Shown here: positions 1-64,000 of the stretch, in pieces | Layout: every line of letters starts with the position of its first letter | Position numbering within the stretch: the stretch's first letter is position 1 | Origin: Methyloversatilis discipulorum | Lineage (GTDB): Bacteria; Pseudomonadota; Gammaproteobacteria; Burkholderiales; Rhodocyclaceae | Direction: 5' to 3' | Assembly (NCBI RefSeq): GCF_000527135.1 | Contig: NZ_AZUP01000001.1 | Span: 1,984,001-2,048,000 of the forward strand | DNA: 64,000 bases | Translations under genes and position numbers: made by a program | The notes under the pieces: generated by a model | Told to the model about the DNA's origin: nothing | Database searches by the model: none | Seen by the model: only the letters and a program-made list of their open reading frames with translations

Positions 1-777
1 GTCGGTGACACGCGTCTGGCCTCCTGCATCGGCCGCGAAGGCGCCACGATCTCGACGGTCGAGCACCTGATGTCGGCGCTTGCCGGCCTTGGCATCGACA
101 ATGTTTTCGTCGATGTCGACGCACCCGAACTGCCCATCATGGACGGCTCGGCTTCCACCTTCGTCTATCTGATCCAGCAGGCCGGCATCGTCGAGCAGGC
201 AGCGGCGAAGAAGTTCGTCCGCGTGCTGCAGACCGTCGAGGTGAAGGACGGCGACAAGTGGGCGCGACTCGACCCGTACGAAGGTTTCAGCCTCGAATTC
301 TCGATCGAATTCCGCCACCCGGCGATCGAACGCACCGGCACGCAGGTCAAGGTCGATTTCGCCCACCAGTCCTATATCGACGACGTCGCCCGGGCGCGCA
401 CCTTCGGCTTCATGCACGAAGTCGAATACCTGCGACAGAACGGTCTCGCCCAAGGCGGCAGCCTGGAAAACGCGATCGTGATGGACGAGTACCGCGTGCT
501 CAACAGCGACGGCCTGCGTTACGCCGACGAATTCGTGAAGCACAAGGTGCTGGACGCCATCGGCGACCTGTACATCCTCGGTCACCCGCTGCTTGCCGCC
601 TTCAGCGCACACAAGTCCGGCCACGCGCTGAACAACGCGCTGCTGCATGCGCTGCTGGCGCAGGAGGGTGCATGGGAGTGGGCGAGCTTCGACCAGCCGG
701 CACAGACGCCGCCCGCGGTGTCGAACCAGTACCGTCCGCTGGTCGACGACGCCGGCTCGGCGCCCGCCTTCGCCTGA
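1..777 (+). CDS. lpxC: UDP-3-O-acyl-N-acetylglucosamine deacetylase LpxC (5' end outside window)
   Basis: LpxC is the zinc amidase that carries out the committed step of lipid A synthesis in the cytoplasm. The frame is open from base 1, so the start lies upstream; 258 codons are present, against roughly 300 in the family. Visible active-site elements are the TVEHLM segment (base Glu and zinc His), HKVLDAIGD near the C-terminal third (zinc His and Asp), and SGHALNN (catalytic His). No key residue is missing in the visible part. It is followed after 7 bp by a small membrane ORF, and the neighbourhood lpxC ... secA is the classical one. Identification is firm; only the N-terminus is unseen. Confidence 0.97.
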
Positions 778-784
778 GCAACAC

Positions 785-967
785 GTGCTCATACTGCGCC
801 TGATCGGCATCCTGCTGATCATCACCGTCGGCGCATCGTTTCTCGGCTATGTGCTGACGCGTGACCCGCGCTACCTTAATTTCGCCTGGACGCTGCTCCG
901 CTACGCGGTCATTGCGACGCTGGGCATCCTCGCGCTGTTCCTGCTGGAACGTGTGATCATCCTTTAG
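785..967 (+). CDS. small two-helix membrane protein
   Basis: This is a 60-residue ORF starting with GTG 7 bp after the lpxC stop. It has two hydrophobic stretches (about residues 2-21 and 34-57) separated by a short polar turn, TRDPRYLN, so it should be an inner-membrane hairpin. No family is recognised. Its 3' end overlaps the convergent DciA-like gene by 11 bp. It sits where enterobacteria carry secM between lpxC and secA, but it lacks a signal peptide and any SecM-like arrest motif, and a convergent gene separates it from secA. The start is uncertain; the coding call rests on its hydrophobic pattern and tight spacing to lpxC. Confidence 0.6.
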   Translation: MLILRLIGILLIITVGASFLGYVLTRDPRYLNFAWTLLRYAVIATLGILALFLLERVIIL

Positions 968-1397
968 CTTTGGCGCGCGCGACCAGCAGCTCCAGCGCAC
1001 TGCGCAGCGGGCTCGACGGGTCGAGCGCCGCAGCCCCGGAAAGCAGCTCGCGACGCGCCGATTCGCTGACCGGCCGGGGCGAAACCGGGGCAGTAATCCG
1101 AGGCGGATCAAATGCTTGCACCTTCACCCTGACTTCGGTAACCTCGCCGCAACTTTCCTGCAGTGCCAGCCTTGCGCTGGGCAGCAACTGCTTCAGCCGG
1201 TGGGCAACAGCGCCAGAAGACGCGCTGACCACCACGACACCCTGCTTCACGTTCAGCACCCGACTGACCTGCGTCAGTTCGGTTGGCAGGAATTTTTCGT
1301 AGGCTCTCTGCACGCGGGCGATCTGTCTGACGTGCGACGCCAGATTTGCCAGCGAGTCCTGTGCATTGAGATGGTCGTGCAGGCGACGGGCAGACAT
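957..1397 (-). CDS. DUF721 / DciA-like protein
   Basis: This 146-residue protein resembles the DUF721 family, whose DciA members help load the DnaB replicative helicase in bacteria lacking DnaC. The N-terminal half fits the family: a short helix, a basic region RQIARVQRAYEKFLP, then a KH-like core with VVVVSASSGAVAHRLKQL. The C-terminal 50 residues are Pro/Ser/Ala-rich and look disordered. It is divergent from the M23 peptidase gene with only 21 bp between the two starts, and DUF721 genes beside lpxC, M23 and secA are common in Proteobacteria. It overlaps the small membrane ORF convergently. The DciA function is inferred from the family. Confidence 0.8.
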   Translation of the reverse strand: MSARRLHDHLNAQDSLANLASHVRQIARVQRAYEKFLPTELTQVSRVLNVKQGVVVVSASSGAVAHRLKQLLPSARLALQESCGEVTEVRVKVQAFDPPRITAPVSPRPVSESARRELLSGAAALDPSSPLRSALELLVARAKAKG

Positions 1398-1418
1398 AAG
1401 AAGACTTAGGGAGCGGAT

Positions 1419-2387
1419 GTGCAGATTATTCTGGTTTCCGACCGCCTGACAACCGCCAAGGCCATCACCATCCGGCCGTGGCACCTCGCAGGCGCACTGT
1501 TCGCCTTCACGGTACTCGTTTTCATGCTCGCCTCGGCGTTCTCGTTCATCACGCTGAAGCACGCCAGCGAGTGGCGACTGCCGGTGATCGACGAACTGAT
1601 TACCGCGGCGCGCAACGAGGAAATCCAGCGCAGCGAACAGTTCGTGCGCGAGAACCTGAACACGATGGCGGTCAAGCTCGGCCAGATGCAGGCGCAGCTG
1701 ATACAGCTCGACACGCTGGGCACCCGCCTGGCCAAGCTCGCGGGCGTCAAGGCGCCCGAACCGGTCGTCAACAGCGCGCCCCCCGGTCGCGGCGGTCCGC
1801 TGATCAACGAGAACACGCTTTCTGCCGACGAACTGGAAGCGCAGATGAAGCAGTTCTCGGATCTGCTCGCGCAGCAGGACGACTACCTCGGCGTGATCGA
1901 ATCGGAACTGCTGCTCGATCAGGCCACCCTGTCGCTGGTGCCCTCCACGCTGCCGGTCAACGGCGGCACCTGGAACGCCTCCGGTTTCGGCTGGCGCATC
2001 GACCCTTTCAACGGCTCGCGCGCAATGCACGAGGGCGTCGACTTCGTCGCCGAGGTGGGCACGCCCATCATCGCCGCTGCCGCAGGCGTCGTGACCACGG
2101 CCAGTTTCCACCCGCAGTACGGCAACATGGTCGAGATCGATCACGGCCGCGATCTGGTCACCCGCTACGCACACGCGAGCAAGCTTCTGGTCACGCCCGG
2201 TACCCTGGTGCGTCGTGGCCAGAAGATCGCCGAGGTCGGCAGCACCGGTCGCTCGACCGGCCCGCACCTGCACTTCGAAGTGCGCGTCAAGGACGTCGCG
2301 CAGAACCCCAACCGTTTCCTCGAACTGGCGCGCAAGGCGCTGCCCGCGAACGCGCGGCAGGCCTCGGTCGGTACCCACGCGCACTGA
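1419..2387 (+). CDS. M23 (LytM) family metallopeptidase, membrane anchored
   Basis: This is a 322-residue periplasmic peptidoglycan hydrolase or hydrolase activator. A GTG start at 1419 is preceded by AGGGAG at a good distance. Residues about 22-45 form one membrane anchor with a short cytoplasmic lead. Residues about 50-170 are helical and probably coiled coil. The LytM domain occupies about 190-310, with the zinc motifs MHEGVDF (HxxxD), the RYAHASKL segment and the HLHFEV signature, so the site looks complete, unlike degenerate NlpD/EnvC activators. It is divergent from the DUF721 gene and directly upstream of secA. It could cleave cross-links itself or act in division; which is not decided by sequence. 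Confidence 0.93.
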   Translation: MQIILVSDRLTTAKAITIRPWHLAGALFAFTVLVFMLASAFSFITLKHASEWRLPVIDELITAARNEEIQRSEQFVRENLNTMAVKLGQMQAQLIQLDTLGTRLAKLAGVKAPEPVVNSAPPGRGGPLINENTLSADELEAQMKQFSDLLAQQDDYLGVIESELLLDQATLSLVPSTLPVNGGTWNASGFGWRIDPFNGSRAMHEGVDFVAEVGTPIIAAAAGVVTTASFHPQYGNMVEIDHGRDLVTRYAHASKLLVTPGTLVRRGQKIAEVGSTGRSTGPHLHFEVRVKDVAQNPNRFLELARKALPANARQASVGTHAH

Positions 2388-2407
2388 AACCCCGGGCGGG
2401 TCGGGCA

Positions 2408-2423
2408 GGCCTCCCGCGAGGCC
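2408..2423 (+). terminator. short GC hairpin after the M23 gene
   Basis: GGCCTC-CCGC-GAGGCC forms a perfect 6-bp stem 20 bp after the M23 stop. No T-run follows, so it is at best a weak or Rho-assisted terminator. Confidence 0.3.
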
Positions 2424-2464
2424 GGGCCGGCGCCCTCGCCGTCACAGGGCTGCCGACGGGCACA

Positions 2465-2473
2465 TGCTAGAAT
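2465..2473 (+). promoter_or_regulatory. candidate extended -10 promoter of secA
   Basis: TGCTAGAAT has an extended TGN and a TAGAAT -10 hexamer about 49 bp upstream of the secA start. No convincing -35 hexamer is seen at 17 bp, which is tolerated for extended -10 promoters. Confidence 0.4.
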
Positions 2474-2521
2474 CGCCTTCTTTTCCGCCATCGGTTTGCC
2501 CGCGCCGGGCTTCTGTCTTCG

Positions 2522-5260
<2,739 letters not shown>

Positions 5261-5280
5261 GCCCGGTCAGGCAATGAAGG

Positions 5281-5305
5281 AGGCGGCCTGCGGGTCGCCT
5301 TTTTC
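5281..5305 (+). terminator. rho-independent terminator of secA
   Basis: AGGCG (5281-5285) pairs with CGCCT (5296-5300) and is followed by TTTTC; an extra G-T pair extends the stem. It lies 20 bp after the secA stop and before the aminotransferase gene. Confidence 0.65.
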
Positions 5306-5345
5306 TTTGCGGCAGCCGGCACTGCACGTGGAGATGATCCATCGC

Positions 5346-6524
5346 ATGAAAACATCGCAACGCGCTCAGTCGATATCACCCTTCTTCGCGATGGAGATCG
5401 GCAAGCAGGCCGCCGCACTCGAAGCGCAGGGCCATCGCGTGATCAAGCTGAACATCGGCGAACCCGACTTCGGCGCGCCGCCAGCAGTCATCGGCGCGAT
5501 GCGCGACATGATGGACGGGCGCCCCCTGCCCTATACCGCCGCGCTCGGCCTGCCCGAACTGCGACAGGCCATCGCCGGCTTCTACCGGCAGATGCACGGC
5601 GTCGACGTGCCCGCCTCGCGCATCGTCGTCACCGCCGGCGCCTCCGCCGCGCTGCTGCTGCTCACCGCAGCGCTGGTCGATCCGGGCGACGAAGTGATCG
5701 TCGGCGACCCGTCCTATCCCTGCAACCGGCAGTTCCTCGGCAGCTTCGGCGCACGCGTGAAGCTCGTCCCGACGACGGCCGCGACGCGCTACCAGCTCGA
5801 CGCCGCGACCGTGCAGGCGAACTGGAGCGACGCCACCCGTGGGCTCATGCTGGCCACGCCGTCGAATCCGACCGGCACCGCAGTACCGCCGGCCGAGCTC
5901 GCGGCCATCTGCGACTGGGCGCGCCGCCACGATGCGTGGCGCATCATCGATGAAATCTATCTGAACCTGCAGGACGCCGACGCGCAGGGACGGCCGGCGC
6001 AGACCGTGCTGGCCAGCGACCCCGACGCCTGCGTCATCAACAGCTTTTCCAAGTACTTCGGCATGACCGGCTGGCGCCTCGGCTGGTGTGTGGTGCCGGA
6101 AAACATGGTGGCTGTGGTCGAACGGCTGGCGCAGAACTACTACATCTGCCCGCCGACGCCGGCACAGTTCGCCGCACTCGCCTGCTTCACGCCGGAATCG
6201 ATCGCGGTCTGCGAGGCGCGCCGCAGTGAATTCGCGCAGCGTCGCGCGCAGGTGATCGCGGGTCTGGCCGACATCGGACTGCCGGTCGACGTGCCGCCAG
6301 ACGGCGCCTTCTACGCCTGGTTCGACGTGCGCCACACCGGGCTCGACGCCTGGACCTTCTGCCAGCGCGCGCTGCAGGAGGCCCACGTTGCGCTGACGCC
6401 CGGACGCGACTTCAGCGAACTCGACCCGCAGCGCCACGTCCGCCTGTCCTGCGCCGCCTCGGCCGACGACCTGACGGAAGGGCTGTCACGCTTGGGCCGC
6501 TTCGTTAGTGGCCTGCGGTCGTGA
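5346..6524 (+). CDS. class I/II pyridoxal-phosphate aminotransferase
   Basis: This is a 392-residue fold-type I aminotransferase. The PLP-binding Lys is at about residue 236 in NSFSKYFGMTGWR; other family signs are NIGEPDFG near the N-terminus, TPSNPTGT (substrate/PLP contact) and the C-terminal HVRLSCAAS arginine motif. I chose the ATG at 5346, with GGAG 12 bp upstream; ATGs at 5274 and 5334 are in frame, but the first lies inside the secA terminator. The substrate is not decidable from sequence; relatives act on aspartate, alanine, or aromatic or branched amino acids. It is a single-gene unit between secA and a repeat block. Confidence 0.9.
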   Translation: MKTSQRAQSISPFFAMEIGKQAAALEAQGHRVIKLNIGEPDFGAPPAVIGAMRDMMDGRPLPYTAALGLPELRQAIAGFYRQMHGVDVPASRIVVTAGASAALLLLTAALVDPGDEVIVGDPSYPCNRQFLGSFGARVKLVPTTAATRYQLDAATVQANWSDATRGLMLATPSNPTGTAVPPAELAAICDWARRHDAWRIIDEIYLNLQDADAQGRPAQTVLASDPDACVINSFSKYFGMTGWRLGWCVVPENMVAVVERLAQNYYICPPTPAQFAALACFTPESIAVCEARRSEFAQRRAQVIAGLADIGLPVDVPPDGAFYAWFDVRHTGLDAWTFCQRALQEAHVALTPGRDFSELDPQRHVRLSCAASADDLTEGLSRLGRFVSGLRS

Positions 6525-6571
6525 AGGTGTGGCGCTCGCGGTAGCGGCTGGAACAAGAGCCAGCAGGGCCT

Positions 6572-6790
6572 TGTGGGAGGAGCGAGCTTGCTCGCGATTG
6601 CGACCTGTAACGAGGACCGCGGCTCGCACCGGCCCCGTCGCGGCCAAGGCCGCTCCCACAGAGATCGCGCCCAATTCCGCGGCCGGAGCTGGGGTTCTGT
6701 GGGAGGGGTCTTCTGACCCCGACAGCGACGATGAGCTGGGTGAGGCACCAGGCCCGAGGCTCCGTCGGAAGCAATGGCTGCCTCCCACAG
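6572..6790. repeat. composite hairpin repeat, copy 1 (A-C-B-D)
   Basis: Four hairpins stand in a row: A (6572-6598, stem GCGAGCTTGCTCGC, with an extra GG in the arm), C (6639-6660, GCGGCCAAGGCCGC, inverted), B (6697-6725, GGGGTCTTCTGACCCC) and D (6763-6790, GCAGCCATTGC-type, inverted). Each carries the arm TGTGGGAG or its complement CTCCCACA. The spacers also resemble those of copy 2. The block fills the 591-bp gap between the convergent aminotransferase and DUF3025 genes, where no gene is seen. Confidence 0.85.
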
Positions 6791-6826
6791 AGGCCCCCCC
6801 CCGCTCAGCCCAGTGCCAAAGACTAA

Positions 6827-7040
6827 GAGAGCGAGCTTGCTCGCGATTGCGACCTGTAACGAGGACCTCGGCTCGCACCGGCCGCGTCGCGGCCAAGGCC
6901 GCTCCCACAGGGACCATGCCCGATCCGAGGCCGGAGCCGGGGTTCTGTGGGAGGGGTCTTCTGACCCCGACAGCGGCGGTGAGCTGCACGCGGCGCCGGG
7001 TCGAGGCGCCGTCGGCAGCAATGGCTGCCTCCCATAACAG
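6827..7040. repeat. composite hairpin repeat, copy 2 (A-C-B-D)
   Basis: This is a second, diverged copy of the preceding block: A (6827-6847, arm degraded), C (6888-6910), B (6945-6973) and D (7010-7040, with two extra bases in CCCATAACAG). The linker GCGACCTGTAACGAGGACC is identical in both copies, which indicates duplication of the whole composite. Confidence 0.85.
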
Positions 7041-7067
7041 ATCCCTCGCGCGATCGTGTGCCGAAGA

Positions 7068-7092
7068 CTGTGGGAGCGAGCTTGCTCGCGAT
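7068..7092. repeat. A-type hairpin repeat
   Basis: CTGTGGGAGCGAGC then TTGCTCGCGAT: the shared arm followed by the perfect GCGAGC-TT-GCTCGC palindrome. It ends 24 bp before the DUF3025 stop codon and so lies 3' of both convergent genes. Confidence 0.85.
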
Positions 7093-7115
7093 GAAGTCTG
7101 CGCCCGTCGAGCGCG

Positions 7116-7895
7116 TTACCGTCGCTTCGCCGGCAGCGGCCTGAACTGACGGCTGTCGTCGAAATACGCAGGGTCGGTATTGGCGGGCGTCATGCCAGGC
7201 AGTCCGAGCACCGGAAGCGGCTTCAGGTCGCGCGGTGACTGCGGCCAGCGGCCGTCCGCAATCCGCGCTGCCAGCCAGTCGTCGAGCGTCTTCACATCGA
7301 TCGGCGCCTCGTCGGCATGCAGGTAGAGCGCCTTCGCGCACAGGCCGAAATGCGGCGCCAGCGCCTTCTCCATCAGGGCGTGGCCGATCACGTGCAGCGT
7401 CGCGCGCTCGACCGAGCGCCGCCGCTCGAACAGCGCCTCGCGCCAGCGGTGCGAACGCAGCGCGTCGATCAGCGTTGCGTCGTCCGTCACCAGCACCAGC
7501 CCGTCCTCGTCGAACTGGGTCAGCGCGTCGCGCACCGGCCCGCGATCGCCGCCGGGGCGGTTGTCGATCTCGTTGCAGTGGCGCGCGTTCATCGCTCCCT
7601 TGATGCGCGGGTAGCGCAGCCAGACCAGCGCGTTGAACAGGTCATGCCAGTTCGCGTCCCGGGTGGCGACATGGCCGGTGGCAGCGACGCGGGCTTCGTA
7701 GCCGCCTTCCGCAGCGGCGTCCGCAGCGAAGGAGACGGGCAGGCCGCGCTCGGTCATCGGTCGCCCCACGTCGGCGGCGAGCCGGTCCAGTTCAGCGGCG
7801 GATGGAAGCTTGGCGCCGGGCAGGCGAGCCAGCAGGTGACGAACGCCTGCGTGCAGCGGCGCGCCGCCGACGCGCTCGGCCAGCGTAGCGCTCAG
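7116..7895 (-). CDS. DUF3025 family protein
   Basis: A protein of about 259 residues, recognised as DUF3025 by its central block NWHDLFNALVWLRYPRIKGA and the following NARHCNEIDNR, and by GLCAKALYLH nearer the C-terminus. The family has no established function. The frame has no ATG, GTG or TTG near the expected N-terminus. The most economical start is a CTG at 7895-7893 whose last two bases overlap the TGA of the upstream lipoprotein gene (CTGA), which would allow translational coupling. A longer, fused product cannot be excluded. It lies last in a leftward run pyrC-lipoprotein-DUF3025. Confidence 0.8.
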   Translation of the reverse strand: MSATLAERVGGAPLHAGVRHLLARLPGAKLPSAAELDRLAADVGRPMTERGLPVSFAADAAAEGGYEARVAATGHVATRDANWHDLFNALVWLRYPRIKGAMNARHCNEIDNRPGGDRGPVRDALTQFDEDGLVLVTDDATLIDALRSHRWREALFERRRSVERATLHVIGHALMEKALAPHFGLCAKALYLHADEAPIDVKTLDDWLAARIADGRWPQSPRDLKPLPVLGLPGMTPANTDPAYFDDSRQFRPLPAKRR

Positions 7896-8323
7896 GAGCC
7901 GCTCGCCGCTCCGGCCTTGACCGGCACGAAGGTGAACTGCTCGTCCTTCTTGCGGAAGGTGCCGAGGGCGACCGGCTCTGTCGCCGGCTTCTCGACCACC
8001 GAGAACGCGCAGTCGGTGGTGTTCACCGCGTACCAGCGGCTGGAGCCCTGGCGCAGGATGTAGCGGTTGGGCTCGCCGCCGTCGAACACGGTGACGACGG
8101 CGGTATTGAGCCGCGCCGGCTTCATGTCGAAGCGGCGCTGGCAGGTAGGCATGCGCGACACGATCACCGCCAGTTCGTACTGGTCGCTCCAGAAATACGG
8201 CTTCTCGCGGTTGATGATCAGGGCGTGTTCCTTGCCCTCGATCATGAAGGCCGCGTTGTCGATTTCGCAGCCGGCGGCGAGCGCGGCCAGCGGCAGCAGA
8301 AGCAGGCGCAGGTGTCGTGTCAT
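7892..8323 (-). CDS. small lipoprotein of unknown function
   Basis: This 143-residue protein has a signal peptide ending in the lipobox LAAGC, with the lipidated Cys at about residue 19. The mature part is mixed beta-type, with no family recognised. Start choice: ATG at 8323 gives a compact signal peptide; a GTG at 8335 overlaps the pyrC stop (GTGA) and would add four residues. The stop overlaps the probable start of the DUF3025 gene. Its place between pyrC and DUF3025 suggests co-transcription but gives no function. Acidic residue +2 (Glu) after the Cys does not indicate inner-membrane retention by the Asp rule. Confidence 0.8.
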   Translation of the reverse strand: MTRHLRLLLLPLAALAAGCEIDNAAFMIEGKEHALIINREKPYFWSDQYELAVIVSRMPTCQRRFDMKPARLNTAVVTVFDGGEPNRYILRQGSSRWYAVNTTDCAFSVVEKPATEPVALGTFRKKDEQFTFVPVKAGAASGS

Positions 8324-8331
8324 GGATGGGT

Positions 8332-9375
8332 TCACTCGATTCGCCAGGCCACGCGCTCACCCGCGCGCAGCGGCACCAGTACATCACCATCGGCAAATTC
8401 CTGGCTGGCCTTGACCTCCCACGACTCGCGGAGCAGCGTGATCTGCGACGTATTGCGCGGCAGGCCGTACCAGTCCGGACCGTTGAAGCTGGCAAACGCC
8501 TCCAGCCGGTCGAGCGCGCCGACGGCATCGAACGCTTCCGCGTACAGCTCGATGCCGGCGTGCGAGGTGTAGCAGCCGGCACAGCCGCAGGCGGCTTCCT
8601 TGGCGCCCTTGGCGTGCGGCGCCGAATCGGTGCCGAGGAAGAAGCGGCGATTGCCGGAGGTGACCGCGGCCACCAGCGCCTCGCGATGCACCTCGCGCTT
8701 CAACACCGGCAGGCAGTAATGATGCGGCCGCACGCCACCGGCGAAGATGGCGTTGCGGTTCATCAGCAGGTGATGGGCGGTGACGGTGGCGGCGATGTTG
8801 TCGCCGGCCGCGGCGACGAATTCCGCCGCGTCCTTCGTCGTGATGTGCTCGAACACCACGCGCAGCGCCGGGTGCCGTGCGAGCAGCGGACGCAGCACGC
8901 GCTCGATGAACACCGCCTCGCGGTCGAACACATCGACGTCGCCGTCGGTCACTTCGCCGTGGATCAGCAGCGGCAGGCCACGCTCGGCCATGCGCGCCAG
9001 CGCGGCATCGCAGCGCGCCACGTCTGTCACGCCGGAATCGGAATTGGTGGTGGCGCCCGCCGGGTAGAGCTTTACCGCCTTGACGAAGCCGCTGTCGCAG
9101 GCGCGGTTGATCTCGTCGGGCGAGGTGTTGTCGGTCAGGTAGAGCGTCATCAGCGGCTCGAAGGCCGGCAGACCCGGCGTGGCCGCGTGCGCGGCCAGGA
9201 TGCGCTCACGATAGGCGCCGGCCAGCGCCACCGTGGTGACCGGCGGGCGCAGGTTCGGCATCACGATGGCGCGCGCGAAGCGGCGCGCGGTGTCCGGCAG
9301 CACCGCCATCAGGGCTGCGCCATCGCGCAGATGCAGGTGCCAGTCGTCGGGGCGGGTGAGGGTCAGTCGGTTCAA
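8332..9375 (-). CDS. pyrC: dihydroorotase (class II, PyrC)
   Basis: PyrC is the 347-residue zinc enzyme that cyclises carbamoyl-aspartate to dihydroorotate in pyrimidine synthesis. The N-terminal motif [10 protein letters not shown] gives two zinc His; [10 protein letters not shown] and [15 protein letters not shown] (carboxylated bridging Lys) follow, then LLIHGEVTD and FEHITTKDA with further ligands, and FLGTDSAPH with the catalytic Asp. Length equals the E. coli type. I chose the TTG at 9375 because GGAAC lies 6 bp upstream and the protein then begins right before the DWHLHLRDG block; upstream ATGs in frame would add about 30 unlike residues. It heads the run with the lipoprotein and DUF3025 genes. 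Confidence 0.95.
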
Positions 9376-9509
9376 GAGCGTTCCAATCCAGTCAGCGAGA
9401 CCCGCCGGCGCCACGCCGACGAGGTGTAGCGCACGATTATCCCGCATAGTCGCCCGCCGACCCAACCGCGACGGGTAGCCGGCACGGATCAGCCACGCCC
9501 GCAGCTGGA

Positions 9510-10421
9510 TCAGTCCGCTTCGTCGTCCTGCGGCGCATCGACGGCGTGTGCCATCGCGTAGTCGTACAGCAGCTTGCGCGGTGCGCCGGTGATGGCCTGA
9601 GCCACTTTCACCGCGCGGCTGGGCGGTAGTTCGTCGAGCAGCAGGTCCAGCGTGCGGCGTGCGCCCTCGTCCAGCCCCTCTTCCGGCTGCGCGCCGGACA
9701 GCAGCAGCACGAATTCACCGCGCTGGTGGTTGGCGTCGGCCGCCAGCCAGGCCGGCGCCTCAGCGACCGGCAGGCGCACGATCTGTTCGAACAGCTTGGT
9801 CAGTTCGCGCGCGATCACCAGTTCGCGCTCCGGCTGCATCACCGCCGCGATGTCGGCCACGCATTCGACGATGCGATGCGGCGCCTCGTAGAACACCAGC
9901 GCGCAGTCCTGGTCGCGCAGCGACTCCAGCACCTTGCGGCGCGCCGCCGACTTGACCGGCAGGAAGCCGACGAAGCGGAACTGGGCGTCGAGCAGGCCGC
10001 TGGCCGACAGCGCCACCACGGCCGCACTCGGCCCGCTGATCGGCACCACGCGGAAACCCGCCTCCTGCACCGCGCGCACGACGCGCGCGCCCGGATCGGA
10101 CACCGCCGGCGTGCCGGCATCCGACACCAGCGCCACGCGCTTGCCGTCGGCGAGCGCCGCGATCAAGCGCTCGGCGCCGCTGCGTTCGTTGTGCTCATGC
10201 ACCGCGACGAGCTGCGCGCGCAGGCCGAGGTGACGCGCCAGACGCGACGTTTCGCGCGTGTCCTCACAGGCGATCAGGTCGGCCGCACGCAAGGCGCCGA
10301 TGGCACGCGCCGACAGTTCGCCCAGATGACCGATGGGTGTGCCGACGACATACAATGCCGATGTCCTGAATTCAGATGGAGTGTCGTCGTGAGTGGAAAC
10401 AGGAAGATCGGGCGTGTCCAT
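9510..10421 (-). CDS. rsmI: 16S rRNA (cytidine-2'-O)-methyltransferase RsmI
   Basis: This is a tetrapyrrole-methylase-fold enzyme of about 303 residues that methylates C1402 of 16S rRNA. Family signatures are [12 protein letters not shown] at the N-terminus, [25 protein letters not shown] and the FEAPHR-like [11 protein letters not shown]. The start at 10421 (MDTPDL) is a choice among several in-frame ATGs; the first 20 residues are not conserved. It is divergent from yraN with 62 bp between starts, the same arrangement as yraL and yraN in enterobacteria, except that no lpoA gene lies between them. Confidence 0.95.
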
Positions 10422-10483
10422 CGGGCGGCGGAGTGCGGGCGGCCCGCCATTCTGAGCGTCGCTGCCGGTCGCCACAAGCATCC

Positions 10484-10846
10484 ATGAGCACACGGGCGCA
10501 GCATGGCGCCGCCGCCGAACAGCTCGCGGCTCGCTTTCTCGAATCGAAGGGCCTGCGCGTGCTTGGCCGCAACCTCCGCTGGCGCGACGGCGAACTCGAC
10601 CTGGTGTGCGAGCACGGCGACACGCTGGTATTCGTTGAGGTGCGCATGCGGCGCGACGGCCGCTTCGGTGGCGCCGCCGCCAGCGTCGGACCGGTCAAGC
10701 AGGCGCGGCTGATCCGCGCCGCACAGCACTGGCTGGCCGAACAGGGGCGACGCGCGCAGGCCCGCCCGGCGCGCTTCGACGTGATCGCGCTGTCGGCGCT
10801 CGACGCTGGCAGCATCGACTGGATACGCGATGCGTTCGGTCTGTAG
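10484..10846 (+). CDS. YraN family (UPF0102) endonuclease-like protein
   Basis: This 120-residue UPF0102 protein has a PD-(D/E)XK-type fold. Near the N-terminus is the block GAAAEQLAARFLESKGLRVL, and then the acidic core GELDLV with FVEVRMRRDG. The biochemical role of the family is not settled. The usual catalytic Lys position reads Arg here (VEVR rather than VEVK). The gene overlaps the following HIRAN gene by 17 bp and is the first of a run leading to diaA and dolP. Confidence 0.92.
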   Translation: MSTRAQHGAAAEQLAARFLESKGLRVLGRNLRWRDGELDLVCEHGDTLVFVEVRMRRDGRFGGAAASVGPVKQARLIRAAQHWLAEQGRRAQARPARFDVIALSALDAGSIDWIRDAFGL

Positions 10847-11201
10847 CGCGCTGCTTGCGCTCGCCTGCCTCGGCGCACACGCTGACGGCCTGCGCCTGCT
10901 GGCGCAGCGTTCGCCGCTGGCCGGCGCGCAATACCACCGGCTGGCCGAGGTGTGGCCGCAGCTCACGGTGGGCGACGCGCTGACGCTGGAACGCGAGCCG
11001 GGCAACCGGCACGACGCCCGCGCAGTGCGCGTGCTGTGGCGCGGCATCATGATCGGCTACCTGCCGCGGGCCGCCAACTTCGAAGCGGCCGACGAAATGG
11101 ACGCCGGCGCCCGGCTCACTGCGCGCATCGGCGCGCTTGCGCCCGACCCCGATCCGTGGAGGCGACTACGCGTCGACGTCTGGATCGAACTGGGCCACTG
11201 A
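10830..11201 (+). CDS. secreted HIRAN-domain protein
   Basis: This 123-residue protein has a short Sec signal peptide (cleavage likely after AHA, about residue 17) and then a single HIRAN domain: a GAQYHR-like start, VWPQLTVGDALTL, and REPGNRHDARAVRVLWRG followed by IGYLPR. HIRAN domains in eukaryotes bind DNA ends, but stand-alone exported bacterial versions have no proven function. It overlaps yraN and is followed by 119 bp before diaA. The coding call is good; the function is unknown. Confidence 0.82.
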   Translation: MRSVCSALLALACLGAHADGLRLLAQRSPLAGAQYHRLAEVWPQLTVGDALTLEREPGNRHDARAVRVLWRGIMIGYLPRAANFEAADEMDAGARLTARIGALAPDPDPWRRLRVDVWIELGH

Positions 11202-11221
11202 GGGCCGTCGCCCCGGACTGA

Positions 11222-12564
<1,343 letters not shown>

Positions 12565-12576
12565 GCCGAGCCCGAC

Positions 12577-13002
12577 CTATCCGGCGGCGAGACGTCGCCG
12601 GATGGCGCGCAGCACGCTGCCGATCAGCGGCAGCTTTTCGTATAGCTCCTGCGCCGCATCCCAGTAGTCACGATGTTCGGCCACCCGGCCCTGCGCGTCG
12701 AAGCGCAGCCGGGTCGCGCCGACGATGGCCTGCGCACGTCCACGCATGACGAAGTGCATGGTCCATTCCAGCCACGCGGCGTCGCCTTCGCTCATCGCCG
12801 AGTGAACTTCGAAGCGCGGCGCCTCGACCTGTTCGAACATGTGGCTGAAGATGCGCGCCACCGCGGCGCGACCGCGCACGTCGTTGAACGGATCGCGGAA
12901 GTGCGCGTCGTCGGCGTAGAGCGCGGCGAGCGTGTCGACGGTGGCAGGAGTCAACGTCTCGAAAGTCGAGATCAAGGTGCGCAGGCGCTCATCGACGGGC
13001 AT
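12577..13002 (-). CDS. nuclear transport factor 2-like (SnoaL-type) protein
   Basis: This 141-residue protein has an NTF2-like cone fold: helix, YADDAHFRDPFNDVRG, a beta region with FEVHSAMSEGDAAWLEWTM, and EHRDYWDAAQELYEKLP at the end. The family includes isomerases and many proteins of unknown role; the substrate is not predictable. The start at 13002 has GGAG 8 bp upstream. It is convergent with dolP, 12 bp apart, and followed upstream by an A-type repeat. Confidence 0.82.
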   Translation of the reverse strand: MPVDERLRTLISTFETLTPATVDTLAALYADDAHFRDPFNDVRGRAAVARIFSHMFEQVEAPRFEVHSAMSEGDAAWLEWTMHFVMRGRAQAIVGATRLRFDAQGRVAEHRDYWDAAQELYEKLPLIGSVLRAIRRRLAAG

Positions 13003-13101
13003 TCGGACATCTCCATTTTTCTGGCGCTGGCGGGTGATCAACCGTCGAATCGCGAGCTCGCTCCGACAAAAGACCGAAGCCGCGGCCTGAGCCGGTGGTT
13101 T

Positions 13102-13125
13102 CGTGGGAGCGAGCTTGCTCGCGAT
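13102..13125. repeat. A-type hairpin repeat
   Basis: CGTGGGAGCGAGC with TTGCTCGCGATA: shared arm plus the perfect GCGAGC-TT-GCTCGC palindrome, in the gap between hrpA and the NTF2-like gene. A degenerate half copy, TCGCGAGCTCGCTCC, lies nearby at about 13049-13063. Confidence 0.85.
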
Positions 13126-13169
13126 AACAGCCTGCATCGAAGCAACACACCTGCAGAAGCGTCGCCGCC

Positions 13170-16100
13170 TCACCCGTGCGAGCGCGATTCCCAGATCTTC
13201 TGCAGCCGCTTGACCGAGACCGGCACCGGGGTGCGCAGTTCCTGCGCGAACAGGTTCACCCGCAGTTCTTCCAGCAGCCAGCGGAATTCATCGAGGAAGG
13301 GGTCGCTCACGCCTGCCCGCGCACGGGCGATGCGCTCGCGCTCCCACAGCGTGGCGAGCGAATTCCAGTCGGCCAGCGCGCGGGCGTCGCGCGCGGGATC
13401 GCTGCGCAGCTTGTCGATGCGCAGCGCGATCGCCTTCAGATAGCGCGGATAGTGGGTCAGCCGCTCGAAAGGCGTGCGCTCGATGAAGTGCTTGCCGACC
13501 AGCGCGTCGAGCTGGGCGCGCATGTCGGCGCCGGCATCGGGGTGAGCCTTCAGCGCGATCAGCTTCTTGTTCAGTGCCGTGTATTCGGTCAGCACGGCGC
13601 CCGCCAGCCGGCCGATTTCCTGCGCCACCAGCGATATGCGTGGCCGTGCCTCGTCGCGCCGGGTGGCGAAGGCGGCAGCGTCCTGCGGCCACGGCTCCAT
13701 CATGCAGCAGCGTTCCAGCGTGGCGGCGACCAGCTGGGCACGCAGGTCGGCTTCGCTGCCCAGGTTCATGAACTGCATCGCCATGTCGCGCAGGCCGGGC
13801 AGGCTTTTCTCGATGAACTTGACCTGGTCGCGCAGTTCCAGCGCGAACAGCCGGCGCAGACCGCGGCGATGTACCTCGTGCGCCGCCTCCGGCGTGTCGA
13901 ACACGCGCACGCTGACCGCGTCGCCGTCGTCCTGCAGCGCCGGAAAGCCGATCACCATGCGGCCGGCGACCTCGACTTCCATCAGTTCGGGCAGTTCGCC
14001 GAAAGCCCAGCTCGTGTACCGGCCCTCGCCCGCCGTCTGCGCGGCCGCAACCGCCTGAGGCGCCGGCTCGGTTCTGCCCTTCTTCGCGGCGGGCGCCGGC
14101 ACCGGTGCCTTGGCGACGGCGTCGCGTGCGCCCAGGGCGGCCAGTGCGTCGGCCATGCTGCCGCGCGCGCTGGCCGCCCGCGTGTCCGCGGCGGGCGCGG
14201 GTGCGGGCGCAGCGGCCTTCGGCGGTGCGGCGACCGGTGCCGGCGATAAGGACGATGGCGACGCCGTCGGCAACGCGATGCGCGCCTGCTCGAAGCGGCG
14301 CGCGATCTCGTCCTTCAGCCGCGTGCGCAGTTCGGCCAGATTGCGCGACTGGCCGAGCACGCGGCCGTGCTCGTCGATCACGCGGATGTTCATGATCAGG
14401 TGCGCCGGCAGGTTCTCGGCGCGGATCGCGTCCGGCGGCAGCTTGAGGCTGACATACACCTCGATCGCGCGCGCCAGCACCTTCACCAGCGGCTCCGACT
14501 GGTCGTGCTGCTGGGCGAGGAAGTCGGCGACAAAGCCGCTGATCGGCTGGATGCGATGGCGCAGCTTGGGCGGAATGGTCTTGGCGAGCTGCACCACCTT
14601 TTCCTCGATCAGGCCGGGCACCAGCCAGTCCAGCCGCGCCGCCGGGATCTGGTTCAGCAACGTGAGCGGCACGGTCAGCGTCACGCCGTCGTCGGCCGCA
14701 TTCGGCTCGTGCCGATATTCGAGTTTCAGGCGCTGGCCGAGCAGATCCATCTTCGCCGGGAAGCGTTCGCTGCTGACGCCGGCCGCCTCGTGCCGCATCA
14801 ACTGTTCGCGCGTCAGATGCAGCAGCTTCGGGTTGTCGCGCTCGGCGTCGCGGCGCCAGCGCTCGAAGCTGCGCAGGTCGATCACGTCTGCCGGCACGAT
14901 GGAATCGTAGAAGGCTTCGATCAGCGATTCGTCGACCAGCAGGTCCTGTCGGCGCTGCTTTTCCTCCAGCCGCTCGATCTGCGCGATCAGGTCGAGGTTG
15001 TGCTGCAGGAATTTCATCTGCTTCAAGGCGACGTCGCTGACGTCGCCATTGACCAGCGCCTCGCGGATCAGCAGTTCGCGCGCGAGCTTCGGGTCGGTCT
15101 TGCCGTACTGCACCGCGCGCTTGGCGTACAGCGTGATGCCGTGGATGACGCCGCGCTCCCAGGCCACCGTCTCGCCGCGGCTTTTCGACCAGTGCGGCTC
15201 GTAGGTCGAGCGGCGGATCAGGTGGGCGCCCACCTCTTCCACCCACTCGGGTTCGATGCGCGCAATGCAGCGCGCGAACAGCCGCGTCGTCTCGACCAGC
15301 TCGGCGCACATGATCCACTTGCCGCCCTTCTTCGCCAGCGCCGAGCCGGGGTGCGGCCAGAACTTGATGCCGCGCGCGCCCAGATAGGGCGGCTCGCCGG
15401 CGCGCGCGTCCTCGATGCGCAGGCCTAGGTTGCCGAGCAGGCCGGTCAGCAGCGCGCGGTGCAGCGCGTCGAAAGCCGCCGGCTGTTCGTTCTCGGGCCA
15501 CTCGTGCTCGGCGCACAGCGTGTGCAGCTGGGTATGCACGTCGCGCCATTCGCGCATGCGCATCCAGTTCAGGAAGTTGGCGCGACACCACTCGCGCTGC
15601 TTGGCCTGCGACTGGTGATGCCACACCTCGTCGAAGGCCGCCCAGGCCTTCAGGTACCACAGGAATTCGCTGCGCTCGTCGGCGAACTTCGCGTGCGCCT
15701 GATCGGCCGTGCCGGCGCGTTCCTCGGGCCGGTCGCGCGGGTCCTGCACCGACAGACCGGCGGTGATGATGAGCACTTCCTTCAGCGCGCCGTGATTGCG
15801 CGCCCCCAGGATCATGCGCGCGACGCGCGGGTCCAGCGGCAGCTTGGCCAGTTCGCGGCCCAGCGTGGTGAGCGTGCGTTCCTCGTCCACCGCGCCCAGT
15901 TCCTGCAGCAGCTGGTAGCCGTCGGCGATCGCGCGCGGCGCCGGACGGTCGATGAAGGGAAATTCCTCGACGTCGGTCAGGCCCAGCGACTTCATGCGCA
16001 GGATGACGCCGGCCAGCGACGAACGCAGGATTTCCGGGTCGGTGTGCGCGGTGCGCTGCTTGAAATCGTCTTCGTCGTACAGCCTGAAGCAGACGCCGCT

Positions 16101-17309
16101 GGACACCCGGCCGCAGCGGCCGGCCCGCTGTTTCGCCGCCGACTGCGCGATCGGCTCGACCTGCAACTGTTCCACCTTGTTGCGGTAGCTGTAGCGCTTG
16201 ACGCGCGCCAGCCCGGTATCGACCACGTAGCGGATGCCGGGCACCGTCAGCGAGGTTTCGGCGACGTTGGTGGAGAGGATGACGCGTCGGCCGTTCGAGC
16301 CCTGGAACACGCGCGCCTGCTCCTGCGCCGACTGGCGCGCGAACAGCGTCAGGATGTCCGGCTTCACGCCGGGCAGCCGCGTGTGATGCTTGCGCAGCGT
16401 TTCGGCGCACTCGCGGATTTCGCGCTCGCCCGGCATGAACACCAGCACGTCGCCCGGTCCGCACGAGAAGGCTTCGTCGACCGCGTCGGCCACCGCGTCG
16501 TAGAGGTCGCGCTCCTTGTTGGCGTCGAACGGCCGCCAGCGCATTTCGATCGGGTAGAGCCGGCCACTGACCTCGATCACCGGCGCCGGCTTGCCGTTTT
16601 GCGCGAAGTGGTTGGCGAAGCGCTCGGCGTCCAGCGTGGCCGAGGTGACGATCACCTTCAGGTCCGGGCGACGCGGCAGCAGCTGGCGCAGGTAGCCGAG
16701 CAGGAAGTCGATGTTCAGGCTGCGCTCGTGCGCCTCGTCGATGATGAGCGTGTCGTAGGCGGCCAGCCAGCGGTCGCGCTGCGTTTCGGCCAGCAGGATG
16801 CCGTCGGTCATCAGCTTGATGCGGCTGTCTTCCGACGTGCGGTCGGTGAAGCGGATGGCGAAACCGACCTCGCGCCCCAGCGGCACGTTCAGTTCCTTCG
16901 CCACGCGGTCGGCGGTGGCACGCGCGGCGATGCGTCGCGGCTGCGTGTGGCCGATCAGGCCGCGCGCGCCGCGACCCAGTTCCAGGCACAGCTTGGGCAG
17001 CTGCGTGGTCTTGCCGGAACCGGTCTCGCCGCACACGATGACCACCTGATGCGCCGCCAGCGCGGCCGCGATCTCGTCGCGCCGCGCCGACACCGGCAGC
17101 TCTTCCGGATACTCGACCTTGGGCGCCGATGCACGGCGCGCAGCCACGCGCGCCTGCGAAGCGGCGACGCGTTCAGCAATCTTCGCCGGCCACTTGTCCG
17201 GCGCGCGCATGGCCGGTGGCAGCTCGCGCAAGGCGCGCGAAATCGCCGCCGCGTCGCGGCTCATGCACTGTTCGAGCAGGGAATTCAGATCGGGGTACTG
17301 CACTTTCAT
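13170..17309 (-). CDS. hrpA: ATP-dependent RNA helicase HrpA
   Basis: HrpA is a 1379-residue DEAH-box helicase; in E. coli it rescues stalled ribosomes and processes mRNA. Walker A GETGSGKT lies at 94-101, IIDEAHERSLN marks motif II, SATLDAERF motif III, and QRAGRCGRVSSGVCFRLY motif VI. The OB-fold and the long C-terminal DUF3418 region follow. An Ala/Pro-rich linker of about 85 residues sits between the helicase-associated part and the last third, and looks like a flexible insertion. Length is close to the family's usual 1300. Its 3' end is followed by the repeat-bearing gap before the NTF2-like gene. Confidence 0.97.
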   Translation of the reverse strand: MKVQYPDLNSLLEQCMSRDAAAISRALRELPPAMRAPDKWPAKIAERVAASQARVAARRASAPKVEYPEELPVSARRDEIAAALAAHQVVIVCGETGSGKTTQLPKLCLELGRGARGLIGHTQPRRIAARATADRVAKELNVPLGREVGFAIRFTDRTSEDSRIKLMTDGILLAETQRDRWLAAYDTLIIDEAHERSLNIDFLLGYLRQLLPRRPDLKVIVTSATLDAERFANHFAQNGKPAPVIEVSGRLYPIEMRWRPFDANKERDLYDAVADAVDEAFSCGPGDVLVFMPGEREIRECAETLRKHHTRLPGVKPDILTLFARQSAQEQARVFQGSNGRRVILSTNVAETSLTVPGIRYVVDTGLARVKRYSYRNKVEQLQVEPIAQSAAKQRAGRCGRVSSGVCFRLYDEDDFKQRTAHTDPEILRSSLAGVILRMKSLGLTDVEEFPFIDRPAPRAIADGYQLLQELGAVDEERTLTTLGRELAKLPLDPRVARMILGARNHGALKEVLIITAGLSVQDPRDRPEERAGTADQAHAKFADERSEFLWYLKAWAAFDEVWHHQSQAKQREWCRANFLNWMRMREWRDVHTQLHTLCAEHEWPENEQPAAFDALHRALLTGLLGNLGLRIEDARAGEPPYLGARGIKFWPHPGSALAKKGGKWIMCAELVETTRLFARCIARIEPEWVEEVGAHLIRRSTYEPHWSKSRGETVAWERGVIHGITLYAKRAVQYGKTDPKLARELLIREALVNGDVSDVALKQMKFLQHNLDLIAQIERLEEKQRRQDLLVDESLIEAFYDSIVPADVIDLRSFERWRRDAERDNPKLLHLTREQLMRHEAAGVSSERFPAKMDLLGQRLKLEYRHEPNAADDGVTLTVPLTLLNQIPAARLDWLVPGLIEEKVVQLAKTIPPKLRHRIQPISGFVADFLAQQHDQSEPLVKVLARAIEVYVSLKLPPDAIRAENLPAHLIMNIRVIDEHGRVLGQSRNLAELRTRLKDEIARRFEQARIALPTASPSSLSPAPVAAPPKAAAPAPAPAADTRAASARGSMADALAALGARDAVAKAPVPAPAAKKGRTEPAPQAVAAAQTAGEGRYTSWAFGELPELMEVEVAGRMVIGFPALQDDGDAVSVRVFDTPEAAHEVHRRGLRRLFALELRDQVKFIEKSLPGLRDMAMQFMNLGSEADLRAQLVAATLERCCMMEPWPQDAAAFATRRDEARPRISLVAQEIGRLAGAVLTEYTALNKKLIALKAHPDAGADMRAQLDALVGKHFIERTPFERLTHYPRYLKAIALRIDKLRSDPARDARALADWNSLATLWERERIARARAGVSDPFLDEFRWLLEELRVNLFAQELRTPVPVSVKRLQKIWESRSHG

Positions 17310-17382
17310 CGGATCGGGCTGCGGTCTGCGTCGCGCAGAAAGGGCGCCATTGTCCGCGAAAGACGGCGCCGGCGCGAACCGC

Positions 17383-17760
17383 TCAGCCGCGCAGCAGCTG
17401 CCAGCCCCACCAGCCCAGCGCGGTCATCGCCAGCGAACCGAGCACGTGCGCCGCCACCGCGACCAGCGCCCAGCCGGTGTGGCCGCGCTCGAACAGCGCG
17501 AACACCTCGCCGGAAAAGCTTGAGAAGGTAGTCAGGCCGCCGAGGAATCCGGTGGTCACCAGCAGGCGCAGATGGGCCGGCAACTCGGGCATGGCCTGCA
17601 GCACTGCGAGGGCAACCCCCATCAGCAGTCCGCCGATCAGATTGGCCGCCAGCGTACCGAGCGGGAAGCCGGCGAACAGCGGGTTCAGCGCCAGCGACAG
17701 GCCCCAGCGCATCCATGCACCTAGCGCGGCGCCGGCACCGACGGCAATGAAGTTCTGCAT
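17383..17760 (-). CDS. crcB: fluoride channel CrcB/FluC
   Basis: This is a 125-residue, four-helix membrane protein that exports fluoride as an antiparallel dimer. Signatures are GAALGAWMRW at the N-terminus, GTLAANLIGGLLMG, and the pore motif GFLGGLTTFSSFS. Length is typical. No fluoride riboswitch consensus could be found in the 180 bp upstream, where instead hairpin repeats lie. It sits between trpE and hrpA on the same strand, with no functional link. Confidence 0.95.
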   Translation of the reverse strand: MQNFIAVGAGAALGAWMRWGLSLALNPLFAGFPLGTLAANLIGGLLMGVALAVLQAMPELPAHLRLLVTTGFLGGLTTFSSFSGEVFALFERGHTGWALVAVAAHVLGSLAMTALGWWGWQLLRG

Positions 17761-17823
17761 GTCGCACTACCGGATGTGTTCGAGGCCTGAATTGTAGGGG
17801 CAGACCGGGCTTCGGCTCGCCTC

Positions 17824-17894
17824 CTGTGGGAGCGGCCTCTGCTGTCCGCAGGCTTCGATGCATGCCGTGTCGGGGTCAGAAGACCCCTCCCACA
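17824..17894. repeat. hairpin repeats: C-type half and B-type unit
   Basis: Bases 17824-17840 read CTGTGGGAGCGGCCTCT, the arm plus the first half of a C-type unit whose other half is lost. Bases 17868-17894 are a full inverted B unit (TGTCGGGGTCAGAAGACCCC then TCCCACA). They fill the gap between the trpE stop and the crcB start. Confidence 0.8.
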
Positions 17895-17941
17895 AAAGCT
17901 CGGCGCCGGCTGCACACGACGCGTCCACTTTGGCGCTGGAC

Positions 17942-19414
17942 TCAGCCCGGCGTCAGCCCCGCTTCGGCCAGTTCCGCGGCGCGCAGCACGGCGCGCGCCT
18001 TGTTCAGCGTTTCCTGCCATTCGCCTTCGGGCGTCGAATCCATCACCACGCCACCGCCGGCCTGGGCGTGCAGCACGCCGTCCTTGATCACCGCGGTGCG
18101 CAGCGCGATCGCGACGTCCATGCCGCCGTTGAAGCCGAGGTAGCCGACGGCGCCGGAATAGATGCCGCGCTTGACCGGCTCCAGCTCGTCGATGATTTCC
18201 ATCGCCCTCACCTTGGGCGCGCCGCTGACGGTGCCGGCCGGGAAGGTGGCGCGCAGCACGTCCATCGCGGTCAGGCCCGGCTTCAGCACGCCTTCGACAT
18301 TGCTGACGATGTGCATCACGTGCGAGTACTTCTCGACCACCATGCGGTCGGTCACTTCGACCGTGCCGGTGGCGGCGACGCGGCCGAGGTCGTTGCGGCC
18401 GAGGTCGACCAGCATGATGTGCTCGGCGCGTTCCTTCTCGTCCGACAGCAGATCCTCGGCCAGCGCGCGGTCCTCCTCGGCGTTGGCGCCACGCTTGCGG
18501 GTGCCGGCGATCGGCCGCACCGTCACCTTGTCGCCTTCGAGGCGGGCCAGGATTTCCGGGCTGGCGCCGACGATGTGGGTATCGCCCAGATTGAAGAAGT
18601 ACATGTAGGGCGACGGATTCAGCGCACGCAGCGCGCGGTACACCGCCATCGGCGTGGTCGCCAGCGGCTTGCTCATGCGCTGCGACGGCACCACCTGCAT
18701 GATGTCGCCGTCGAAGATATAGCGCTTCGCCTTCTCGACCGCCACGCAGTAGGCATCGTGGCCGAAGCCGGATTCGGCCGCCACCGATTCGCCGCGCGGG
18801 GTGTCCGGTTCGCGCAGCGGCGACTTCAGCCGCGCCGTCAGCGCGTCGAGCCGGACGTGCGCGGACAGCAAGGCGTCCGGCTGCGCCGGGTCGGCGTAGA
18901 CGATGAAGGTAAGCCGGCCCGACAGGTTGTCGAACACCGCCAGTCCGTCCGACAGCAGCAGATGGATGTCCGGCACGCCCAGCGGGTCGGCCTTGTCCCA
19001 GCCGGCGGCCAGCCGGTGCTCGACGTAGCGCACCACGTCGTAGCCGAAATAGCCGACCAGGCCACCGTAGAAGCGCGGCAGGCCAGGCAGGTCGGGCACG
19101 CGGTAGCGACCGAGGAAGGCCTGCACGAAAGCGAGCGGATCGCCGCTTTCGGCGGTTTCGATCACCGCGTCATCGCGCAGCACCTCGATCTGGTCGCGGC
19201 GCACGACGATGCGCGTCTGCGCCGGCAGGCCGAGGATGGAGTAACGACCCCAGCGCTCGCCGCCCTGCACCGATTCGAGCAGGTAGGAGTAAGGCGCATC
19301 GGCCAGCTTCAGATAGGCGGACAGCGGCGTGTCGAGATCGGCCAGAGCCTGGCGCGAAACGGGGATGCGGTTGTAGCCGGCGCGGGCAAGCGCCTCGAAT
19401 TGATCTTGATTCAT
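17942..19414 (-). CDS. trpE: anthranilate synthase component I (TrpE)
   Basis: TrpE is the 490-residue chorismate-binding enzyme of the first tryptophan-specific step; ammonia comes from its TrpG partner. The N-terminal [18 protein letters not shown] contains the LLES element linked to feedback by tryptophan. The catalytic domain shows [27 protein letters not shown], the PIAGTRKRG signature and [22 protein letters not shown]. It follows rpe and gph as in many betaproteobacteria, but no trpG, trpD or trpC gene follows; crcB comes instead. The partner genes must lie elsewhere. Confidence 0.97.
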
Positions 19415-19483
19415 GGACAGACCGGAGAGCGGGATTTGAACGGGCGCCGCGGCATCACTGCGCGCGCCTGACCGGGAGCGGAC

Positions 19484-19567
19484 TCAGGCGGCTCGCCACA
19501 GGTACCCGTGCAGGGGCGCGGGCGCGCAGCTGCGGGCGGGTGTCTCCTTGGAATTCTGGCTGTCCAT
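19484..19567 (-). CDS. possible short leader peptide before trpE
   Basis: A 27-codon ORF begins immediately after the gph stop (TGAATG) and ends 69 bp before trpE. Its end reads HGYLWRAA, with only one Trp codon. Just after its stop, GCCTGA and TCAGGC can pair around a 12-base loop. This is suggestive of a trp attenuator leader but weak: a single Trp, and no alternative pairing or U-run was identified. The 153-bp gap holds nothing else recognisable. Confidence 0.25.
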   Translation of the reverse strand: MDSQNSKETPARSCAPAPLHGYLWRAA

Positions 19568-20248
19568 TCAGTGTTCGGTCGGAAGTGCGACCCGCGAGAG
19601 CAGGTCGGGAAGCGAAGATAGTAGCCCATCGCAATCTTTTGCGTCCAGCACGCGCCCCTCGCTGTAGCCCCAGGGCACGCCCAGCACCGCGATGCCGGCA
19701 TTGCGTGCGCAATCGATGTCGTTGTACGAGTCGCCGACGTGCAGCGCGGCTGACGGCGTCACGCCCAGTTCGTGCACGGCGTGCAGGAGCGGCGCCGGAT
19801 CCGGCTTCTTCTGCGGCAGGGTGTCGCCGCCGACCACGCTGCCGAAGAAATGGCGCATGTCCATCTGTTCAAGCAGCGGCAGCGTGAAGTCGACCGCCTT
19901 GTTGGTGACGCAGGCCAGCCTGAAACCGGCCGCCTGCAGCGCCGCCAGCGTGTCGTGCGCGCCGTCGTAGGGCACGGCGCGCTCGCCGTTGCGCACGCGG
20001 TAGCAGCGCTTGAACACATCGATCGCCTGCCGCAGGAAGGTCGCATCCTGCGCGCGCTCGCCGAGGCAGCGTTCGACCAGATTCGGGATGCCGCGCCCGA
20101 CGAACACCCGCACCTCGTCCTCGCGGCGCGGCGGAACGCCCAGTTCGGCGGCCATGTCCTGCGCCGCGGCGGCGAGATCGGGCACGGTGTCGAGCAGCGT
20201 GCCGTCGAGGTCGAAGGTGATGGCGGCGACCGTGAAACGCTGCGTCAT
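19568..20248 (-). CDS. gph: phosphoglycolate phosphatase (HAD family)
   Basis: This 226-residue HAD hydrolase clears 2-phosphoglycolate, produced by DNA repair or oxygenase activity. Motif I is TFDLDGTLLDT (nucleophile Asp at about residue 12), the cap region follows, motif II is ACVTNKA, motif III includes KPDPAPLLHA, and motif IV is HVGDSYNDIDCARNAG. Length is typical for Gph. It starts 2 bp after the rpe stop and precedes trpE, the common rpe-gph-trpE order. Confidence 0.93.
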   Translation of the reverse strand: MTQRFTVAAITFDLDGTLLDTVPDLAAAAQDMAAELGVPPRREDEVRVFVGRGIPNLVERCLGERAQDATFLRQAIDVFKRCYRVRNGERAVPYDGAHDTLAALQAAGFRLACVTNKAVDFTLPLLEQMDMRHFFGSVVGGDTLPQKKPDPAPLLHAVHELGVTPSAALHVGDSYNDIDCARNAGIAVLGVPWGYSEGRVLDAKDCDGLLSSLPDLLSRVALPTEH

Positions 20249-20250
20249 GC

Positions 20251-20958
20251 TCAGACCGCTTCCAGCTGCTTGCGCAGCGCGGCGATCACGCTGTCGTAGC
20301 GGTGCGGGTCGCTGTCCTTGCCGGCGCCGAACACGGCCGAGCCGGCGACGAAGGTGTCGGCACCGGCGCGCGCGATTTCGGCGATGTTGTCGATCTTGAC
20401 GCCACCGTCGATCTCCAGCCGGATGTGGCGGCCGGTGCGCGACACGTATTCGTCGAGACGGGCACGCACCGCGCGCAGCTTGTCGAGCGAGGACGGAATG
20501 AAGCTCTGGCCGCCGAAGCCCGGGTTCACTGACATCAGCAGCACGACGTCGAGGCGGTCCATCACGTGGTCAAGGTAGTGCAGCGGCGTCGCCGGGTTGA
20601 ACACCAGGCCGGCCTGGCAGCCGTGGTCGCGGATCAGCGACAGCGTGCGGTCGACGTGCTCGGACGCTTCCGGGTGGAAGGTGATCACATTGGCGCCGGC
20701 CTTGGCGAAATCGGGAATGATGCGGTCCACCGGCTTCACCATCAGGTGCACGTCGATCACCGCCTCGGTGTGCGGCCGCAGCGCCTGGCACACCAGCGGG
20801 CCGATGGTCAGGTTGGGCACGTAATGGTTGTCCATCACGTCGAAGTGGATCCAGTCGGCGCCCGAGGCGATGACGTTGCGCACTTCCTGGCCGAGGGCGG
20901 CGAAGTCGGCGGACAGGATGCTGGGGGCGATCAGGTAATCCAGATTGGTGGTACTCAC
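20251..20958 (-). CDS. rpe: ribulose-phosphate 3-epimerase
   Basis: Rpe is the 235-residue TIM-barrel epimerase of ribulose-5-phosphate and xylulose-5-phosphate in the pentose phosphate and Calvin pathways. Signatures are [28 protein letters not shown] (metal His and Asp), [20 protein letters not shown] and LEIDGGV. I chose the GTG at 20958 because GGAG lies 7 bp upstream and the protein then has family length; in-frame upstream ATG codons would add 33 unrelated residues. It is divergent from apaG, with 122 bp between them. Confidence 0.96.
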
Positions 20959-21080
20959 GGTGCGGCTCCGAAGGTCGAAGCCGCGATTGTATCGGGTCGG
21001 AAGCGTCGCCCTGTCGCGTGTCGCCGATACGTGCGTGCGCACCGCTTGCCGCGTCATCGGAGTTCGGTTAAATAGAAGGC

Positions 21081-21464
21081 ATGGCCGAATCGAAAAAATA
21101 CGAAGTGACGGTGAGCGTGCAGGCGCGCTATGTCGAAGAGCAGTCCGACCCCGAGGACAGCCGCTTCGTGTTCGCCTACACGGTCAGCATCACCAACACG
21201 GGCACCGTGCCGGCGCAGCTGATCAGCCGGCACTGGATCATCCGCGACGCAAACAATGCCGAGCAGCAGGTGCGCGGGCTGGGTGTGATCGGCCAGCAGC
21301 CGCTGCTGAAAGCCGGCGAGAAGTTCGAATACACCAGCGGCTGCGCGCTGAACACGCCGGTCGGCACGATGCGCGGCAGCTACCAGATGGTGGCCGAGGA
21401 CGGCACGCAGTTCGAAGCCGACATTCCCGAATTCACGCTGGCCATGCCGCGCGTGCTGCACTGA
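21081..21464 (+). CDS. apaG: ApaG domain protein
   Basis: This 127-residue fibronectin-like beta sandwich is typical of ApaG, a family linked by phenotype to diadenosine tetraphosphate and cobalt/magnesium tolerance without a proven activity. Family blocks: [45 protein letters not shown] and [20 protein letters not shown]. The gene has a short leader with a TTAAAT-like element just upstream. A methyltransferase gene follows after 11 bp. Confidence 0.96.
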
Positions 21465-21475
21465 GCCACGAGGCG

Positions 21476-22066
21476 ATGTCGCTCGCCTCGTCCTATACCC
21501 GCCTCGCCCCGCTCTACGACACGGTGGTCGCCGCCGCGTCGCTCGGCGCCCGTCGCGCCAGTCTGGCCCACCTGCCACGCACGCCGTCCGACGTGCTGCT
21601 GGTCGGCGTCGGCACCGGGCTCGATCTGCCCCACCTGCCCGCGGATCACCGCTACACAGCGATCGACTTCAACGCCGCCATGCTCGCACGCAGCCTGCCG
21701 CGCGCCTCCGGCCTGAACTACGCGGCGGTGCGCGGCGACGCAATGCGCCTGCCCTTCGCCGACGCGCAGTTCGACTGCGTCGTGCTGCATCTGATCGTCG
21801 CCGTGGTGCCGGATGGCGCCACCTGCCTGCGCGAAGCGGCGCGCGTGTTGCGCCCGGGCGGTGCGGCGCTGGTGCTGGACAAGTTCCTGCGCCGCGGCCG
21901 CCCTGCCCCGCTGCGCCGCCTGCTGTCGCCGCTGGCCGGCCGCATCGCCACCCGGCTCGACGTGGTGCTGGAAGACGCGCTCGACGGACTGCCCTTCGGC
22001 ATCGTCAGCGACGAGCCGGCGGCTCTCGGCGGATGGTTCAGGCGGGTGCGGCTGCTGAGAACCTGA
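21476..22066 (+). CDS. class I SAM-dependent methyltransferase
   Basis: This 196-residue Rossmann-fold methyltransferase has motif I as VLLVGVGTGLDLPHLP, the acidic residue of motif II in AIDFNAAML, RGDAMRLPFADAQFD, and CLREAARVLRPGG as motif post-III. It resembles UbiE/phospholipid-type Methyltransf_11 proteins; the substrate is unknown. It starts 11 bp after apaG, so the two are probably co-transcribed. It is convergent with the oxidoreductase gene, only 6 bp away. Confidence 0.85.
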   Translation: MSLASSYTRLAPLYDTVVAAASLGARRASLAHLPRTPSDVLLVGVGTGLDLPHLPADHRYTAIDFNAAMLARSLPRASGLNYAAVRGDAMRLPFADAQFDCVVLHLIVAVVPDGATCLREAARVLRPGGAALVLDKFLRRGRPAPLRRLLSPLAGRIATRLDVVLEDALDGLPFGIVSDEPAALGGWFRRVRLLRT

Positions 22067-22072
22067 GCCGGC

Positions 22073-22651
22073 TCACGCGGCGTCGCGGCCAAGGCGACGC
22101 ATCCGCGCATGCCAGCGCGCACGGCCCGCATCGTCCATCGCGTCGACGCTGCCGATCAGCGTGCTGCGCACCGGCTGGATGCCGACGAAGTGCAGGATGT
22201 TGCGCTTGAAGCTCATGACGCCGTGCGCCAGATAGAAGGTGCGGAACAGCCAGGCGGGCATGCCCATCGCGACGACCAGCCGCGCCGAGCGTCCGGTGAG
22301 CAGCCGGGTGAATGGATTCCGTCCGCGCCCTTCGCCGATGGCGAACCCCGGGCGGAACACCTGTTCGAAAAAGGCCTTGAGCACTGCAGGCAAGGTGCCC
22401 AGCCATATCGGGAAGAACACCACCAGATGTTCGGCATCGGCGATCAGCGCTTGCGCCTGCGCGATGTCGCCCTCCGCCGGTGCCGACCATTCGGCTTTCG
22501 AGCGCAGCACGGGAAAGGACAGCCGGCTCACGTCGATCACGCTGACCGCGTGCCCCGCTTCACGCGCCGCGGCGACATAACTGTCAGCCAGCGCGCGCAG
22601 CAGACCGGGGCGGGATTCCGGGTGACCCTGGATGACGACGATGCGGCTCAT
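22073..22651 (-). CDS. NAD(P)H-dependent oxidoreductase, flavodoxin-like fold (KefF/YwrO type)
   Basis: This is a 192-residue FMN-dependent quinone reductase family protein. The phosphate-binding loop region is IQGHPESRPGLLRAL at the N-terminus; VVFFPIWLGTLPAVLKAFFEQVF is the family's hallmark central segment, followed by MSFKRNILHFVGI. The substrate is likely a quinone or a similar electrophile. The start at 22651 has AGGAG upstream. It stands alone beside a long repeat-filled gap. Confidence 0.88.
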   Translation of the reverse strand: MSRIVVIQGHPESRPGLLRALADSYVAAAREAGHAVSVIDVSRLSFPVLRSKAEWSAPAEGDIAQAQALIADAEHLVVFFPIWLGTLPAVLKAFFEQVFRPGFAIGEGRGRNPFTRLLTGRSARLVVAMGMPAWLFRTFYLAHGVMSFKRNILHFVGIQPVRSTLIGSVDAMDDAGRARWHARMRRLGRDAA

Positions 22652-22786
22652 GGCGGGGCTCCTGCAATGCACAGGCCTTCATCATGACCAGCCGGGCGCG
22701 TTCGGCCCTTGAGCGGGATCAGGGTCGGGTTTCGAACGACAGGATTGCGTCGCTCGCGTGAAAAAAGCCGGCGGCACACCACGGCC

Positions 22787-23127
22787 CTGTCGGGGTCAGA
22801 AGACCCCTCCCACAGAGGTCGCGCCCAGACCCCCGGCCAGTGCCCGCACTGGGGTTCTGTGGGAGGGGCTTCTGACCCCGACAGCGGCAGTGGGCAGTGT
22901 GCGGCTTTTGGTTCAGGCCCCGTCGGCAGCAATGGCGGCCTCCCACACAGATCCCGCGCACAGTCCTGTGCCCAATACCCTGGGAGCGAGCTTGCTCGCG
23001 ATAGCGGCATCGAACAAAGCCGGCGGCCAGCAACAGCTGCATCGCGAGCAAGCTCGCTCCCACCGGGAATGCGCCCGATCCAGGACCGGAGCCGGGGTCC
23101 TGTGGGAGGGGTCTTCTGACCCCGACA
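22787..23127. repeat. cluster of six hairpin repeats (B, B, D, A, A, B)
   Basis: Units: B inverted 22787-22814, B 22857-22884 (one substitution in the loop), D inverted 22921-22950 (with compensation GGCGGCC in one arm), A 22980-23002, A inverted 23041-23065, B 23100-23127. They occupy most of the 520-bp gap between the oxidoreductase start and the DUF1294 gene end; no gene is seen there. Linkers resemble those of the 6572-7040 block, so the composite has been copied and rearranged. Confidence 0.85.
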
Positions 23128-23174
23128 GCGGCGGTGGGCGGGCGCGGCGCCGGGTCGAGCTCTTCTGGAAGCTG

Positions 23175-23807
23175 TCAGCCGAGCAGCCGTGCCACCAGCG
23201 GGCGGCCGAACGGGCTGGTCAGCAGCAGGAAGAGTGCGACATTCCCGACCACGGTGATCCAGAAACCACGGCGGAACGAAGCCTTCACCGTTTTGTGACG
23301 CAGGAACTGCTGCGCCAGCAGCGCGCCGGGCCAGCCGCCGACCAGGGCCAGCAGGTGCAGGCGCGGTTCGGGCACGCGCATCGCGCCGATCGCCGCCTGC
23401 TGTTTGTCGATCGCGTACAGCGCGAAAGTCACCAGGCTGACCGTCAGATAGAGCAGGAACCAGCCGTGCGGCGCCTGCCACAGCACGCTGACCAGCACCA
23501 TCAGCAACAGGAAGGCCGGGATCAGGAACAGCGTCGCGCCACCCCACTGCGCCGGCGAGGCCTCGTCGCGCACTTCGACCCGTCGCGTCTTCAGCGGCAC
23601 GCCGGCCAGCGTCACCCGCTGCGCACAGCGCCGGCCCTTGCGGTCGCGGCCGAGATCGAAGGCCACGCGCTGGCCCTCGGTCGGGCGCTGCCCCTCGACG
23701 TCGAACGAACTGATGTGCACGAACACGTCCTCGCCACCGCCATCCGGCGTGATGAATCCGAAACCCTTGTCGTCCTTCCACGAACGGATGCGACCTTCGC
23801 TGCGCAT
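23175..23807 (-). CDS. cold-shock domain plus DUF1294 membrane protein
   Basis: This 210-residue protein has two parts. Residues 1-66 form a cold-shock (CSD) nucleic-acid-binding domain with the RNP1-like WKDDKGFGFI and VFVHISSF. Residues about 95-205 form a DUF1294 membrane domain with three hydrophobic segments and the motif YAIDKQQA, plus RHKTVKASFRRGFW before the last helix. The CSD-DUF1294 fusion is widespread, but its function is unknown. The start at 23807 begins exactly at the CSD. Confidence 0.92.
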   Translation of the reverse strand: MRSEGRIRSWKDDKGFGFITPDGGGEDVFVHISSFDVEGQRPTEGQRVAFDLGRDRKGRRCAQRVTLAGVPLKTRRVEVRDEASPAQWGGATLFLIPAFLLLMVLVSVLWQAPHGWFLLYLTVSLVTFALYAIDKQQAAIGAMRVPEPRLHLLALVGGWPGALLAQQFLRHKTVKASFRRGFWITVVGNVALFLLLTSPFGRPLVARLLG

Positions 23808-23841
23808 GCTGCTTACCCTGAAAATGAGGCTGCGGACGATA

Positions 23842-24075
23842 TCACCGCCGGTCGCGTCCTGCCTGTTCGACGATGTGGTCCGGCCACTCGAAGGCGTCGC
23901 AGCGCGGACAGTCGAGCAGCGCGCCGAGATGGGCCGCACGCCCCTCTTCGGTCGCCACCCAGGGGCGGTTGATGAAAGGCGGGTGGTGGCGCACGTGCTG
24001 GCGGTGCCCACAGGCGAGCCGGGCAACCCAGTCGCCCTCCTCGTCGATCAGGTAGCCGGTGATCGGCTGCTTCAT
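23842..24075 (-). CDS. DUF3565 family small protein
   Basis: This 77-residue protein matches DUF3565 by ITGYLIDEEGDWVARLACGH, QHVRHHPPFINRPWV and LLDCPRCD. Two Cys pairs with flanking His suggest a metal site (inferred). The function is unknown. The ATG overlaps the stop of the DUF4824 gene (ATGA), so it is the third of a coupled trio. Confidence 0.85.
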   Translation of the reverse strand: MKQPITGYLIDEEGDWVARLACGHRQHVRHHPPFINRPWVATEEGRAAHLGALLDCPRCDAFEWPDHIVEQAGRDRR

Positions 24076-24905
24076 TCGACCGTTGCTGCGCGCTGCGGCC
24101 GCACCGCGGTCACCCACGGTTCGAAGCGGCGGCCCCACGCGACGTCCATTTCGAAGGTGGCGCGCCCGCTGTCGAGCGCGCTGCGGTCTATGCCGTCCAT
24201 CGCGCCGCGCAGCGCGTGCGGCACGCTGATGCGGGCGACCGCCAGTTCGCCGATGTGGCCGCTGAAGGTGGTTTTCTTGTCGATCACCATCACCGATGGC
24301 GTCACCGTCGCCACGACGATGAGGTGGCGGTGCGTGTCCGGATAGCGCTGGCGCAACGCAGCGGCGTCCAGCCCGGCGTCGACGGCGAACAGGCGCGACG
24401 CCTTCTGCTGCTCGTACTTCAGCGCCTCCTGTGCCGACTTCTGCGCGTCGACATCCTGCTTTTCGGCGTTACCGCGGGCGAGCGCCCTGTCGAGACGGCG
24501 CTGCGCCTGCGCCAGCGCCGCCTGCCAGTCGGCACCGGCCAGTTCGAGCACGACGTACACCTCGCGCTTCTGGCGGTAGGCGTCGCGCTCTTCCTTCAGG
24601 TCGAAGCCCAGCTCGCGCAGCTTGTCGGCGTCGAGCCAGTCGGGCCCACGGCCGTAGTGCATGTCATAGGCGGCATCCGCATTGTCGTCGCGCATCGGCG
24701 CGCGCCAGAGCAGTGCCACGTCGATGCCGCCGCGCTCGCCGTCGAGTCCGAAGGCATAGGGCAGACTGAGTTCGCGCTGCGTGAGGGTGAGCGCGCTGCC
24801 CGGCTCGCCCGAGCGGTTCCACGCCACGCCCGCCAGCACGAAGGCATTCACCGCGACGATGAGGGCCACACCGCCCACCAGCAGGATTTTCTGCGCGCGC
24901 TTCAT
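24072..24905 (-). CDS. DUF4824 family protein, membrane anchored
   Basis: This 277-residue protein has one N-terminal membrane helix (about residues 7-28) and a periplasmic remainder. The family pattern includes NRSGEPGSALTLTQRELSLP just after the helix, and a helical coiled-coil-like stretch near DRALARGNAEKQDVDAQKSA. No activity is known. Its ATG overlaps the DUF2157 stop, and its stop overlaps the DUF3565 start, so all three are translationally coupled; DUF2157-DUF4824 pairs recur in Proteobacteria, suggesting a joint membrane function. Confidence 0.8.
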   Translation of the reverse strand: MKRAQKILLVGGVALIVAVNAFVLAGVAWNRSGEPGSALTLTQRELSLPYAFGLDGERGGIDVALLWRAPMRDDNADAAYDMHYGRGPDWLDADKLRELGFDLKEERDAYRQKREVYVVLELAGADWQAALAQAQRRLDRALARGNAEKQDVDAQKSAQEALKYEQQKASRLFAVDAGLDAAALRQRYPDTHRHLIVVATVTPSVMVIDKKTTFSGHIGELAVARISVPHALRGAMDGIDRSALDSGRATFEMDVAWGRRFEPWVTAVRPQRAATVE

Positions 24906-25966
24906 CGCCCGCCCTCCACCGGCGTCACCGCCCGCAGCCGCTTCAGCACCAGGATGACCAGCAGCGCCACCAGGCCGAGCACGAGGAAGAACAGGAATTT
25001 CGGCATCACCGCCCACCACCAGTCGAACAGCTTGGTGTACAGAAAGATGACGAAGAACACGACCGCGGTATTCATCACCTCGGGCCAGCCGCGGCGCGCG
25101 CCGAGCCAGGTGAGCAGGCCGCCGGCAACGAAGCCGCCCAGCTGATAGAAGCCTTCGACCACATCCGCATCGAAGGGCAGATTGCTCGCGCGGCCCCAGT
25201 TCGACAGCACCAGCATGGGCAGGAAAAGCGCGAGCAGCGCGACCAGCCGCCAGGTCGCGTCGAAACCCGGATGACGCCGGTGATCGACGAAGAAAGGCAC
25301 GCAGAACATGAGCAGCGCCGCCGGGAAGAAATGCTCCGGCCGCTCGCCGACGCTGAGCCAGTACATGCCGGTCCAGGTGCCGACGCGGGCGGCGATGAAG
25401 CCGGTGATGCAGACCAGCCCGGCCACCAGCAGCAGGCGCAGTTCGCAGGTGTAGGCGAGCAGCAGCGCGAAAGCCGCCCACGGCAGCAGTGCCTTGTCCG
25501 ACGGCGTGATGTTGAAGCTGGAACCGAGCAGGCTCAGGTTCAGCACGAAGCAGGCGAAGGCGACCAGTGCGGCCAGCTTGGTGAAGTAGCCGGAGGCGTC
25601 GCGCCGGTGCAGCCAGGCGGTCAGCACCAGTGTGCCGAGCGAAGCGCCGGCCAGCACGATCACCTGTACCGCTTCCGGAAACAGCGGCCAGTACTGGCGA
25701 AACAGGAAGAACACGCTGGCCGCCAGCGCCAGCGCGCCAAGAAAGGAGGCGATGCGCAGGCCGAGCGTGAGCTGGCGCGCGCGCTGCGTGGTGTCGACAT
25801 CGGGCCGTGCGGCGAAGCGGGCGAGCAGTGCGTCGTGATGCGCGCGGATCGCTGCCGCGTCGGCCGTCGCCATGCCGTCGGCCGCCAGCCGCGCCTGTTC
25901 GCGGCGGAAAGCGTGGATGTCATCGGCGCGCTGCTGCGCGTCGGTGCGTGACAGGTTGTCGTCCAT
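24902..25966 (-). CDS. DUF2157 polytopic membrane protein
   Basis: This 354-residue protein has an N-terminal cytoplasmic helical region of about 70 residues, rich in Ala and Arg, followed by roughly ten hydrophobic segments. It resembles DUF2157. The start at 25966 has GGAAG 7 bp upstream; an ATG at 25987 lacks such a site. No transporter motif is recognised. It heads the coupled DUF2157-DUF4824-DUF3565 run and is divergent from the DUF2970 gene. Confidence 0.82.
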   Translation of the reverse strand: MDDNLSRTDAQQRADDIHAFRREQARLAADGMATADAAAIRAHHDALLARFAARPDVDTTQRARQLTLGLRIASFLGALALAASVFFLFRQYWPLFPEAVQVIVLAGASLGTLVLTAWLHRRDASGYFTKLAALVAFACFVLNLSLLGSSFNITPSDKALLPWAAFALLLAYTCELRLLLVAGLVCITGFIAARVGTWTGMYWLSVGERPEHFFPAALLMFCVPFFVDHRRHPGFDATWRLVALLALFLPMLVLSNWGRASNLPFDADVVEGFYQLGGFVAGGLLTWLGARRGWPEVMNTAVVFFVIFLYTKLFDWWWAVMPKFLFFLVLGLVALLVILVLKRLRAVTPVEGGR

Positions 25967-26039
25967 CGGATCGCTTCCGGATGTCATCGCCGCATGATGC
26001 CACGAGCGCAGCGCGCTGCCGATCGGGCACAATCGCACG

Positions 26040-26246
26040 ATGGATCACGCCCCCGTCCCGTTGCTGCGCGGCAGTCTTCGCGCGCTGAAGATCATCCTGC
26101 TCACCTTCACCGGCATCGGCCGCACGCGGATGATCAACCGCACCACCGAGGGGCTGGGCCCGCAGCACTTCCTGCTCGGCGGGCTGTTCGCCGCCATCGC
26201 GGTCAATGTCGTGCTGATCGGCCTCGTGTTGTGGGCCACCGGCTGA
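26040..26246 (+). CDS. DUF2970 small membrane protein
   Basis: This 68-residue protein has an amphipathic lead and one clear C-terminal helix (about residues 43-66). LRALKIILLTFTGIGR followed by a Pro-His (GPQHF) ahead of the helix matches the DUF2970 layout, though the fit is loose. The function is unknown. It is divergent from the DUF2157 gene by 73 bp and convergent with the DUF1330 gene. Confidence 0.65.
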   Translation: MDHAPVPLLRGSLRALKIILLTFTGIGRTRMINRTTEGLGPQHFLLGGLFAAIAVNVVLIGLVLWATG

Positions 26247-26274
26247 AGCGCCGGGCGTAAAAGGCTCCGGCGGG

Positions 26275-26562
26275 CTACTCGCCCTCGTAACCTACCAGCA
26301 CCACCTCGGCCCCGGCCTCGCGCAGCGGCACCAGCGCCTGATAGGCCGGCGAGTCGTGCCAAGCGCGCGCGCTGGCCGCATCGGCGAAGCGCAGCACCAC
26401 GGTATCGGTGCCCGGCCAGTCGCCGGCCAGCACCGCATCCACCCGGCCGCGCATCACCAGTTCGCCGCCGAAGGGTGCCAGCGTGGCGCCGACGCGGGCA
26501 CGATAGTCCGCCCAGCGCGAGGCATCCAGCACCCGGATGTGGCCGATCACGTAGTAGCTCAT
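26275..26562 (-). CDS. DUF1330 family protein
   Basis: This is a 95-residue dimeric alpha/beta-barrel type protein. DUF1330 hallmarks: YYVIGHIRVLDASRWADYR, GGELVMRGR, TVVLRFADAASARAWHDSP and YQALVPLR. The function is unknown; relatives resemble ABM-type monooxygenases. The ATG overlaps the stop of the upstream methyltransferase gene (ATGA), so it is co-translated. The start at 26562 places the conserved block right at the N-terminus. Confidence 0.88.
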   Translation of the reverse strand: MSYYVIGHIRVLDASRWADYRARVGATLAPFGGELVMRGRVDAVLAGDWPGTDTVVLRFADAASARAWHDSPAYQALVPLREAGAEVVLVGYEGE

Positions 26563-27695
26563 GCGTCGGCCGCCACCAGCCGCCACAGCGTCGTCACTTC
26601 CTTTGCACGCGCTGCGTGCAGCGGATCGGTGGCGTCAGAAGCTTTCGGGTGACGCGGACGCGCGTCGAGCCGGCCCGCCACCTTCAACCCGGCCGCATCG
26701 ATCAGGCCCGCCAGTTCGTCCGGCGCGCGCAGACCGAGGTGCTCGGCGAAATCGGACAGGATGAGCCAGCCCTCGCCGCCCGGCGCCAGATGCGCCGCCA
26801 GCCCGGCGAGGAAACCGCGCAACATGCGGCTGTCGGGGTCATAGACGGCGTATTCCAGCGGCGAACTGGGTCGCGCCGGCAGCCAGGGCGGATTGCACAC
26901 CACCAAGGGGGCGCGGCCGGCCGGGAACAGATCGGCTTCGATCACCTCGACCTGTGCGCCGATGCCCAGCCGCGCGACATTTTCGCGCGCACAAGCCAGC
27001 GCGCGCGCGTCCTGATCGGTCGCCACCACGCGCGCGACGCAGCGCTTCGCCAGCACCGCCGACAGCACACCGGTACCGGTGCCGATGTCGAAAGCGGTCG
27101 AATCGCTCTTCAGCGCCGCCGGCAGCGGCGCCTTCGCCACCAGATCGACATACTCGCCGCGCACCGGCGAGAACACGCCGTAATGCGGGTGGATGTGCGC
27201 GCCCAGCGCCGGAATGTCGACGCCATTGCGCCGCCACTCGTAGGCGCTGATCACGCCCAGCAGCTCGCGCAGCGAACAGACATAGGGCTCTGTCGCCTCG
27301 CCGTGCGCCTGCGTGCAGGCCTCGACCACGTCCGGCGCGCGGCGCAGCGGAATGACGTGACCCGCATCGAAAGGAATCAGCAGCATGCCCAGCGTGCGCG
27401 CCCGCTGCGACTGCGCCAGCCGGTGCTGGTTGAACGCATCGCGCAGCGTGGCCGCCGGTTTGCGCGGCTTGCGATCGACCCGTCGCGCCATCGCCTGCAG
27501 CAACTGCCGCGCGTTCTGGAAGTCACCGCGCCACAGCAGCGCCGTGCCCTCGCTCGCCAGCCTGAAGGCCATGTCGGCCGTCAGCGTGTCGTCGGCAACG
27601 ACCACCTTCTTCGGCGGGGCTACGCCCGCTTCGGATTGCCAGCGGGCACCGAGTTGAACATCGCCTTCATTCCATTGCAGAACTGCTTCGCTCAC
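26559..27695 (-). CDS. class I methyltransferase with NPPW motif
   Basis: This is a 378-residue protein. The first 180 residues form a helical and beta N-terminal region; the C-terminal half is a methyltransferase with DIGTGTGVLSAVLA at about 203-216 and NPPW at about 268-271. NPPY/NPPW is typical of enzymes acting on planar amino groups, such as PrmC (glutamine) or RlmG/RsmC (guanine), so a ribosomal or release-factor target is likely, but which one is not decided. It is coupled to the DUF1330 gene. Confidence 0.85.
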   Translation of the reverse strand: MSEAVLQWNEGDVQLGARWQSEAGVAPPKKVVVADDTLTADMAFRLASEGTALLWRGDFQNARQLLQAMARRVDRKPRKPAATLRDAFNQHRLAQSQRARTLGMLLIPFDAGHVIPLRRAPDVVEACTQAHGEATEPYVCSLRELLGVISAYEWRRNGVDIPALGAHIHPHYGVFSPVRGEYVDLVAKAPLPAALKSDSTAFDIGTGTGVLSAVLAKRCVARVVATDQDARALACARENVARLGIGAQVEVIEADLFPAGRAPLVVCNPPWLPARPSSPLEYAVYDPDSRMLRGFLAGLAAHLAPGGEGWLILSDFAEHLGLRAPDELAGLIDAAGLKVAGRLDARPRHPKASDATDPLHAARAKEVTTLWRLVAADA

Positions 27696-27779
27696 TGACC
27701 ATTCCGTCCGCGCTGAAGCCGCTGTCGCGGCAAGAGCGCAGCACGCTACACCAATCCCGGGCGAGCAGCGAATGCAGTA

Positions 27780-28349
27780 TCAGCGACGCCGACGCACCGC
27801 CGCGCCGAGCAAGCCCATGCCGGCCAGCATCATGGCCCAGCCTTCAGGCTCGGGCACCGCGGCAGCCAGCGTCAGGGTGACCGGGCCGGTGGCGTTGGCG
27901 ATGTCGAGCACGAAGTCGGTCTGGCTGCCGTCGAGGAACCAGTCGCCGAGCGCGGCTTCGACGTATTCCGGGCCGCTGAAGGTGATGCGTGCGCTGTCGT
28001 GGCTGCCGGTGACGGTGGCGACCGAGCCGAAGGTGCCGCCGGCGCTGCCGAGGGTGTTGAACAGGCCGCCGGATATTGTCAGCGTCAGGCTTTCGAAGCC
28101 CAGACCGATGTAATTGCGGACGATGGCGTTGAACGGCAGCATCGGCAGGTCGCTGTCGTCGCGCGTCAGCGTGAACGTGACCGGCAGCGTATTGATCAGG
28201 CCGAAGTCGATGGACAGCATGTCCGGCGTGCTGAAGCTGGTGTCCACGATGTTGCCGTTGGCAGCGACGACGTCGAGCGTGTAAGCGTGGGCGGCCGGGG
28301 CGAGTGCGAAGGCGCACAGCGCGGCGGCGAGGGTGTGGCGGATATTCAT
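27780..28349 (-). CDS. PEP-CTERM sorting-domain protein of unknown function
   Basis: This 189-residue secreted protein has a Sec signal peptide ending in AHA at about residue 21, then a beta-rich body with no recognised family. It ends with the PEP-CTERM tag VPEPEGWAMMLAGMGLLGAAVRRRR: the PEP triad, a hydrophobic helix and an Arg cluster. Such tails are cut by exosortase and anchor or release proteins in EPS-forming Gram-negatives. It is separated from the PhoX gene by an inverted-repeat-bounded segment. Confidence 0.88.
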   Translation of the reverse strand: MNIRHTLAAALCAFALAPAAHAYTLDVVAANGNIVDTSFSTPDMLSIDFGLINTLPVTFTLTRDDSDLPMLPFNAIVRNYIGLGFESLTLTISGGLFNTLGSAGGTFGSVATVTGSHDSARITFSGPEYVEAALGDWFLDGSQTDFVLDIANATGPVTLTLAAAVPEPEGWAMMLAGMGLLGAAVRRRR

Positions 28350-28373
28350 GTGATGGCTCCGGAATCGTTGTTC

Positions 28374-28612
28374 AACCTGAAAACCTCAGTTGATCGGCGT
28401 CGTGGGTGCGGTTGGCGGGGTGTACGGCAAGGCGCGAGGACGCGGCAGGATGGCTCCCTGCAAGGACGAGCAACGCGGCCGGGCGCCCCGCCGGCCGTGC
28501 ACGCGACGTCGAAGCGGTCTCACCCGGAGGGTGCGCAACGCAAACTGACAAATCTCCTTGATGGGCAGAGCTCTCGACTTCATGGCAAGCGGTCAACTGA
28601 GGTTTTCAGGTT
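28374..28612. repeat. segment bounded by perfect 20-bp inverted repeats (MITE-like)
   Basis: AACCTGAAAACCTCAGTTGA at 28374-28393 returns as its exact complement at 28593-28612, enclosing 199 bp. The right repeat touches the PhoX stop codon. No clear target-site duplication is visible outside the arms. Inside, a 65-codon frame on the minus strand (28583-28386), beginning MKSRALPIKEICQF and Arg-rich, ends within the left arm; it has no convincing ribosome site. No transposase is present. This accounts for the whole 262-bp gap. Confidence 0.6.
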
Positions 28613-30258
28613 CAGAGATTGCCCTTGGCCCACGGGCCGGTGATGGCCACGGTGATGCCCGGCGTCTGCATGTTCACGAACAGCACGCGGCCGGTCGGGT
28701 CGAAGCAGGCGCCGCAGAATTCGTAGTTGCGATAGTCGGCCGCGGCCACGGTCTTGCCGGCGGCGGCGATCTGGTCGGCGGCGAGGTTCACGTTGTTCTT
28801 GCAGAAGATGTAGGCCTCGCCGGCCGGGTTCAGGCCGAGCAGGCGGTTGCCGGTGCCGTAGGCGTCGGTGGTGCCACCGCCGTCTTCGCACAGCAGCACG
28901 CCGCCGCGCGGGCTGACGGTGACGTTGTCCGGGTTGTTGCCGGCGGTCTGGTTGCCGCTGACGAAGATGGCGCGCAGGCGCATGGTGGCCAGTGTCAGTT
29001 CCCACACCGCACCCTCGCCCTGGCCGACGCGCGCGCGGCTGTCGGTGCCAGCGGCGGTATCGACGATGAACATCCTGCCGGCGGAATACCAGATGCCTTC
29101 GCCGCGGCTCATGCGGGCGCCGCCCTGGCTGATGGCCTGATGGGTGGGGCCGGACATGAAGGCGAGGCTGACGCCGCCGGGCTGGCCGGCGACGACCACC
29201 GGGTCGGCGTCGGGGTTGGCGATGTCCACCCACTCCAGTTCGTATTCGTCGCCGATGTCGGGGTTCAGCAGGCCCTGGTCGTTGGCCTGGGCCAGCGTGG
29301 CGGGCGCAGCCTTGCGCACGATGGTCTTGATGCGCGCCGCCTGCAGCTTGCCGCCGTTGTGCAGGCTGCCCAGTTCGCCCGAGGTGTCGGCCGGCACGTA
29401 GCGGAAGAAGGCCGCTACGTTGCGGTTGTCTTCGGTTTCGTAGACGTAGCCGGTGGTCGGGTCGACCGCCACTGCCTCGTGCACGAAACGGCCCATGCCG
29501 ATGATGGGGTCGGCGATCGAGTCACCGGCGTCGGCGTCGACTTCGAACACATAGCCGTGCTTCTTGCCGCCGATGCCGGAGAAATCGTAGATGGTTTCTT
29601 CGCAGGTGAGCCAGGTACCCCAGGGCGTCGGGCCGCCGGCGCAGTTGCCCAGCGTGCCGCCGATCGAACCGGTGGCGCCGGCCCAAGCGGCGTCGCGGAA
29701 AAGCAGGTTGGTGGTGCCGCCGGCCGGATAGCCGACGAAGGGCGCCGGTGCGGCGGCCGACGGGTCGGTCACGATGCCGCCGGCACCGATGCGGATGGGC
29801 AGGCTGCCGTAATACACGGTGATGATGCCGTTCACCGGCTGGGTGGCGTAGCTGCGCGGCGCCTGGATGGCTTCGGCCGGCGTGGCGACCAGACCGCGCT
29901 CGTGGTTGCGCACCAGCACCAGTTCGGTGCTGCGGCCGGCGCGGCGCGAGGTAACCACGGCCATGCCGTCGTGATTGCCGGGCGTCGGGTTGCCGTCGCT
30001 CATGCTGTCGCCGGTCCAGCCGAAGCTGCGGTAGCTGAAGCCCGGCGGCAGTTGCAGCAGCGGCAGGCCGGTGCTTGCGTCCTTGACCGGCGCCAGCGCG
30101 CCGTAGGGCGACAGGGCGGACACCGTCTGCTTGCCGGTGGCGGCCAGCGCGTTCTGCGCATACAGCGCGCCCATCAGGCCGGTGAAGCGGGTGGCGGCCA
30201 GCGCGCCGGAGCCCTGGAGCAGGCGGCGACGGCTGGGCGAGGTACAGGACGAGGACAT
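28612..30258 (-). CDS. PhoX-family (DUF839) phosphatase, Tat exported
   Basis: A 548-residue protein. It begins with a twin-arginine signal, SRRRLLQ followed by an Ala-rich hydrophobic run. The body fits PhoX/DUF839: NHDGMAVV, LVRNHERG, GGTTNLLF, WGTWLTCEE, GRFVHEAVAVDP, YETEDNR, SRGEGIWY, DNVTVSPRGGVLLCEDGG and CGACFDPTGRVLFVNMQTPG. Family members are Ca/Fe alkaline phosphatases made under phosphate limitation, though the DUF839 group also contains enzymes of unknown substrate. Start at 30258 with GGAG upstream. It is divergent from a CCA-like HD gene, and a partial PhoB-box candidate lies between them. Confidence 0.88.
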   Translation of the reverse strand: MSSSCTSPSRRRLLQGSGALAATRFTGLMGALYAQNALAATGKQTVSALSPYGALAPVKDASTGLPLLQLPPGFSYRSFGWTGDSMSDGNPTPGNHDGMAVVTSRRAGRSTELVLVRNHERGLVATPAEAIQAPRSYATQPVNGIITVYYGSLPIRIGAGGIVTDPSAAAPAPFVGYPAGGTTNLLFRDAAWAGATGSIGGTLGNCAGGPTPWGTWLTCEETIYDFSGIGGKKHGYVFEVDADAGDSIADPIIGMGRFVHEAVAVDPTTGYVYETEDNRNVAAFFRYVPADTSGELGSLHNGGKLQAARIKTIVRKAAPATLAQANDQGLLNPDIGDEYELEWVDIANPDADPVVVAGQPGGVSLAFMSGPTHQAISQGGARMSRGEGIWYSAGRMFIVDTAAGTDSRARVGQGEGAVWELTLATMRLRAIFVSGNQTAGNNPDNVTVSPRGGVLLCEDGGGTTDAYGTGNRLLGLNPAGEAYIFCKNNVNLAADQIAAAGKTVAAADYRNYEFCGACFDPTGRVLFVNMQTPGITVAITGPWAKGNL

Positions 30259-30304
30259 TCGGGACTCCGGGCGCGGTAGCGAGATTCTCATCATCGATGC
30301 GGCG

Positions 30305-30322
30305 GGTGTCGACTGCATGACG
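30305..30322 (-). promoter_or_regulatory. weak PhoB-box candidate upstream of the PhoX gene
   Basis: On the minus strand CCGTCAT-GCAG-TCGACAC has one good PhoB heptamer and a second matching 4 of 7 positions, spaced 11 bp, 47 bp before the PhoX start. Alone it is weak; it gains weight from the better box at 33618-33635. Confidence 0.3.
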
Positions 30323-30452
30323 GTGTCGGCGCCGCAACGTGGTCCGAACGGGCCATCGGTCGCGGCGGGCGGCGAAAGGTCGGGGCATCGACGATGCACT
30401 GCGCCGCGACGGCGCCAGAATGCGCACCGGACACCCCACGAAGACGACATTC

Positions 30453-31322
30453 ATGAGCGCGAACCCCACCCCCGGCCCGTTCGGCAAATCCTTCACCGAC
30501 ATGCTCGCCAGCCCCGCCCTCACCGTGCTGCGCATGGCGGCCCTGGCGGCGAGCCAGGACGACGGGCTCGACGAAGACACGCTGGACCTGATGTACGAAC
30601 AGGTGGCCGCCGGCGTGCTGGCCGATCTCGCGCCCGAGATCGCCTGGCGCGAACTGGCGCGCGGCCTGTCGGCGCAGGTGCCGTCGCGCATGCTGCGTGC
30701 GCTGCGCGAGTGCGATGCGCTGGCCGTGCTCTTGCCGGAGGTCGACGCGCTGTTCGGCGTACCGCAGATCGCCGACGACCCGGACCAGGTCGATATCGGC
30801 GAACACCTGCTGCGCACCATCGATGAAGCGGCGCGCCGCGATGCGTCGTTCGCGGTGCGTTACGCGGCGCTGGTATTAAACGTCGGCAAGTCGGATTCGC
30901 CGCGCGAGCACCTGCCGGTGCACTACCGGCACATCGAACGCGGGGTGCCGCGCATCGAGGCGATCAGCGCGCGCTTCGGCGTGCCGGACGACTGCGTCGA
31001 TCTGGCCTTGCTGGCCAACTCCGAATGCGAGCGCGTGCACCGTGCGGCCGAAATGCGCGCCGGTTCAATCACGGCGATGCTGGAGCGGATGGATGCCTTC
31101 GGTCAGCCTGAACGCTTTGACCGCCTGATGACGCTGTGCACGTGCGACTTCCGTGCCTACCCGGGTCGCGCCTCTCGCCCTTACCCCAAGGCAGCGATGC
31201 TGCGCACCGCGCTGTCCGCCTGCCGCAATGTCGATCAAGCGGCGATTGCCGCCGACGCCCTGCTCGAAGCGCGCGCGCAGGCAGTGGCTGCGGCACTGCA
31301 ATCACGGCGCTGGGAGGCGTAG
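30453..31322 (+). CDS. stand-alone CCA-enzyme-like HD-domain protein (HD pair lost)
   Basis: This 289-residue protein resembles the C-terminal half of bacterial Cca tRNA nucleotidyltransferase: helix-rich IAWRELARGLSAQVPSRML, LLPEVDALFGVPQ, a retained His where Cca has HT (HLLRT), and HIERGVPRIEAISARFGVPDDC. The nucleotidyltransferase head with its GGxVRD and DxD motifs is absent. The place of the phosphohydrolase HDxGK motif reads LNVGK, so His and Asp are gone. It is therefore unlikely to add CCA or act as an HD phosphohydrolase; tRNA binding is possible but inferred. The start at 30453 is plausible, though its ribosome site is weak. Confidence 0.8.
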   Translation: MSANPTPGPFGKSFTDMLASPALTVLRMAALAASQDDGLDEDTLDLMYEQVAAGVLADLAPEIAWRELARGLSAQVPSRMLRALRECDALAVLLPEVDALFGVPQIADDPDQVDIGEHLLRTIDEAARRDASFAVRYAALVLNVGKSDSPREHLPVHYRHIERGVPRIEAISARFGVPDDCVDLALLANSECERVHRAAEMRAGSITAMLERMDAFGQPERFDRLMTLCTCDFRAYPGRASRPYPKAAMLRTALSACRNVDQAAIAADALLEARAQAVAAALQSRRWEA

Positions 31323-31363
31323 GCAGAGGCCCTGCCTGCGCTGCAGCGCCGAATCGACGCCGC

Positions 31364-31511
31364 CATCGCGAGCAAGCTCGGTTACACAAAAGCGCGCCTG
31401 GCTTGACCAGCCCGTGCGTGTCTCGTGGGAGCGGCCTCTGGCCGCGATACGGCCTTGGCAAGCGACCGGCGTCAGTACCGGCCGCGATGGCGAGCAAGCT
31501 CGCTCCTGCAA
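31364..31511. repeat. hairpin repeats A, C, A
   Basis: A inverted 31364-31387 (second arm degraded to GGTTACA), C 31424-31449 (CGTGGGAGCGGCC-TCT-GGCCGCGATA), A inverted 31487-31511 (arm CTCCTGCA). They fill the 225-bp gap between the convergent HD-like and UPF0149 genes; nothing else is seen there. Confidence 0.75.
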
Positions 31512-31547
31512 GGTGTCGGGGCCGGGGGTGAGGCCCGGGGCGTTGAG

Positions 31548-32267
31548 TCAGGGCACCGACTGCTCTCCGCTGCCGCAGCACTTCTTGAATTTCTTCCCGC
31601 TGCCGCAGGGGCAAAGGTCGTTGCGCCCCACCTTCGGCTCGGCGCGAAAGCAGGATTCGACGGAGGCGCCGACGTACGCGGAATCGTCCTCACCCAACCC
31701 TTCCGGGGCAGCCGTCCTCAGGTCGAACCAGATTTCGTGGATCGCGACCAGCGCCGGCGGCAGGAGCTTGCCCCAGAGCATGACTTCGCCGTCGCGCAGC
31801 GTCGCGCGCCCCTCGTCTGTTCCAAGGCGCGTAAGAGGTGTGGCAAGGTCGGGGCACTCGTCCCACATTTCGGCCCACTTGTCGGGGCTCAAGCGGGTCC
31901 CCACCAGGAAGCCTTCGCACCATTCGATGACGGCCTGTTCGCCCCGCCGCGTGAATATGGGCTCGAAGGCATCGGCGCGCTTCAGGAAGATGTCTTCGAT
32001 GCGGTCGAAGAGGCGCATCACCAGCGCGATGACGCGCTCGGCATGGTCTTCGTCGTCGAAGTCCGGCGCCACCCGCGCGTCGCGCCAGTCCCACACCCGG
32101 GCCAGCCACTCCTTCGGCATGACCTGGCGCGGGCCGACGACGACGGCGGTCAGAAAGCCCTCCAGCATCGGCACGCTCATCGCCGTGGCTTGAAGCTGTG
32201 GCGAAGCCAGAAACCGACCGAGTTCTTCGAGCTCGGTGGGCGACAGCCGCCTGTTCGGCGCGCTCAT
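31548..32267 (-). CDS. UPF0149 (YecA/YgfB) family protein with SEC-C tail
   Basis: This 239-residue all-helical protein has a C-terminal zinc motif. The body shows [24 protein letters not shown] and DKWAEMWDE, typical of UPF0149. The last 30 residues form a SEC-C motif, [20 protein letters not shown], nearly identical to the SecA tail in this window. In E. coli, YecA with such a tail binds ribosomes and SecA-like partners, so a ribosome-associated role is reasonable but inferred. It lies 5 bp after the argJ start-distal end, in the same direction. Confidence 0.88.
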
Positions 32268-32272
32268 GGCTC

Positions 32273-33514
32273 TCAGCTGCGGTAGTCCGCGTTGATCTTC
32301 ACGTAGTCGTAGCTGAAGTCGCAGGTCCAGCAGGTGGCGCGGGCGTCGCCGCGGCCGAGTGCCACGCGTATCGTGATCTCGGCCGGCGCCATCGCGGCCG
32401 CGCCCTGCTCTTCCTTGTAGTCCGGGTTGCGACCTCCGTCCTTCGACACCAGGAAGTCACCGATCCACAGGCTCACTTTCGAAGTATCGAGATCGGCCAG
32501 CGACGGGTGCGTCTGCGCGGCGTTGCCGACCGCAGCCAAGATGCGGCCGAGGTTGGGGTCGGAGGCGAAGAAGGCGGTCTTGACCAGCGGCGAATGGGCG
32601 ATCGCGTAGCCGACCGCCTTGCACTCGGGCACGTCGCGGCCGCCTTCGATTTCGATGGTGATGAACTTGGTCGCACCCTCGCCGTCGCGCACGATGGCCT
32701 GCGCCAGCTCGGCCGCCAGCGAGGTGACCGCGTCGGCCAGCGCGCGGCCGTCGGCGCTGTCGAGCGAAGTGATTTCGGCATTGCCGGCGGTGCCGGAGGC
32801 GATGAGCATGAAGGAGTCGTTGGTCGAGGTGTCGCCATCCACCGTGACGCAGTTGAACGAGCGGTCGGCGGCGTGTTTCACCATGTCTTCCAGTGCGGCC
32901 TGCGACACCGCCGCGTCGGTGGCGATGAAGCCGAGCATGGTGGCCATGTTCGGCTTGATCATGCCCGCGCCCTTGCTGATGCCGGTAATGGTGATCCGGC
33001 GGCCGTCGATCGTGAGCGTGCGCGAGCCGGCCTTGGCGATGGTGTCGGTGGTCATGATGGCGTGCGCCGCCTCGTACCAGTTAGCCTCGTCGAGATCGTC
33101 CATGCTGGCCGGGATGCCGCGCTCGATGCGGTCCACCGGCAGCGGCTCCATGATTACGCCGGTCGAGAAGGGCAGCACTTGTTCCGGCGCCAGTTCGAGC
33201 GCGCGGGCCACCGCCACGCAGGTGGCGTGCGCGGCGACCAGACCCGGTTCGCCGGTGCCGGCATTGGCGATGCCGGTGTTGATGACCAGCGCGCGGATGT
33301 CGCTGCGCGACAGATGGTCGCGGCACACCTGCACCGGTGCGGCACAGAAGCGGTTCACCGTGAACACGCCGGCCACGCGCGCGCCGGGCAGCAGCGAAAT
33401 CAGGCACAGGTCGCGGCGGTTGGCCTTGCGGATGCCGGCCTGGGCGATGCCCAGACGGACGCCGGCGACCGGCAGGATGGTTTCGGCGGGGGGCGTCTGG
33501 TAGTTCACGGGCAT
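32273..33514 (-). CDS. argJ: bifunctional ornithine acetyltransferase / N-acetylglutamate synthase ArgJ
   Basis: ArgJ, 413 residues, transfers acetyl from N-acetylornithine to glutamate and can also acetylate glutamate from acetyl-CoA in arginine synthesis. It is made as a proenzyme that cuts itself before the Thr in [10 protein letters not shown] (Thr at about residue 192), which then becomes the nucleophile. Other signatures: [42 protein letters not shown] and the ending [11 protein letters not shown]. Length is normal. A clear start at 33514; the following UPF0149 gene is 5 bp away. Confidence 0.97.
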
Positions 33515-33830
33515 GGCAGGCTCGGTTCGCGGGAGGTAAAGCGCGGAGTTTACATGCAGGCCGCGACGGTTGCCGGACCGTGCACAGGGTCCGCGGCGTA
33601 ACACGAAGCAACGCATTCCGTCACACGACCGTCATCTGCCGCGCGCACGAGTGATGGCGGCACGAAGGTTCGGGCACACCCCGCCCGACACGCAAGCCCC
33701 GGCGTGGCGCGGATCTGCCGCCGGCATGCGCCGAACGGCTCACCCACCCTTCATTGCATTGAAAAGACCGCTCCCTATGGTCGGCGCGTTCCCGGCACTC
33801 CGCCGGCATGAAACCTGTGGGAGACACGAC
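33515..33830. other. 316-bp regulatory gap between argJ and the phosphatase operon
   Basis: This is a divergent intergenic region with no gene. It contains the PhoB-box candidate described separately, and a GGCACGAAGGTTCG element at 33659-33672 that resembles a sigma-54 site but has CG instead of GC at -12. A GGGAG ribosome site precedes the ATG at 33831. Confidence 0.6.
33618..33635 (+). promoter_or_regulatory. PhoB box upstream of the phosphatase operon
   Basis: CCGTCAC-ACGA-CCGTCAT is a direct repeat of two heptamers at 11-bp spacing, matching the E. coli CTGTCAT-N4-CTGTCAC consensus except for C in place of T at the second position of each. The last base of each half varies between C and T, as is allowed. 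It lies 196 bp before the first gene; no strong -10 follows at the expected distance, which weakens the call. Confidence 0.6.
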
Positions 33831-35174
33831 ATGAACGCACGCACGCAACTCACGCTGGTGCTGGCGGTGGCAGCCGCCTTTGCCGCCACTTCGGCCAACG
33901 CCGCCCAGAACACGCTGTCCGGCTGGGCCGTGATGCCGGCCAACACCTTCGCCGACGGCCCGACCTCGGGCCAGTTCGCCGGCGCCGGTGCCGGTGGCAA
34001 TCCGCTGCCGCTGGTCGACATGCAACCGGTGCAGGGCTTTTCCGGCGTGCTGGCCGGCGCCAACGGCAGCTTCCGTGTGATCACCGACAACGGCTTCGGC
34101 GCACAGGGCAATTCGGCCGACACGCTGCTGCGCAGCTATGCGGTGAATGTCGATTTCCGCACCGCGCTGGGTGGCAGCGGCACCGTGTCCGCCGCCAACT
34201 GGACGACCGGCGCCTCGCTGCCCGCTTTCAACGCGGCCAGTCGCATCACGCTGAGCGACCCGAAGAACCTGCTGAGCATCAAGGTGCAGGCCGACTACAC
34301 GCACTACTACAACAACGCCGCCAACCCGCTGGTCGATCCGTCGATCAAGGCAGGCCGTCTGCTCACCGGTGCCGACCTCGACGTCGAGTCGGTGCGCCAG
34401 GACAAGAACGGCAATCTGTGGTTCGGCGACGAGTTCGGCCCCTACCTGGTCAAGACCGACGCCAACGGCGTGGTGCAGCGTCGCGAAATCGCGCTGCCCG
34501 GCGTGTTCGCGCCGCAGCACGAAGCGGTGCTGAACGGTTCGGTCACCAGCAACCTCGGCGGCTCAGGCGGCTTCGAAGGCATGGCCATCAACGCCAGCGG
34601 CGACAAGCTCTACACCCTGCTCGAAAAGACTGTGGCCGGTGACCCGGCGAAGAGCCTGCGCATCAATGAATTCAGCATCGACAGCGAAAGCTATACCGGC
34701 CTCGACTACCTGTACCAGCTCGAAGCCGAAGGCACCGCCATCGGCGACATGACGGCGATCGACGACCACCGCTTCCTGGTGATCGAGCGCAACGGCGGTA
34801 CCGCCACCAGCGGCACGCCGTTCAAGAAGATCTTCATCGCCGACACCACCGATGTCGCCGACGGCGGCTTCGTCACCAAGACCGAACTGGTCGACCTGAT
34901 GAACATCGCCGACCCGGACGACCTGAACGGCGACGGCCTCACCAGCTTCACCTTCCCCTACGTGACCATCGAGGACGTGCTCATCCTCGACGCCAACACG
35001 CTGCTGGTGATCAACGACAACAACTACCCCGGCACCGGCGGTCGCGACTTCGGTTCCGACCACACCGAGTTCCTGAAGATCAGCCTGGCCAACCCGGTTC
35101 CGGAGCCCGAGACCTACGCGCTGATGCTGGCCGGCCTCGGCCTGATCGGCTTCGCCGCAAAGCGCCGCCGCTGA
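33831..35174 (+). CDS. phytase-like esterase with PEP-CTERM tail
   Basis: This 447-residue secreted protein has a Sec signal peptide ending in ANA (about residue 24), then a beta-propeller of the esterase-like phytase family (PF13449): VLAGANGSFRVITDNGFG, LDVESVRQDKNGNLWFGDEFGPY, GGFEGMAIN, FLVIERNG, and ending VLVINDNNYPG. Relatives hydrolyse phytate or phosphate esters, or are unproven. It closes with VPEPETYALMLAGLGLIGF and a Lys/Arg cluster, a textbook PEP-CTERM tag. It is the first gene of the six-gene run downstream of the PhoB box. Confidence 0.9.
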   Translation: MNARTQLTLVLAVAAAFAATSANAAQNTLSGWAVMPANTFADGPTSGQFAGAGAGGNPLPLVDMQPVQGFSGVLAGANGSFRVITDNGFGAQGNSADTLLRSYAVNVDFRTALGGSGTVSAANWTTGASLPAFNAASRITLSDPKNLLSIKVQADYTHYYNNAANPLVDPSIKAGRLLTGADLDVESVRQDKNGNLWFGDEFGPYLVKTDANGVVQRREIALPGVFAPQHEAVLNGSVTSNLGGSGGFEGMAINASGDKLYTLLEKTVAGDPAKSLRINEFSIDSESYTGLDYLYQLEAEGTAIGDMTAIDDHRFLVIERNGGTATSGTPFKKIFIADTTDVADGGFVTKTELVDLMNIADPDDLNGDGLTSFTFPYVTIEDVLILDANTLLVINDNNYPGTGGRDFGSDHTEFLKISLANPVPEPETYALMLAGLGLIGFAAKRRR

Positions 35175-35183
35175 TCCTTCGCG

Positions 35184-35207
35184 CCGGCCCCGCAGCAGCG
35201 GGGCCGG
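35184..35207 (+). terminator. strong hairpin between the two phytase-like genes
   Basis: CCGGCCCCGC-AGCA-GCGGGGCCGG is a perfect 10-bp stem with a 4-base loop. It is followed by TTCGTC rather than a T-run, so it may be a partial terminator or an mRNA-stabilising structure that sets the ratio of the first gene to the rest. Confidence 0.55.
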
Positions 35208-35232
35208 TTCGTCACGCCTGCCGGACTCCATC

Positions 35233-36408
35233 ATGAAGAAACTGCTTCTGGCCACCGCTGTGGCCCTCTCGTTCGGCGCCGCACAGGCAGCCGACTTCTC
35301 TTTGCGCGTGATCGGCGCGACCTCGCTGCCCACTGGGGCGCTGTTCCAGGGCGTCGAATTCGGCGGCATCTCCGGCCTCGATCGCGCCGCCGACGGCAGC
35401 TACTGGGCGATTGCCGATGACCGCGGTGGCGAGCGCGGCACGCCGCGCTTCTACAACCTGTCGCTGGACTACGACGCCGCGGGCTTCAACGGCGTCACCG
35501 TCAACAGTCAGACGTATATGCAGCGCCCGGACGGCACGACCTTCCCGTCGAACGCCCGCACGGTGGACCCGGAGGGCATCCGCGTTGCGCCGAACGGCAA
35601 TCTGTACTGGTCCTCCGAAGGCAACTGGAACGCGAACGCCGCCAGCCGCTATCAGCCCTTCGTCCGCGAAATGACGACCTCGGGCGTGTTCGTGCGCGAA
35701 TTCGCCACGCCCGCCATGTACAACTACGTCGACAACGCGACCACCGGCGGGCGCAACAACAAACTGTTCGAAGCGCTGACGGTCACGCCGAACGGCACGA
35801 TTTACACCGCCAACGAAGACGCGCTGGTGCAGGACGGCCCGCTCACGTCGATCAGCAACGGCAGCGTGGTACGCCTGACCGCGCTCGACCCGGTGAGCGG
35901 CGCGGCCGGTGCGCAGTACGCCTACGAGCTGCCGCCGATTCCGGTCGACGCGGTGCCGGGCGCGCCCTTCGGCCCGGACAACGGCCTGCCCGAACTGCTG
36001 GCGATCTCCGACACGCAGTTCATCGCGATCGAGCGCGCCTTCGCCTTCGGCGTCGGCAACACCATCCGCCTGACGCTGGCCGAAATCACCGCCGACACCA
36101 CCGACGTGAGCAGCTTCGCCAGCCTGACCGGCGCCGACTACACGCCGATGCGCCGCACGCTGCTGCTGGAGATGCCGATCACCTTTGACGGCATCACGCT
36201 GGACAACATCGAAGGCGTGAGCTGGGGCAAGACGCTGGCCAACGGCAACCGCACGCTGGTGCTGGTCGCCGACAACAACTTCAGCGCCACGCAGAGCACG
36301 CAGTTCATCGCCATCGAAGTGAGCGCCGTCCCCGAACCCGAACAGTACGCGCAACTGCTGGCCGGCCTCGGCCTGCTGGCCTTCGCGCGTCGTGCCGCCC
36401 GTCGCTGA
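35233..36408 (+). CDS. second phytase-like esterase with PEP-CTERM tail
   Basis: This 391-residue secreted propeller has a signal peptide ending in AQA (about residue 19) and the esterase-like phytase pattern: FGGISGLDRAADGSYWAIADDRG, VDPEGIRVAPNGNLYWSSEG, LFEALTVTPNGTIYTANED, LLAISDTQFIAIERAF, DNIEGVSWG and LVLVADNNFSATQSTQF. It ends VPEPEQYAQLLAGLGLLAF with an Arg-rich tail. It is a diverged paralogue of its neighbour. Start 35233 follows a weak ribosome site (CCGGACTCCATC). Confidence 0.9.
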   Translation: MKKLLLATAVALSFGAAQAADFSLRVIGATSLPTGALFQGVEFGGISGLDRAADGSYWAIADDRGGERGTPRFYNLSLDYDAAGFNGVTVNSQTYMQRPDGTTFPSNARTVDPEGIRVAPNGNLYWSSEGNWNANAASRYQPFVREMTTSGVFVREFATPAMYNYVDNATTGGRNNKLFEALTVTPNGTIYTANEDALVQDGPLTSISNGSVVRLTALDPVSGAAGAQYAYELPPIPVDAVPGAPFGPDNGLPELLAISDTQFIAIERAFAFGVGNTIRLTLAEITADTTDVSSFASLTGADYTPMRRTLLLEMPITFDGITLDNIEGVSWGKTLANGNRTLVLVADNNFSATQSTQFIAIEVSAVPEPEQYAQLLAGLGLLAFARRAARR

Positions 36409-36426
36409 ACCGTCCAGGAGAGTCCG

Positions 36427-37851
36427 ATGAAAGCCACGCTGAAACCGCTCGCCGCCGCACTGCTGCTGGCCACCGCCGCCAGCGCCGCGCAGGCCGAAAC
36501 CGTCCGCTTCGCCACCTTCAATGCATCGCTGAACCGCGACGCCTCGGGCCAGCTGCTGTCCGACCTCGCCAATCCGCTGGCTGGCGGCGTCAGCACCACG
36601 GTCGCCAACCGCATCCAGCAGGCGCACAACGTGGCGGAGATCATCCAGCGCGTGAATGCCGACGTGCTGCTGGTGAATGAATTCGACTTCGATCTGAACG
36701 GCACGCCGACCGCCAGCAGCGCCGCGATGGGCCTGGGCTATTCCAGCAATGCGGCAAAGCTGTTCCAGGACAACTTCCTGTCCGCCGGTCACGGCAACGC
36801 AGTGCGCGGCATGACCTCGGGCATCGACTACGCGTATCGCTACACGCCCAATACCAACACCGGTCTGGCGTCGGGCTTCGACCTGAACAACAACGGCGTG
36901 GTGGCCGGCGGCGACGATGCCTACGGCTTCGGCAACTTCGGCGGGCAGTACGGCTTCACCATCTATTCGAAGTACGAGATCGTCAGCGTGCGCAGCTTCC
37001 AGACCTTTCTGTGGAAGGACATGCCGGGCAATCTGCTGACCAACGACCCGACCGGAAGCAAGCTCACCGACTTCTACTCGCAGCCCGAAATCGACGCGCT
37101 GCGCCTGTCGTCGAAGAACCACGTCGATGTGACGGTGCGCATCAACGGTCAGGACGTGCACTTCCTGACCGCCCACCCGACGCCGCCCACCTTCGACGGC
37201 GCCGAGGACCGCAATGGCAAGCGCAATCACGACGAAATCCGCTTCTGGGCCGACTATGTCGCCGGCGCCGATTACATCTACGACGACCAGGGCAACACCG
37301 GCGGTCTCGAAGCCGGCGCGAAGTTCGTCATTGCCGGCGACTACAACGCCGACCCCTTCGACGGCGACAGCTTCAAGGGCACGGTCAATGGCGAGCAGTA
37401 CAACGCCATCGGTCAGCTGCTGGACAACCCGCTGATCAATACCTCGGCCACGCCGTCGTCCGACGGCGGCACGGCGGCAGCCGACTACCCGAGCAACAAC
37501 GGCAGCGCCAATCAGAGCCACGTCGGCGATCCGGCGCAGGACACGGCCGACTTCAGCGATGCCGCGCCCGGCAATCTGCGCGTCGATTACGTGCTGCCGT
37601 CGGCGAATCTGGACATCGAGGGCGGCGGCATCTACTGGCCGGTCGATCCGGACACCTCGGCGGCGAACAACACCGGCGACGCGTTCGATCTGGTCGGCAC
37701 CTTCGGCAATCCGGGTCTGTATGGCGGCCTGCCCAGTTCCGACCACAAGGCGGTCTGGGTCGACGTGCAGGTGGTGCCCGAACCCGAACAGTACGCGCTG
37801 CTGCTGGCCGGTCTCGGCCTGATCGGCGCCGCTGCGCGCCGTCGTCGCTGA
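36427..37851 (+). CDS. endonuclease/exonuclease/phosphatase-fold protein with PEP-CTERM tail
   Basis: This 474-residue secreted protein has a DNase I-like fold. After a signal peptide ending in AQA (about residue 23) come RFATFNASLNRD (first strand), VLLVNEFDFDL (metal Glu), HFLTAHPTPP, FVIAGDYNADPFDGDS (GDxN motif) and SSDHKAVWVDV (SDH motif), so the catalytic set looks complete. Likely substrates are extracellular DNA or phosphate esters. The tail VPEPEQYALLLAGLGLIGA plus Arg is a PEP-CTERM tag, identical over 44 bp of DNA to that of the gene at 40571. AGGAG precedes the start. Confidence 0.9.
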   Translation: MKATLKPLAAALLLATAASAAQAETVRFATFNASLNRDASGQLLSDLANPLAGGVSTTVANRIQQAHNVAEIIQRVNADVLLVNEFDFDLNGTPTASSAAMGLGYSSNAAKLFQDNFLSAGHGNAVRGMTSGIDYAYRYTPNTNTGLASGFDLNNNGVVAGGDDAYGFGNFGGQYGFTIYSKYEIVSVRSFQTFLWKDMPGNLLTNDPTGSKLTDFYSQPEIDALRLSSKNHVDVTVRINGQDVHFLTAHPTPPTFDGAEDRNGKRNHDEIRFWADYVAGADYIYDDQGNTGGLEAGAKFVIAGDYNADPFDGDSFKGTVNGEQYNAIGQLLDNPLINTSATPSSDGGTAAADYPSNNGSANQSHVGDPAQDTADFSDAAPGNLRVDYVLPSANLDIEGGGIYWPVDPDTSAANNTGDAFDLVGTFGNPGLYGGLPSSDHKAVWVDVQVVPEPEQYALLLAGLGLIGAAARRRR

Positions 37852-37898
37852 AGCACAGCGCTGTCACGAATCACAACCCACCCTACAGAGGTCAGATC

Positions 37899-38618
37899 AT
37901 GAACATGCAGAAACTGCTCGCCGCCACGCTGCTGTGCTTCACCGGCCTGTCCGCCCACGCGGCCAGCGTCGAGGCCATCCAGAACGCCACCGTCCAGCCG
38001 GGCGGCGTGCGCACCGGTGGCAGCGGCATCAACTTCTTCAACGTCGAAGGCGCCGACTACGGCAGCTTCGCCTCCTACGGCGTGGCGCGCTTCGACATCG
38101 CGTCGCTGAAGGCACAGTTCGACACGCAATATGGCATCAATGGCTGGGTGATCGACAGCATCAGCCTGTCGCTGACGCAGTCGAACGCCGCCTTCACCGC
38201 CGACGGTGCGGTCGATGTCTACTTCACCGGCAACGATGCTGTCAGCATCGTATCGCCGAGCCCGCTGCAGTACCCGTTCGCCGGCGACTTCGCCGATGCG
38301 CAGCAGGTGCTCAGCTATGAATTCGTGCAGGTGTCCAGCGGCACGGTCGAGACCTATACGCTGTTCGATCGCGCCGCCGGCAACAACGCCGGCGCGCAGG
38401 CGCTGGCCGCCGACATCCTGGCCGATTCGCGGGTGACGCTGGCGCTGGTCGATGGCGACGGTGGCGTGGCCGCGACCTATGCCGGCTACAACAACAACAC
38501 CTATGCCGGCCCCACGCTGAACATCGAAGTGAGCGCCGTCCCCGAAGCCGACAGCTGGGCCATGTTGATCGCCGGCCTGGGCCTGCTGTCGTTCGCCGTG
38601 CGCCGCAAGGCCGCCTGA
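37899..38618 (+). CDS. PEP-CTERM-type protein of unknown function
   Basis: This 239-residue secreted protein has a signal peptide ending in AHA (about residue 20) and a beta-rich body with no recognised family; GVARFDIASLKAQFDTQYG suggests a carbohydrate-binding-like or DNRLRE-type sandwich, but this is uncertain. The tail is VPEADSWAMLIAGLGLLSF then RRKAA: the third residue of the PEP triad is Ala, a less common variant. AGAGGTCAG upstream serves as ribosome site. It is the fourth gene of the operon. Confidence 0.85.
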   Translation: MNMQKLLAATLLCFTGLSAHAASVEAIQNATVQPGGVRTGGSGINFFNVEGADYGSFASYGVARFDIASLKAQFDTQYGINGWVIDSISLSLTQSNAAFTADGAVDVYFTGNDAVSIVSPSPLQYPFAGDFADAQQVLSYEFVQVSSGTVETYTLFDRAAGNNAGAQALAADILADSRVTLALVDGDGGVAATYAGYNNNTYAGPTLNIEVSAVPEADSWAMLIAGLGLLSFAVRRKAA

Positions 38619-38645
38619 GCCCGACCCAATTCCCGGAGAAACACC

Positions 38646-40541
38646 ATGCGCCTCAAACTTCTCGCGCTGGCCGTCGCCGGCGTTGTCAGCCAGTCTGCCC
38701 TCGCCTGCACGCCCGGCACCCACAGCGCAAACGTGCTGTTCGGCAGCACCGATGCCGGCGTACCCGACCGCGTGCTGGACGCCAGCTGCGCCACCATCGA
38801 CAGCCAGATCCGCGACGAGGACCCGTGGGGCAATCAGGCCGCCTTCATCGCTCACGTGTCGTCGGTGACGCTGGCGCAGCAGAAGGCCGGCAAGATCAGT
38901 GCGGTCGAACGCGCCCGCCTGCTGATCGCCGCACGCAACTCGCAGATCGGCACCACGCTGAAGGTGAAGCTGATCGCCTTCAACGATTTCCACGGCTACA
39001 TCAAGCCCTTCGAAGGTTCTAGCAGCAACCCGGGCGTCACCCGCTTCTCGACCCGCATCAAGGAACTGAAGGCGCAGAACCCGCTGCACGCCGTGGTGTC
39101 GGCCGGCGACATGATCGGTGCCAGCCCGCTGACCTCGGCGCTGTTCAAGGACGAGCCGACGATCGAGGCGATGAACCGCATCGGCATCGACTTCAATGCG
39201 GTCGGCAACCACGAGTTCGACGAAGGCAAGGACGAACTGCTGCGCATGCAGCACGGCGGCAATCACCCGACAGACGCCTACTCCGGCCTCGGCATGAACG
39301 AGGATCTGAAGGGCGGCGAATTCGCCGGCGCGAAATTCCGCTTCCTCGCCGCCAACGTGCATGACACCGCCACCGGCACGACCGTGTTCCCCGGCTACGG
39401 CGTGAAGGACTTCCTCGGCAACAAGGTGGCCTTCATCGGCATGACGCTGGAAGGCACGCCGACCATCGTGTCGCCGTCCGGCGTGGCCGGCCTGCAGTTC
39501 AAGGACGAGGCCGACACCGTCAATGCGCTGATCCCGAAACTGAAGGCGCAGGGCATCGAGTCCATCGTCGTGCTGATCCACGAAGGCGGCTTCGCGTCCG
39601 GCGGCATCAATGGCTGCAGCGGCGTGTCCGGCCCCATCGTCGACATCGTCAACCGGCTCGACCCCGAGGTCGATCTGGTGGTGTCCGGCCACACCCATGC
39701 CGCCTACAACTGCCTGATCAACAACAGCGCCGGCCAGCCGGTGCGCGTCACGTCGGGTGGCCAGTACGCGCGCAACCTGACCGACATCGATCTGACCATC
39801 GACACCCGCTCGCGCGACGTGATCGCGGTGGCCGCCAACAACCTGGTCACCGGCACCGCGACCGAGGAAGACGCGGCGCTGACCGATCTGGTCGCCCACT
39901 ACGACGCGCTGTCGGTCGGCCCGAAGTCGCGCGTGATCGGCAGGATCACCGCCGCCATCAGCCGCTCGCAGAACGCGGCCGGCGAGTCGGCTCTCGGCGA
40001 CGTGATCGCCGACGCCCAGCTCGACGCCACCGACGATGCGGGCACCGGTCAGGCCGTCGTCACCTTCATGAACCCGGGCGGCATCCGTGCCGACCTGCCG
40101 TTCAACGCCCCGAACGGCGACGTGACCTACGGCGACGCCTTCACGGTGCAGCCCTTCGGCAACTCGCTGGTGACGATGACGCTGAGCGGCGCCCAGATCC
40201 GCACGCTGCTGGAAACGCAGTTCAACGGCTGCAACGGCCAGACCGCGACCCGCATCCTGCAGGTGTCGCAGGGCTTCAGCTACGCCTACAGCGCCGGCAA
40301 CGCCTGCAACGCGCGCGTCACGTCGATGACGCTGGACGGCGTGGCGGTCGATCCGTCGGCCAGCTACCGGGTGACGGTGAACAGCTTCCTCGCCGACGGC
40401 GGCGACGGCTTCGCCGTACTGAAGGACGGCACGCAGCGCCTCGGCGGTGCGGTCGATACCGACGCCTTCGAAGCCTATCTGCAGGCCAACCCGACCGGCG
40501 TCGCGCCGGGCCCGCAGAACCGCATCATCAAGAATGACTGA
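38646..40541 (+). CDS. secreted 5'-nucleotidase / UshA-like metallophosphatase
   Basis: This 631-residue protein has a Sec signal peptide (ALA, about residue 20). Residues about 21-105 are an extra N-terminal region not found in UshA. The metallophosphatase domain follows: AFNDFHGYIKPF at about 111-122, SAGDMIGASP, VGNHEFDEG and VSGHTHAAYN. The C-terminal nucleotidase domain has FMNPGGIRADL and VNSFLADGGDGF, the substrate-binding loop. All metal motifs are present. It would release phosphate from nucleotides outside the cell. Unlike the other five genes of the run, it has no PEP-CTERM tail. CCGGAG precedes the start. Confidence 0.93.
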   Translation: MRLKLLALAVAGVVSQSALACTPGTHSANVLFGSTDAGVPDRVLDASCATIDSQIRDEDPWGNQAAFIAHVSSVTLAQQKAGKISAVERARLLIAARNSQIGTTLKVKLIAFNDFHGYIKPFEGSSSNPGVTRFSTRIKELKAQNPLHAVVSAGDMIGASPLTSALFKDEPTIEAMNRIGIDFNAVGNHEFDEGKDELLRMQHGGNHPTDAYSGLGMNEDLKGGEFAGAKFRFLAANVHDTATGTTVFPGYGVKDFLGNKVAFIGMTLEGTPTIVSPSGVAGLQFKDEADTVNALIPKLKAQGIESIVVLIHEGGFASGGINGCSGVSGPIVDIVNRLDPEVDLVVSGHTHAAYNCLINNSAGQPVRVTSGGQYARNLTDIDLTIDTRSRDVIAVAANNLVTGTATEEDAALTDLVAHYDALSVGPKSRVIGRITAAISRSQNAAGESALGDVIADAQLDATDDAGTGQAVVTFMNPGGIRADLPFNAPNGDVTYGDAFTVQPFGNSLVTMTLSGAQIRTLLETQFNGCNGQTATRILQVSQGFSYAYSAGNACNARVTSMTLDGVAVDPSASYRVTVNSFLADGGDGFAVLKDGTQRLGGAVDTDAFEAYLQANPTGVAPGPQNRIIKND

Positions 40542-40570
40542 CGCCCGCACCTGATTCCGGAGAACACAGA

Positions 40571-41371
40571 ATGAACCTGATCAAGACCACGCTGGCGCTC
40601 GCGCTGGCTTCCTTGGGCCTGAATGCGCAGGCAGCCCATTTCAGCCTGATTTCGGGCAGCGTCAGCGGCTCGACCAACACCAACATCAACGAGCTTGCCG
40701 CATCGTGGAACTTCGGCGGCACCTTGGATGACCTGTCGGGAAGCGGCTATCTGCTTGGCGTCGGCGGTGGGGAAAGCCTCGCCGGCAGCGTGTCCAACGT
40801 GTGGAGTCAGTCGCTTCTGCTTGACGCCGCGTCTGACCCGTCGAACGTACTCATTCAGGGCAGCCGCAGCATGTCGCTCGACGCGATTCAGCCTGTCATG
40901 GTGAATTCAGGAAGCGACACGATGTACTCCCAGATGCTGGCTGCGCTGCGCATCGAAAGTGACGGCGAAGCCGACGGAAGCGCGGTACGGGTCTCGTTCT
41001 CGGGCACCTTCGACAATATCTTTTCGAGCGCTCTAACTACCATCTCGCCGCCGTCCTTCCTTTCGCTGATCGTGCGTGGCGACGGCAACAGCACGATCGC
41101 GGAGTATGAGGTCGCGACCTTCGACAGCGAGGTCTTCAGCTTTTCGTTCGACAGCACGATTGGCACCGAACTGCGTCTGGATATTGGCTTCGGCTCATCT
41201 ACCAGCATCGGGATGAGCATGGCTCCGACCGGGCCGGGAAACCTGATCGAATCGACGGCGCTGGTCAGCGGTGCGTTGTCGGTCACGCCAGTACCCGAAC
41301 CGGAACAGTACGCGCTGCTGCTGGCCGGTCTCGGCCTGATCGGCGCAGCCGCCCGCCGCCGTCGCGGCTGA
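40571..41371 (+). CDS. PEP-CTERM sorting-domain protein of unknown function
   Basis: This 266-residue secreted protein has a signal peptide ending in AQA (about residue 17) and a Ser/Thr/Gly-rich beta body without a known family. It ends with VPEPEQYALLLAGLGLIGAA and an Arg cluster. The body uses more A/T-ending codons than the neighbours, while the tail DNA is 44 bp identical to that of the gene at 36427, which hints that the body was acquired and the tag is shared by recombination. CCGGAG precedes the start; last gene of the operon, convergent with the HDOD gene. Confidence 0.87.
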   Translation: MNLIKTTLALALASLGLNAQAAHFSLISGSVSGSTNTNINELAASWNFGGTLDDLSGSGYLLGVGGGESLAGSVSNVWSQSLLLDAASDPSNVLIQGSRSMSLDAIQPVMVNSGSDTMYSQMLAALRIESDGEADGSAVRVSFSGTFDNIFSSALTTISPPSFLSLIVRGDGNSTIAEYEVATFDSEVFSFSFDSTIGTELRLDIGFGSSTSIGMSMAPTGPGNLIESTALVSGALSVTPVPEPEQYALLLAGLGLIGAAARRRRG

Positions 41372-41398
41372 GATGCGACAGTCGCCGCGCCCCGCGCC

Positions 41399-42853
41399 TC
41401 AGGCGCGCCGCGGCGCGGCGGCGGCGTCGAGCGCCAGACCCGCCAGTTGCGCCAGGTGCAGCAGCGCGTCCTGGGTACCGGCCGGAAACGGCGGTCGCGA
41501 CGGCGCGCGATCGATGTAGAGCACGCCGACCACCTGGTTCTGCGCGTGCAGCGGCACCAGTATCTGGTGCCGCTCACCCAGTGCCGCGCGCAGGCGGGCC
41601 ACCGAGGGCAGTCCGGGAGCGGGCACGTGGTCGGCATCGATATCGATGACGCGGCCGTGGTCGACCAGTTCGGTCAGCGCGTCGCGCGGCGCACCGGCGA
41701 GCAGGAAGGTGAAATGGCGCATCAGCTGCTGCGCGCCGTGACCTTCGGTTGCGCGTGCAGCCAGTTGCGCGCGGTTGGGCGCCACCAGCGCGAGTACCGC
41801 GCGGTCGGCGCCCAGCGCACGGCCGGCGCCTTCCAGCGCCAGATCGAGCACCGCGGTGCTGGCCGAACGGGCCGCCATCAATGCGGTCATGCGTCGCGCG
41901 ACATCCAGTTGCAGCAGCGGATCGGCTTCGGCGCCGTCGCCGCCCTCGGCCGGTGCGACGCCGGATCCAGGCGTCGGCTGCGGAATGCGCGCCGCAGCGT
42001 CCTCGCAACCATAGAAAGCGGCGATACGGGCCGCCTCGCGCGCGTGCGCGGCAACCACCGGTGTGACGGTGGCGATGTCCTGCCGCAGCACCTTCGCGTA
42101 ATCGCGCATTGCGACGCGCGCACGTTCGGAATCCCATCCGCCTTCGGCAGCAACCGCCAAGCGATAGCCTGCAACGACAAGCGCTTCACGGCTGTCCAGC
42201 CGCACACCGTCAGCACAGGCATTCACCACCAGTCCGGGCAGTGCCCATTCGCGCGCCAGCTTCTGCGTCAGCGTGCGCAGACGGAAGCCGAGCACTTCCA
42301 TCTCGACCTGCTCGGGCTGCGCCTTGCTCTGGCGCAGCGCCTTGTCGAGCTTCTGCCCCACTTCGCCGGAAAAGCACCAGAACGCCATCTCGCCGATGTG
42401 CGACAGCAGCGTCGCGATGAACACTTCCTCGGGCGACGCGTCACCGCGCGCGGACGCGGCGTGCCGGGCGTGCACCGCGGCGTGGAAGCAGCGCGCCATC
42501 TCGGCCGCCACGCGCTCGCGTACGCCGCCGGCGAGAAAGGCGTCGATCAGCGCGACCGACACCGCGATATTGCGCACCGTGTCGAAGCCGAGCACGACGA
42601 TGGCGCGCGAAATCGTGCTGACGCGCTGGCTTTCGCCACGGAAGAAAACGGAATTGGCCATCCGCAGCACGCGCGCGGTCATGCCGGCGTCGCGCAGGAT
42701 GATGGTGCCGAGCGCGGAAGTCGGACTTGCCTCGTCGCCCGCGACCTCACCGATGGCGGCGAGGGTGGCGCTGAAGATGGGCATGTCCTGGCTGCGCAGG
42801 CGGTCCACCCAGGTTTCGAGCGGATCGGATGCGGTGGCGGTGGGTACGCTCAT
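41399..42853 (-). CDS. HDOD-domain protein with C-terminal GAF domain
   Basis: This 484-residue cytoplasmic signalling protein has an HDOD domain at about 15-215, with ILRDAGMTARVLRMANSVFF, ISRAIVVLGFDTVRNIAVSVAL and a degenerate HD at FIATLLSHIGEMAFWCF, where SHIGE replaces HDIGK, as is usual in HDOD proteins that lack catalysis. A GAF-like domain follows at about 325-475 (DRAVLALVAPNRAQLAARAT, HQILVPLHAQNQVVGVLYID). The role is probably in a regulatory complex; the ligand is unknown. A short GC hairpin spans its stop codon at 41393-41407. Confidence 0.9.
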   Translation of the reverse strand: MSVPTATASDPLETWVDRLRSQDMPIFSATLAAIGEVAGDEASPTSALGTIILRDAGMTARVLRMANSVFFRGESQRVSTISRAIVVLGFDTVRNIAVSVALIDAFLAGGVRERVAAEMARCFHAAVHARHAASARGDASPEEVFIATLLSHIGEMAFWCFSGEVGQKLDKALRQSKAQPEQVEMEVLGFRLRTLTQKLAREWALPGLVVNACADGVRLDSREALVVAGYRLAVAAEGGWDSERARVAMRDYAKVLRQDIATVTPVVAAHAREAARIAAFYGCEDAAARIPQPTPGSGVAPAEGGDGAEADPLLQLDVARRMTALMAARSASTAVLDLALEGAGRALGADRAVLALVAPNRAQLAARATEGHGAQQLMRHFTFLLAGAPRDALTELVDHGRVIDIDADHVPAPGLPSVARLRAALGERHQILVPLHAQNQVVGVLYIDRAPSRPPFPAGTQDALLHLAQLAGLALDAAAAPRRA

Positions 42854-42964
42854 GAGGGGGTGCGGGACACAGAAATTGACATCATGTCCCGCTAACGGCG
42901 CGCCGCAGCGAATTCTTGAGATCGGGCCGGCGCGCCGGTAAGGACGCGGCCGGCTACGCCGCGC

Positions 42965-43390
42965 TTACTTGACCAGCAGCACCGGGCGGTTGGAGTGATG
43001 CAGCACGCCGCTGGCGACCGAGCCGAGGGCAAAGCTGGCCAACGCGCCGTGGCCACGGCGACCCAACACGATCATTTCGCAGTCGTGCTGTTCGGCGTAA
43101 CGGGCAATGGTTTCGGCAGGCGGGCCGACGTGCAGGTGCAGCACCGGCTCGATCTTCGCGTTGCGCAGGGTTTCCAGCGCCGAACGCACGGCGTCCTGAC
43201 CCTCTTCGCGGTAATAGTCGTTCAGCGCTTCGCGGCTGACGTGGTGCTGCAGCAGGCCGCCGGGAACCGGCGCGTGCACGAACAGCAGGTGGATTTCGGG
43301 CTGGGTGGTCAGCATGGCGGCAAGGCGCAGCACTTCGGCCGTGGCGCGCACGCCATGATCGGAACCGTCTACGGCAAGCAGGATACGCAT
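42965..43390 (-). CDS. universal stress protein (UspA family)
   Basis: This is a 141-residue Usp domain: MRILLAVDGSDHG at the start and the nucleotide-binding signature VLGRRGHGALASFALGSVASGVLHHSNRPVLLV, with the G-2x-G-9x-G-S/T pattern of ATP-binding members. A GTTATA (TATAAC on the coding strand) 17 bp before the start may belong to its promoter. It lies 31 bp from the TauE/SafE-like gene on the same strand. The sequence differs clearly from the other Usp at 57766. Confidence 0.92.
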   Translation of the reverse strand: MRILLAVDGSDHGVRATAEVLRLAAMLTTQPEIHLLFVHAPVPGGLLQHHVSREALNDYYREEGQDAVRSALETLRNAKIEPVLHLHVGPPAETIARYAEQHDCEMIVLGRRGHGALASFALGSVASGVLHHSNRPVLLVK

Positions 43391-43421
43391 GGTGTTCTCG
43401 ACACTTGTTATAGGAAGGTGC

Positions 43422-44147
43422 CTAAGTATGGCAGATGAGGCCGTTCCACAGCCCGTCGCCGAGCGTGGACGCGCGCGCCAGACCGACGATGCCGAAACCG
43501 AGCACCAGCAGCCCGGCCACCCGGCGCAGCGCCGGATGACGGGTCGCGGCACGCAGGCGGGTCAGCAGCATGCCGGCCAGCAGCAGATTGGGCAGCGTGC
43601 CCAGACCGAAGGCGAGCATGATCAGCGCGCCGCTGCCGGGTGAGCCCGACAGCAAGGCCAGACCGAGCATGCTGTAGACGAGACCGCAGGGCAGGAAGCC
43701 CCACAGCAGACCGACGCCGAGCGCCTGCGCCGGCGTGCGCGCCGGCAGGAAGCGGCGCGCCAGCGGCTGGATGCGCGCCCACAGCGGACGGCCCAGAGCC
43801 TCGACCGGCGCCAGCAGGCGCGTGTAACCGGCCAGGTAGAAGCCGAGCGCGATCATCATCAGGTTGGCGAGCACGTAGAGCGTCATCTGCACCGGCGCCG
43901 CATTGCCGGCCAGCAGGCCGACACCGCCCACGCCACCGGCTACCGCACCGGCCAGCGAATAGCTGGCGATGCGCCCACCGCTGTAGGCCGCGTGCATCGC
44001 CAGTGCCGGCAGCTGGGCACGCCAGCCGCGACGTGCGGGCTGCGGCACGCCGGCCGAAATCGCCGACACGATGCCGCCGCACATGCCTGCGCAGTGCACG
44101 CCGCCGAGCAGGCCGACGACGAAAACCGCTGCCAATCCGAGGTTCAT
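43422..44147 (-). CDS. sulfite exporter TauE/SafE-like membrane protein (CcoS/CopZ-region type)
   Basis: This is a 241-residue protein of about six membrane helices. GGVHCAGMCGGIVSA and GFLPCGLVYSMLGLALL each carry Cys in or near a helix, the signature of the DsbD-like 'urease accessory/UTM' branch often found beside cbb3 oxidase genes. Copper or electron transfer to the oxidase has been proposed for such proteins; here it is inferred from family and from the nearby hemN and fnr. It follows hemN at 45 bp on the same strand. Confidence 0.85.
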   Translation of the reverse strand: MNLGLAAVFVVGLLGGVHCAGMCGGIVSAISAGVPQPARRGWRAQLPALAMHAAYSGGRIASYSLAGAVAGGVGGVGLLAGNAAPVQMTLYVLANLMMIALGFYLAGYTRLLAPVEALGRPLWARIQPLARRFLPARTPAQALGVGLLWGFLPCGLVYSMLGLALLSGSPGSGALIMLAFGLGTLPNLLLAGMLLTRLRAATRHPALRRVAGLLVLGFGIVGLARASTLGDGLWNGLICHT

Positions 44148-44192
44148 TGAAGGTCCGGTGGAAAACGCGCGCCGGTCGGTCGGATCGCCGGC

Positions 44193-45578
44193 TCACACCA
44201 CCTTAGAGTAGCGCACCGTTTCGCTGTCGAGACGCAGATAGCGGTCGAACACCATGCAGACCGCGCGCACCAGCAGGCGGCCACGCGGGGTGATGGCGAT
44301 CCAGTCCGGCTCGATGGTGAGCAGGCCGGCCGCTTCGAGCTCCGCCAGCTCGTCCAGCTCTGACGAGAAGTATTTTTTGAAATCAATGGCGTATGTACTT
44401 TCGATCGCTTCGATCGAAAGTTCGAAATGGCACATCAGCGCACCGATCACGGCACTGCGCACGCTGTCGTCGGCGGTCATGTTGAGACCGCGCATGACCG
44501 GCAGTTCGCCGTCGTCGATGGCCTGGGTCCAGCTTTCTATCGTCCGGTGGTTCTGCGCAAAACTGGCGCCGACGCGCGAAATGGCCGACACGCCGAGGCC
44601 GAGCAGGTCACAGCCGGCGTGCGTCGAATAGCCCTGGAAGTTGCGCTGCAGGCGGCCGTGCCGCTGCGCCTGCGCCAGTTCGTCGTCCGGGCGGGCGAAA
44701 TGGTCCATGCCCACATGCACATAGCCCGCCTCGTGCAGCCGGTCGATCGCCAGACGCAGCAGCTGTGGCCGCACTTCGGGGCCGGGCAGCATGGCTTCGT
44801 CGATCCGCCGCTGCGGCATGAACTGCTTCGGCAGGTGGGCGTAGTGGTAGATCGCCACGCGATCCGGCGCCAGCCGGATCAGCGTCGCCAGCGTCGCGTC
44901 GAAGCTGTCCAGGGTCTGACCGGGCAGGCCGTAGATCAGATCCACGCCGGTCGACACGAAGCCGTTCTCGCGCGCCGCTTTCAGCACGATTTCGGTTTCT
45001 TCGACGCTCTGGATGCGGTTGACCGCCCGCTGCACGAGCGGATCGAAATCCTGCACACCGACGCTGATGCGGTTGAAGCCGAGCGAACCCAGATGCGCGA
45101 TGCGTGCCGCGGTGACGCCGCGCGGGTCGAGCTCGATCGAGCACTGGGCGCTGTCGGACAACCGGAAATGGGTGCGCAGGCCTTCGATCAGCCGGGTCAT
45201 CTGCGCATCGTTCAGGAAGGTGGGCGTACCGCCGCCGAGATGCAGCTGGGCGATCTCGCGGCTGCCCTTGACCAGCGACGCCTTCATCGCCATTTCGCGC
45301 AGCAGCGTGTCGAGATAGGCATCGGCGCGCGCGTGATCCTTGGTGATGATCTTGTTGCAGGCGCAGTAGTAGCAGATCGTGTCGCAGAACGGGATATGGA
45401 CGTAGATCGACAGCGGGCCGGCACTGGCCGTGCGCGCGGCAAGACGCGCGGCGTGAGCCCGGGCGTCGTGCGAGAAATTGAACCGGTCTGCGGTGGGGTA
45501 TGAGGTGTAGCGTGGCCCCGGCACGTCGAAACGACGCATCAGCTGCGGGTCGAACACCAGTTCCTTTGCGACATTCAT
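44193..45578 (-). CDS. hemN: oxygen-independent coproporphyrinogen III oxidase
   Basis: HemN, 461 residues, is a radical-SAM enzyme that decarboxylates coproporphyrinogen III without oxygen in haem synthesis. YVHIPFCDTICYYCACNK holds Cys65, Cys69 and Cys72 of the 4Fe-4S cluster, with the fourth typical HemN Cys at 74; LHLGGGTPTFLN and SVGVQDFDPLVQRAVNR follow. PGPRYTSYPTADRF near the N-terminus is the HemN (not HemW) hallmark. It is divergent from fnr; a perfect FNR box stands 58 bp upstream, at the distance expected for activation, which fits expression at low oxygen. Confidence 0.97.
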   Translation of the reverse strand: MNVAKELVFDPQLMRRFDVPGPRYTSYPTADRFNFSHDARAHAARLAARTASAGPLSIYVHIPFCDTICYYCACNKIITKDHARADAYLDTLLREMAMKASLVKGSREIAQLHLGGGTPTFLNDAQMTRLIEGLRTHFRLSDSAQCSIELDPRGVTAARIAHLGSLGFNRISVGVQDFDPLVQRAVNRIQSVEETEIVLKAARENGFVSTGVDLIYGLPGQTLDSFDATLATLIRLAPDRVAIYHYAHLPKQFMPQRRIDEAMLPGPEVRPQLLRLAIDRLHEAGYVHVGMDHFARPDDELAQAQRHGRLQRNFQGYSTHAGCDLLGLGVSAISRVGASFAQNHRTIESWTQAIDDGELPVMRGLNMTADDSVRSAVIGALMCHFELSIEAIESTYAIDFKKYFSSELDELAELEAAGLLTIEPDWIAITPRGRLLVRAVCMVFDRYLRLDSETVRYSKVV

Positions 45579-45635
45579 GATTTATTGGCACACTTTGCGG
45601 TATGTTCATCATGCAAGCGCGGCCAACACCGTGCA

Positions 45636-45649
45636 TTGATCGCAATCAA
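45636..45649. promoter_or_regulatory. FNR box between hemN and fnr
   Basis: TTGAT-CGCA-ATCAA matches the FNR/ANR consensus at all ten fixed positions. Its last base is the first base of the fnr start codon. For hemN (leftward), a centre at -41.5 would place transcription start near 45601, leaving about 23 bases of leader. For fnr, binding at the start codon would suit auto-repression, unless fnr actually starts downstream. Confidence 0.85.
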
Positions 45650-46383
45650 TGAACAGCGTATCGATACCGATCACCCCGCAGGGACTCCAGGTCGCCTGCT
45701 CTGCCTGCAACCTGCGCGAACTGTGCATGCCGGTCGGCCTGTCCGACGACGAGCTGGAACGCGTTGACACGCTGATCGGTGCCCGCCGCAAGATACCGCG
45801 CGGCATGCCGCTCTATCTGTCGGGCGAATCCTTCCAGTCGCTGTATGCCATCCGCACCGGTTTCTTCAAGACCGAGGTGATCTCGGAAGATGGCCGCGAA
45901 CAGGTGACCGGCTTCCAGATGGCGGGCGAACTGATGGGGCTGGACGGCATCGGCTCCGGCCAGCACAACTGTGACGCACGCGCGCTGGAGGACAGCGAGG
46001 TGTGCGTCATCCCGTTCAACCGTCTGTCCGAACTGTCGCGCGAAATCGACACGCTGCAGCATCACTTCCACAAGGTGATGAGCCGCGAAATCGTGCGTGA
46101 CCAGGCGGTGATGATGCTGCTCGGCACCATGCGCGCCGAAGAGCGCCTGGCCGCCTTCCTGGTGAACCTGTCGCAACGCTTCGCCTCGCGCGGCTATTCG
46201 GCGACCGAATTCAACCTGCGCATGACGCGCGAGGAAATCGGCTCCTATCTGGGTCTGAAGCTGGAAACGGTCAGCCGCGGTCTGTCACGGCTGCAGGACG
46301 AAGGCCTGCTGTCGGTCAGCAACAAGAACATCCGCATCCACAAGCTGGACGACCTGAAGCGGGCGATGAGCCCGCGCTGCTGA
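45649..46383 (+). CDS. fnr: FNR-type oxygen-sensing transcription factor
   Basis: This 244-residue Crp/Fnr regulator has a labile 4Fe-4S cluster. Cys17, Cys20 and Cys26 (ACSACNLRELC) plus Cys108 (HNCDA) are the four ligands, as in E. coli FNR. A cNMP-binding-like domain spans about 35-150, a long dimer helix follows, and the winged helix has LGLKLETVSRGLSRL, where Glu and Ser-Arg are the FNR-specific DNA contacts to TTGAT. Probable targets in this window are hemN, ccoNOQP and fnr itself. The start could be debated because the FNR box overlaps it, but the Cys spacing supports this start. Confidence 0.96.
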   Translation: MNSVSIPITPQGLQVACSACNLRELCMPVGLSDDELERVDTLIGARRKIPRGMPLYLSGESFQSLYAIRTGFFKTEVISEDGREQVTGFQMAGELMGLDGIGSGQHNCDARALEDSEVCVIPFNRLSELSREIDTLQHHFHKVMSREIVRDQAVMMLLGTMRAEERLAAFLVNLSQRFASRGYSATEFNLRMTREEIGSYLGLKLETVSRGLSRLQDEGLLSVSNKNIRIHKLDDLKRAMSPRC

Positions 46384-46410
46384 GCAGGCCGGCGACACGC
46401 CTAGGCAGCA

Positions 46411-46559
46411 TCGCGACCAAAGGTCGCTCCCACACAAAGCGCGCCCGACCTGTCGCCGAGCCCGGTGATTCCTGTGGGAGCGAGCTTGCTCGCGACAGCG
46501 GCCTGAATCAAAGCCTGCGGCCCGTACCCGCCGCATCGCGACCAGAGGTCGCTCCCACA
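46411..46559. repeat. hairpin repeats E, A, E
   Basis: E inverted 46411-46434 (TCGCGACCAAAGGTCGCTCC and CACA), A 46472-46495 (perfect), E inverted 46536-46559 (one loop change, CAGAGG). The E stem GCGACC/GGTCGC occurs only here. They fill the 186-bp gap between the convergent fnr and miaA genes. Confidence 0.85.
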
Positions 46560-46569
46560 CAAAACGCGC

Positions 46570-47505
46570 CTACGGTGTCCGGACGCTCCGCGCGAACGCG
46601 TCCATCACCGCATCCGCCGCATCGTCGCGCAGGCAGTCGATGCGCTGGTCGATCTGCATCGAGCGCAGCCAGGTGATCTGCCGCTTCGCCAGCTGGCGTG
46701 TCGCGTAGATGCCGGTGTCGCGCATGGTCGATGCATCGACCTCGCCTTCGAGGAAATTCCATACCTGGCGATAGCCGACGCAGCGCATCGACGGCATGCC
46801 GGCGTCCAGCCGGTACTTCGCACGCAGCGTGCGCAGTTCATCGACCAGGCCCTGTTCCAGCATCTGGTCGAAACGCTGTTCGATGCGCCGGTGCAGCCAG
46901 GCACGGTCCGACGGTTCGAGCGACAGCACGGTCATCGGCGGCAGCGGCGCATCGTCCTCTCGTCGGGCGTAACTTTCGGCCAGCGGCCGGCCGGTCAGCA
47001 TGACGATTTCGAGTGCGCGCTGGATGCGCTGTGCGTCGGTCGGCTTGAGCCGCGCGGCGGCATCGGAATCGAGCCGGGCAAGTTCGGCGTGCAGCGCCGG
47101 CCAGCCCTGCTCCGCCGCGCGCGCATCGATGTCGGCGCGCAGCGCGGCGTCGGCTTGCGGCAGGTCCGACAGCCCCTCGCGCAGCGCCTTGATGTAGAGC
47201 ATGGTGCCGCCGGCCAGCAGCGGAATACGGCCGCGGGCGTGGATTTCACCGATCAGTCGGCGCGCGTCCTCGGCAAAGCGTGCGGCCGAGTAGGCCTCTT
47301 CCGGCGACACAATGTCGATCAGGTGGTGCGGGCACAGCGCCTGTTCCTCGGCGGACGGCTTGGCGGTGCCGATATCCATGTCGCGGAACACCAGCGCCGA
47401 ATCGACGCTGATCAGTTCGATCGGCAGCGCGCGCGCAATGCGGGCGACCGCCGCCGTCTTGCCGCTCGCGGTCGGGCCGAGCAGCACCAGCACCGGCGCA
47501 CTCAT
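46570..47505 (-). CDS. miaA: tRNA dimethylallyltransferase MiaA
   Basis: MiaA, 311 residues, adds the isopentenyl group to A37 of tRNAs reading UNN codons. The P-loop is [30 protein letters not shown] is the signature substrate block, [12 protein letters not shown] and RCVGYRQVW follow, and [13 protein letters not shown] is the C-terminal tRNA motif. The start at 47505 overlaps the mutL stop (ATGA); the mutL-miaA order is conserved in Proteobacteria. Confidence 0.97.
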
Positions 47506-49253
47506 CGGCCGCGCATGAACAGGCGGTCCAGTTCGGCCATGCTGAGCTGGACCCAGGTCGGCCGGCCGTGATTGCACTGGTCGGCGCGTTCGCAGGCTTC
47601 CATGTCGCGCAGCAGCGCGTTCATCTCCGGCAGCGAAAGCAGCCGGTTGGCACGTACCGCGCCGTGGCAGGCCATGGTGGCCAGCAGTTCGTTGCGCCGG
47701 CGCTCCACCACCTGGCTGGCCGGCGCCTCGCGCAGTTCCTCCAGCAGCGCACGCAGCAGCGCACCGGTGTCGGCACGCGCCAGCAGCACCGGCACCGCGC
47801 GCACCATCAGTTCGTTCGGGCCGGCCTGACCGATGTCGAAACCGAGCTTTTCCAGTACGTCGGCGTACTCGAAGGCGGTCGCCACTTCGCGCGTGCTCAT
47901 CGACAGCACGGCGGGAATCAGCAGGCGCTGCACCGCGGGTGCTCCTTCGAGCACCTTCTTCAGCTGTTCGTAAAGGATGCGTTCGTGCGCCGCGTGCATG
48001 TCCACCAGCACCAGGCCGGCGCTGTTCTGCGCCAGCACATACACGCCCTGCAGCTGGGCCAGCGCGAAGCCGAGCGGCGGCGCGTCATGCTGCTGCGCCG
48101 GCAGATCGGGACGCAGCACCGGCGCTGCCGAAGCGGTCACCGGCGCATCCTGGCGAACGAAATCGAAGTAGCGCGCCAGCGGCTGTTCGACATTCATGCC
48201 CTGCTGCTGCGACGGCCACAGCGGGCGCTCCGGCATTGGTTCGAACGACGATGACGGCGTCACGGCGGCCGCCACCTGTATCGACGGCGCCAGCGCGCGC
48301 TCGACCGCGTGGAACACGAACTGATGCACGCCGCGCGAATCGCGGAAGCGCACTTCGGTCTTGGCCGGATGCACATTCACATCGACCGCGCGCGGATCGA
48401 GTTCGATGAACACGACGTAGGCCGGGTGGCGCGCACCATGCAGCACGTCGGCGTAGGCCTCGCGCAGCGCGTGCGCGAGCAGGCGGTCGCGCACGAAGCG
48501 GCCATTGACGAAGCAATATTGTGCGTCGCGCCCGGAGCGCGAGAAGGCCGGCTGGGCGGCGTAGCCGCTGACGCGGATCTGGCCGGCGTCGGCCTCGACC
48601 GGGCGCGCGTGCTGCATGAATTCGTCGCCGAGCAGCGCGCGCACGCGGGTCATCATGTCGCCAGCCGGCAGGCGCTGCATCAGGCGACCGTTGTGCATCA
48701 GCTGGAAGGCCACCTGCGGCACCGACAGCGCAATGCGGCCGAACACGTCGTCGCAGTGGCCGTATTCGGTCTGTTCGGTGCGCAGGAATTTCCGCCGCGC
48801 CGGCGTGTTGTAGTAGAGATCGGCCACATCGACCACGGTACCGGCGTCGAGCGCGGCCGGCTCTGCTGCGCCGCCGTTGTCGATGCGCCAGGCGTGCGCG
48901 CTGCCGGCTTCGCGGCTGGTGATGGTGACGCGCGCAACGCTGGCGATCGACGCCAGCGCTTCGCCACGGAAGCCCATGGTGGCGACCGCTTCCAGGTCGT
49001 CGAGCGAGGCGATTTTCGACGTAGCGTGGCGAGCGAGCGCGAGCGGCAGGTCTTCCGGCGGCATGCCGCAGCCGTCGTCGGCCACCCGCAGACGTTTGAC
49101 GCCGCCCGCTTCGAGCTGCACGCGGATGTCGCGACTGCCTGCGTCCAGACTGTTTTCGAGCAGTTCCTTGAGCACCGAAGCCGGTCGTTCGACCACCTCG
49201 CCGGCGGCAATCTGGCTGATCAGCAGGTCGGGCAACAGGTGAATCGAGGGCAT
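47502..49253 (-). CDS. mutL: DNA mismatch repair protein MutL
   Basis: MutL, 583 residues, couples MutS recognition to strand removal. The GHKL ATPase blocks are [38 protein letters not shown] and [10 protein letters not shown]; a flexible Pro/Gln-containing linker runs at about 335-395, and the C-terminal dimer domain includes [12 protein letters not shown]. The DQHAxxER motif reads [13 protein letters not shown], so the Gln of the endonuclease motif is Met, but the remainder suggests the nicking site may be active. Start 49253 begins exactly at the conserved N-terminus. Confidence 0.97.
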
Positions 49254-49342
49254 GGCGGCGCGCAGAAGGTATCCGGTGCGCGATTTTACGGGCCGCAACA
49301 TGCATCCGCTATCATCGCCGCTCGATTTCAGCCGGCCTTGTC

Positions 49343-49999
49343 ATGGAACTGCTCGCCACTTTCGTCGACCTGATGCTGCATCTGGACACCCACCTTGCGG
49401 CACTGGTGGCGCAGTACGGCGCCTGGGTCTATGCCATCCTGTTCGCCATCGTGTTCTGCGAAACGGGTCTGGTGGTGACGCCCTTCCTTCCCGGCGACTC
49501 GCTGCTGTTCGTCGCCGGCGCACTGGCCGCGGCAGGTGGCATGCAGATCGGCCTGCTCATCGTGCTGCTGGTGATGGCTGCGGTACTGGGCGACGCGGTG
49601 AACTACGCGGTCGGCGCCTGGTTCGGGCCCAAGGTGTTCCGCTGGGAAAATTCGCGCTTCTTCAACCGCTCGGCCTTCGACCGCACGCACGCGTTCTACG
49701 AGAAGCACGGCGGCAAGACGGTGATCATCGCGCGCTTCATGCCGCTGATCCGCACCTTCGCGCCCTTCGTGGCTGGCGTGGCACGGATGCGCTATGCGCG
49801 TTTCGCGATGTTCAACGTGAGCGGCGCGCTGCTGTGGGTGGTGTCTCTGACGCTGGCCGGTTACTGGTTCGGCAACCTGCCCTGGGTGAAGCAGAACCTG
49901 ACGCTGGTCATCCTCGCCATCATCGCGATATCACTTGCGCCAGTGGCAGTGGCCTGGGTGAGATCGAAAGTGTCCGGCGCGTCGAATCAGGCAACCTGA
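49343..49999 (+). CDS. DedA family membrane protein
   Basis: This 218-residue SNARE-associated (DedA) protein has about five hydrophobic segments. Hallmarks: [21 protein letters not shown] with the acidic residue, [17 protein letters not shown], and the amphipathic block [21 protein letters not shown] with its two functional Arg. DedA proteins move lipids such as undecaprenyl phosphate or phosphatidylethanolamine and support proton motive force. It is divergent from mutL. Its 3' end overlaps the convergent hypothetical gene by 80 bp. Confidence 0.95.
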
Positions 50000-50447
50000 T
50001 CCGAGGCCAGCAAGCCTCGAGTGCGACGCAGTAGCGTTCGGCGCCAGCGACGATGACGACCACGCCGGCGCGCTGCACGTCGGCCAGCAGGTGCTCGGCC
50101 CGCACGCTGGCCATGCGCTGGTCGGTACGGCCGAAAACCGTGTCGGCGCCTTGGCCGAGGTGCAGATAGAGCAGCGCCGAATGTTCGCGCGCCTGCTGCA
50201 GCGACGGGCGCCACTGTTCCGAAGTGATCGGCTCGTCGTTGGCCGCTTCCAGTTCGACCCGCATCAGAGGCTGGTCGCGCAGCCGCGCCAGCGCCATCGC
50301 CAGCGCGTCGCACTGAACGTCCTGACCGCCGCAGATCAGAACACCGCCGTGATCGACGCGCGCCAGCGTGCGCAGCAGCCGGCCGAAACGGCGGCTGCCT
50401 GCCTTCACACCGGGTGCACGCACCCTTTCCAGCGGTTCCATCTTCAT
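49920..50447 (-). CDS. hypothetical protein overlapping dedA
   Basis: An ORF of about 175 residues with two possible ATGs (50447, 50441). The middle reads [27 protein letters not shown], then [18 protein letters not shown] and a hydrophobic strand GVVVIVAG; this alternation looks like an alpha/beta fold rather than an antisense artefact. No family is recognised and no ATP loop is clear. It overlaps the end of dedA by 80 bp, which is unusual and lowers confidence. It is divergent from the lipoprotein gene at 50542. Confidence 0.5.
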
Positions 50448-50541
50448 GGCGGTTTCTGCTCTTTCAGGGCCCTGCGCGGGCGGTCTTCCGCAACTGCGGC
50501 GATCCGCCACGAATGGCCCGGGTTGTCGTACGCTGTCGGTC

Positions 50542-51276
50542 ATGAACGCTATGACAGCCTGCAAGCCGATTGTGCGCGTCCTGTGTTGCGCCGCGATAGC
50601 CAACTTGATCACGGGCTGTTCGGGCACTGGTCAGAAACCCGCGCCAGTGGCCGATTCCATGCATCCTAAACAGATTGTTAAAAGTGACATCGACCGGGTG
50701 CTGGAGGCGCATCACCGGGAAATATTCGCCAGTCTGGAGCGCCTGGCCGACAAGCTGTACAAGCGCAATCCGCGCGAGTGGCGACGCGCCGGGCTGGACA
50801 GTCGCGAAGCGGCGATGGCCCGACTGTTCGTTGCGCAGCACGACTGGCGGCTGCCGGAGTTCGACAACCGGCGCGGCATCGACGTGATGAGACTGGCTTT
50901 TGCGCCGGATTTCGCCGGCGACCGGGTGGCCGCGCTCATCATCGGCATGGGTGGCATGATCCAGACCGCCTGGGCCGATCGCAGCGAACTGTTCATCATG
51001 GATGAACTCGATCCGCAGGCGCTGTCGAACTGCGCGCGCAATATCGAAATCTCGGCCTGGAAGCTGGCGCAGTCGCGCGACGAACTCGGCGCGCCGCTCC
51101 TGCTGTCGAACGAGATCGGCATCGACGGCACGCGCAATCTGAGTTTCGAGCGCGAAATGGGCAAGATGATCGGCTGGCTGGACATGAGCGCGCAGATCGT
51201 CGCCGACAAGAACCGCCGCGTCGTCACCCGCATCCTGCAGTCGCTGGCGACCGCCGTCTTCCTGCCGGTCAGGTAG
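50542..51276 (+). CDS. lipoprotein of unknown function
   Basis: This 244-residue protein has a signal peptide with the lipobox LITGC (Cys at about residue 26). The mature part is helical: IDRVLEAHHREIFASLERLADKLY, an acidic-basic stretch, ALIIGMGGMIQTAWADRSELF, and DELDPQALSNCARNIEISAW. No family name is certain. A MNAM double start leaves 50542 or 50551 possible. It stands between the divergent hypothetical gene and purN, 66 bp from the latter. Confidence 0.82.
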   Translation: MNAMTACKPIVRVLCCAAIANLITGCSGTGQKPAPVADSMHPKQIVKSDIDRVLEAHHREIFASLERLADKLYKRNPREWRRAGLDSREAAMARLFVAQHDWRLPEFDNRRGIDVMRLAFAPDFAGDRVAALIIGMGGMIQTAWADRSELFIMDELDPQALSNCARNIEISAWKLAQSRDELGAPLLLSNEIGIDGTRNLSFEREMGKMIGWLDMSAQIVADKNRRVVTRILQSLATAVFLPVR

Positions 51277-51342
51277 TGCAGACAGCGGCTGGGCGATAAT
51301 CCGGCCTTCACACCCGACCTTCGCCTCCGTCTCCGAAACCGA

Positions 51343-51984
51343 ATGAAATCCGTCGTCATCCTGATCTCCGGGCGCGGCAGCAATATGCGCTCCATCATCG
51401 AGGCGGGCCTGCAGGCCCATGTGCGCGCCGTCATCAGCAACCGGCCGGACGCCGGCGGCCTCGCCTACGCGCGCGAGCACGGCATCGCCACCGCGGTGGT
51501 CGATCACACGCAACACCCGGATCGCGCCGCCTTCGACCGCGCGCTGGCGCAGGAAATCGACCGCCACGCGCCGGATCTGGTGGTGCTGGCCGGCTTCATG
51601 CGCATCCTGACACCCGGCTTCGTCGAGCACTACGCCGGCCGCATGATCAACATCCACCCCTCGCTGCTGCCCGCCTTCACCGGCCTGCACACGCACCGGC
51701 GCGCGATCGAGGCGGGTTGTCGCATCGCCGGCGTAACCGTGCATTTCGTGACCGGCGAACTGGACGGCGGCCCCATCATCGCCCAGACCGCGGTGCCGGT
51801 GCTCGCCGGCGACGACGAGGCGACGCTGGCCGCGCGCGTGCTGGCGCAGGAACATCTGCTCTATCCGCGCGTGGTGCGCTGGTTCCTCGAAGACAGGCTG
51901 ACGCTGCAGCACGGTCGCGCCGTGCTGCGCGACGAGGCGACGCCGGCCACCGGCGCGCTGACCGCTCCGGGTGCGGATGACTGA
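51343..51984 (+). CDS. purN: phosphoribosylglycinamide formyltransferase PurN
   Basis: PurN, 213 residues, transfers formyl from 10-formyl-tetrahydrofolate to GAR in purine synthesis. Visible are VILISGRGSNMRSIIEA at the N-terminus, ISNRPDAGGLAYA, LAGFMRILTPGFVEHY, INIHPSLLPAFTGLHTHRRA (the catalytic Asn-His) and VTGELDGGPIIAQT (catalytic Asp). Length is typical. The ATG of the DUF3108 gene lies within its last codons, 8 bp before its end, so the run purN-DUF3108-rsmB-PLD-mscS is tightly coupled. Confidence 0.96.
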   Translation: MKSVVILISGRGSNMRSIIEAGLQAHVRAVISNRPDAGGLAYAREHGIATAVVDHTQHPDRAAFDRALAQEIDRHAPDLVVLAGFMRILTPGFVEHYAGRMINIHPSLLPAFTGLHTHRRAIEAGCRIAGVTVHFVTGELDGGPIIAQTAVPVLAGDDEATLAARVLAQEHLLYPRVVRWFLEDRLTLQHGRAVLRDEATPATGALTAPGADD

Positions 51985-53158
51985 GCCGCTGACCCGTTCG
52001 CGACTGGCGCTCGCGCTGCTCGTTTCGCTGCTGCTGCACCTGTTGCTGGCCGGCGGACTGAGCAGCTTCGACCACCGCGCCGGACCGGACGAATCGCTGC
52101 TCATCCGCGCCGCCCTGGTGCCGGCGCCGCTGCCACCACCCCCACCGGTGCCGGCGCCCGAAGCCGAGCCCGCGCCGCCGCCTCCACCGCCAAAGCCCGC
52201 GCCCAAGCCACCCCGTGAGCCACGCGCACCGGCGCCGACGCCCCCCGAGGCGCCGTCCGACGGACAGGTCGACGCCCCACCGCAGGTCGGCAACACCGAA
52301 GACGCCGAGCCCGAAAGACCGCGAATTCCGGATGAACCCGAGCGCGATGAAAACGACGAGCCCGGGCGCGATACGGCCGAGGACGACACGCAGGAGGTGT
52401 CACCGCAACAGGCCCTGGTCGGCGAAGCCAGGCTGGAATTCGAGGTCTATCGCGGCGACAGCCTGCGCATCGGCGAAACCCGCTATCACTGGGTGCACGA
52501 CGGCACGCGCTACCGGATGGACACGGTGACCGAAACCACCGGCCTGGCCGGCCTGCTCAAACCGCTGCGCATCGAACAGTACAGCGAGGGCGACGTCGGC
52601 GCCGACGGTCTGCAGCCGCGGCGCTTCGTACAGGATTCGAAACAGGCCAAACCGCCGGACGAGCAGGTCGATTTCGACTGGACGGCCAGTCAGGTTATGC
52701 TGCGCAGCGGTTCGAAGACGACGACGCACACGCTGACGCCGGGTTCGCAGGACATGGCGAGCCTGTGGCTGGAAATCATCTGGCGCGCGCAGCGGGGCGG
52801 CGAGTTCGACTTCAACGTCGCGACCGGCCGCCGCTACACGCCGCGCTGGTTCGTGCCGGACGACGCGCCGACCGGACTCGATACCGCGCTCGGGCGCCTG
52901 CTGGTCAAGCGCCTGCAGGTACGCGCCCAGCCCGGCGACAACCAGATCGAGGTGTGGCTAGCGCCCGACCTGCGCTGGCTGCCGGTGCGCATCCGTTTCA
53001 CCGACCGCAAAGGCGACGTGTACGACCAGCGCGTGCGCCGCATCGAGTACGAAAACCGCAGCATCGTCGCCGCACCGGCCTCCGCCGCGTCCGGCACGAC
53101 GATGCCGGCGTCCGACCCACGCCAGACCGATTCCGACATTCCAATATTCCTGCGATGA
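51977..53158 (+). CDS. DUF3108 protein with TonB-like N-terminus
   Basis: This 393-residue protein begins with a membrane helix (about 8-27), then a 40-residue Pro/Ala run and an acidic stretch of about 50 residues, layout like TonB. From about 155 a beta-rich DUF3108 domain: FEVYRGDSLRIGETRYHW, then YRMDTVTETTGLAGLLKP and LLVKRLQVRAQPGDNQIEVW. The start at 51977 (ATGACTGA) overlaps purN; a GTG at 51971 is possible. DUF3108 proteins are periplasmic and of unknown role. The fusion of a long Pro-rich arm suggests it reaches through the periplasm. Confidence 0.85.
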   Translation: MTEPLTRSRLALALLVSLLLHLLLAGGLSSFDHRAGPDESLLIRAALVPAPLPPPPPVPAPEAEPAPPPPPPKPAPKPPREPRAPAPTPPEAPSDGQVDAPPQVGNTEDAEPERPRIPDEPERDENDEPGRDTAEDDTQEVSPQQALVGEARLEFEVYRGDSLRIGETRYHWVHDGTRYRMDTVTETTGLAGLLKPLRIEQYSEGDVGADGLQPRRFVQDSKQAKPPDEQVDFDWTASQVMLRSGSKTTTHTLTPGSQDMASLWLEIIWRAQRGGEFDFNVATGRRYTPRWFVPDDAPTGLDTALGRLLVKRLQVRAQPGDNQIEVWLAPDLRWLPVRIRFTDRKGDVYDQRVRRIEYENRSIVAAPASAASGTTMPASDPRQTDSDIPIFLR

Positions 53159-54447
53159 AACCGAACGAGAAACTGATAGACGCCACCGCCGACGTACTGA
53201 CCCGGCTGCTGCGCTTCGAACACCCGGCCGACGGCGTGCTGTCCGCCTACTTCCGCGAGCAGCGCGCGCTGCAGTCGCGCGACCGCGCCTTCATCGCCGA
53301 ACACGCCTATCTGGTGCTGCGCCGCCTGCGTTGGCTGCGCGCGATTGCCGGTGAACACGCCGGTGCGCGCAAGCTGCTGATCGCCGCGATGGCACGCATC
53401 GAAGGCCTGGGCCTCAAGCAGCTGGCGCCGCTGGTGTCGCGCAACGAGGCCCAGTGGCTGGAGACGCTGGCGCCGAGCAAGGCCGAGGACCTGTCGCTGG
53501 GCGAGCGCACCGACCTGCCAGACTGGGTGATCGAGCGCCTGTCCGCGCAGATGGACGAAGCGGCGCTGCTGTCGCTGGCGCGCGCGCTGAACCAACAGGC
53601 GCCGCTGGATCTGCGCATCAACCTGATGAAGTCCGACCGCGAGGCGGTCATGGCAACCCTGGCCAACAACGGCATCGTCGCCACGCCCGGCGCCTACTCA
53701 CCGTGGGCGCTGCGCCTGAACGAGCGGCCTTCGCTGTCGAAGAACCCGCTGTACGAAAAGGGCATCATCGAAGTGCAGGACGAAGGCAGCCAGCTGCTGG
53801 CCCTGCTGTTGGCACCGAAACGCGGCGAAATGGTGGTCGACTTCTGTGCTGGCGCCGGCGGCAAGACACTGGCCATCGGCGCCATGATGCGCTCGACCGG
53901 CCGTCTGTACGCCTTCGACGTGTCGGAGAAGCGGCTGCTCAAGATGCGCCCGCGCGTGGCGCGCTCCGGGCTGTCCAACGTACACCCGGTACTGATAGAC
54001 AGCGAGTCCGACATCAAGGTGAAGCGCCTGGCCGGCAAGATCGATCGCGTGCTGGTCGACGCGCCCTGTTCCGGCCTCGGCACGCTGCGCCGCAACCCGG
54101 ACCTGAAGTGGCGCCAGACGCCGCAGGCGGTGACCGAACTGATCGCCAAGCAGCGTGCCATCCTCGCCGGTGCGTCGCGGCTGGTGAAGGCGGGTGGCCG
54201 CCTGGTCTATGCGACCTGCAGCCTGCTGGACGAGGAGAACCGCGGCGTGGTCGACGACTTCCTGTCGTCCCACCCCGATTTCGTCCGCGTGCCGGTGAAT
54301 GAGCTGCTCGCCGCCGCCCGCATCGAACTCGACACCGGAATCGATCTCGAATTGCGGCCCGACGCACACGGCACCGACGGCTTCTACGCGGCGGTGCTGG
54401 AGCGCCGCGGCGCCGACGACAAGAAGGAGGACAAAAGTGAGGAGTGA
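53155..54447 (+). CDS. RsmB-family RNA (cytosine-5) methyltransferase
   Basis: This 430-residue SAM enzyme of the RsmB/NOL1 family modifies cytosine in rRNA or tRNA. An N-terminal NusB-like helical part (about 1-150) is followed by the catalytic domain: YEKGIIEVQDEGSQLLALLL, VVDFCAGAGGKTLAIGA, VLVDAPCSGLGTLRRNPDLKW with the PC motif, and LVYATCSLLDEEN with the TC nucleophile motif. The two Cys are present. Whether it is RsmB itself (C967 of 16S rRNA) or a paralogue is undecided. ATGA overlap with the DUF3108 gene. Confidence 0.92.
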   Translation: MKPNEKLIDATADVLTRLLRFEHPADGVLSAYFREQRALQSRDRAFIAEHAYLVLRRLRWLRAIAGEHAGARKLLIAAMARIEGLGLKQLAPLVSRNEAQWLETLAPSKAEDLSLGERTDLPDWVIERLSAQMDEAALLSLARALNQQAPLDLRINLMKSDREAVMATLANNGIVATPGAYSPWALRLNERPSLSKNPLYEKGIIEVQDEGSQLLALLLAPKRGEMVVDFCAGAGGKTLAIGAMMRSTGRLYAFDVSEKRLLKMRPRVARSGLSNVHPVLIDSESDIKVKRLAGKIDRVLVDAPCSGLGTLRRNPDLKWRQTPQAVTELIAKQRAILAGASRLVKAGGRLVYATCSLLDEENRGVVDDFLSSHPDFVRVPVNELLAAARIELDTGIDLELRPDAHGTDGFYAAVLERRGADDKKEDKSEE

Positions 54448-55027
54448 TCTGCGCGGCCTGCTGTTCGCCGCAACGATGCTGGCGGCGATGCCGCTCAGCG
54501 CCGGCCGCACGCTGCCGGCCGAAGGCAAGGTCGAAGTCGCATTCGCGCCCTGGGACGACGTCGAACGGCTGGTGATGGACCAGATCGACGGCGCCAGGCA
54601 GGCGGTCTATGTGCAGGCCTACACGCTGACCAGCCGCAACATCGTGAAAACCCTGATCGCCGCCGCCGAGCGCGGGGTCAAGGTCGAGGTGGTGGCCGAT
54701 CGCGACAAGGTACTGAAGGACGAGCGCAGCGCGCTGCCGCGCGCCGCCGGCAACGGCGTGAAGGTATGGCTGGACGGCGATCACGCCGCCGCGCACAGCA
54801 AGGTGATGATCGTCGATCCGGACGGCAAGGAACCGGTGGTGGTCACCGGTTCCTACAATTTCAGCTACTCGGCGAAGAGCGAGAACGCCGAGAACGTGCT
54901 GGTGATCTCCGGCCATCGCGCGCTGGCGCAGACCTATCTGGAGAACTGGAAGCGCCATCGCGCGAAGTCGATGAGCTTCGCCGACGCGGTGGTGCAGACC
55001 CAGGCGAAGGATGCGGCAGCTCAATGA
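54437..55027 (+). CDS. secreted PLD-family protein, single HKD motif (Nuc type)
   Basis: This 196-residue protein has a GTG start at 54437, with a perfect AAGGAGG 7 bp upstream that lies inside the end of the RsmB-like gene (overlap 11 bp). A signal peptide (about residues 1-23) precedes one PLD domain: RQAVYVQAYTLTSRNIVKTL, then HSKVMIVDPDGKEPVVVTGSYNFS with the HKD residues. One motif per chain is like the Nuc endonuclease, which dimerises to make one site; nuclease or phospholipase activity cannot be separated here. It couples to the mscS gene by ATGA. Confidence 0.88.
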   Translation: MRSDLRGLLFAATMLAAMPLSAGRTLPAEGKVEVAFAPWDDVERLVMDQIDGARQAVYVQAYTLTSRNIVKTLIAAAERGVKVEVVADRDKVLKDERSALPRAAGNGVKVWLDGDHAAAHSKVMIVDPDGKEPVVVTGSYNFSYSAKSENAENVLVISGHRALAQTYLENWKRHRAKSMSFADAVVQTQAKDAAAQ

Positions 55028-56325
55028 CGGAAATTTCGTTCGACGCGCTGATGCACATGCTGTCGCTGAACAGCACGCGCATCGAGCTTGCTGTGGTGGC
55101 CGCCTGTCTGGCGCTGGCCGGCCTGATCACTCGCCTGCTCATCCGGCGCCAGCGCCGGCAGGCGGGCGTTGAGACACTCGGCGCCACCGCCCGCCTCGGG
55201 CTTGAAGGTCTGCAGCGCCTGCTGTTCCCGCTCGTGGGCATCGCCCTGCTGTCGATCGCCCGTGTCGTCGTCGAACTGCTGCAGGAACCGCCGGTGCTGA
55301 TGCGTCTGGTCATCGCGATGCTGGTGGCGATGGGCGTCATCCGCCTGGTCGTCTACGGGCTGCGCCAGGTGTTCTCGCCGGCCGGCTGGCTCAGCACCTT
55401 CGAGTTGCTGATCGGCCTCACCATCTGGTCGGCCTGGGTGCTGCACGCGCTCGACATCCTGCCGGAGGTGATCGAATGGCTGGACAGCCAGCAGGTCGCG
55501 CTCGGCAAGCAGAAGCTGTCGCTGTGGGCACTGATGCAGGGCGGCGCCTGGGTGCTGGTGACGCTGATCGCCGCTGTCTGGCTGTCCGGTTCGGTCGAAC
55601 GCAAGCTGATGCGCGCGCCGCTGGACAGCAATCTGCGCATCGTGCTGGCGCGCCTTTCGAAGGTTGCGCTGATGTTCCTGGCGCTGATGGTCACGCTGCC
55701 GCTGGTCGGCATCGACCTGACGGCGCTGTCGGTGTTCGGCGGCGCGCTCGGTGTCGGCCTCGGTTTCGGCCTGCAGAAGATCATGGCCAATTACGTGTCG
55801 GGCTTCATCATCCTGCTCGACCGCTCGATCCGCATCGGCGACCTCATTTCGGTGGGCGCCGACCGCGGTCAGGTGCAGCAGATCACCACCCGCTACACCG
55901 TGCTGCGCAGCCCGTCGGGCGTGCAGTCCATCGTGCCGAACGAAACACTGGTCAGTTCGGTCGTACAGAACGAGGGGCTGTCAGACCGCGAGGTGCGCGT
56001 GGCGATATCGGTCCAGGTGGGCTACGCCGACGACGTCGAGCGGGCGCTGGTCATCCTGGAAGAATGCGCCCGCGCGCATGAGCGCGTGCTGTCCGAACCG
56101 GTGCCGCGCGCTTTCCTGCATTCCTTCGCCGATTCCGGCATCAATCTGGAACTGGGTGTATGGATCACCGACCCCGAGAACGGTACGCTGGCCATCCGCT
56201 CCGCCGTACAGCTCGAAATCCTGCGCCGTTTCCGTGCCGAAGGGATTGAAATCCCCTTCCCCCAGCGCGAAATAAGAATACTGGGGGATGCCAGCAATGT
56301 TGCATTGTGTGACGCCAAGGCTTGA
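55024..56325 (+). CDS. MscS-family mechanosensitive channel
   Basis: This 433-residue channel has about four N-terminal membrane segments (to about 200), then the conserved pore helix and beta domain: ALSVFGGALGVGLGFGLQKIMANYVSGFIILLDRSIRIGD is the family signature (about 237-276, Gly/Ala-rich TM3). Then VRVAISVQVGYADDVERAL and EIPFPQREIRIL close the vestibule domain. It should open under membrane tension on osmotic downshift. Last gene of the purN-to-mscS run. Confidence 0.93.
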   Translation: MTEISFDALMHMLSLNSTRIELAVVAACLALAGLITRLLIRRQRRQAGVETLGATARLGLEGLQRLLFPLVGIALLSIARVVVELLQEPPVLMRLVIAMLVAMGVIRLVVYGLRQVFSPAGWLSTFELLIGLTIWSAWVLHALDILPEVIEWLDSQQVALGKQKLSLWALMQGGAWVLVTLIAAVWLSGSVERKLMRAPLDSNLRIVLARLSKVALMFLALMVTLPLVGIDLTALSVFGGALGVGLGFGLQKIMANYVSGFIILLDRSIRIGDLISVGADRGQVQQITTRYTVLRSPSGVQSIVPNETLVSSVVQNEGLSDREVRVAISVQVGYADDVERALVILEECARAHERVLSEPVPRAFLHSFADSGINLELGVWITDPENGTLAIRSAVQLEILRRFRAEGIEIPFPQREIRILGDASNVALCDAKA

Positions 56326-56336
56326 CGCTGCGCAAA

Positions 56337-56364
56337 TTGACCGCTAGCCACTCTCGCGTAGAAT
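56337..56364 (+). promoter_or_regulatory. sigma-70 promoter of the desaturase gene
   Basis: TTGACC (56337-56342), a 16-bp spacer, and TAGAAT (56359-56364), 36 bp before the ATG. This is the best sigma-70 match in the window. Confidence 0.7.
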
Positions 56365-56400
56365 CCGCATCTTCAAATCGTGTATCAAGGGAAATCCTGA

Positions 56401-57576
56401 ATGTTGAATGGTCTTATCGACCTGCCCTGGTGGGGCTATATCGTCGTCGCGCTGGTGTTCACCCACATCACCATCGCATCGGTGACGATTTTCCTGCACC
56501 GCCACCAGGCACACCGTGCGCTTGAGCTGCACGCCATTCCCAGCCACTTCTTCCGCTTCTGGCTGTGGATGACGACCGGCATGGTCACCAAGGAATGGGC
56601 AGCCATCCACCGCAAGCACCACGCCAAGTGCGAGACGCCGGAAGATCCGCACAGCCCGCAGGTGCTCGGCATCAAGAAGGTGCTGTTCGAAGGCGCCGAG
56701 CTGTACCGCGCCGAAGCAAAGAACAAGGAAACCATGAGCCGCTACGGTCATGGCACGCCGGATGACTGGCTGGAGCGCAATCTGTACACCGGCCGTTCGG
56801 CGCTGGGCATCAAGCTGATGCTCGTGATCAACGTGCTGCTGTTCGGCCCGCTCGGCCTGACGATCTGGGCCGTGCAGATGGCCTGGATCCCGATCTGGGC
56901 GGCCGGCGTCGTCAATGGCCTGGGCCACTACATCGGCTACCGCAACTACGACTGCAACGACGCGGCGACCAATCTGGTGCCCTGGGGCATCATCATCGGC
57001 GGCGAGGAACTGCACAACAACCACCACTCGTTCGCGACCTCGGCCAAGCTGTCGTCGAAGTGGTACGAGTTCGACATCGGCTGGATGTACATCCGCATCC
57101 TCGAAATCCTCGGTCTGGCCAAGGCCAAGAAGACCATTCCGCAACCGCGTTTCGAGGCGCGCAACGTGGTCGATACGCAGACGCTGGAAGCCATCATCAC
57201 GCACCGCTACGACGTGATGACGCGCTACATGAAGTCGCTGCGTTCGATCTACGCCGAAGAGGTTGAAAAGCTGCGCGCGTCGAACGCCGCACTGGCCGAC
57301 GGCGAACGCTACCAGCGCTTCAAGCGCTGGTTGAACCGCAGCGAGAACGCGCAGCCGACCAGCGACGACGCCGAAATGGCTTCGATGCTGTCGCACAGCA
57401 CCCGTCTGGAGACGGTGCACACGATGCGCCAGGAACTGACCGCACTGTGGGCCCGCTCCACCGCGTCGAGCGAGCAGCTGCTGAAGCAGCTGCAGGATTG
57501 GTGCGCGCGCGCTGAAGCCAGCGGCATCAAGCAACTGCAGGACTTCTCGATGCGTCTCAAGTCTTACGCGATCTGA
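56401..57576 (+). CDS. membrane fatty acid desaturase (delta-9 type)
   Basis: A 391-residue di-iron acyl desaturase. The His boxes are HRHQAHR (about 33-39), HRKHHAK (about 70-76) and HNNHHS (about 203-208), and EELHNNHH is the family's third box. Two pairs of membrane helices flank them. The C-terminal 100 residues are hydrophilic, helical and probably coiled coil, longer than in most relatives. It makes unsaturated acyl chains for membrane fluidity, using oxygen. A good promoter precedes and a strong terminator follows, so it is monocistronic. Confidence 0.94.
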   Translation: MLNGLIDLPWWGYIVVALVFTHITIASVTIFLHRHQAHRALELHAIPSHFFRFWLWMTTGMVTKEWAAIHRKHHAKCETPEDPHSPQVLGIKKVLFEGAELYRAEAKNKETMSRYGHGTPDDWLERNLYTGRSALGIKLMLVINVLLFGPLGLTIWAVQMAWIPIWAAGVVNGLGHYIGYRNYDCNDAATNLVPWGIIIGGEELHNNHHSFATSAKLSSKWYEFDIGWMYIRILEILGLAKAKKTIPQPRFEARNVVDTQTLEAIITHRYDVMTRYMKSLRSIYAEEVEKLRASNAALADGERYQRFKRWLNRSENAQPTSDDAEMASMLSHSTRLETVHTMRQELTALWARSTASSEQLLKQLQDWCARAEASGIKQLQDFSMRLKSYAI

Positions 57577-57599
57577 TACGCATTCGCTGCACCCATGAA

Positions 57600-57630
57600 G
57601 CCGGAAGTGCGTCGCACTTCCGGCTTTTTA
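57600..57630 (+). terminator. rho-independent terminator of the desaturase gene
   Basis: GCCGGAAGTGC and GCACTTCCGGC pair perfectly around GTC and are followed by TTTTTA. It starts 23 bp after the stop codon. Confidence 0.93.
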
Positions 57631-57640
57631 CTTGGATCAA
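57627..57640 (+). promoter_or_regulatory. possible degenerate FNR site upstream of the second usp gene
   Basis: TTTAC-TTGG-ATCAA has one perfect FNR half and one matching 3 of 5. It overlaps the terminator tail and lies 126 bp upstream of the usp start; a TAGAAT at 57685-57690 could be its -10. Weak. Confidence 0.25.
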
Positions 57641-57765
57641 ACCAAATGGGCGGCTTACCCTCAAAATAGTGTTCAGTTAGCCGATAGAATTTGCAGGAGC
57701 CATGCAGTGGAGCACGGCCGGACACCGTGGCGGTGCCGGCCAATAACAACGAGAAGGAGTCAAGG

Positions 57766-58218
57766 ATGTTTCGCCACGTACTCGTACCGATCGATGGTTC
57801 GGATCTTTCCAAGGCCGCAGTCAAGCATGCCGTCTGCTTCGCCAAGGACGTGAAGGGTCGCGTCACTTTCCTGTACGTGATGAAGGACTATCACGTATCG
57901 GCGCTGCACAGCGAGCAGGACGAGGAGAACATCGACCCGATTGCACCGAACGACTTCACCGACGCGATGCGCACCCACGCCGACCGCATCCTGCAGTCGG
58001 CACGCGCCGAAGCGGAAGCCGACGGTGTCCAGGTCGACAGCATTGCCGTGACCCATGACGAGCCGCACAAGGCCATCATCGAGGTGGCACTGAAGCGCAA
58101 CGCCGATGTGATCTTCATGGCGTCGCACAGCCGCCGCGGTCTGGCCAACCTGCTGCTGGGCAGCGTGACGCAGAAGGTGCTGTCGAATTCGAAGATTCCG
58201 GTGCTGGTCTATCGCTGA
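57766..58218 (+). CDS. universal stress protein (UspA family)
   Basis: This 150-residue protein is a Usp domain with MFRHVLVPIDGSDLSKAAVKHA at the start, a loop of acidic residues (HSEQDEENIDP) in the middle, and MASHSRRGLANLLLGSVTQKVLSNSKIPVLV as the nucleotide-binding end. AAGGAG stands 6 bp before the ATG at 57766. It lies next to the cbb3 cluster, convergent, with a bidirectional terminator between. Usp genes near cco genes are often induced at low oxygen. Confidence 0.93.
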   Translation: MFRHVLVPIDGSDLSKAAVKHAVCFAKDVKGRVTFLYVMKDYHVSALHSEQDEENIDPIAPNDFTDAMRTHADRILQSARAEAEADGVQVDSIAVTHDEPHKAIIEVALKRNADVIFMASHSRRGLANLLLGSVTQKVLSNSKIPVLVYR

Positions 58219-58246
58219 GCGACGCGACCGCGACCGGCGGAAAAGG

Positions 58247-58277
58247 ACGGGGATGCCGGCAACGGCATCCCCGTTTT
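58247..58277. terminator. bidirectional terminator between usp and the cco cluster
   Basis: ACGGGGATGCCG pairs with CGGCATCCCCGT (12 bp) around GCAA, with TTTC on the right and AAAAGG on the left, so it can serve both convergent units. Its right edge touches the stop codon of the 58277-58582 gene. Confidence 0.85.
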
Positions 58278-58582
58278 CATTTGCGGCCGACGCAGCGGTC
58301 GGCGCAGGCGGGCATTTTCTCTGCCATCCAGGACGAAATCAGGCTGGACGCGCCGGCCACGCACCAGAAGCCGAAGAAGCCGATGGTGTAGGTCGCCAGC
58401 GGCGAGAAATGCACCGGCTCTCCGAGCAGATACAGCTCGCGCGGATTGATCAGACTGAAGAAGACGGTCTCCGCGACAGCCGCGACCAGGAAGGACGGCC
58501 AGGACACCAGTGCGAACAGGCGCCCGAAACGCCCCGGTACGCGCCGTGTTTCGACCTCCTCGATCTCGATTTCAGTGGCCAC
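58277..58582 (-). CDS. small membrane protein at the end of the cco cluster
   Basis: This 101-residue protein has two hydrophobic segments (about 25-46 and 61-86) and a polar N-terminal 20 residues starting MATEIEIEEVE. It has two Cys near the C-terminus. No family is certain. It overlaps fixH by 11 bp, so it belongs to the oxidase cluster, where ccoI and ccoS would be expected; it is not a P-type ATPase and not a CcoS (too long). A role in oxidase assembly is only inferred by position. Confidence 0.8.
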   Translation of the reverse strand: MATEIEIEEVETRRVPGRFGRLFALVSWPSFLVAAVAETVFFSLINPRELYLLGEPVHFSPLATYTIGFFGFWCVAGASSLISSWMAEKMPACADRCVGRK

Positions 58583-59072
58583 CGCTCGCCTCCACCGTCA
58601 GCGACTGCTGCACGCGCCAGGTGCGCGCCTCGTCCTCGATCACCAGCTTCCAGTGAGTCGGCTGCAGCGCGCGCACGACGCCGCCGAAATGCCCGTCCCG
58701 TCCATCGAACAGCAGCTCGCGGTCGAGTTCGCTGCGCGTGGGATGCGCCAGCAGCACGCGCAGACGCGCCGGCATCGCCGTCGCATCGGCCATGCGCAGA
58801 ACCAGCTCGAAGCGGGTGTCGTCGGTGCCGGCCGGCGTCGCTGACACGGTCAGTTCGACCCCGAGCTCGGTCGCCTTGCGCTCGCGCTCTATCGTGCGAT
58901 TGATCGTCAGGCCCTGCTTGTAGTAATCGTCGGCGACCAGTGCGGTATTGCCGGTCGCCGCCAGCCAGGTGGTGATCACGCCTGCAATGATGACGGTGAC
59001 CGGCCCGGCCGCAAGTATCCACGGCCAGCGGTGGCGGTACCACGGCAATTGCATCGATGCGTCGTTGTTCAT
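58572..59072 (-). CDS. fixH: FixH family protein
   Basis: This 166-residue protein has one membrane helix (about 18-40) and a periplasmic beta-sandwich. FixH signs: YRHRWPWILAAGP, ADDYYKQGLTINRTIERE after the helix, and a strand-rich remainder with RELLFDGRDGHFGG. FixH/CcoH is needed for stability of the cbb3 oxidase, with CcoP as likely partner. It lies 5 bp after ccoG and overlaps the next small gene. Confidence 0.92.
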   Translation of the reverse strand: MNNDASMQLPWYRHRWPWILAAGPVTVIIAGVITTWLAATGNTALVADDYYKQGLTINRTIERERKATELGVELTVSATPAGTDDTRFELVLRMADATAMPARLRVLLAHPTRSELDRELLFDGRDGHFGGVVRALQPTHWKLVIEDEARTWRVQQSLTVEASGGH

Positions 59073-59077
59073 GCGGC

Positions 59078-60550
59078 TTACCTCGGCTGCAGGAAGGACG
59101 TCTTCTCATGCACGCGGACATCCGGTGCATCGACGGCCTGCAGATTGAAATAGATTTCGTGGGAACCCGGCTGCAGGGCATCGGCATCGACCTGCACCCG
59201 TGCGGCGATGTCGCGCGAGCCAGCCGCTTCGACCTCGATCTCGCGCAGGTCGGCGATGGCGGCGCCCGGCAGACCTTCGACCTCGAGCACATAGCGCCGA
59301 GCGATCTCCGAGGTGTTCATGATGCGCAGCCGGTAGACGTTCTCGATCTTGCCGCCCTCGACTTCGCGCGCCAGCGTGGCGCGGTCGCGCAGCACGTTCA
59401 TCTTGACCGGCGTGCGAGTGAACAGTGCCCAGGCGAAACCGGACACGATGAAAGCCAGCAGGCTGGTATAGAGAATAACGCGCGGTCGCAGGATGTGCGC
59501 CATCACTTCGCGCCAGCCCTCGTGCGCCGGCTTCTTCGCCAGCAGCGTGCGTTCCGTGGTGTAGGCGATCAGCCCGCGCGGGCGACCGACCTTGTCCATC
59601 ACCTGATCACAGGCGTCAATACAGAGCGCACAGCCGATGCACTCGTACTGCAGGCCGTTACGGATGTCGATGCCGGTCGGACAGACCTGCACGCACCAGT
59701 CGCAATCGACGCAGTCGCCGACCACCTGTCCCTCGCGCGCCTTCTTCTTGTTGCCGCGCGGCTCGCCGCGATTGGCGTCGTAGCTGACGATCAGGGTGTC
59801 TGGATCGAACATGACGCCCTGGAAGCGGGCATACGGGCACATGTACTTGCACACCTGCTCGCGCATGTGACCGGCGAACACATAGGTGAAGGCGGCGTAG
59901 AAGAACATCCAGAACGCCTCCCACGGACCGAGCGACCAGGAGGCGATCTCCGACGCCAGTTCGCGGATGGGCGTGAAGTAACCGACGAAGGTGAAACCGG
60001 TCCACAGGGCCAGCGCACCCCAGGCACCGAACTTGGCGGCACGTAGACCGAGCTTGCGCGCGCTCATCGGCGCTGCATCGAGCTTCATGCGCGCCGAGCG
60101 GTCGCCCTCGATATGCCGCTCTATCCACATGAAGATTTCGGTGTAGACCGACTGCGGACAGGCGTAGCCGCACCAGACGCGCCCGGCCACCGCGGTGACC
60201 AGAAACAGTCCGAGCGCGCTGATGATGAGCAACAGTGCGAGGAAGAGCACGTCCTGCGGCCACAGGACGATGCCGAAGATGTAGAACTTGCGCTCGACCA
60301 GATGGAAGAGCACGGCCTGTCTGTCGTTCCAGGGCAGCCAGGCCAGGCCGTAGAACACGATCTGCGTGATCCACACCATGGCCCAGCGCACATTGTTGAA
60401 GCGCCCCTTGATGCTGCGCGGCTGTATCTTCTTGCGCGCCGCGTACAGATCTCCCTCGTCCGGCGACACGTCGGTGATCGGAATCACCCGTGCCGCCCGC
60501 TTTGCTTCATTACCGGTCGTACTGTCGCCGGGAGAGGGATTCGACGCCAT
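59078..60550 (-). CDS. ccoG: cbb3 oxidase accessory iron-sulfur protein CcoG
   Basis: CcoG (FixG/RdxA), 490 residues, reduces copper for the CuB site of cbb3 oxidase. It has an N-terminal cytoplasmic part, about five membrane helices with VWCGYACPQSVYTEIFMWIE and the Cys pair in the TM region, then two 4Fe-4S motifs, CVDCDWCVQVCPTGIDIR and CIGCALCIDACDQVM, and a C-terminal Ig-like domain with VLRDRATLAREVEGG. All Cys are present. It starts just before ccoP's stop and precedes fixH. Confidence 0.96.
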   Translation of the reverse strand: MASNPSPGDSTTGNEAKRAARVIPITDVSPDEGDLYAARKKIQPRSIKGRFNNVRWAMVWITQIVFYGLAWLPWNDRQAVLFHLVERKFYIFGIVLWPQDVLFLALLLIISALGLFLVTAVAGRVWCGYACPQSVYTEIFMWIERHIEGDRSARMKLDAAPMSARKLGLRAAKFGAWGALALWTGFTFVGYFTPIRELASEIASWSLGPWEAFWMFFYAAFTYVFAGHMREQVCKYMCPYARFQGVMFDPDTLIVSYDANRGEPRGNKKKAREGQVVGDCVDCDWCVQVCPTGIDIRNGLQYECIGCALCIDACDQVMDKVGRPRGLIAYTTERTLLAKKPAHEGWREVMAHILRPRVILYTSLLAFIVSGFAWALFTRTPVKMNVLRDRATLAREVEGGKIENVYRLRIMNTSEIARRYVLEVEGLPGAAIADLREIEVEAAGSRDIAARVQVDADALQPGSHEIYFNLQAVDAPDVRVHEKTSFLQPR

Positions 60551-61462
60551 TTACTTCGCTCCACCCGCGTTGTTCGACAGACCCCAGACGTAGGCGGCCA
60601 CGAGGTGGATCTTCTTGTCGCCGAGCAGTTCGCCGTGCGCCGGCATGTGGCCATTGCGACCCTTGGCCACCGACTGCAGCACGATGGCTTCGGTGCTGCC
60701 GTACAGCCAGATGCCGTCGGTCAGGTTGGGCGCCCCCACCATCTGGTTGCCCTTGCCGTCGGCGCCATGGCAGGCCGCGCAGTTCGCACCGAACACCGCC
60801 TTGCCGCGCTGCACGCGCACGCCATCGGCCGCCATGCCGGACAGCGAGCGTACGTAGTGCACCACGTCGCGCTGCTGCTCGCCATCGAGGATGGCACCGA
60901 AGGCTGGCATCGCGCCATTGCGGCCGTTGATCAGGGTGGTCTTGATCGCCTCCGGCTCGCCGCCGTACAGCCAGTCGGCGTCGGTCAGGTTGGGGAAGCC
61001 GCGCGAACCCCGCGCGTCGGTGCCGTGGCACTGGGCGCAGTTGTTCAGGTAGAGGCGTTCGCCCATCGCGCGTGCTTCGGGATCGGCCGCCACTTCCTTC
61101 ACGTCGAGACTGGCGTAGCGCTCGAACAGCGGCGCTACCTTGGCTTCCGCTTCCTTCACTTCCTTGTCGTAAGCACCGGTGGACGACCAGGCGAGCTTGC
61201 CGCCGAAGTTGCCCAGGCCAGGGTAAGCGGCCAGATAGACGATGGCGAATACGATGGTGATCCAGAACAGCCACACCCACCAGCGCGGCAGCGGGTTGTT
61301 CCACTCGGCCAGCGTTTCGTCCCACTGATGACCGTGCAGTTCGACCTGCCCTTTCGGGCGGGCGCCGCGGTTCGACAGGATGATGAAGGCACAGAACGCG
61401 ATACTGGCGACGACGAGCACCACCACGTACATGTTCCAGAAGTCGTTGATGAAGTCGCTCAC
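60551..61462 (-). CDS. ccoP: cytochrome c oxidase cbb3-type subunit III (CcoP)
   Basis: CcoP, 303 residues, is the dihaem cytochrome c subunit that feeds electrons to CcoN. It has an N-terminal membrane helix (about 10-30), the conserved segment HGHQWDETLAEWNNPLPRWW and a second helix (about 62-80). Two haem sites follow: CAQCH (Cys142, Cys145, His146) and CAACH (Cys228, Cys231, His232), with Met ligands in later loops (NGAMPAF, NGHMPAH). It overlaps ccoQ by four bases. Confidence 0.97.
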   Translation of the reverse strand: MSDFINDFWNMYVVVLVVASIAFCAFIILSNRGARPKGQVELHGHQWDETLAEWNNPLPRWWVWLFWITIVFAIVYLAAYPGLGNFGGKLAWSSTGAYDKEVKEAEAKVAPLFERYASLDVKEVAADPEARAMGERLYLNNCAQCHGTDARGSRGFPNLTDADWLYGGEPEAIKTTLINGRNGAMPAFGAILDGEQQRDVVHYVRSLSGMAADGVRVQRGKAVFGANCAACHGADGKGNQMVGAPNLTDGIWLYGSTEAIVLQSVAKGRNGHMPAHGELLGDKKIHLVAAYVWGLSNNAGGAK

Positions 61463-61635
61463 TTTTGTTCTCCGGTTTCGGTGTGCGCGCGATCGTCGTC
61501 GGCGAAGGGCAGCATCGCTGCCTCGTTGTGGGCGCGCTGCGCGCCCGGACGCCAGGCCATGATCACGATGGCGACGAAGCAGGCGAAGCCCGCGACGGTG
61601 ACTGCCGAGCGCAGTACGTTGATGTCGAGTTCCAT
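61459..61635 (-). CDS. ccoQ: cbb3 oxidase subunit IV (CcoQ)
   Basis: This 58-residue protein has one membrane helix (about 11-28) and a hydrophilic, acidic tail. ELDINVLRSAVTVAGF and then WRPG is the CcoQ/FixQ pattern. It stabilises CcoP in the oxidase. AAGGAG precedes the start at 61635; it lies 11 bp after ccoO. Confidence 0.93.
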   Translation of the reverse strand: MELDINVLRSAVTVAGFACFVAIVIMAWRPGAQRAHNEAAMLPFADDDRAHTETGEQK

Positions 61636-61646
61636 GACGGGCTCCT

Positions 61647-62261
61647 TCAGTTCACGCGCTTGATCGCGGTGCCCAGGCCTTGCAGGTAGGCGATCAGGGC
61701 ATCCATCTCGGTCTTGCCCTTCAGTTCCGCCGCCGCACCCTTCATCTGCTCTTCGGTGTAGGGCGTGCCGACCACGGTCAGCGCGCGCATGCGCTGCTCG
61801 ATGGTGCTGGCATCGACCGGGCGCTCGAGCCACGGGAAGCCGGGCATGTTCGACTCGGGCACGACGTCGCGGGGATTGATCAGGTGCACGCGGTGCCATT
61901 CGTCCGAATAGCGGCCGCCGACGCGGGCCAGATCCGGACCGGTGCGCTTGGAGCCCCACTGGAACGGACGGTCATAGACGAACTCGCCGGCCACCGAGTA
62001 GTGACCGTAGCGCTCGGTTTCGGCGCGGAACGGTCGGATCATCTGCGAGTGGCAGTTGTAGCAGCCCTCGCGAACGTAGATGTCGCGACCGGCCAGGCGC
62101 AGCGGGCTGTACGGCTCGACGCCCTTGACCGGTTCGGTGGTCGAGTGCTGGAAGAACAGCGGAACGATTTCGACCAGACCGCCGATGGCGATGGTGATCA
62201 CCGTCAGGATCGCCAGCAGGCCGACGTTGCGTTCGATTGCTTCGTGTTTGGATGCAGCCAT
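61647..62261 (-). CDS. ccoO: cytochrome c oxidase cbb3-type subunit II (CcoO)
   Basis: CcoO, 204 residues, is the monohaem cytochrome c subunit. It has one N-terminal helix (about 12-35), then [13 protein letters not shown] with Cys67, Cys70 and His71, [18 protein letters not shown], and SNMPGFPWL carrying the Met ligand. Length is typical. It is 18 bp after ccoN and 11 bp before ccoQ. Confidence 0.97.
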
Positions 62262-62279
62262 GATGTCTTTCTCCAGTGA

Positions 62280-63722
62280 TCAGGCGTGCGCGGCAGCAGG
62301 CGCCACCACCGGTGCGTTGTACGGCTTGTGGCCGGCGATGGTCTTCCACACGTTCCAGGCCATGACGAACATGCCGGACAGGAAGAGCGCGCCGCCGAGG
62401 AAGCGGATGAACCAGAACGGATAGCTGGCCTTGACGCTTTCGACGAAGGTGTAGGTGAGCGTGCCGTCGTCGTTGATGGCGCGCCACATCAGGCCCTGCA
62501 TCACGCCGGCGATCCACATCGAGGCGATGTAGAGCACGACGCCGAGGGTCGACATCCAGAAGTGGATGCTGATGGCCGGCACCGAATACATCTTTTCCTG
62601 GCCGAACAGGCGCGGGATCAGGTAGTAGATCGAACCGATCGAGATCATCGCCACCCAGCCCAGCGCGCCCGAATGCACGTGGCCGACGGTCCAGTCGGTG
62701 TAGTGCGACAGCGCATTGACCGTCTTGATCGACATCATCGGACCTTCGAAGGTCGACATGCCGTAGAAGGACAGCGAGGTGATCAGGAACTTCAGGATCG
62801 GGTCGGTGCGCAGTTTGTGCCAGGCGCCCGACAGGGTCATGATGCCGTTGATCATGCCGCCCCAGCTCGGTGCCAGCAGGATGAGCGAGAACACCATGCC
62901 CAGCGACTGCGTCCAGTCCGGCAGCGCGGTGTAGTGCAGGTGGTGCGGGCCCGCCCACATGTAGGTGAAGATCAGCGCCCAGAAGTGCACCACCGACAGG
63001 CGGTAGGAATACACCGGACGCTCGGCCTGCTTCGGCACGAAGTAATACATCATGCCGAGGAAGCCGGCGGTCAGGAAGAAGCCGACCGCGTTGTGGCCGT
63101 ACCACCACTGCACCATCGCGTCCTGCACGCCGGCGTAGGCCGAATAGGACTTCCAGAAGCCGGCCGGGATGGCGGCGCTATTGACCAGGTGCAGCACCGC
63201 CACGGTCAGGATGAAGGCGCCGTAGAACCAGTTCGCCACGTAGATGTGCGAGGTGCGGCGCTTGGCGATGGTGCCGAAGAACACGACGGCGTAGGCCACC
63301 CAGACCAGCGTGATCAGCACGTCGATCGGCCACTCGAGCTCGGCGTATTCCTTGCCCGAGGTGTAGCCCAGCGGCAACGTGATGGCGGCGGCAACGATGA
63401 CGATCTGCCAGCCCCAGAACACGAACTCCGCCAGCCACGGCGCGAACAGCCGCGTGTGGCAGGTGCGCTGGACGACAAAGAACGAAGTCGCCATCAGCGC
63501 ACAGCCGCCGAAGGCGAAGATGACTGCGTTGGTATGTAGCGGCCGCAGTCGGCCGAAGTGGAACCACTCGCCGACGTTCAGTTGCGGCCAGACCAGCTGG
63601 GCGGCAATGACCACGCCGACCAGCATGCCCACGATGCCCCACACCACCGTCATCAGTGCGAACTGCCGCACCACCCGGTAGTCGTAGGTGCCGTGAACGG
63701 ACCCCATTGCTTCTGTTTTCAT
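62280..63722 (-). CDS. ccoN: cytochrome c oxidase cbb3-type subunit I (CcoN)
   Basis: CcoN, 480 residues, is the catalytic subunit with haem b, haem b3 and CuB; it reduces oxygen at high affinity. Twelve helices with conserved His: [48 protein letters not shown] and [15 protein letters not shown]. The start at 63722 ([11 protein letters not shown]) has GGAG 10 bp upstream; an ATG at 63740 is possible. An FNR box lies 100 bp upstream. Confidence 0.97.
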
Positions 63723-63821
63723 TTTTGCCTGCTCCCACATTGAAATTGCACCGCCACGCCCGCATGGGCGCACGCACGCATGATCCGGCCCGAAGGTTAG
63801 GTGCTCGCCCGCTTCCGGGTC

Positions 63822-63835
63822 TTGACCCACGTCAA
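63822..63835. promoter_or_regulatory. FNR box upstream of ccoN
   Basis: TTGAC-CCAC-GTCAA is a perfect palindrome and a known variant of TTGAT-N4-ATCAA. For ccoN, a centre at -41.5 puts transcription start near 63787; TAACCT (minus strand, 63799-63794) stands at the place of -10. Together with fnr in the window this supports FNR-controlled oxidase expression. Confidence 0.7.
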
Positions 63836-64000
63836 GCGGCCTATCGTTTCACGCTGTTTCACCGTCACCGCGCGCGCCGATGCCGGCCGCATTTTCCCGC
63901 GCAAAATGATATTGCACCCTGATCGAATTACGAGCGGAAATTCGATCAAATCAATTTACGGAATGAATTTCCGCGCTTATCATTCGATTTCCTTAACCCA
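63836..64000. other. AT-rich upstream region at the window edge
   Basis: The last 100 bases are markedly AT-richer than the rest. They hold an ATCAA half site (TCAAATCAATTT) but no second half at the right distance, and no gene start. Probably the upstream region of a gene beyond the window. Confidence 0.4.

Follow-up and report, generated by a model that had tools for sequence, protein, structure and literature searches.

Does a rightward run of six genes in Methyloversatilis discipulorum, most of them coding for PEP-CTERM tagged proteins, belong to the Pho regulon, and which site would serve as its operator? The run was examined within a window of 64,000 nucleotides (contig NZ_AZUP01000001.1), the whole stretch of DNA that was analysed. 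The best explanation, with a probability of roughly three in four, is a single PhoB-induced Pho-regulon operon of exosortase-sorted organophosphate hydrolases. An earlier note had proposed a PEP-CTERM operon of this kind behind a named PhoB box. Promoter position, domain fusions, GDPDs and a nearby PhoX favour its reading, but the probable conserved operator is a proximal site and not the box named there.

The six genes lie on the forward strand between 33831 and 41371, with intergenic gaps of 58, 18, 44, 27 and 29 bp in the ORF list. Within 33400-41700 no terminator-like site was found on the forward strand, and no sigma-70-type promoter match was detected. The ORF list and Pfam agree with the gene order, the 18-58 bp spacing and the enzyme types described previously. 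The first two genes, g1 (33831..35174; PF13449 183.1 bits, PF07589 36.5 bits) and g2 (35233..36408; PF13449 263.5 bits, PF07589 23.4 bits, a weak tag), encode secreted, phytase-like PEP-CTERM proteins. For g1 the ATG picked in the earlier note was used as start; the listed ORF begins earlier. Besides PF13449 and the tag, sub-threshold propeller-type Pfam matches were obtained for both. The beta-propeller phytase domain PF02333 is absent from g1, g2 and the whole operon, and PF13449 differs from the PF02333 phytase family. Hence, an assignment of g1 and g2 as phytases was rejected. An alignment of 22 PF13449 domains, including four taken from further Methyloversatilis loci (L009-L011, L013), contained 44 invariant columns, including D62, D63, R64, D112, E114, E129, E267, R268, D324 and E327.

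The product of g3 (36427..37851) belongs to the EEP (DNase I-fold) nuclease/phosphodiesterase family (PF03372 77.8 bits, above cut-off over residues 36-440; PF07589 31.2 bits). The EEP fold covers several substrates. For g4 (37896..38618) and g6 (40571..41371) the PEP-CTERM tail is the sole Pfam domain; g4 gave 133 matches, most of them without a name among the 120 listed, and g6 varies fast between species. The 5'-nucleotidase family protein g5 (38646..40541; PF00149 and PF02872) aligns with the solved 5'-nucleotidase 2z1a, including the GNHEFD and GIRA stretches. Its score with the UshA equivalog NF007109 (NCBIfam) was 160.3 bits against a cut-off of 600. PF07589 was found above cut-off in five of the six proteins (g1, g2, g3, g4 and g6), as had been claimed for most members, and is absent from g5. 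Therefore, g5 is at most co-expressed and not co-sorted. The suggested display or release of EPS-associated enzymes would concern the tagged g1-g4 and g6 and not g5. The whole genome contains 67 PEP-CTERM matches and two EpsH-type exosortase matches above cut-off.

The box named earlier, the direct repeat CCGTCAC-ACGA-CCGTCAT (CCGTCACACGACCGTCAT), was found upstream at 33618..33635 on the forward strand. It is an exact match to a genome-wide 7-4-7 pattern, CNGTCAYNNNNCNGTCAY, which occurs eight times (seven places) in the 4.3 Mb genome versus none with a reversed-pattern control. One match ends 53 bp ahead of the phoB ORF, one lies upstream of phoD and a tandem pair upstream of a GT4 glycosyltransferase. 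However, one match was located within a dxs-like ORF and another between amt- and gdh-like ORFs (the names dxs, amt, gdh, argJ and HDOD-like were assigned by eye from translations). In a 34-base model the distal box scored 12.6, which none of 106 control upstream regions reached. CACGAG comes next, a placement unsuited to a -10. Only three of the 13 genus genomes carry the distal box, which differs by one base in one of the three, and as conserved operator it was rejected for this reason. A similar match in another genome (G006:C33:54879) lies far from the island and was dropped.

A second PhoB-type box, CCTTCAT-TGCA-TTGAAAA, is located at 33748..33765 on the forward strand. Its second half-site is degenerate here and strong in some sister species. 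Exactly 10 bp past it stands a putative -10, TATGGT (33776..33781, forward strand). The pstS, phoB and phoD promoters of the genus are built in the same way and share a PhoB box, 10 bp and TA/CA-nnCT. The box model was trained on phoB, phoD, pstS and one fatty-acid-hydroxylase-family gene, with the operon excluded; pho genes left out of the training scored 16.7-26.3. By this model the proximal site occupies the equivalent position upstream of the island in all 13 Methyloversatilis genomes, which fall into a few close groups and are therefore not 13 independent tests. The earlier note had counted a lack of conservation of its box upstream of orthologous operons against its reading; this applies to the named box (3/13), whereas the proximal promoter site is conserved in position (13/13).

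The proximal scores were 23.1 (twice), 21.1, 16.6, 16.2 (three times), 13.5, 9.3 (three times), 8.6 and 8.4. The 106 control regions gave a mean of 2.9, a 95% value of 7.4 and a maximum of 12.5; genuine pho sites may be among them (8.2 was obtained for the region upstream of PhoX in G001), and the control is therefore conservative. The proximal site beats all controls in eight of the 13 genomes, and in G000 the distal site does. Weak sites were obtained for G001, G002, G007 and G012. The score of 9.3 in this genome fell to 3.4 with pstS omitted from training; under this omission the sites of this clade, with their poor second half, lie within the control range, at 3.4 (G000-G002) and 2.3 (G007 and G012). 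In same-region shuffles, G007 (0.067) and G012 (0.087) were not set apart.

These marginal scores are relevant for the unlikely explanation that the genes are ordinary PEP-CTERM genes under RpoN/PrsK-PrsR or a constitutive promoter and that the PhoB-like repeats are due to chance. The genome holds many PEP-CTERM genes, the box model gives false positives (22.1 within the dxs-like ORF), and PepA of Aquincola is a documented case of RpoN-dependent PEP-CTERM control (PMC9850573). The sigma-54 site TGGCAC-N5-TTGCW, however, had at least three mismatches of 11 in all 13 upstream regions, which do not support sigma-54 control; seven other PEP-CTERM loci of the genome, used as yardstick, were no better, and this test is therefore without positive control. 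The lack of a sigma-70-type match in the region, the pho-type site in the same position in 13/13 genomes and the phosphohydrolase-type gene content also argue against ordinary control.

Gene content, tags, domain fusions and the promoter layout with its conserved position are seen in the sequences. For the PhoB-induced operon we infer PhoB binding, induction, substrates and sorting destination as follows. With scarce phosphate, phospho-PhoB would bind the direct repeats that precede g1. Of these, the proximal site would stand in for a -35 at a distance of 10 bp from the -10, and the distal consensus site may assist in this clade. The encoded enzymes would be exported by Sec, g5 untagged, and exosortase would cut g1-g4 and g6 at their PEP-CTERM tails, leading to retention in, or release from, the envelope or extracellular matrix. 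The g3 enzyme is predicted to cleave phosphodiesters, most likely nucleic acids, and g5 to remove phosphate from nucleotides. Other organic phosphates may be hydrolysed by g1 and g2, and in sister species by GDPDs as well. The freed phosphate would be taken up via Pst.

Across the 13 genomes of the genus the island is conserved but modular. Co-directional homologs were found in the same slot in all of them; a homolog of g1, g2 or both is always present, and a g3 homolog in ten. The G003 island holds two PEP-CTERM GDPDs in addition. Within the order, relatives of g3 (E 1e-60) were found in only seven of 399 genomes, the own genome counted; therefore, the set is not widespread there. Outside the genus, Pho-type boxes give mixed support. 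For six other loci of the order no site scoring at least 16 was detected before g2/g3; the best reached 13.5 (L260), 11.2 (L256) and 10.0 (L259).

Beyond the order, fusions of the g3 homolog with a g2-like domain were found in 34 of 37 cyanobacterial-type loci and in all three alphaproteobacterial loci. Five of these EEP-PF13449 fusions were scanned with Pfam; the phytase domain PF02333 was present in every one, GDPD in two and PhoD in one. Upstream of the Beijerinckiaceae fusion L064, CCGTCATTGGCGTGTCAC-10-TAGAGC scored 20.3, the best of the locus. No convincing box was detected upstream of the other two alphaproteobacterial fusions (L080, L083), and no convincing Pho-type box for L015, L016, L018, L019 and L087. 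A site scoring 23.4 was found for L014, but it lies at the 3' end of the island. Upstream of actinobacterial g3 homologs 11-bp TCA repeats occurred in seven of 28 cases (reversed control 0/28); cyanobacterial SphR-type repeats were found in 9/37 versus 4/37 in the control. For these repeat counts the class labels were assigned by hand from record titles, and L084, a 'Gracilibacteria' bin, was placed with the cyanobacteria. RNA-seq of Nodularia under P limitation gave log2 values of 5.53/3.82 for an 'esterase-like activity of phytase family protein' and of 4.63/5.45 for a 'GDPD (phytase domain)' (PMC9846622, Table 1).

Biofilm formation under Pho control is known. It is nevertheless improbable that the operon, though PhoB-controlled, serves matrix remodelling, in which extracellular DNA and phospho-polymers of the own biofilm are cut and phosphate is gained only incidentally. 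Such a role would fit the connection of PEP-CTERM proteins to floc formation (PMC9850573) and to exopolysaccharide (Haft 2006, as cited by others), but the 5'-nucleotidase, the GDPDs, the true phytase and PhoD domains of the fusions and the nearby PhoX point to phosphate release. It is very improbable that the PF13449 proteins, g4 and g6 are binding or structural components that accompany a single true nuclease and a single nucleotidase: no solved structure matched g2 better than E 0.34, PF13449 activity rests on the family name and the expression of relatives, and g4 and g6 have no domain other than the tag, but PF13449 occurs in fusions with thematically related enzymes and its invariant columns include acidic residues and arginines.

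UshA and NucH of Corynebacterium are exoenzymes of the Pho regulon, and ExeM of Shewanella is an extracellular nuclease of the GlyGly-CTERM/rhombosortase type. For phoA-nucH of Synechocystis, activation by SphR through tandem Pho boxes is reported (accessible part of PMC1906773). The operon is comparable in that an extracellular nuclease and a phosphatase are, here by prediction, controlled by phosphate starvation; PEP-CTERM sorting is not described in that part of the source, whereas five of six proteins are tagged here in one operon. The giant cyanobacterial and alphaproteobacterial phosphohydrolases likewise combine g3-type and g2-type domains (the latter 34-39% identical), with the Pho-type box before L064. 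They differ as one chain, EEP then PF13449, with PF02333 in the scanned fusions; the operon encodes separate tagged proteins, g2 before g3. ZepA of Anabaena (PMC10957091) is also a PEP-CTERM exoprotein for the acquisition of a scarce nutrient, but it binds zinc, is Zur-linked and is not a set of phosphate enzymes. GlyGly-CTERM nucleases (PMC3237569) share secretion and a C-terminal sorting tag, but tag and processing protease are different. PepA, a PEP-CTERM protein of a Burkholderiales-type floc former, depends on another sigma factor, RpoN, and has a role in flocs (PMC9850573). In the open literature searched, no link of PhoB or phosphate starvation to PEP-CTERM/exosortase sorting was described and no PEP-CTERM-sorted Pho regulon was found, in line with the earlier note.

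To our knowledge, the activity, the inducing signal or, with proof, the final location is known for few PEP-CTERM proteins. In this operon phosphate starvation as predicted inducer meets predicted assayable activities (nuclease, nucleotidase, phosphodiesterase). Thus, the effect of exosortase and the destination of the proteins in cell, matrix or medium could be traced by a simple enzyme assay. If true, phosphorus scavenging would be linked to matrix-associated enzymes in betaproteobacteria.

Further phosphate-linked PEP-CTERM loci were identified. Near the operon, a PhoX alkaline phosphatase (28612..30450; PF05787 282.1 bits) is encoded on the reverse strand; its listed ATG probably lies too far upstream. 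It likely belongs to the same physiology, on a separate transcript. Its PEP-CTERM companion (27780..28349, reverse strand) is 36% identical to a PEP-CTERM-like protein encoded divergently from phoD. Tentatively, phosphate starvation may drive a whole PEP-CTERM sub-regulon, with separate tagged enzymes assembled by exosortase into a multi-activity phosphorus-mining machine at the surface or in the matrix, a counterpart of the single giant fusion protein of cyanobacteria, and with g4, g6 and the PhoX and phoD companions as scaffold or substrate-binding parts. In all five genomes scanned, a PhoB-type site (10.6-13.2) occupies the same position before the PEP-CTERM-like gene that diverges from phoD; the G007 phoD locus (L214) was omitted because another gene adjoins phoD there. 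A PhoB-type site scoring 13.7 was also found for a third PF13449 PEP-CTERM gene.

The six plus-strand genes of the operon (g1, 33831-35174; g2, 35233-36408; g3, 36427-37851; g4, 37896-38618; g5, 38646-40541; g6, 40571-41371) are best read as a conserved, PhoB-controlled and exosortase-sorted set for organophosphate scavenging, with a probability of roughly three in four. The window covers G000:C1:1984001-2048000 of a chromosome of 4,306,529 bases. The six ORFs, their gaps and the box position described in the earlier note were confirmed by an ORF listing and a sequence check; the names argJ, HDOD-like, dxs, amt and gdh were assigned by reading translations. With Pfam, g1 and g2 were assigned to PF13449, g3 to PF03372 (DNase I-fold, EEP) and g5 to PF00149 and PF02872. 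Solved 5'-nucleotidases align with g5, which remained under the UshA equivalog cut-off. The operon had been called mostly PEP-CTERM tagged, and Pfam found the tag above cut-off in g1, g2, g3, g4 and g6 and no tag in g5. The genome holds 67 PEP-CTERM matches and two exosortases. For g3, 96% identity to a protein from an M. discipulorum MAG was found, and the nearest named relatives are Methyloversatilis. In the accessible text of the open-access papers searched, no description of Pho-controlled PEP-CTERM enzymes was found. The closest precedent in kind found there is ZepA, a PEP-CTERM exoprotein, but for zinc (PMC10957091).

The strict pattern CNGTCAYNNNNCNGTCAY gave eight matches at seven places in the whole genome and none with the reversed pattern. 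It was detected 53 bp 5' of the phoB ORF, 5' of phoD (PF09423), in tandem 5' of a GT4 glycosyltransferase gene, at the beginning of an HATPase_c-domain gene, between the amt-like and gdh-like ORFs, within the dxs-like ORF and upstream of the operon (33618-33635). Summed over 13 Methyloversatilis genomes, the own included, 72 matches were counted versus 7 in the control. The distal box upstream of the operon (33618-33635), whose conservation had been proposed as a check, was found in 3/13 genomes, the own included. It was present in G001 as CCGTCACACGGCCGTCAT and in G002 with one half-site base altered; the loci L011-L013 retain the first half-site only, and nothing was found at this position in L010.

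Alignment of the region from argJ to the first gene in 11 genomes revealed a conserved element about 60 bp upstream of the first gene. In the window this proximal PhoB-type element lies at 33748-33765 (+), followed by 10 bp and TATGGT. In position, the proximal element recurs in 13/13 genomes, unlike the box originally named, with scores from strong in sister species to marginal in the window. The pho promoters of the genus have one layout in common, a PhoB box, 10 bp and a -10 element: CTGTCACTAAACCGTCAC-10-TAGACT for phoB, CCGTCATCGACCTGTCAC-10-CACACT for phoD and CCTTCACATGGGTGTAAC-10-TAAACT for pstS. A 34-base model was trained on these three and one fatty-acid-hydroxylase-family gene, leaving out the operon; G006 and G012, outside the alignment, were added by homology for the scan. 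The proximal element was the top plus-strand site of the island upstream region in 12 of the 13 genomes and ranked second in G000, behind the distal box. Its scores were 23.1 (G005, G009), 21.1 (G003), 16.6 (G006), 16.2 (G004, G008, G010), 13.5 (G011), 9.3 (G000-G002), 8.6 (G007) and 8.4 (G012). The best scores of 106 other upstream regions of the same loci had a mean of 2.9, a 95th percentile of 7.4 and a maximum of 12.5; real pho promoters left out of training reached 16.7-26.3. Among 150 shuffles per region, the fraction scoring as high was 0.067 for G007, 0.087 for G012 and at most 0.02 for the others, the G000 value referring to the distal box as its best site.

The resemblance of the element to the pstS promoter was spotted before the model was built. 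With pstS left out, G003, G005 and G009 still exceeded all 106 controls, and the score was reached by 1/106 controls for G004, G008 and G010, 2/106 for G006 and 5/106 for G011. In G000-G002, G007 and G012, the score of the proximal site fell to 2.3-3.4, inside the control range; hence, the second half-site appears decayed in the window's clade. The consensus box 130 bp upstream perhaps compensates for this. For this distal box, given with the pstS-free results, 0/106 (G000), 2/106 (G001) and 14/106 (G002) controls reached the score. Coding DNA can give high-scoring hits as well, one of 22.1 lying within the dxs-like ORF, and the 13 genomes fall into a few close groups, so that they amount to fewer than 13 independent observations. 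In a search for sigma-54 promoters, every site in the 13 upstream regions had at least 3 of 11 positions mismatched; seven other PEP-CTERM loci of the genome, used for comparison, matched no better, which leaves the search without a positive control. At 33580 (-), a PhoB-like site with TAAACT (14.0) faces argJ and is probably simply its promoter.

The slot before the HDOD-like gene holds co-directional genes of the same kind in 13/13 genomes, with argJ as the other flank in 12/13; no argJ was found adjoining the slot in G012. Full-length g1 homologs and g3 homologs were each detected in 10/13 genomes, and all six gene types together in G000, G002 and G011, while the island of G007 consists of g1 alone. 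The first gene in G003, G005 and G009 is 43-45% identical to g2 and replaces g1. G003 encodes two PEP-CTERM GDPD proteins (PF03009, Pfam); GDPD look-alikes in G004 and G009 were judged by protein ends alone. Within the order, g3 relatives (E 1e-60) occurred in 7/399 genomes, the own included. Outside the genus, a Burkholderiales locus (L014) retains g3-, g4-, g5- and g6-type genes and a Metallophos-like protein slightly below cut-off. In L257 (G152), a pair of g2- and g3-type genes stands opposite a GT4 gene. The latter has three TCA half-sites in tandem, plus a fourth that is degenerate; 10 bp separate the end of this array from TACGCT.

Among the best 80 genome loci with g3 homologs, in-frame fusion to a g2-like domain was found in 34/37 cyanobacterial-type and 3/3 alphaproteobacterial loci, and in 0/28 actinobacterial and 0/12 other loci (L009-L019, L087). 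Pfam analysis of 5 of the 37 fused proteins showed EEP, PF13449 and PF02333 phytase in all, GDPD in two and PhoD in one. Because these domains are fused in relatives, the operon looks, judging from domain content, like a multi-activity phosphohydrolase in unfused form, made of proteins that are tagged separately; the PF13449 proteins owe the label "phytase" to the name of their family and to the domains next to them in the fusions. A PhoB-type promoter site (20.3) lies directly upstream of the alphaproteobacterial fusion in L064, and no such site directly upstream of those in L080 and L083. Upstream of actinobacterial g3 homologs, 11-bp TCA repeats were found in 7/28 loci (reversed control 0/28); cyanobacterial loci gave no clear signal (9/37 vs 4/37). 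In a Nodularia RNA-seq study, two proteins were strongly induced at low P, one annotated as "esterase-like activity of phytase family protein", the other as "GDPD (phytase domain)" (PMC9846622); their likeness to the operon proteins is one of annotation. Proteins of 2.1-2.9 thousand residues in L045, L072, L077, L079 and L085 unite EEP, PF13449 and g1-like domains; in that of L085, the one of the five submitted to Pfam, phytase, GDPD and DUF4114 were found as well.

Further PEP-CTERM genes show possible links to the Pho response. Divergent from phoD lies a PEP-CTERM-like gene (L139 2141-2871, G000 about 324140-324870), its product having a VPEP tail and 14.6 bits for PF07589, under the cut-off of 20.7. 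PhoB-type sites of this pair point both ways; that on the gene's own upstream side was at the same place in 5/5 genomes scanned (10.6-13.2), a sixth phoD locus (L214) being left out for a different gene beside phoD. The protein is 36% identical to a PEP-CTERM protein at 27780-28349 (-), which follows PhoX (PF05787, TAT-type; 28612-30450, -). PhoX lies on the opposite strand to the operon, at a distance of three ORFs, and has a weak PhoB-type site only (8.2); G152 (L257) has a PhoX relative (39%) near its g2-g3 relatives. A third protein with PF13449 in this genome (G000:C1:759434-760705, L264) is PEP-CTERM-tagged, and its gene has an upstream PhoB-type site (13.7) with the -10 ending 38 bp before the start.

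Other PhoB-type sites were noticed. The GT4 gene of the source genome is preceded by three tandem half-sites (G000:C1:2684053-2684081, L142) and perhaps serves membrane-lipid remodelling under phosphate starvation. The box at the start of the HATPase_c-domain gene (G000:C1:4160487, L144 3488) is conserved, recognised by eye in 6 genomes (CTGTCACGATCCGGTCAC in G010), and the gene possibly encodes a sensor kinase of the Pho response. A fatty-acid-hydroxylase-family gene (PF04116) stands behind a PhoB-type promoter in G011 (L216 1586-1628), and a site at L264 4458, stronger (17.8) than that of the third PF13449 gene, lies 5' of a small ORF whose product begins like a signal peptide.
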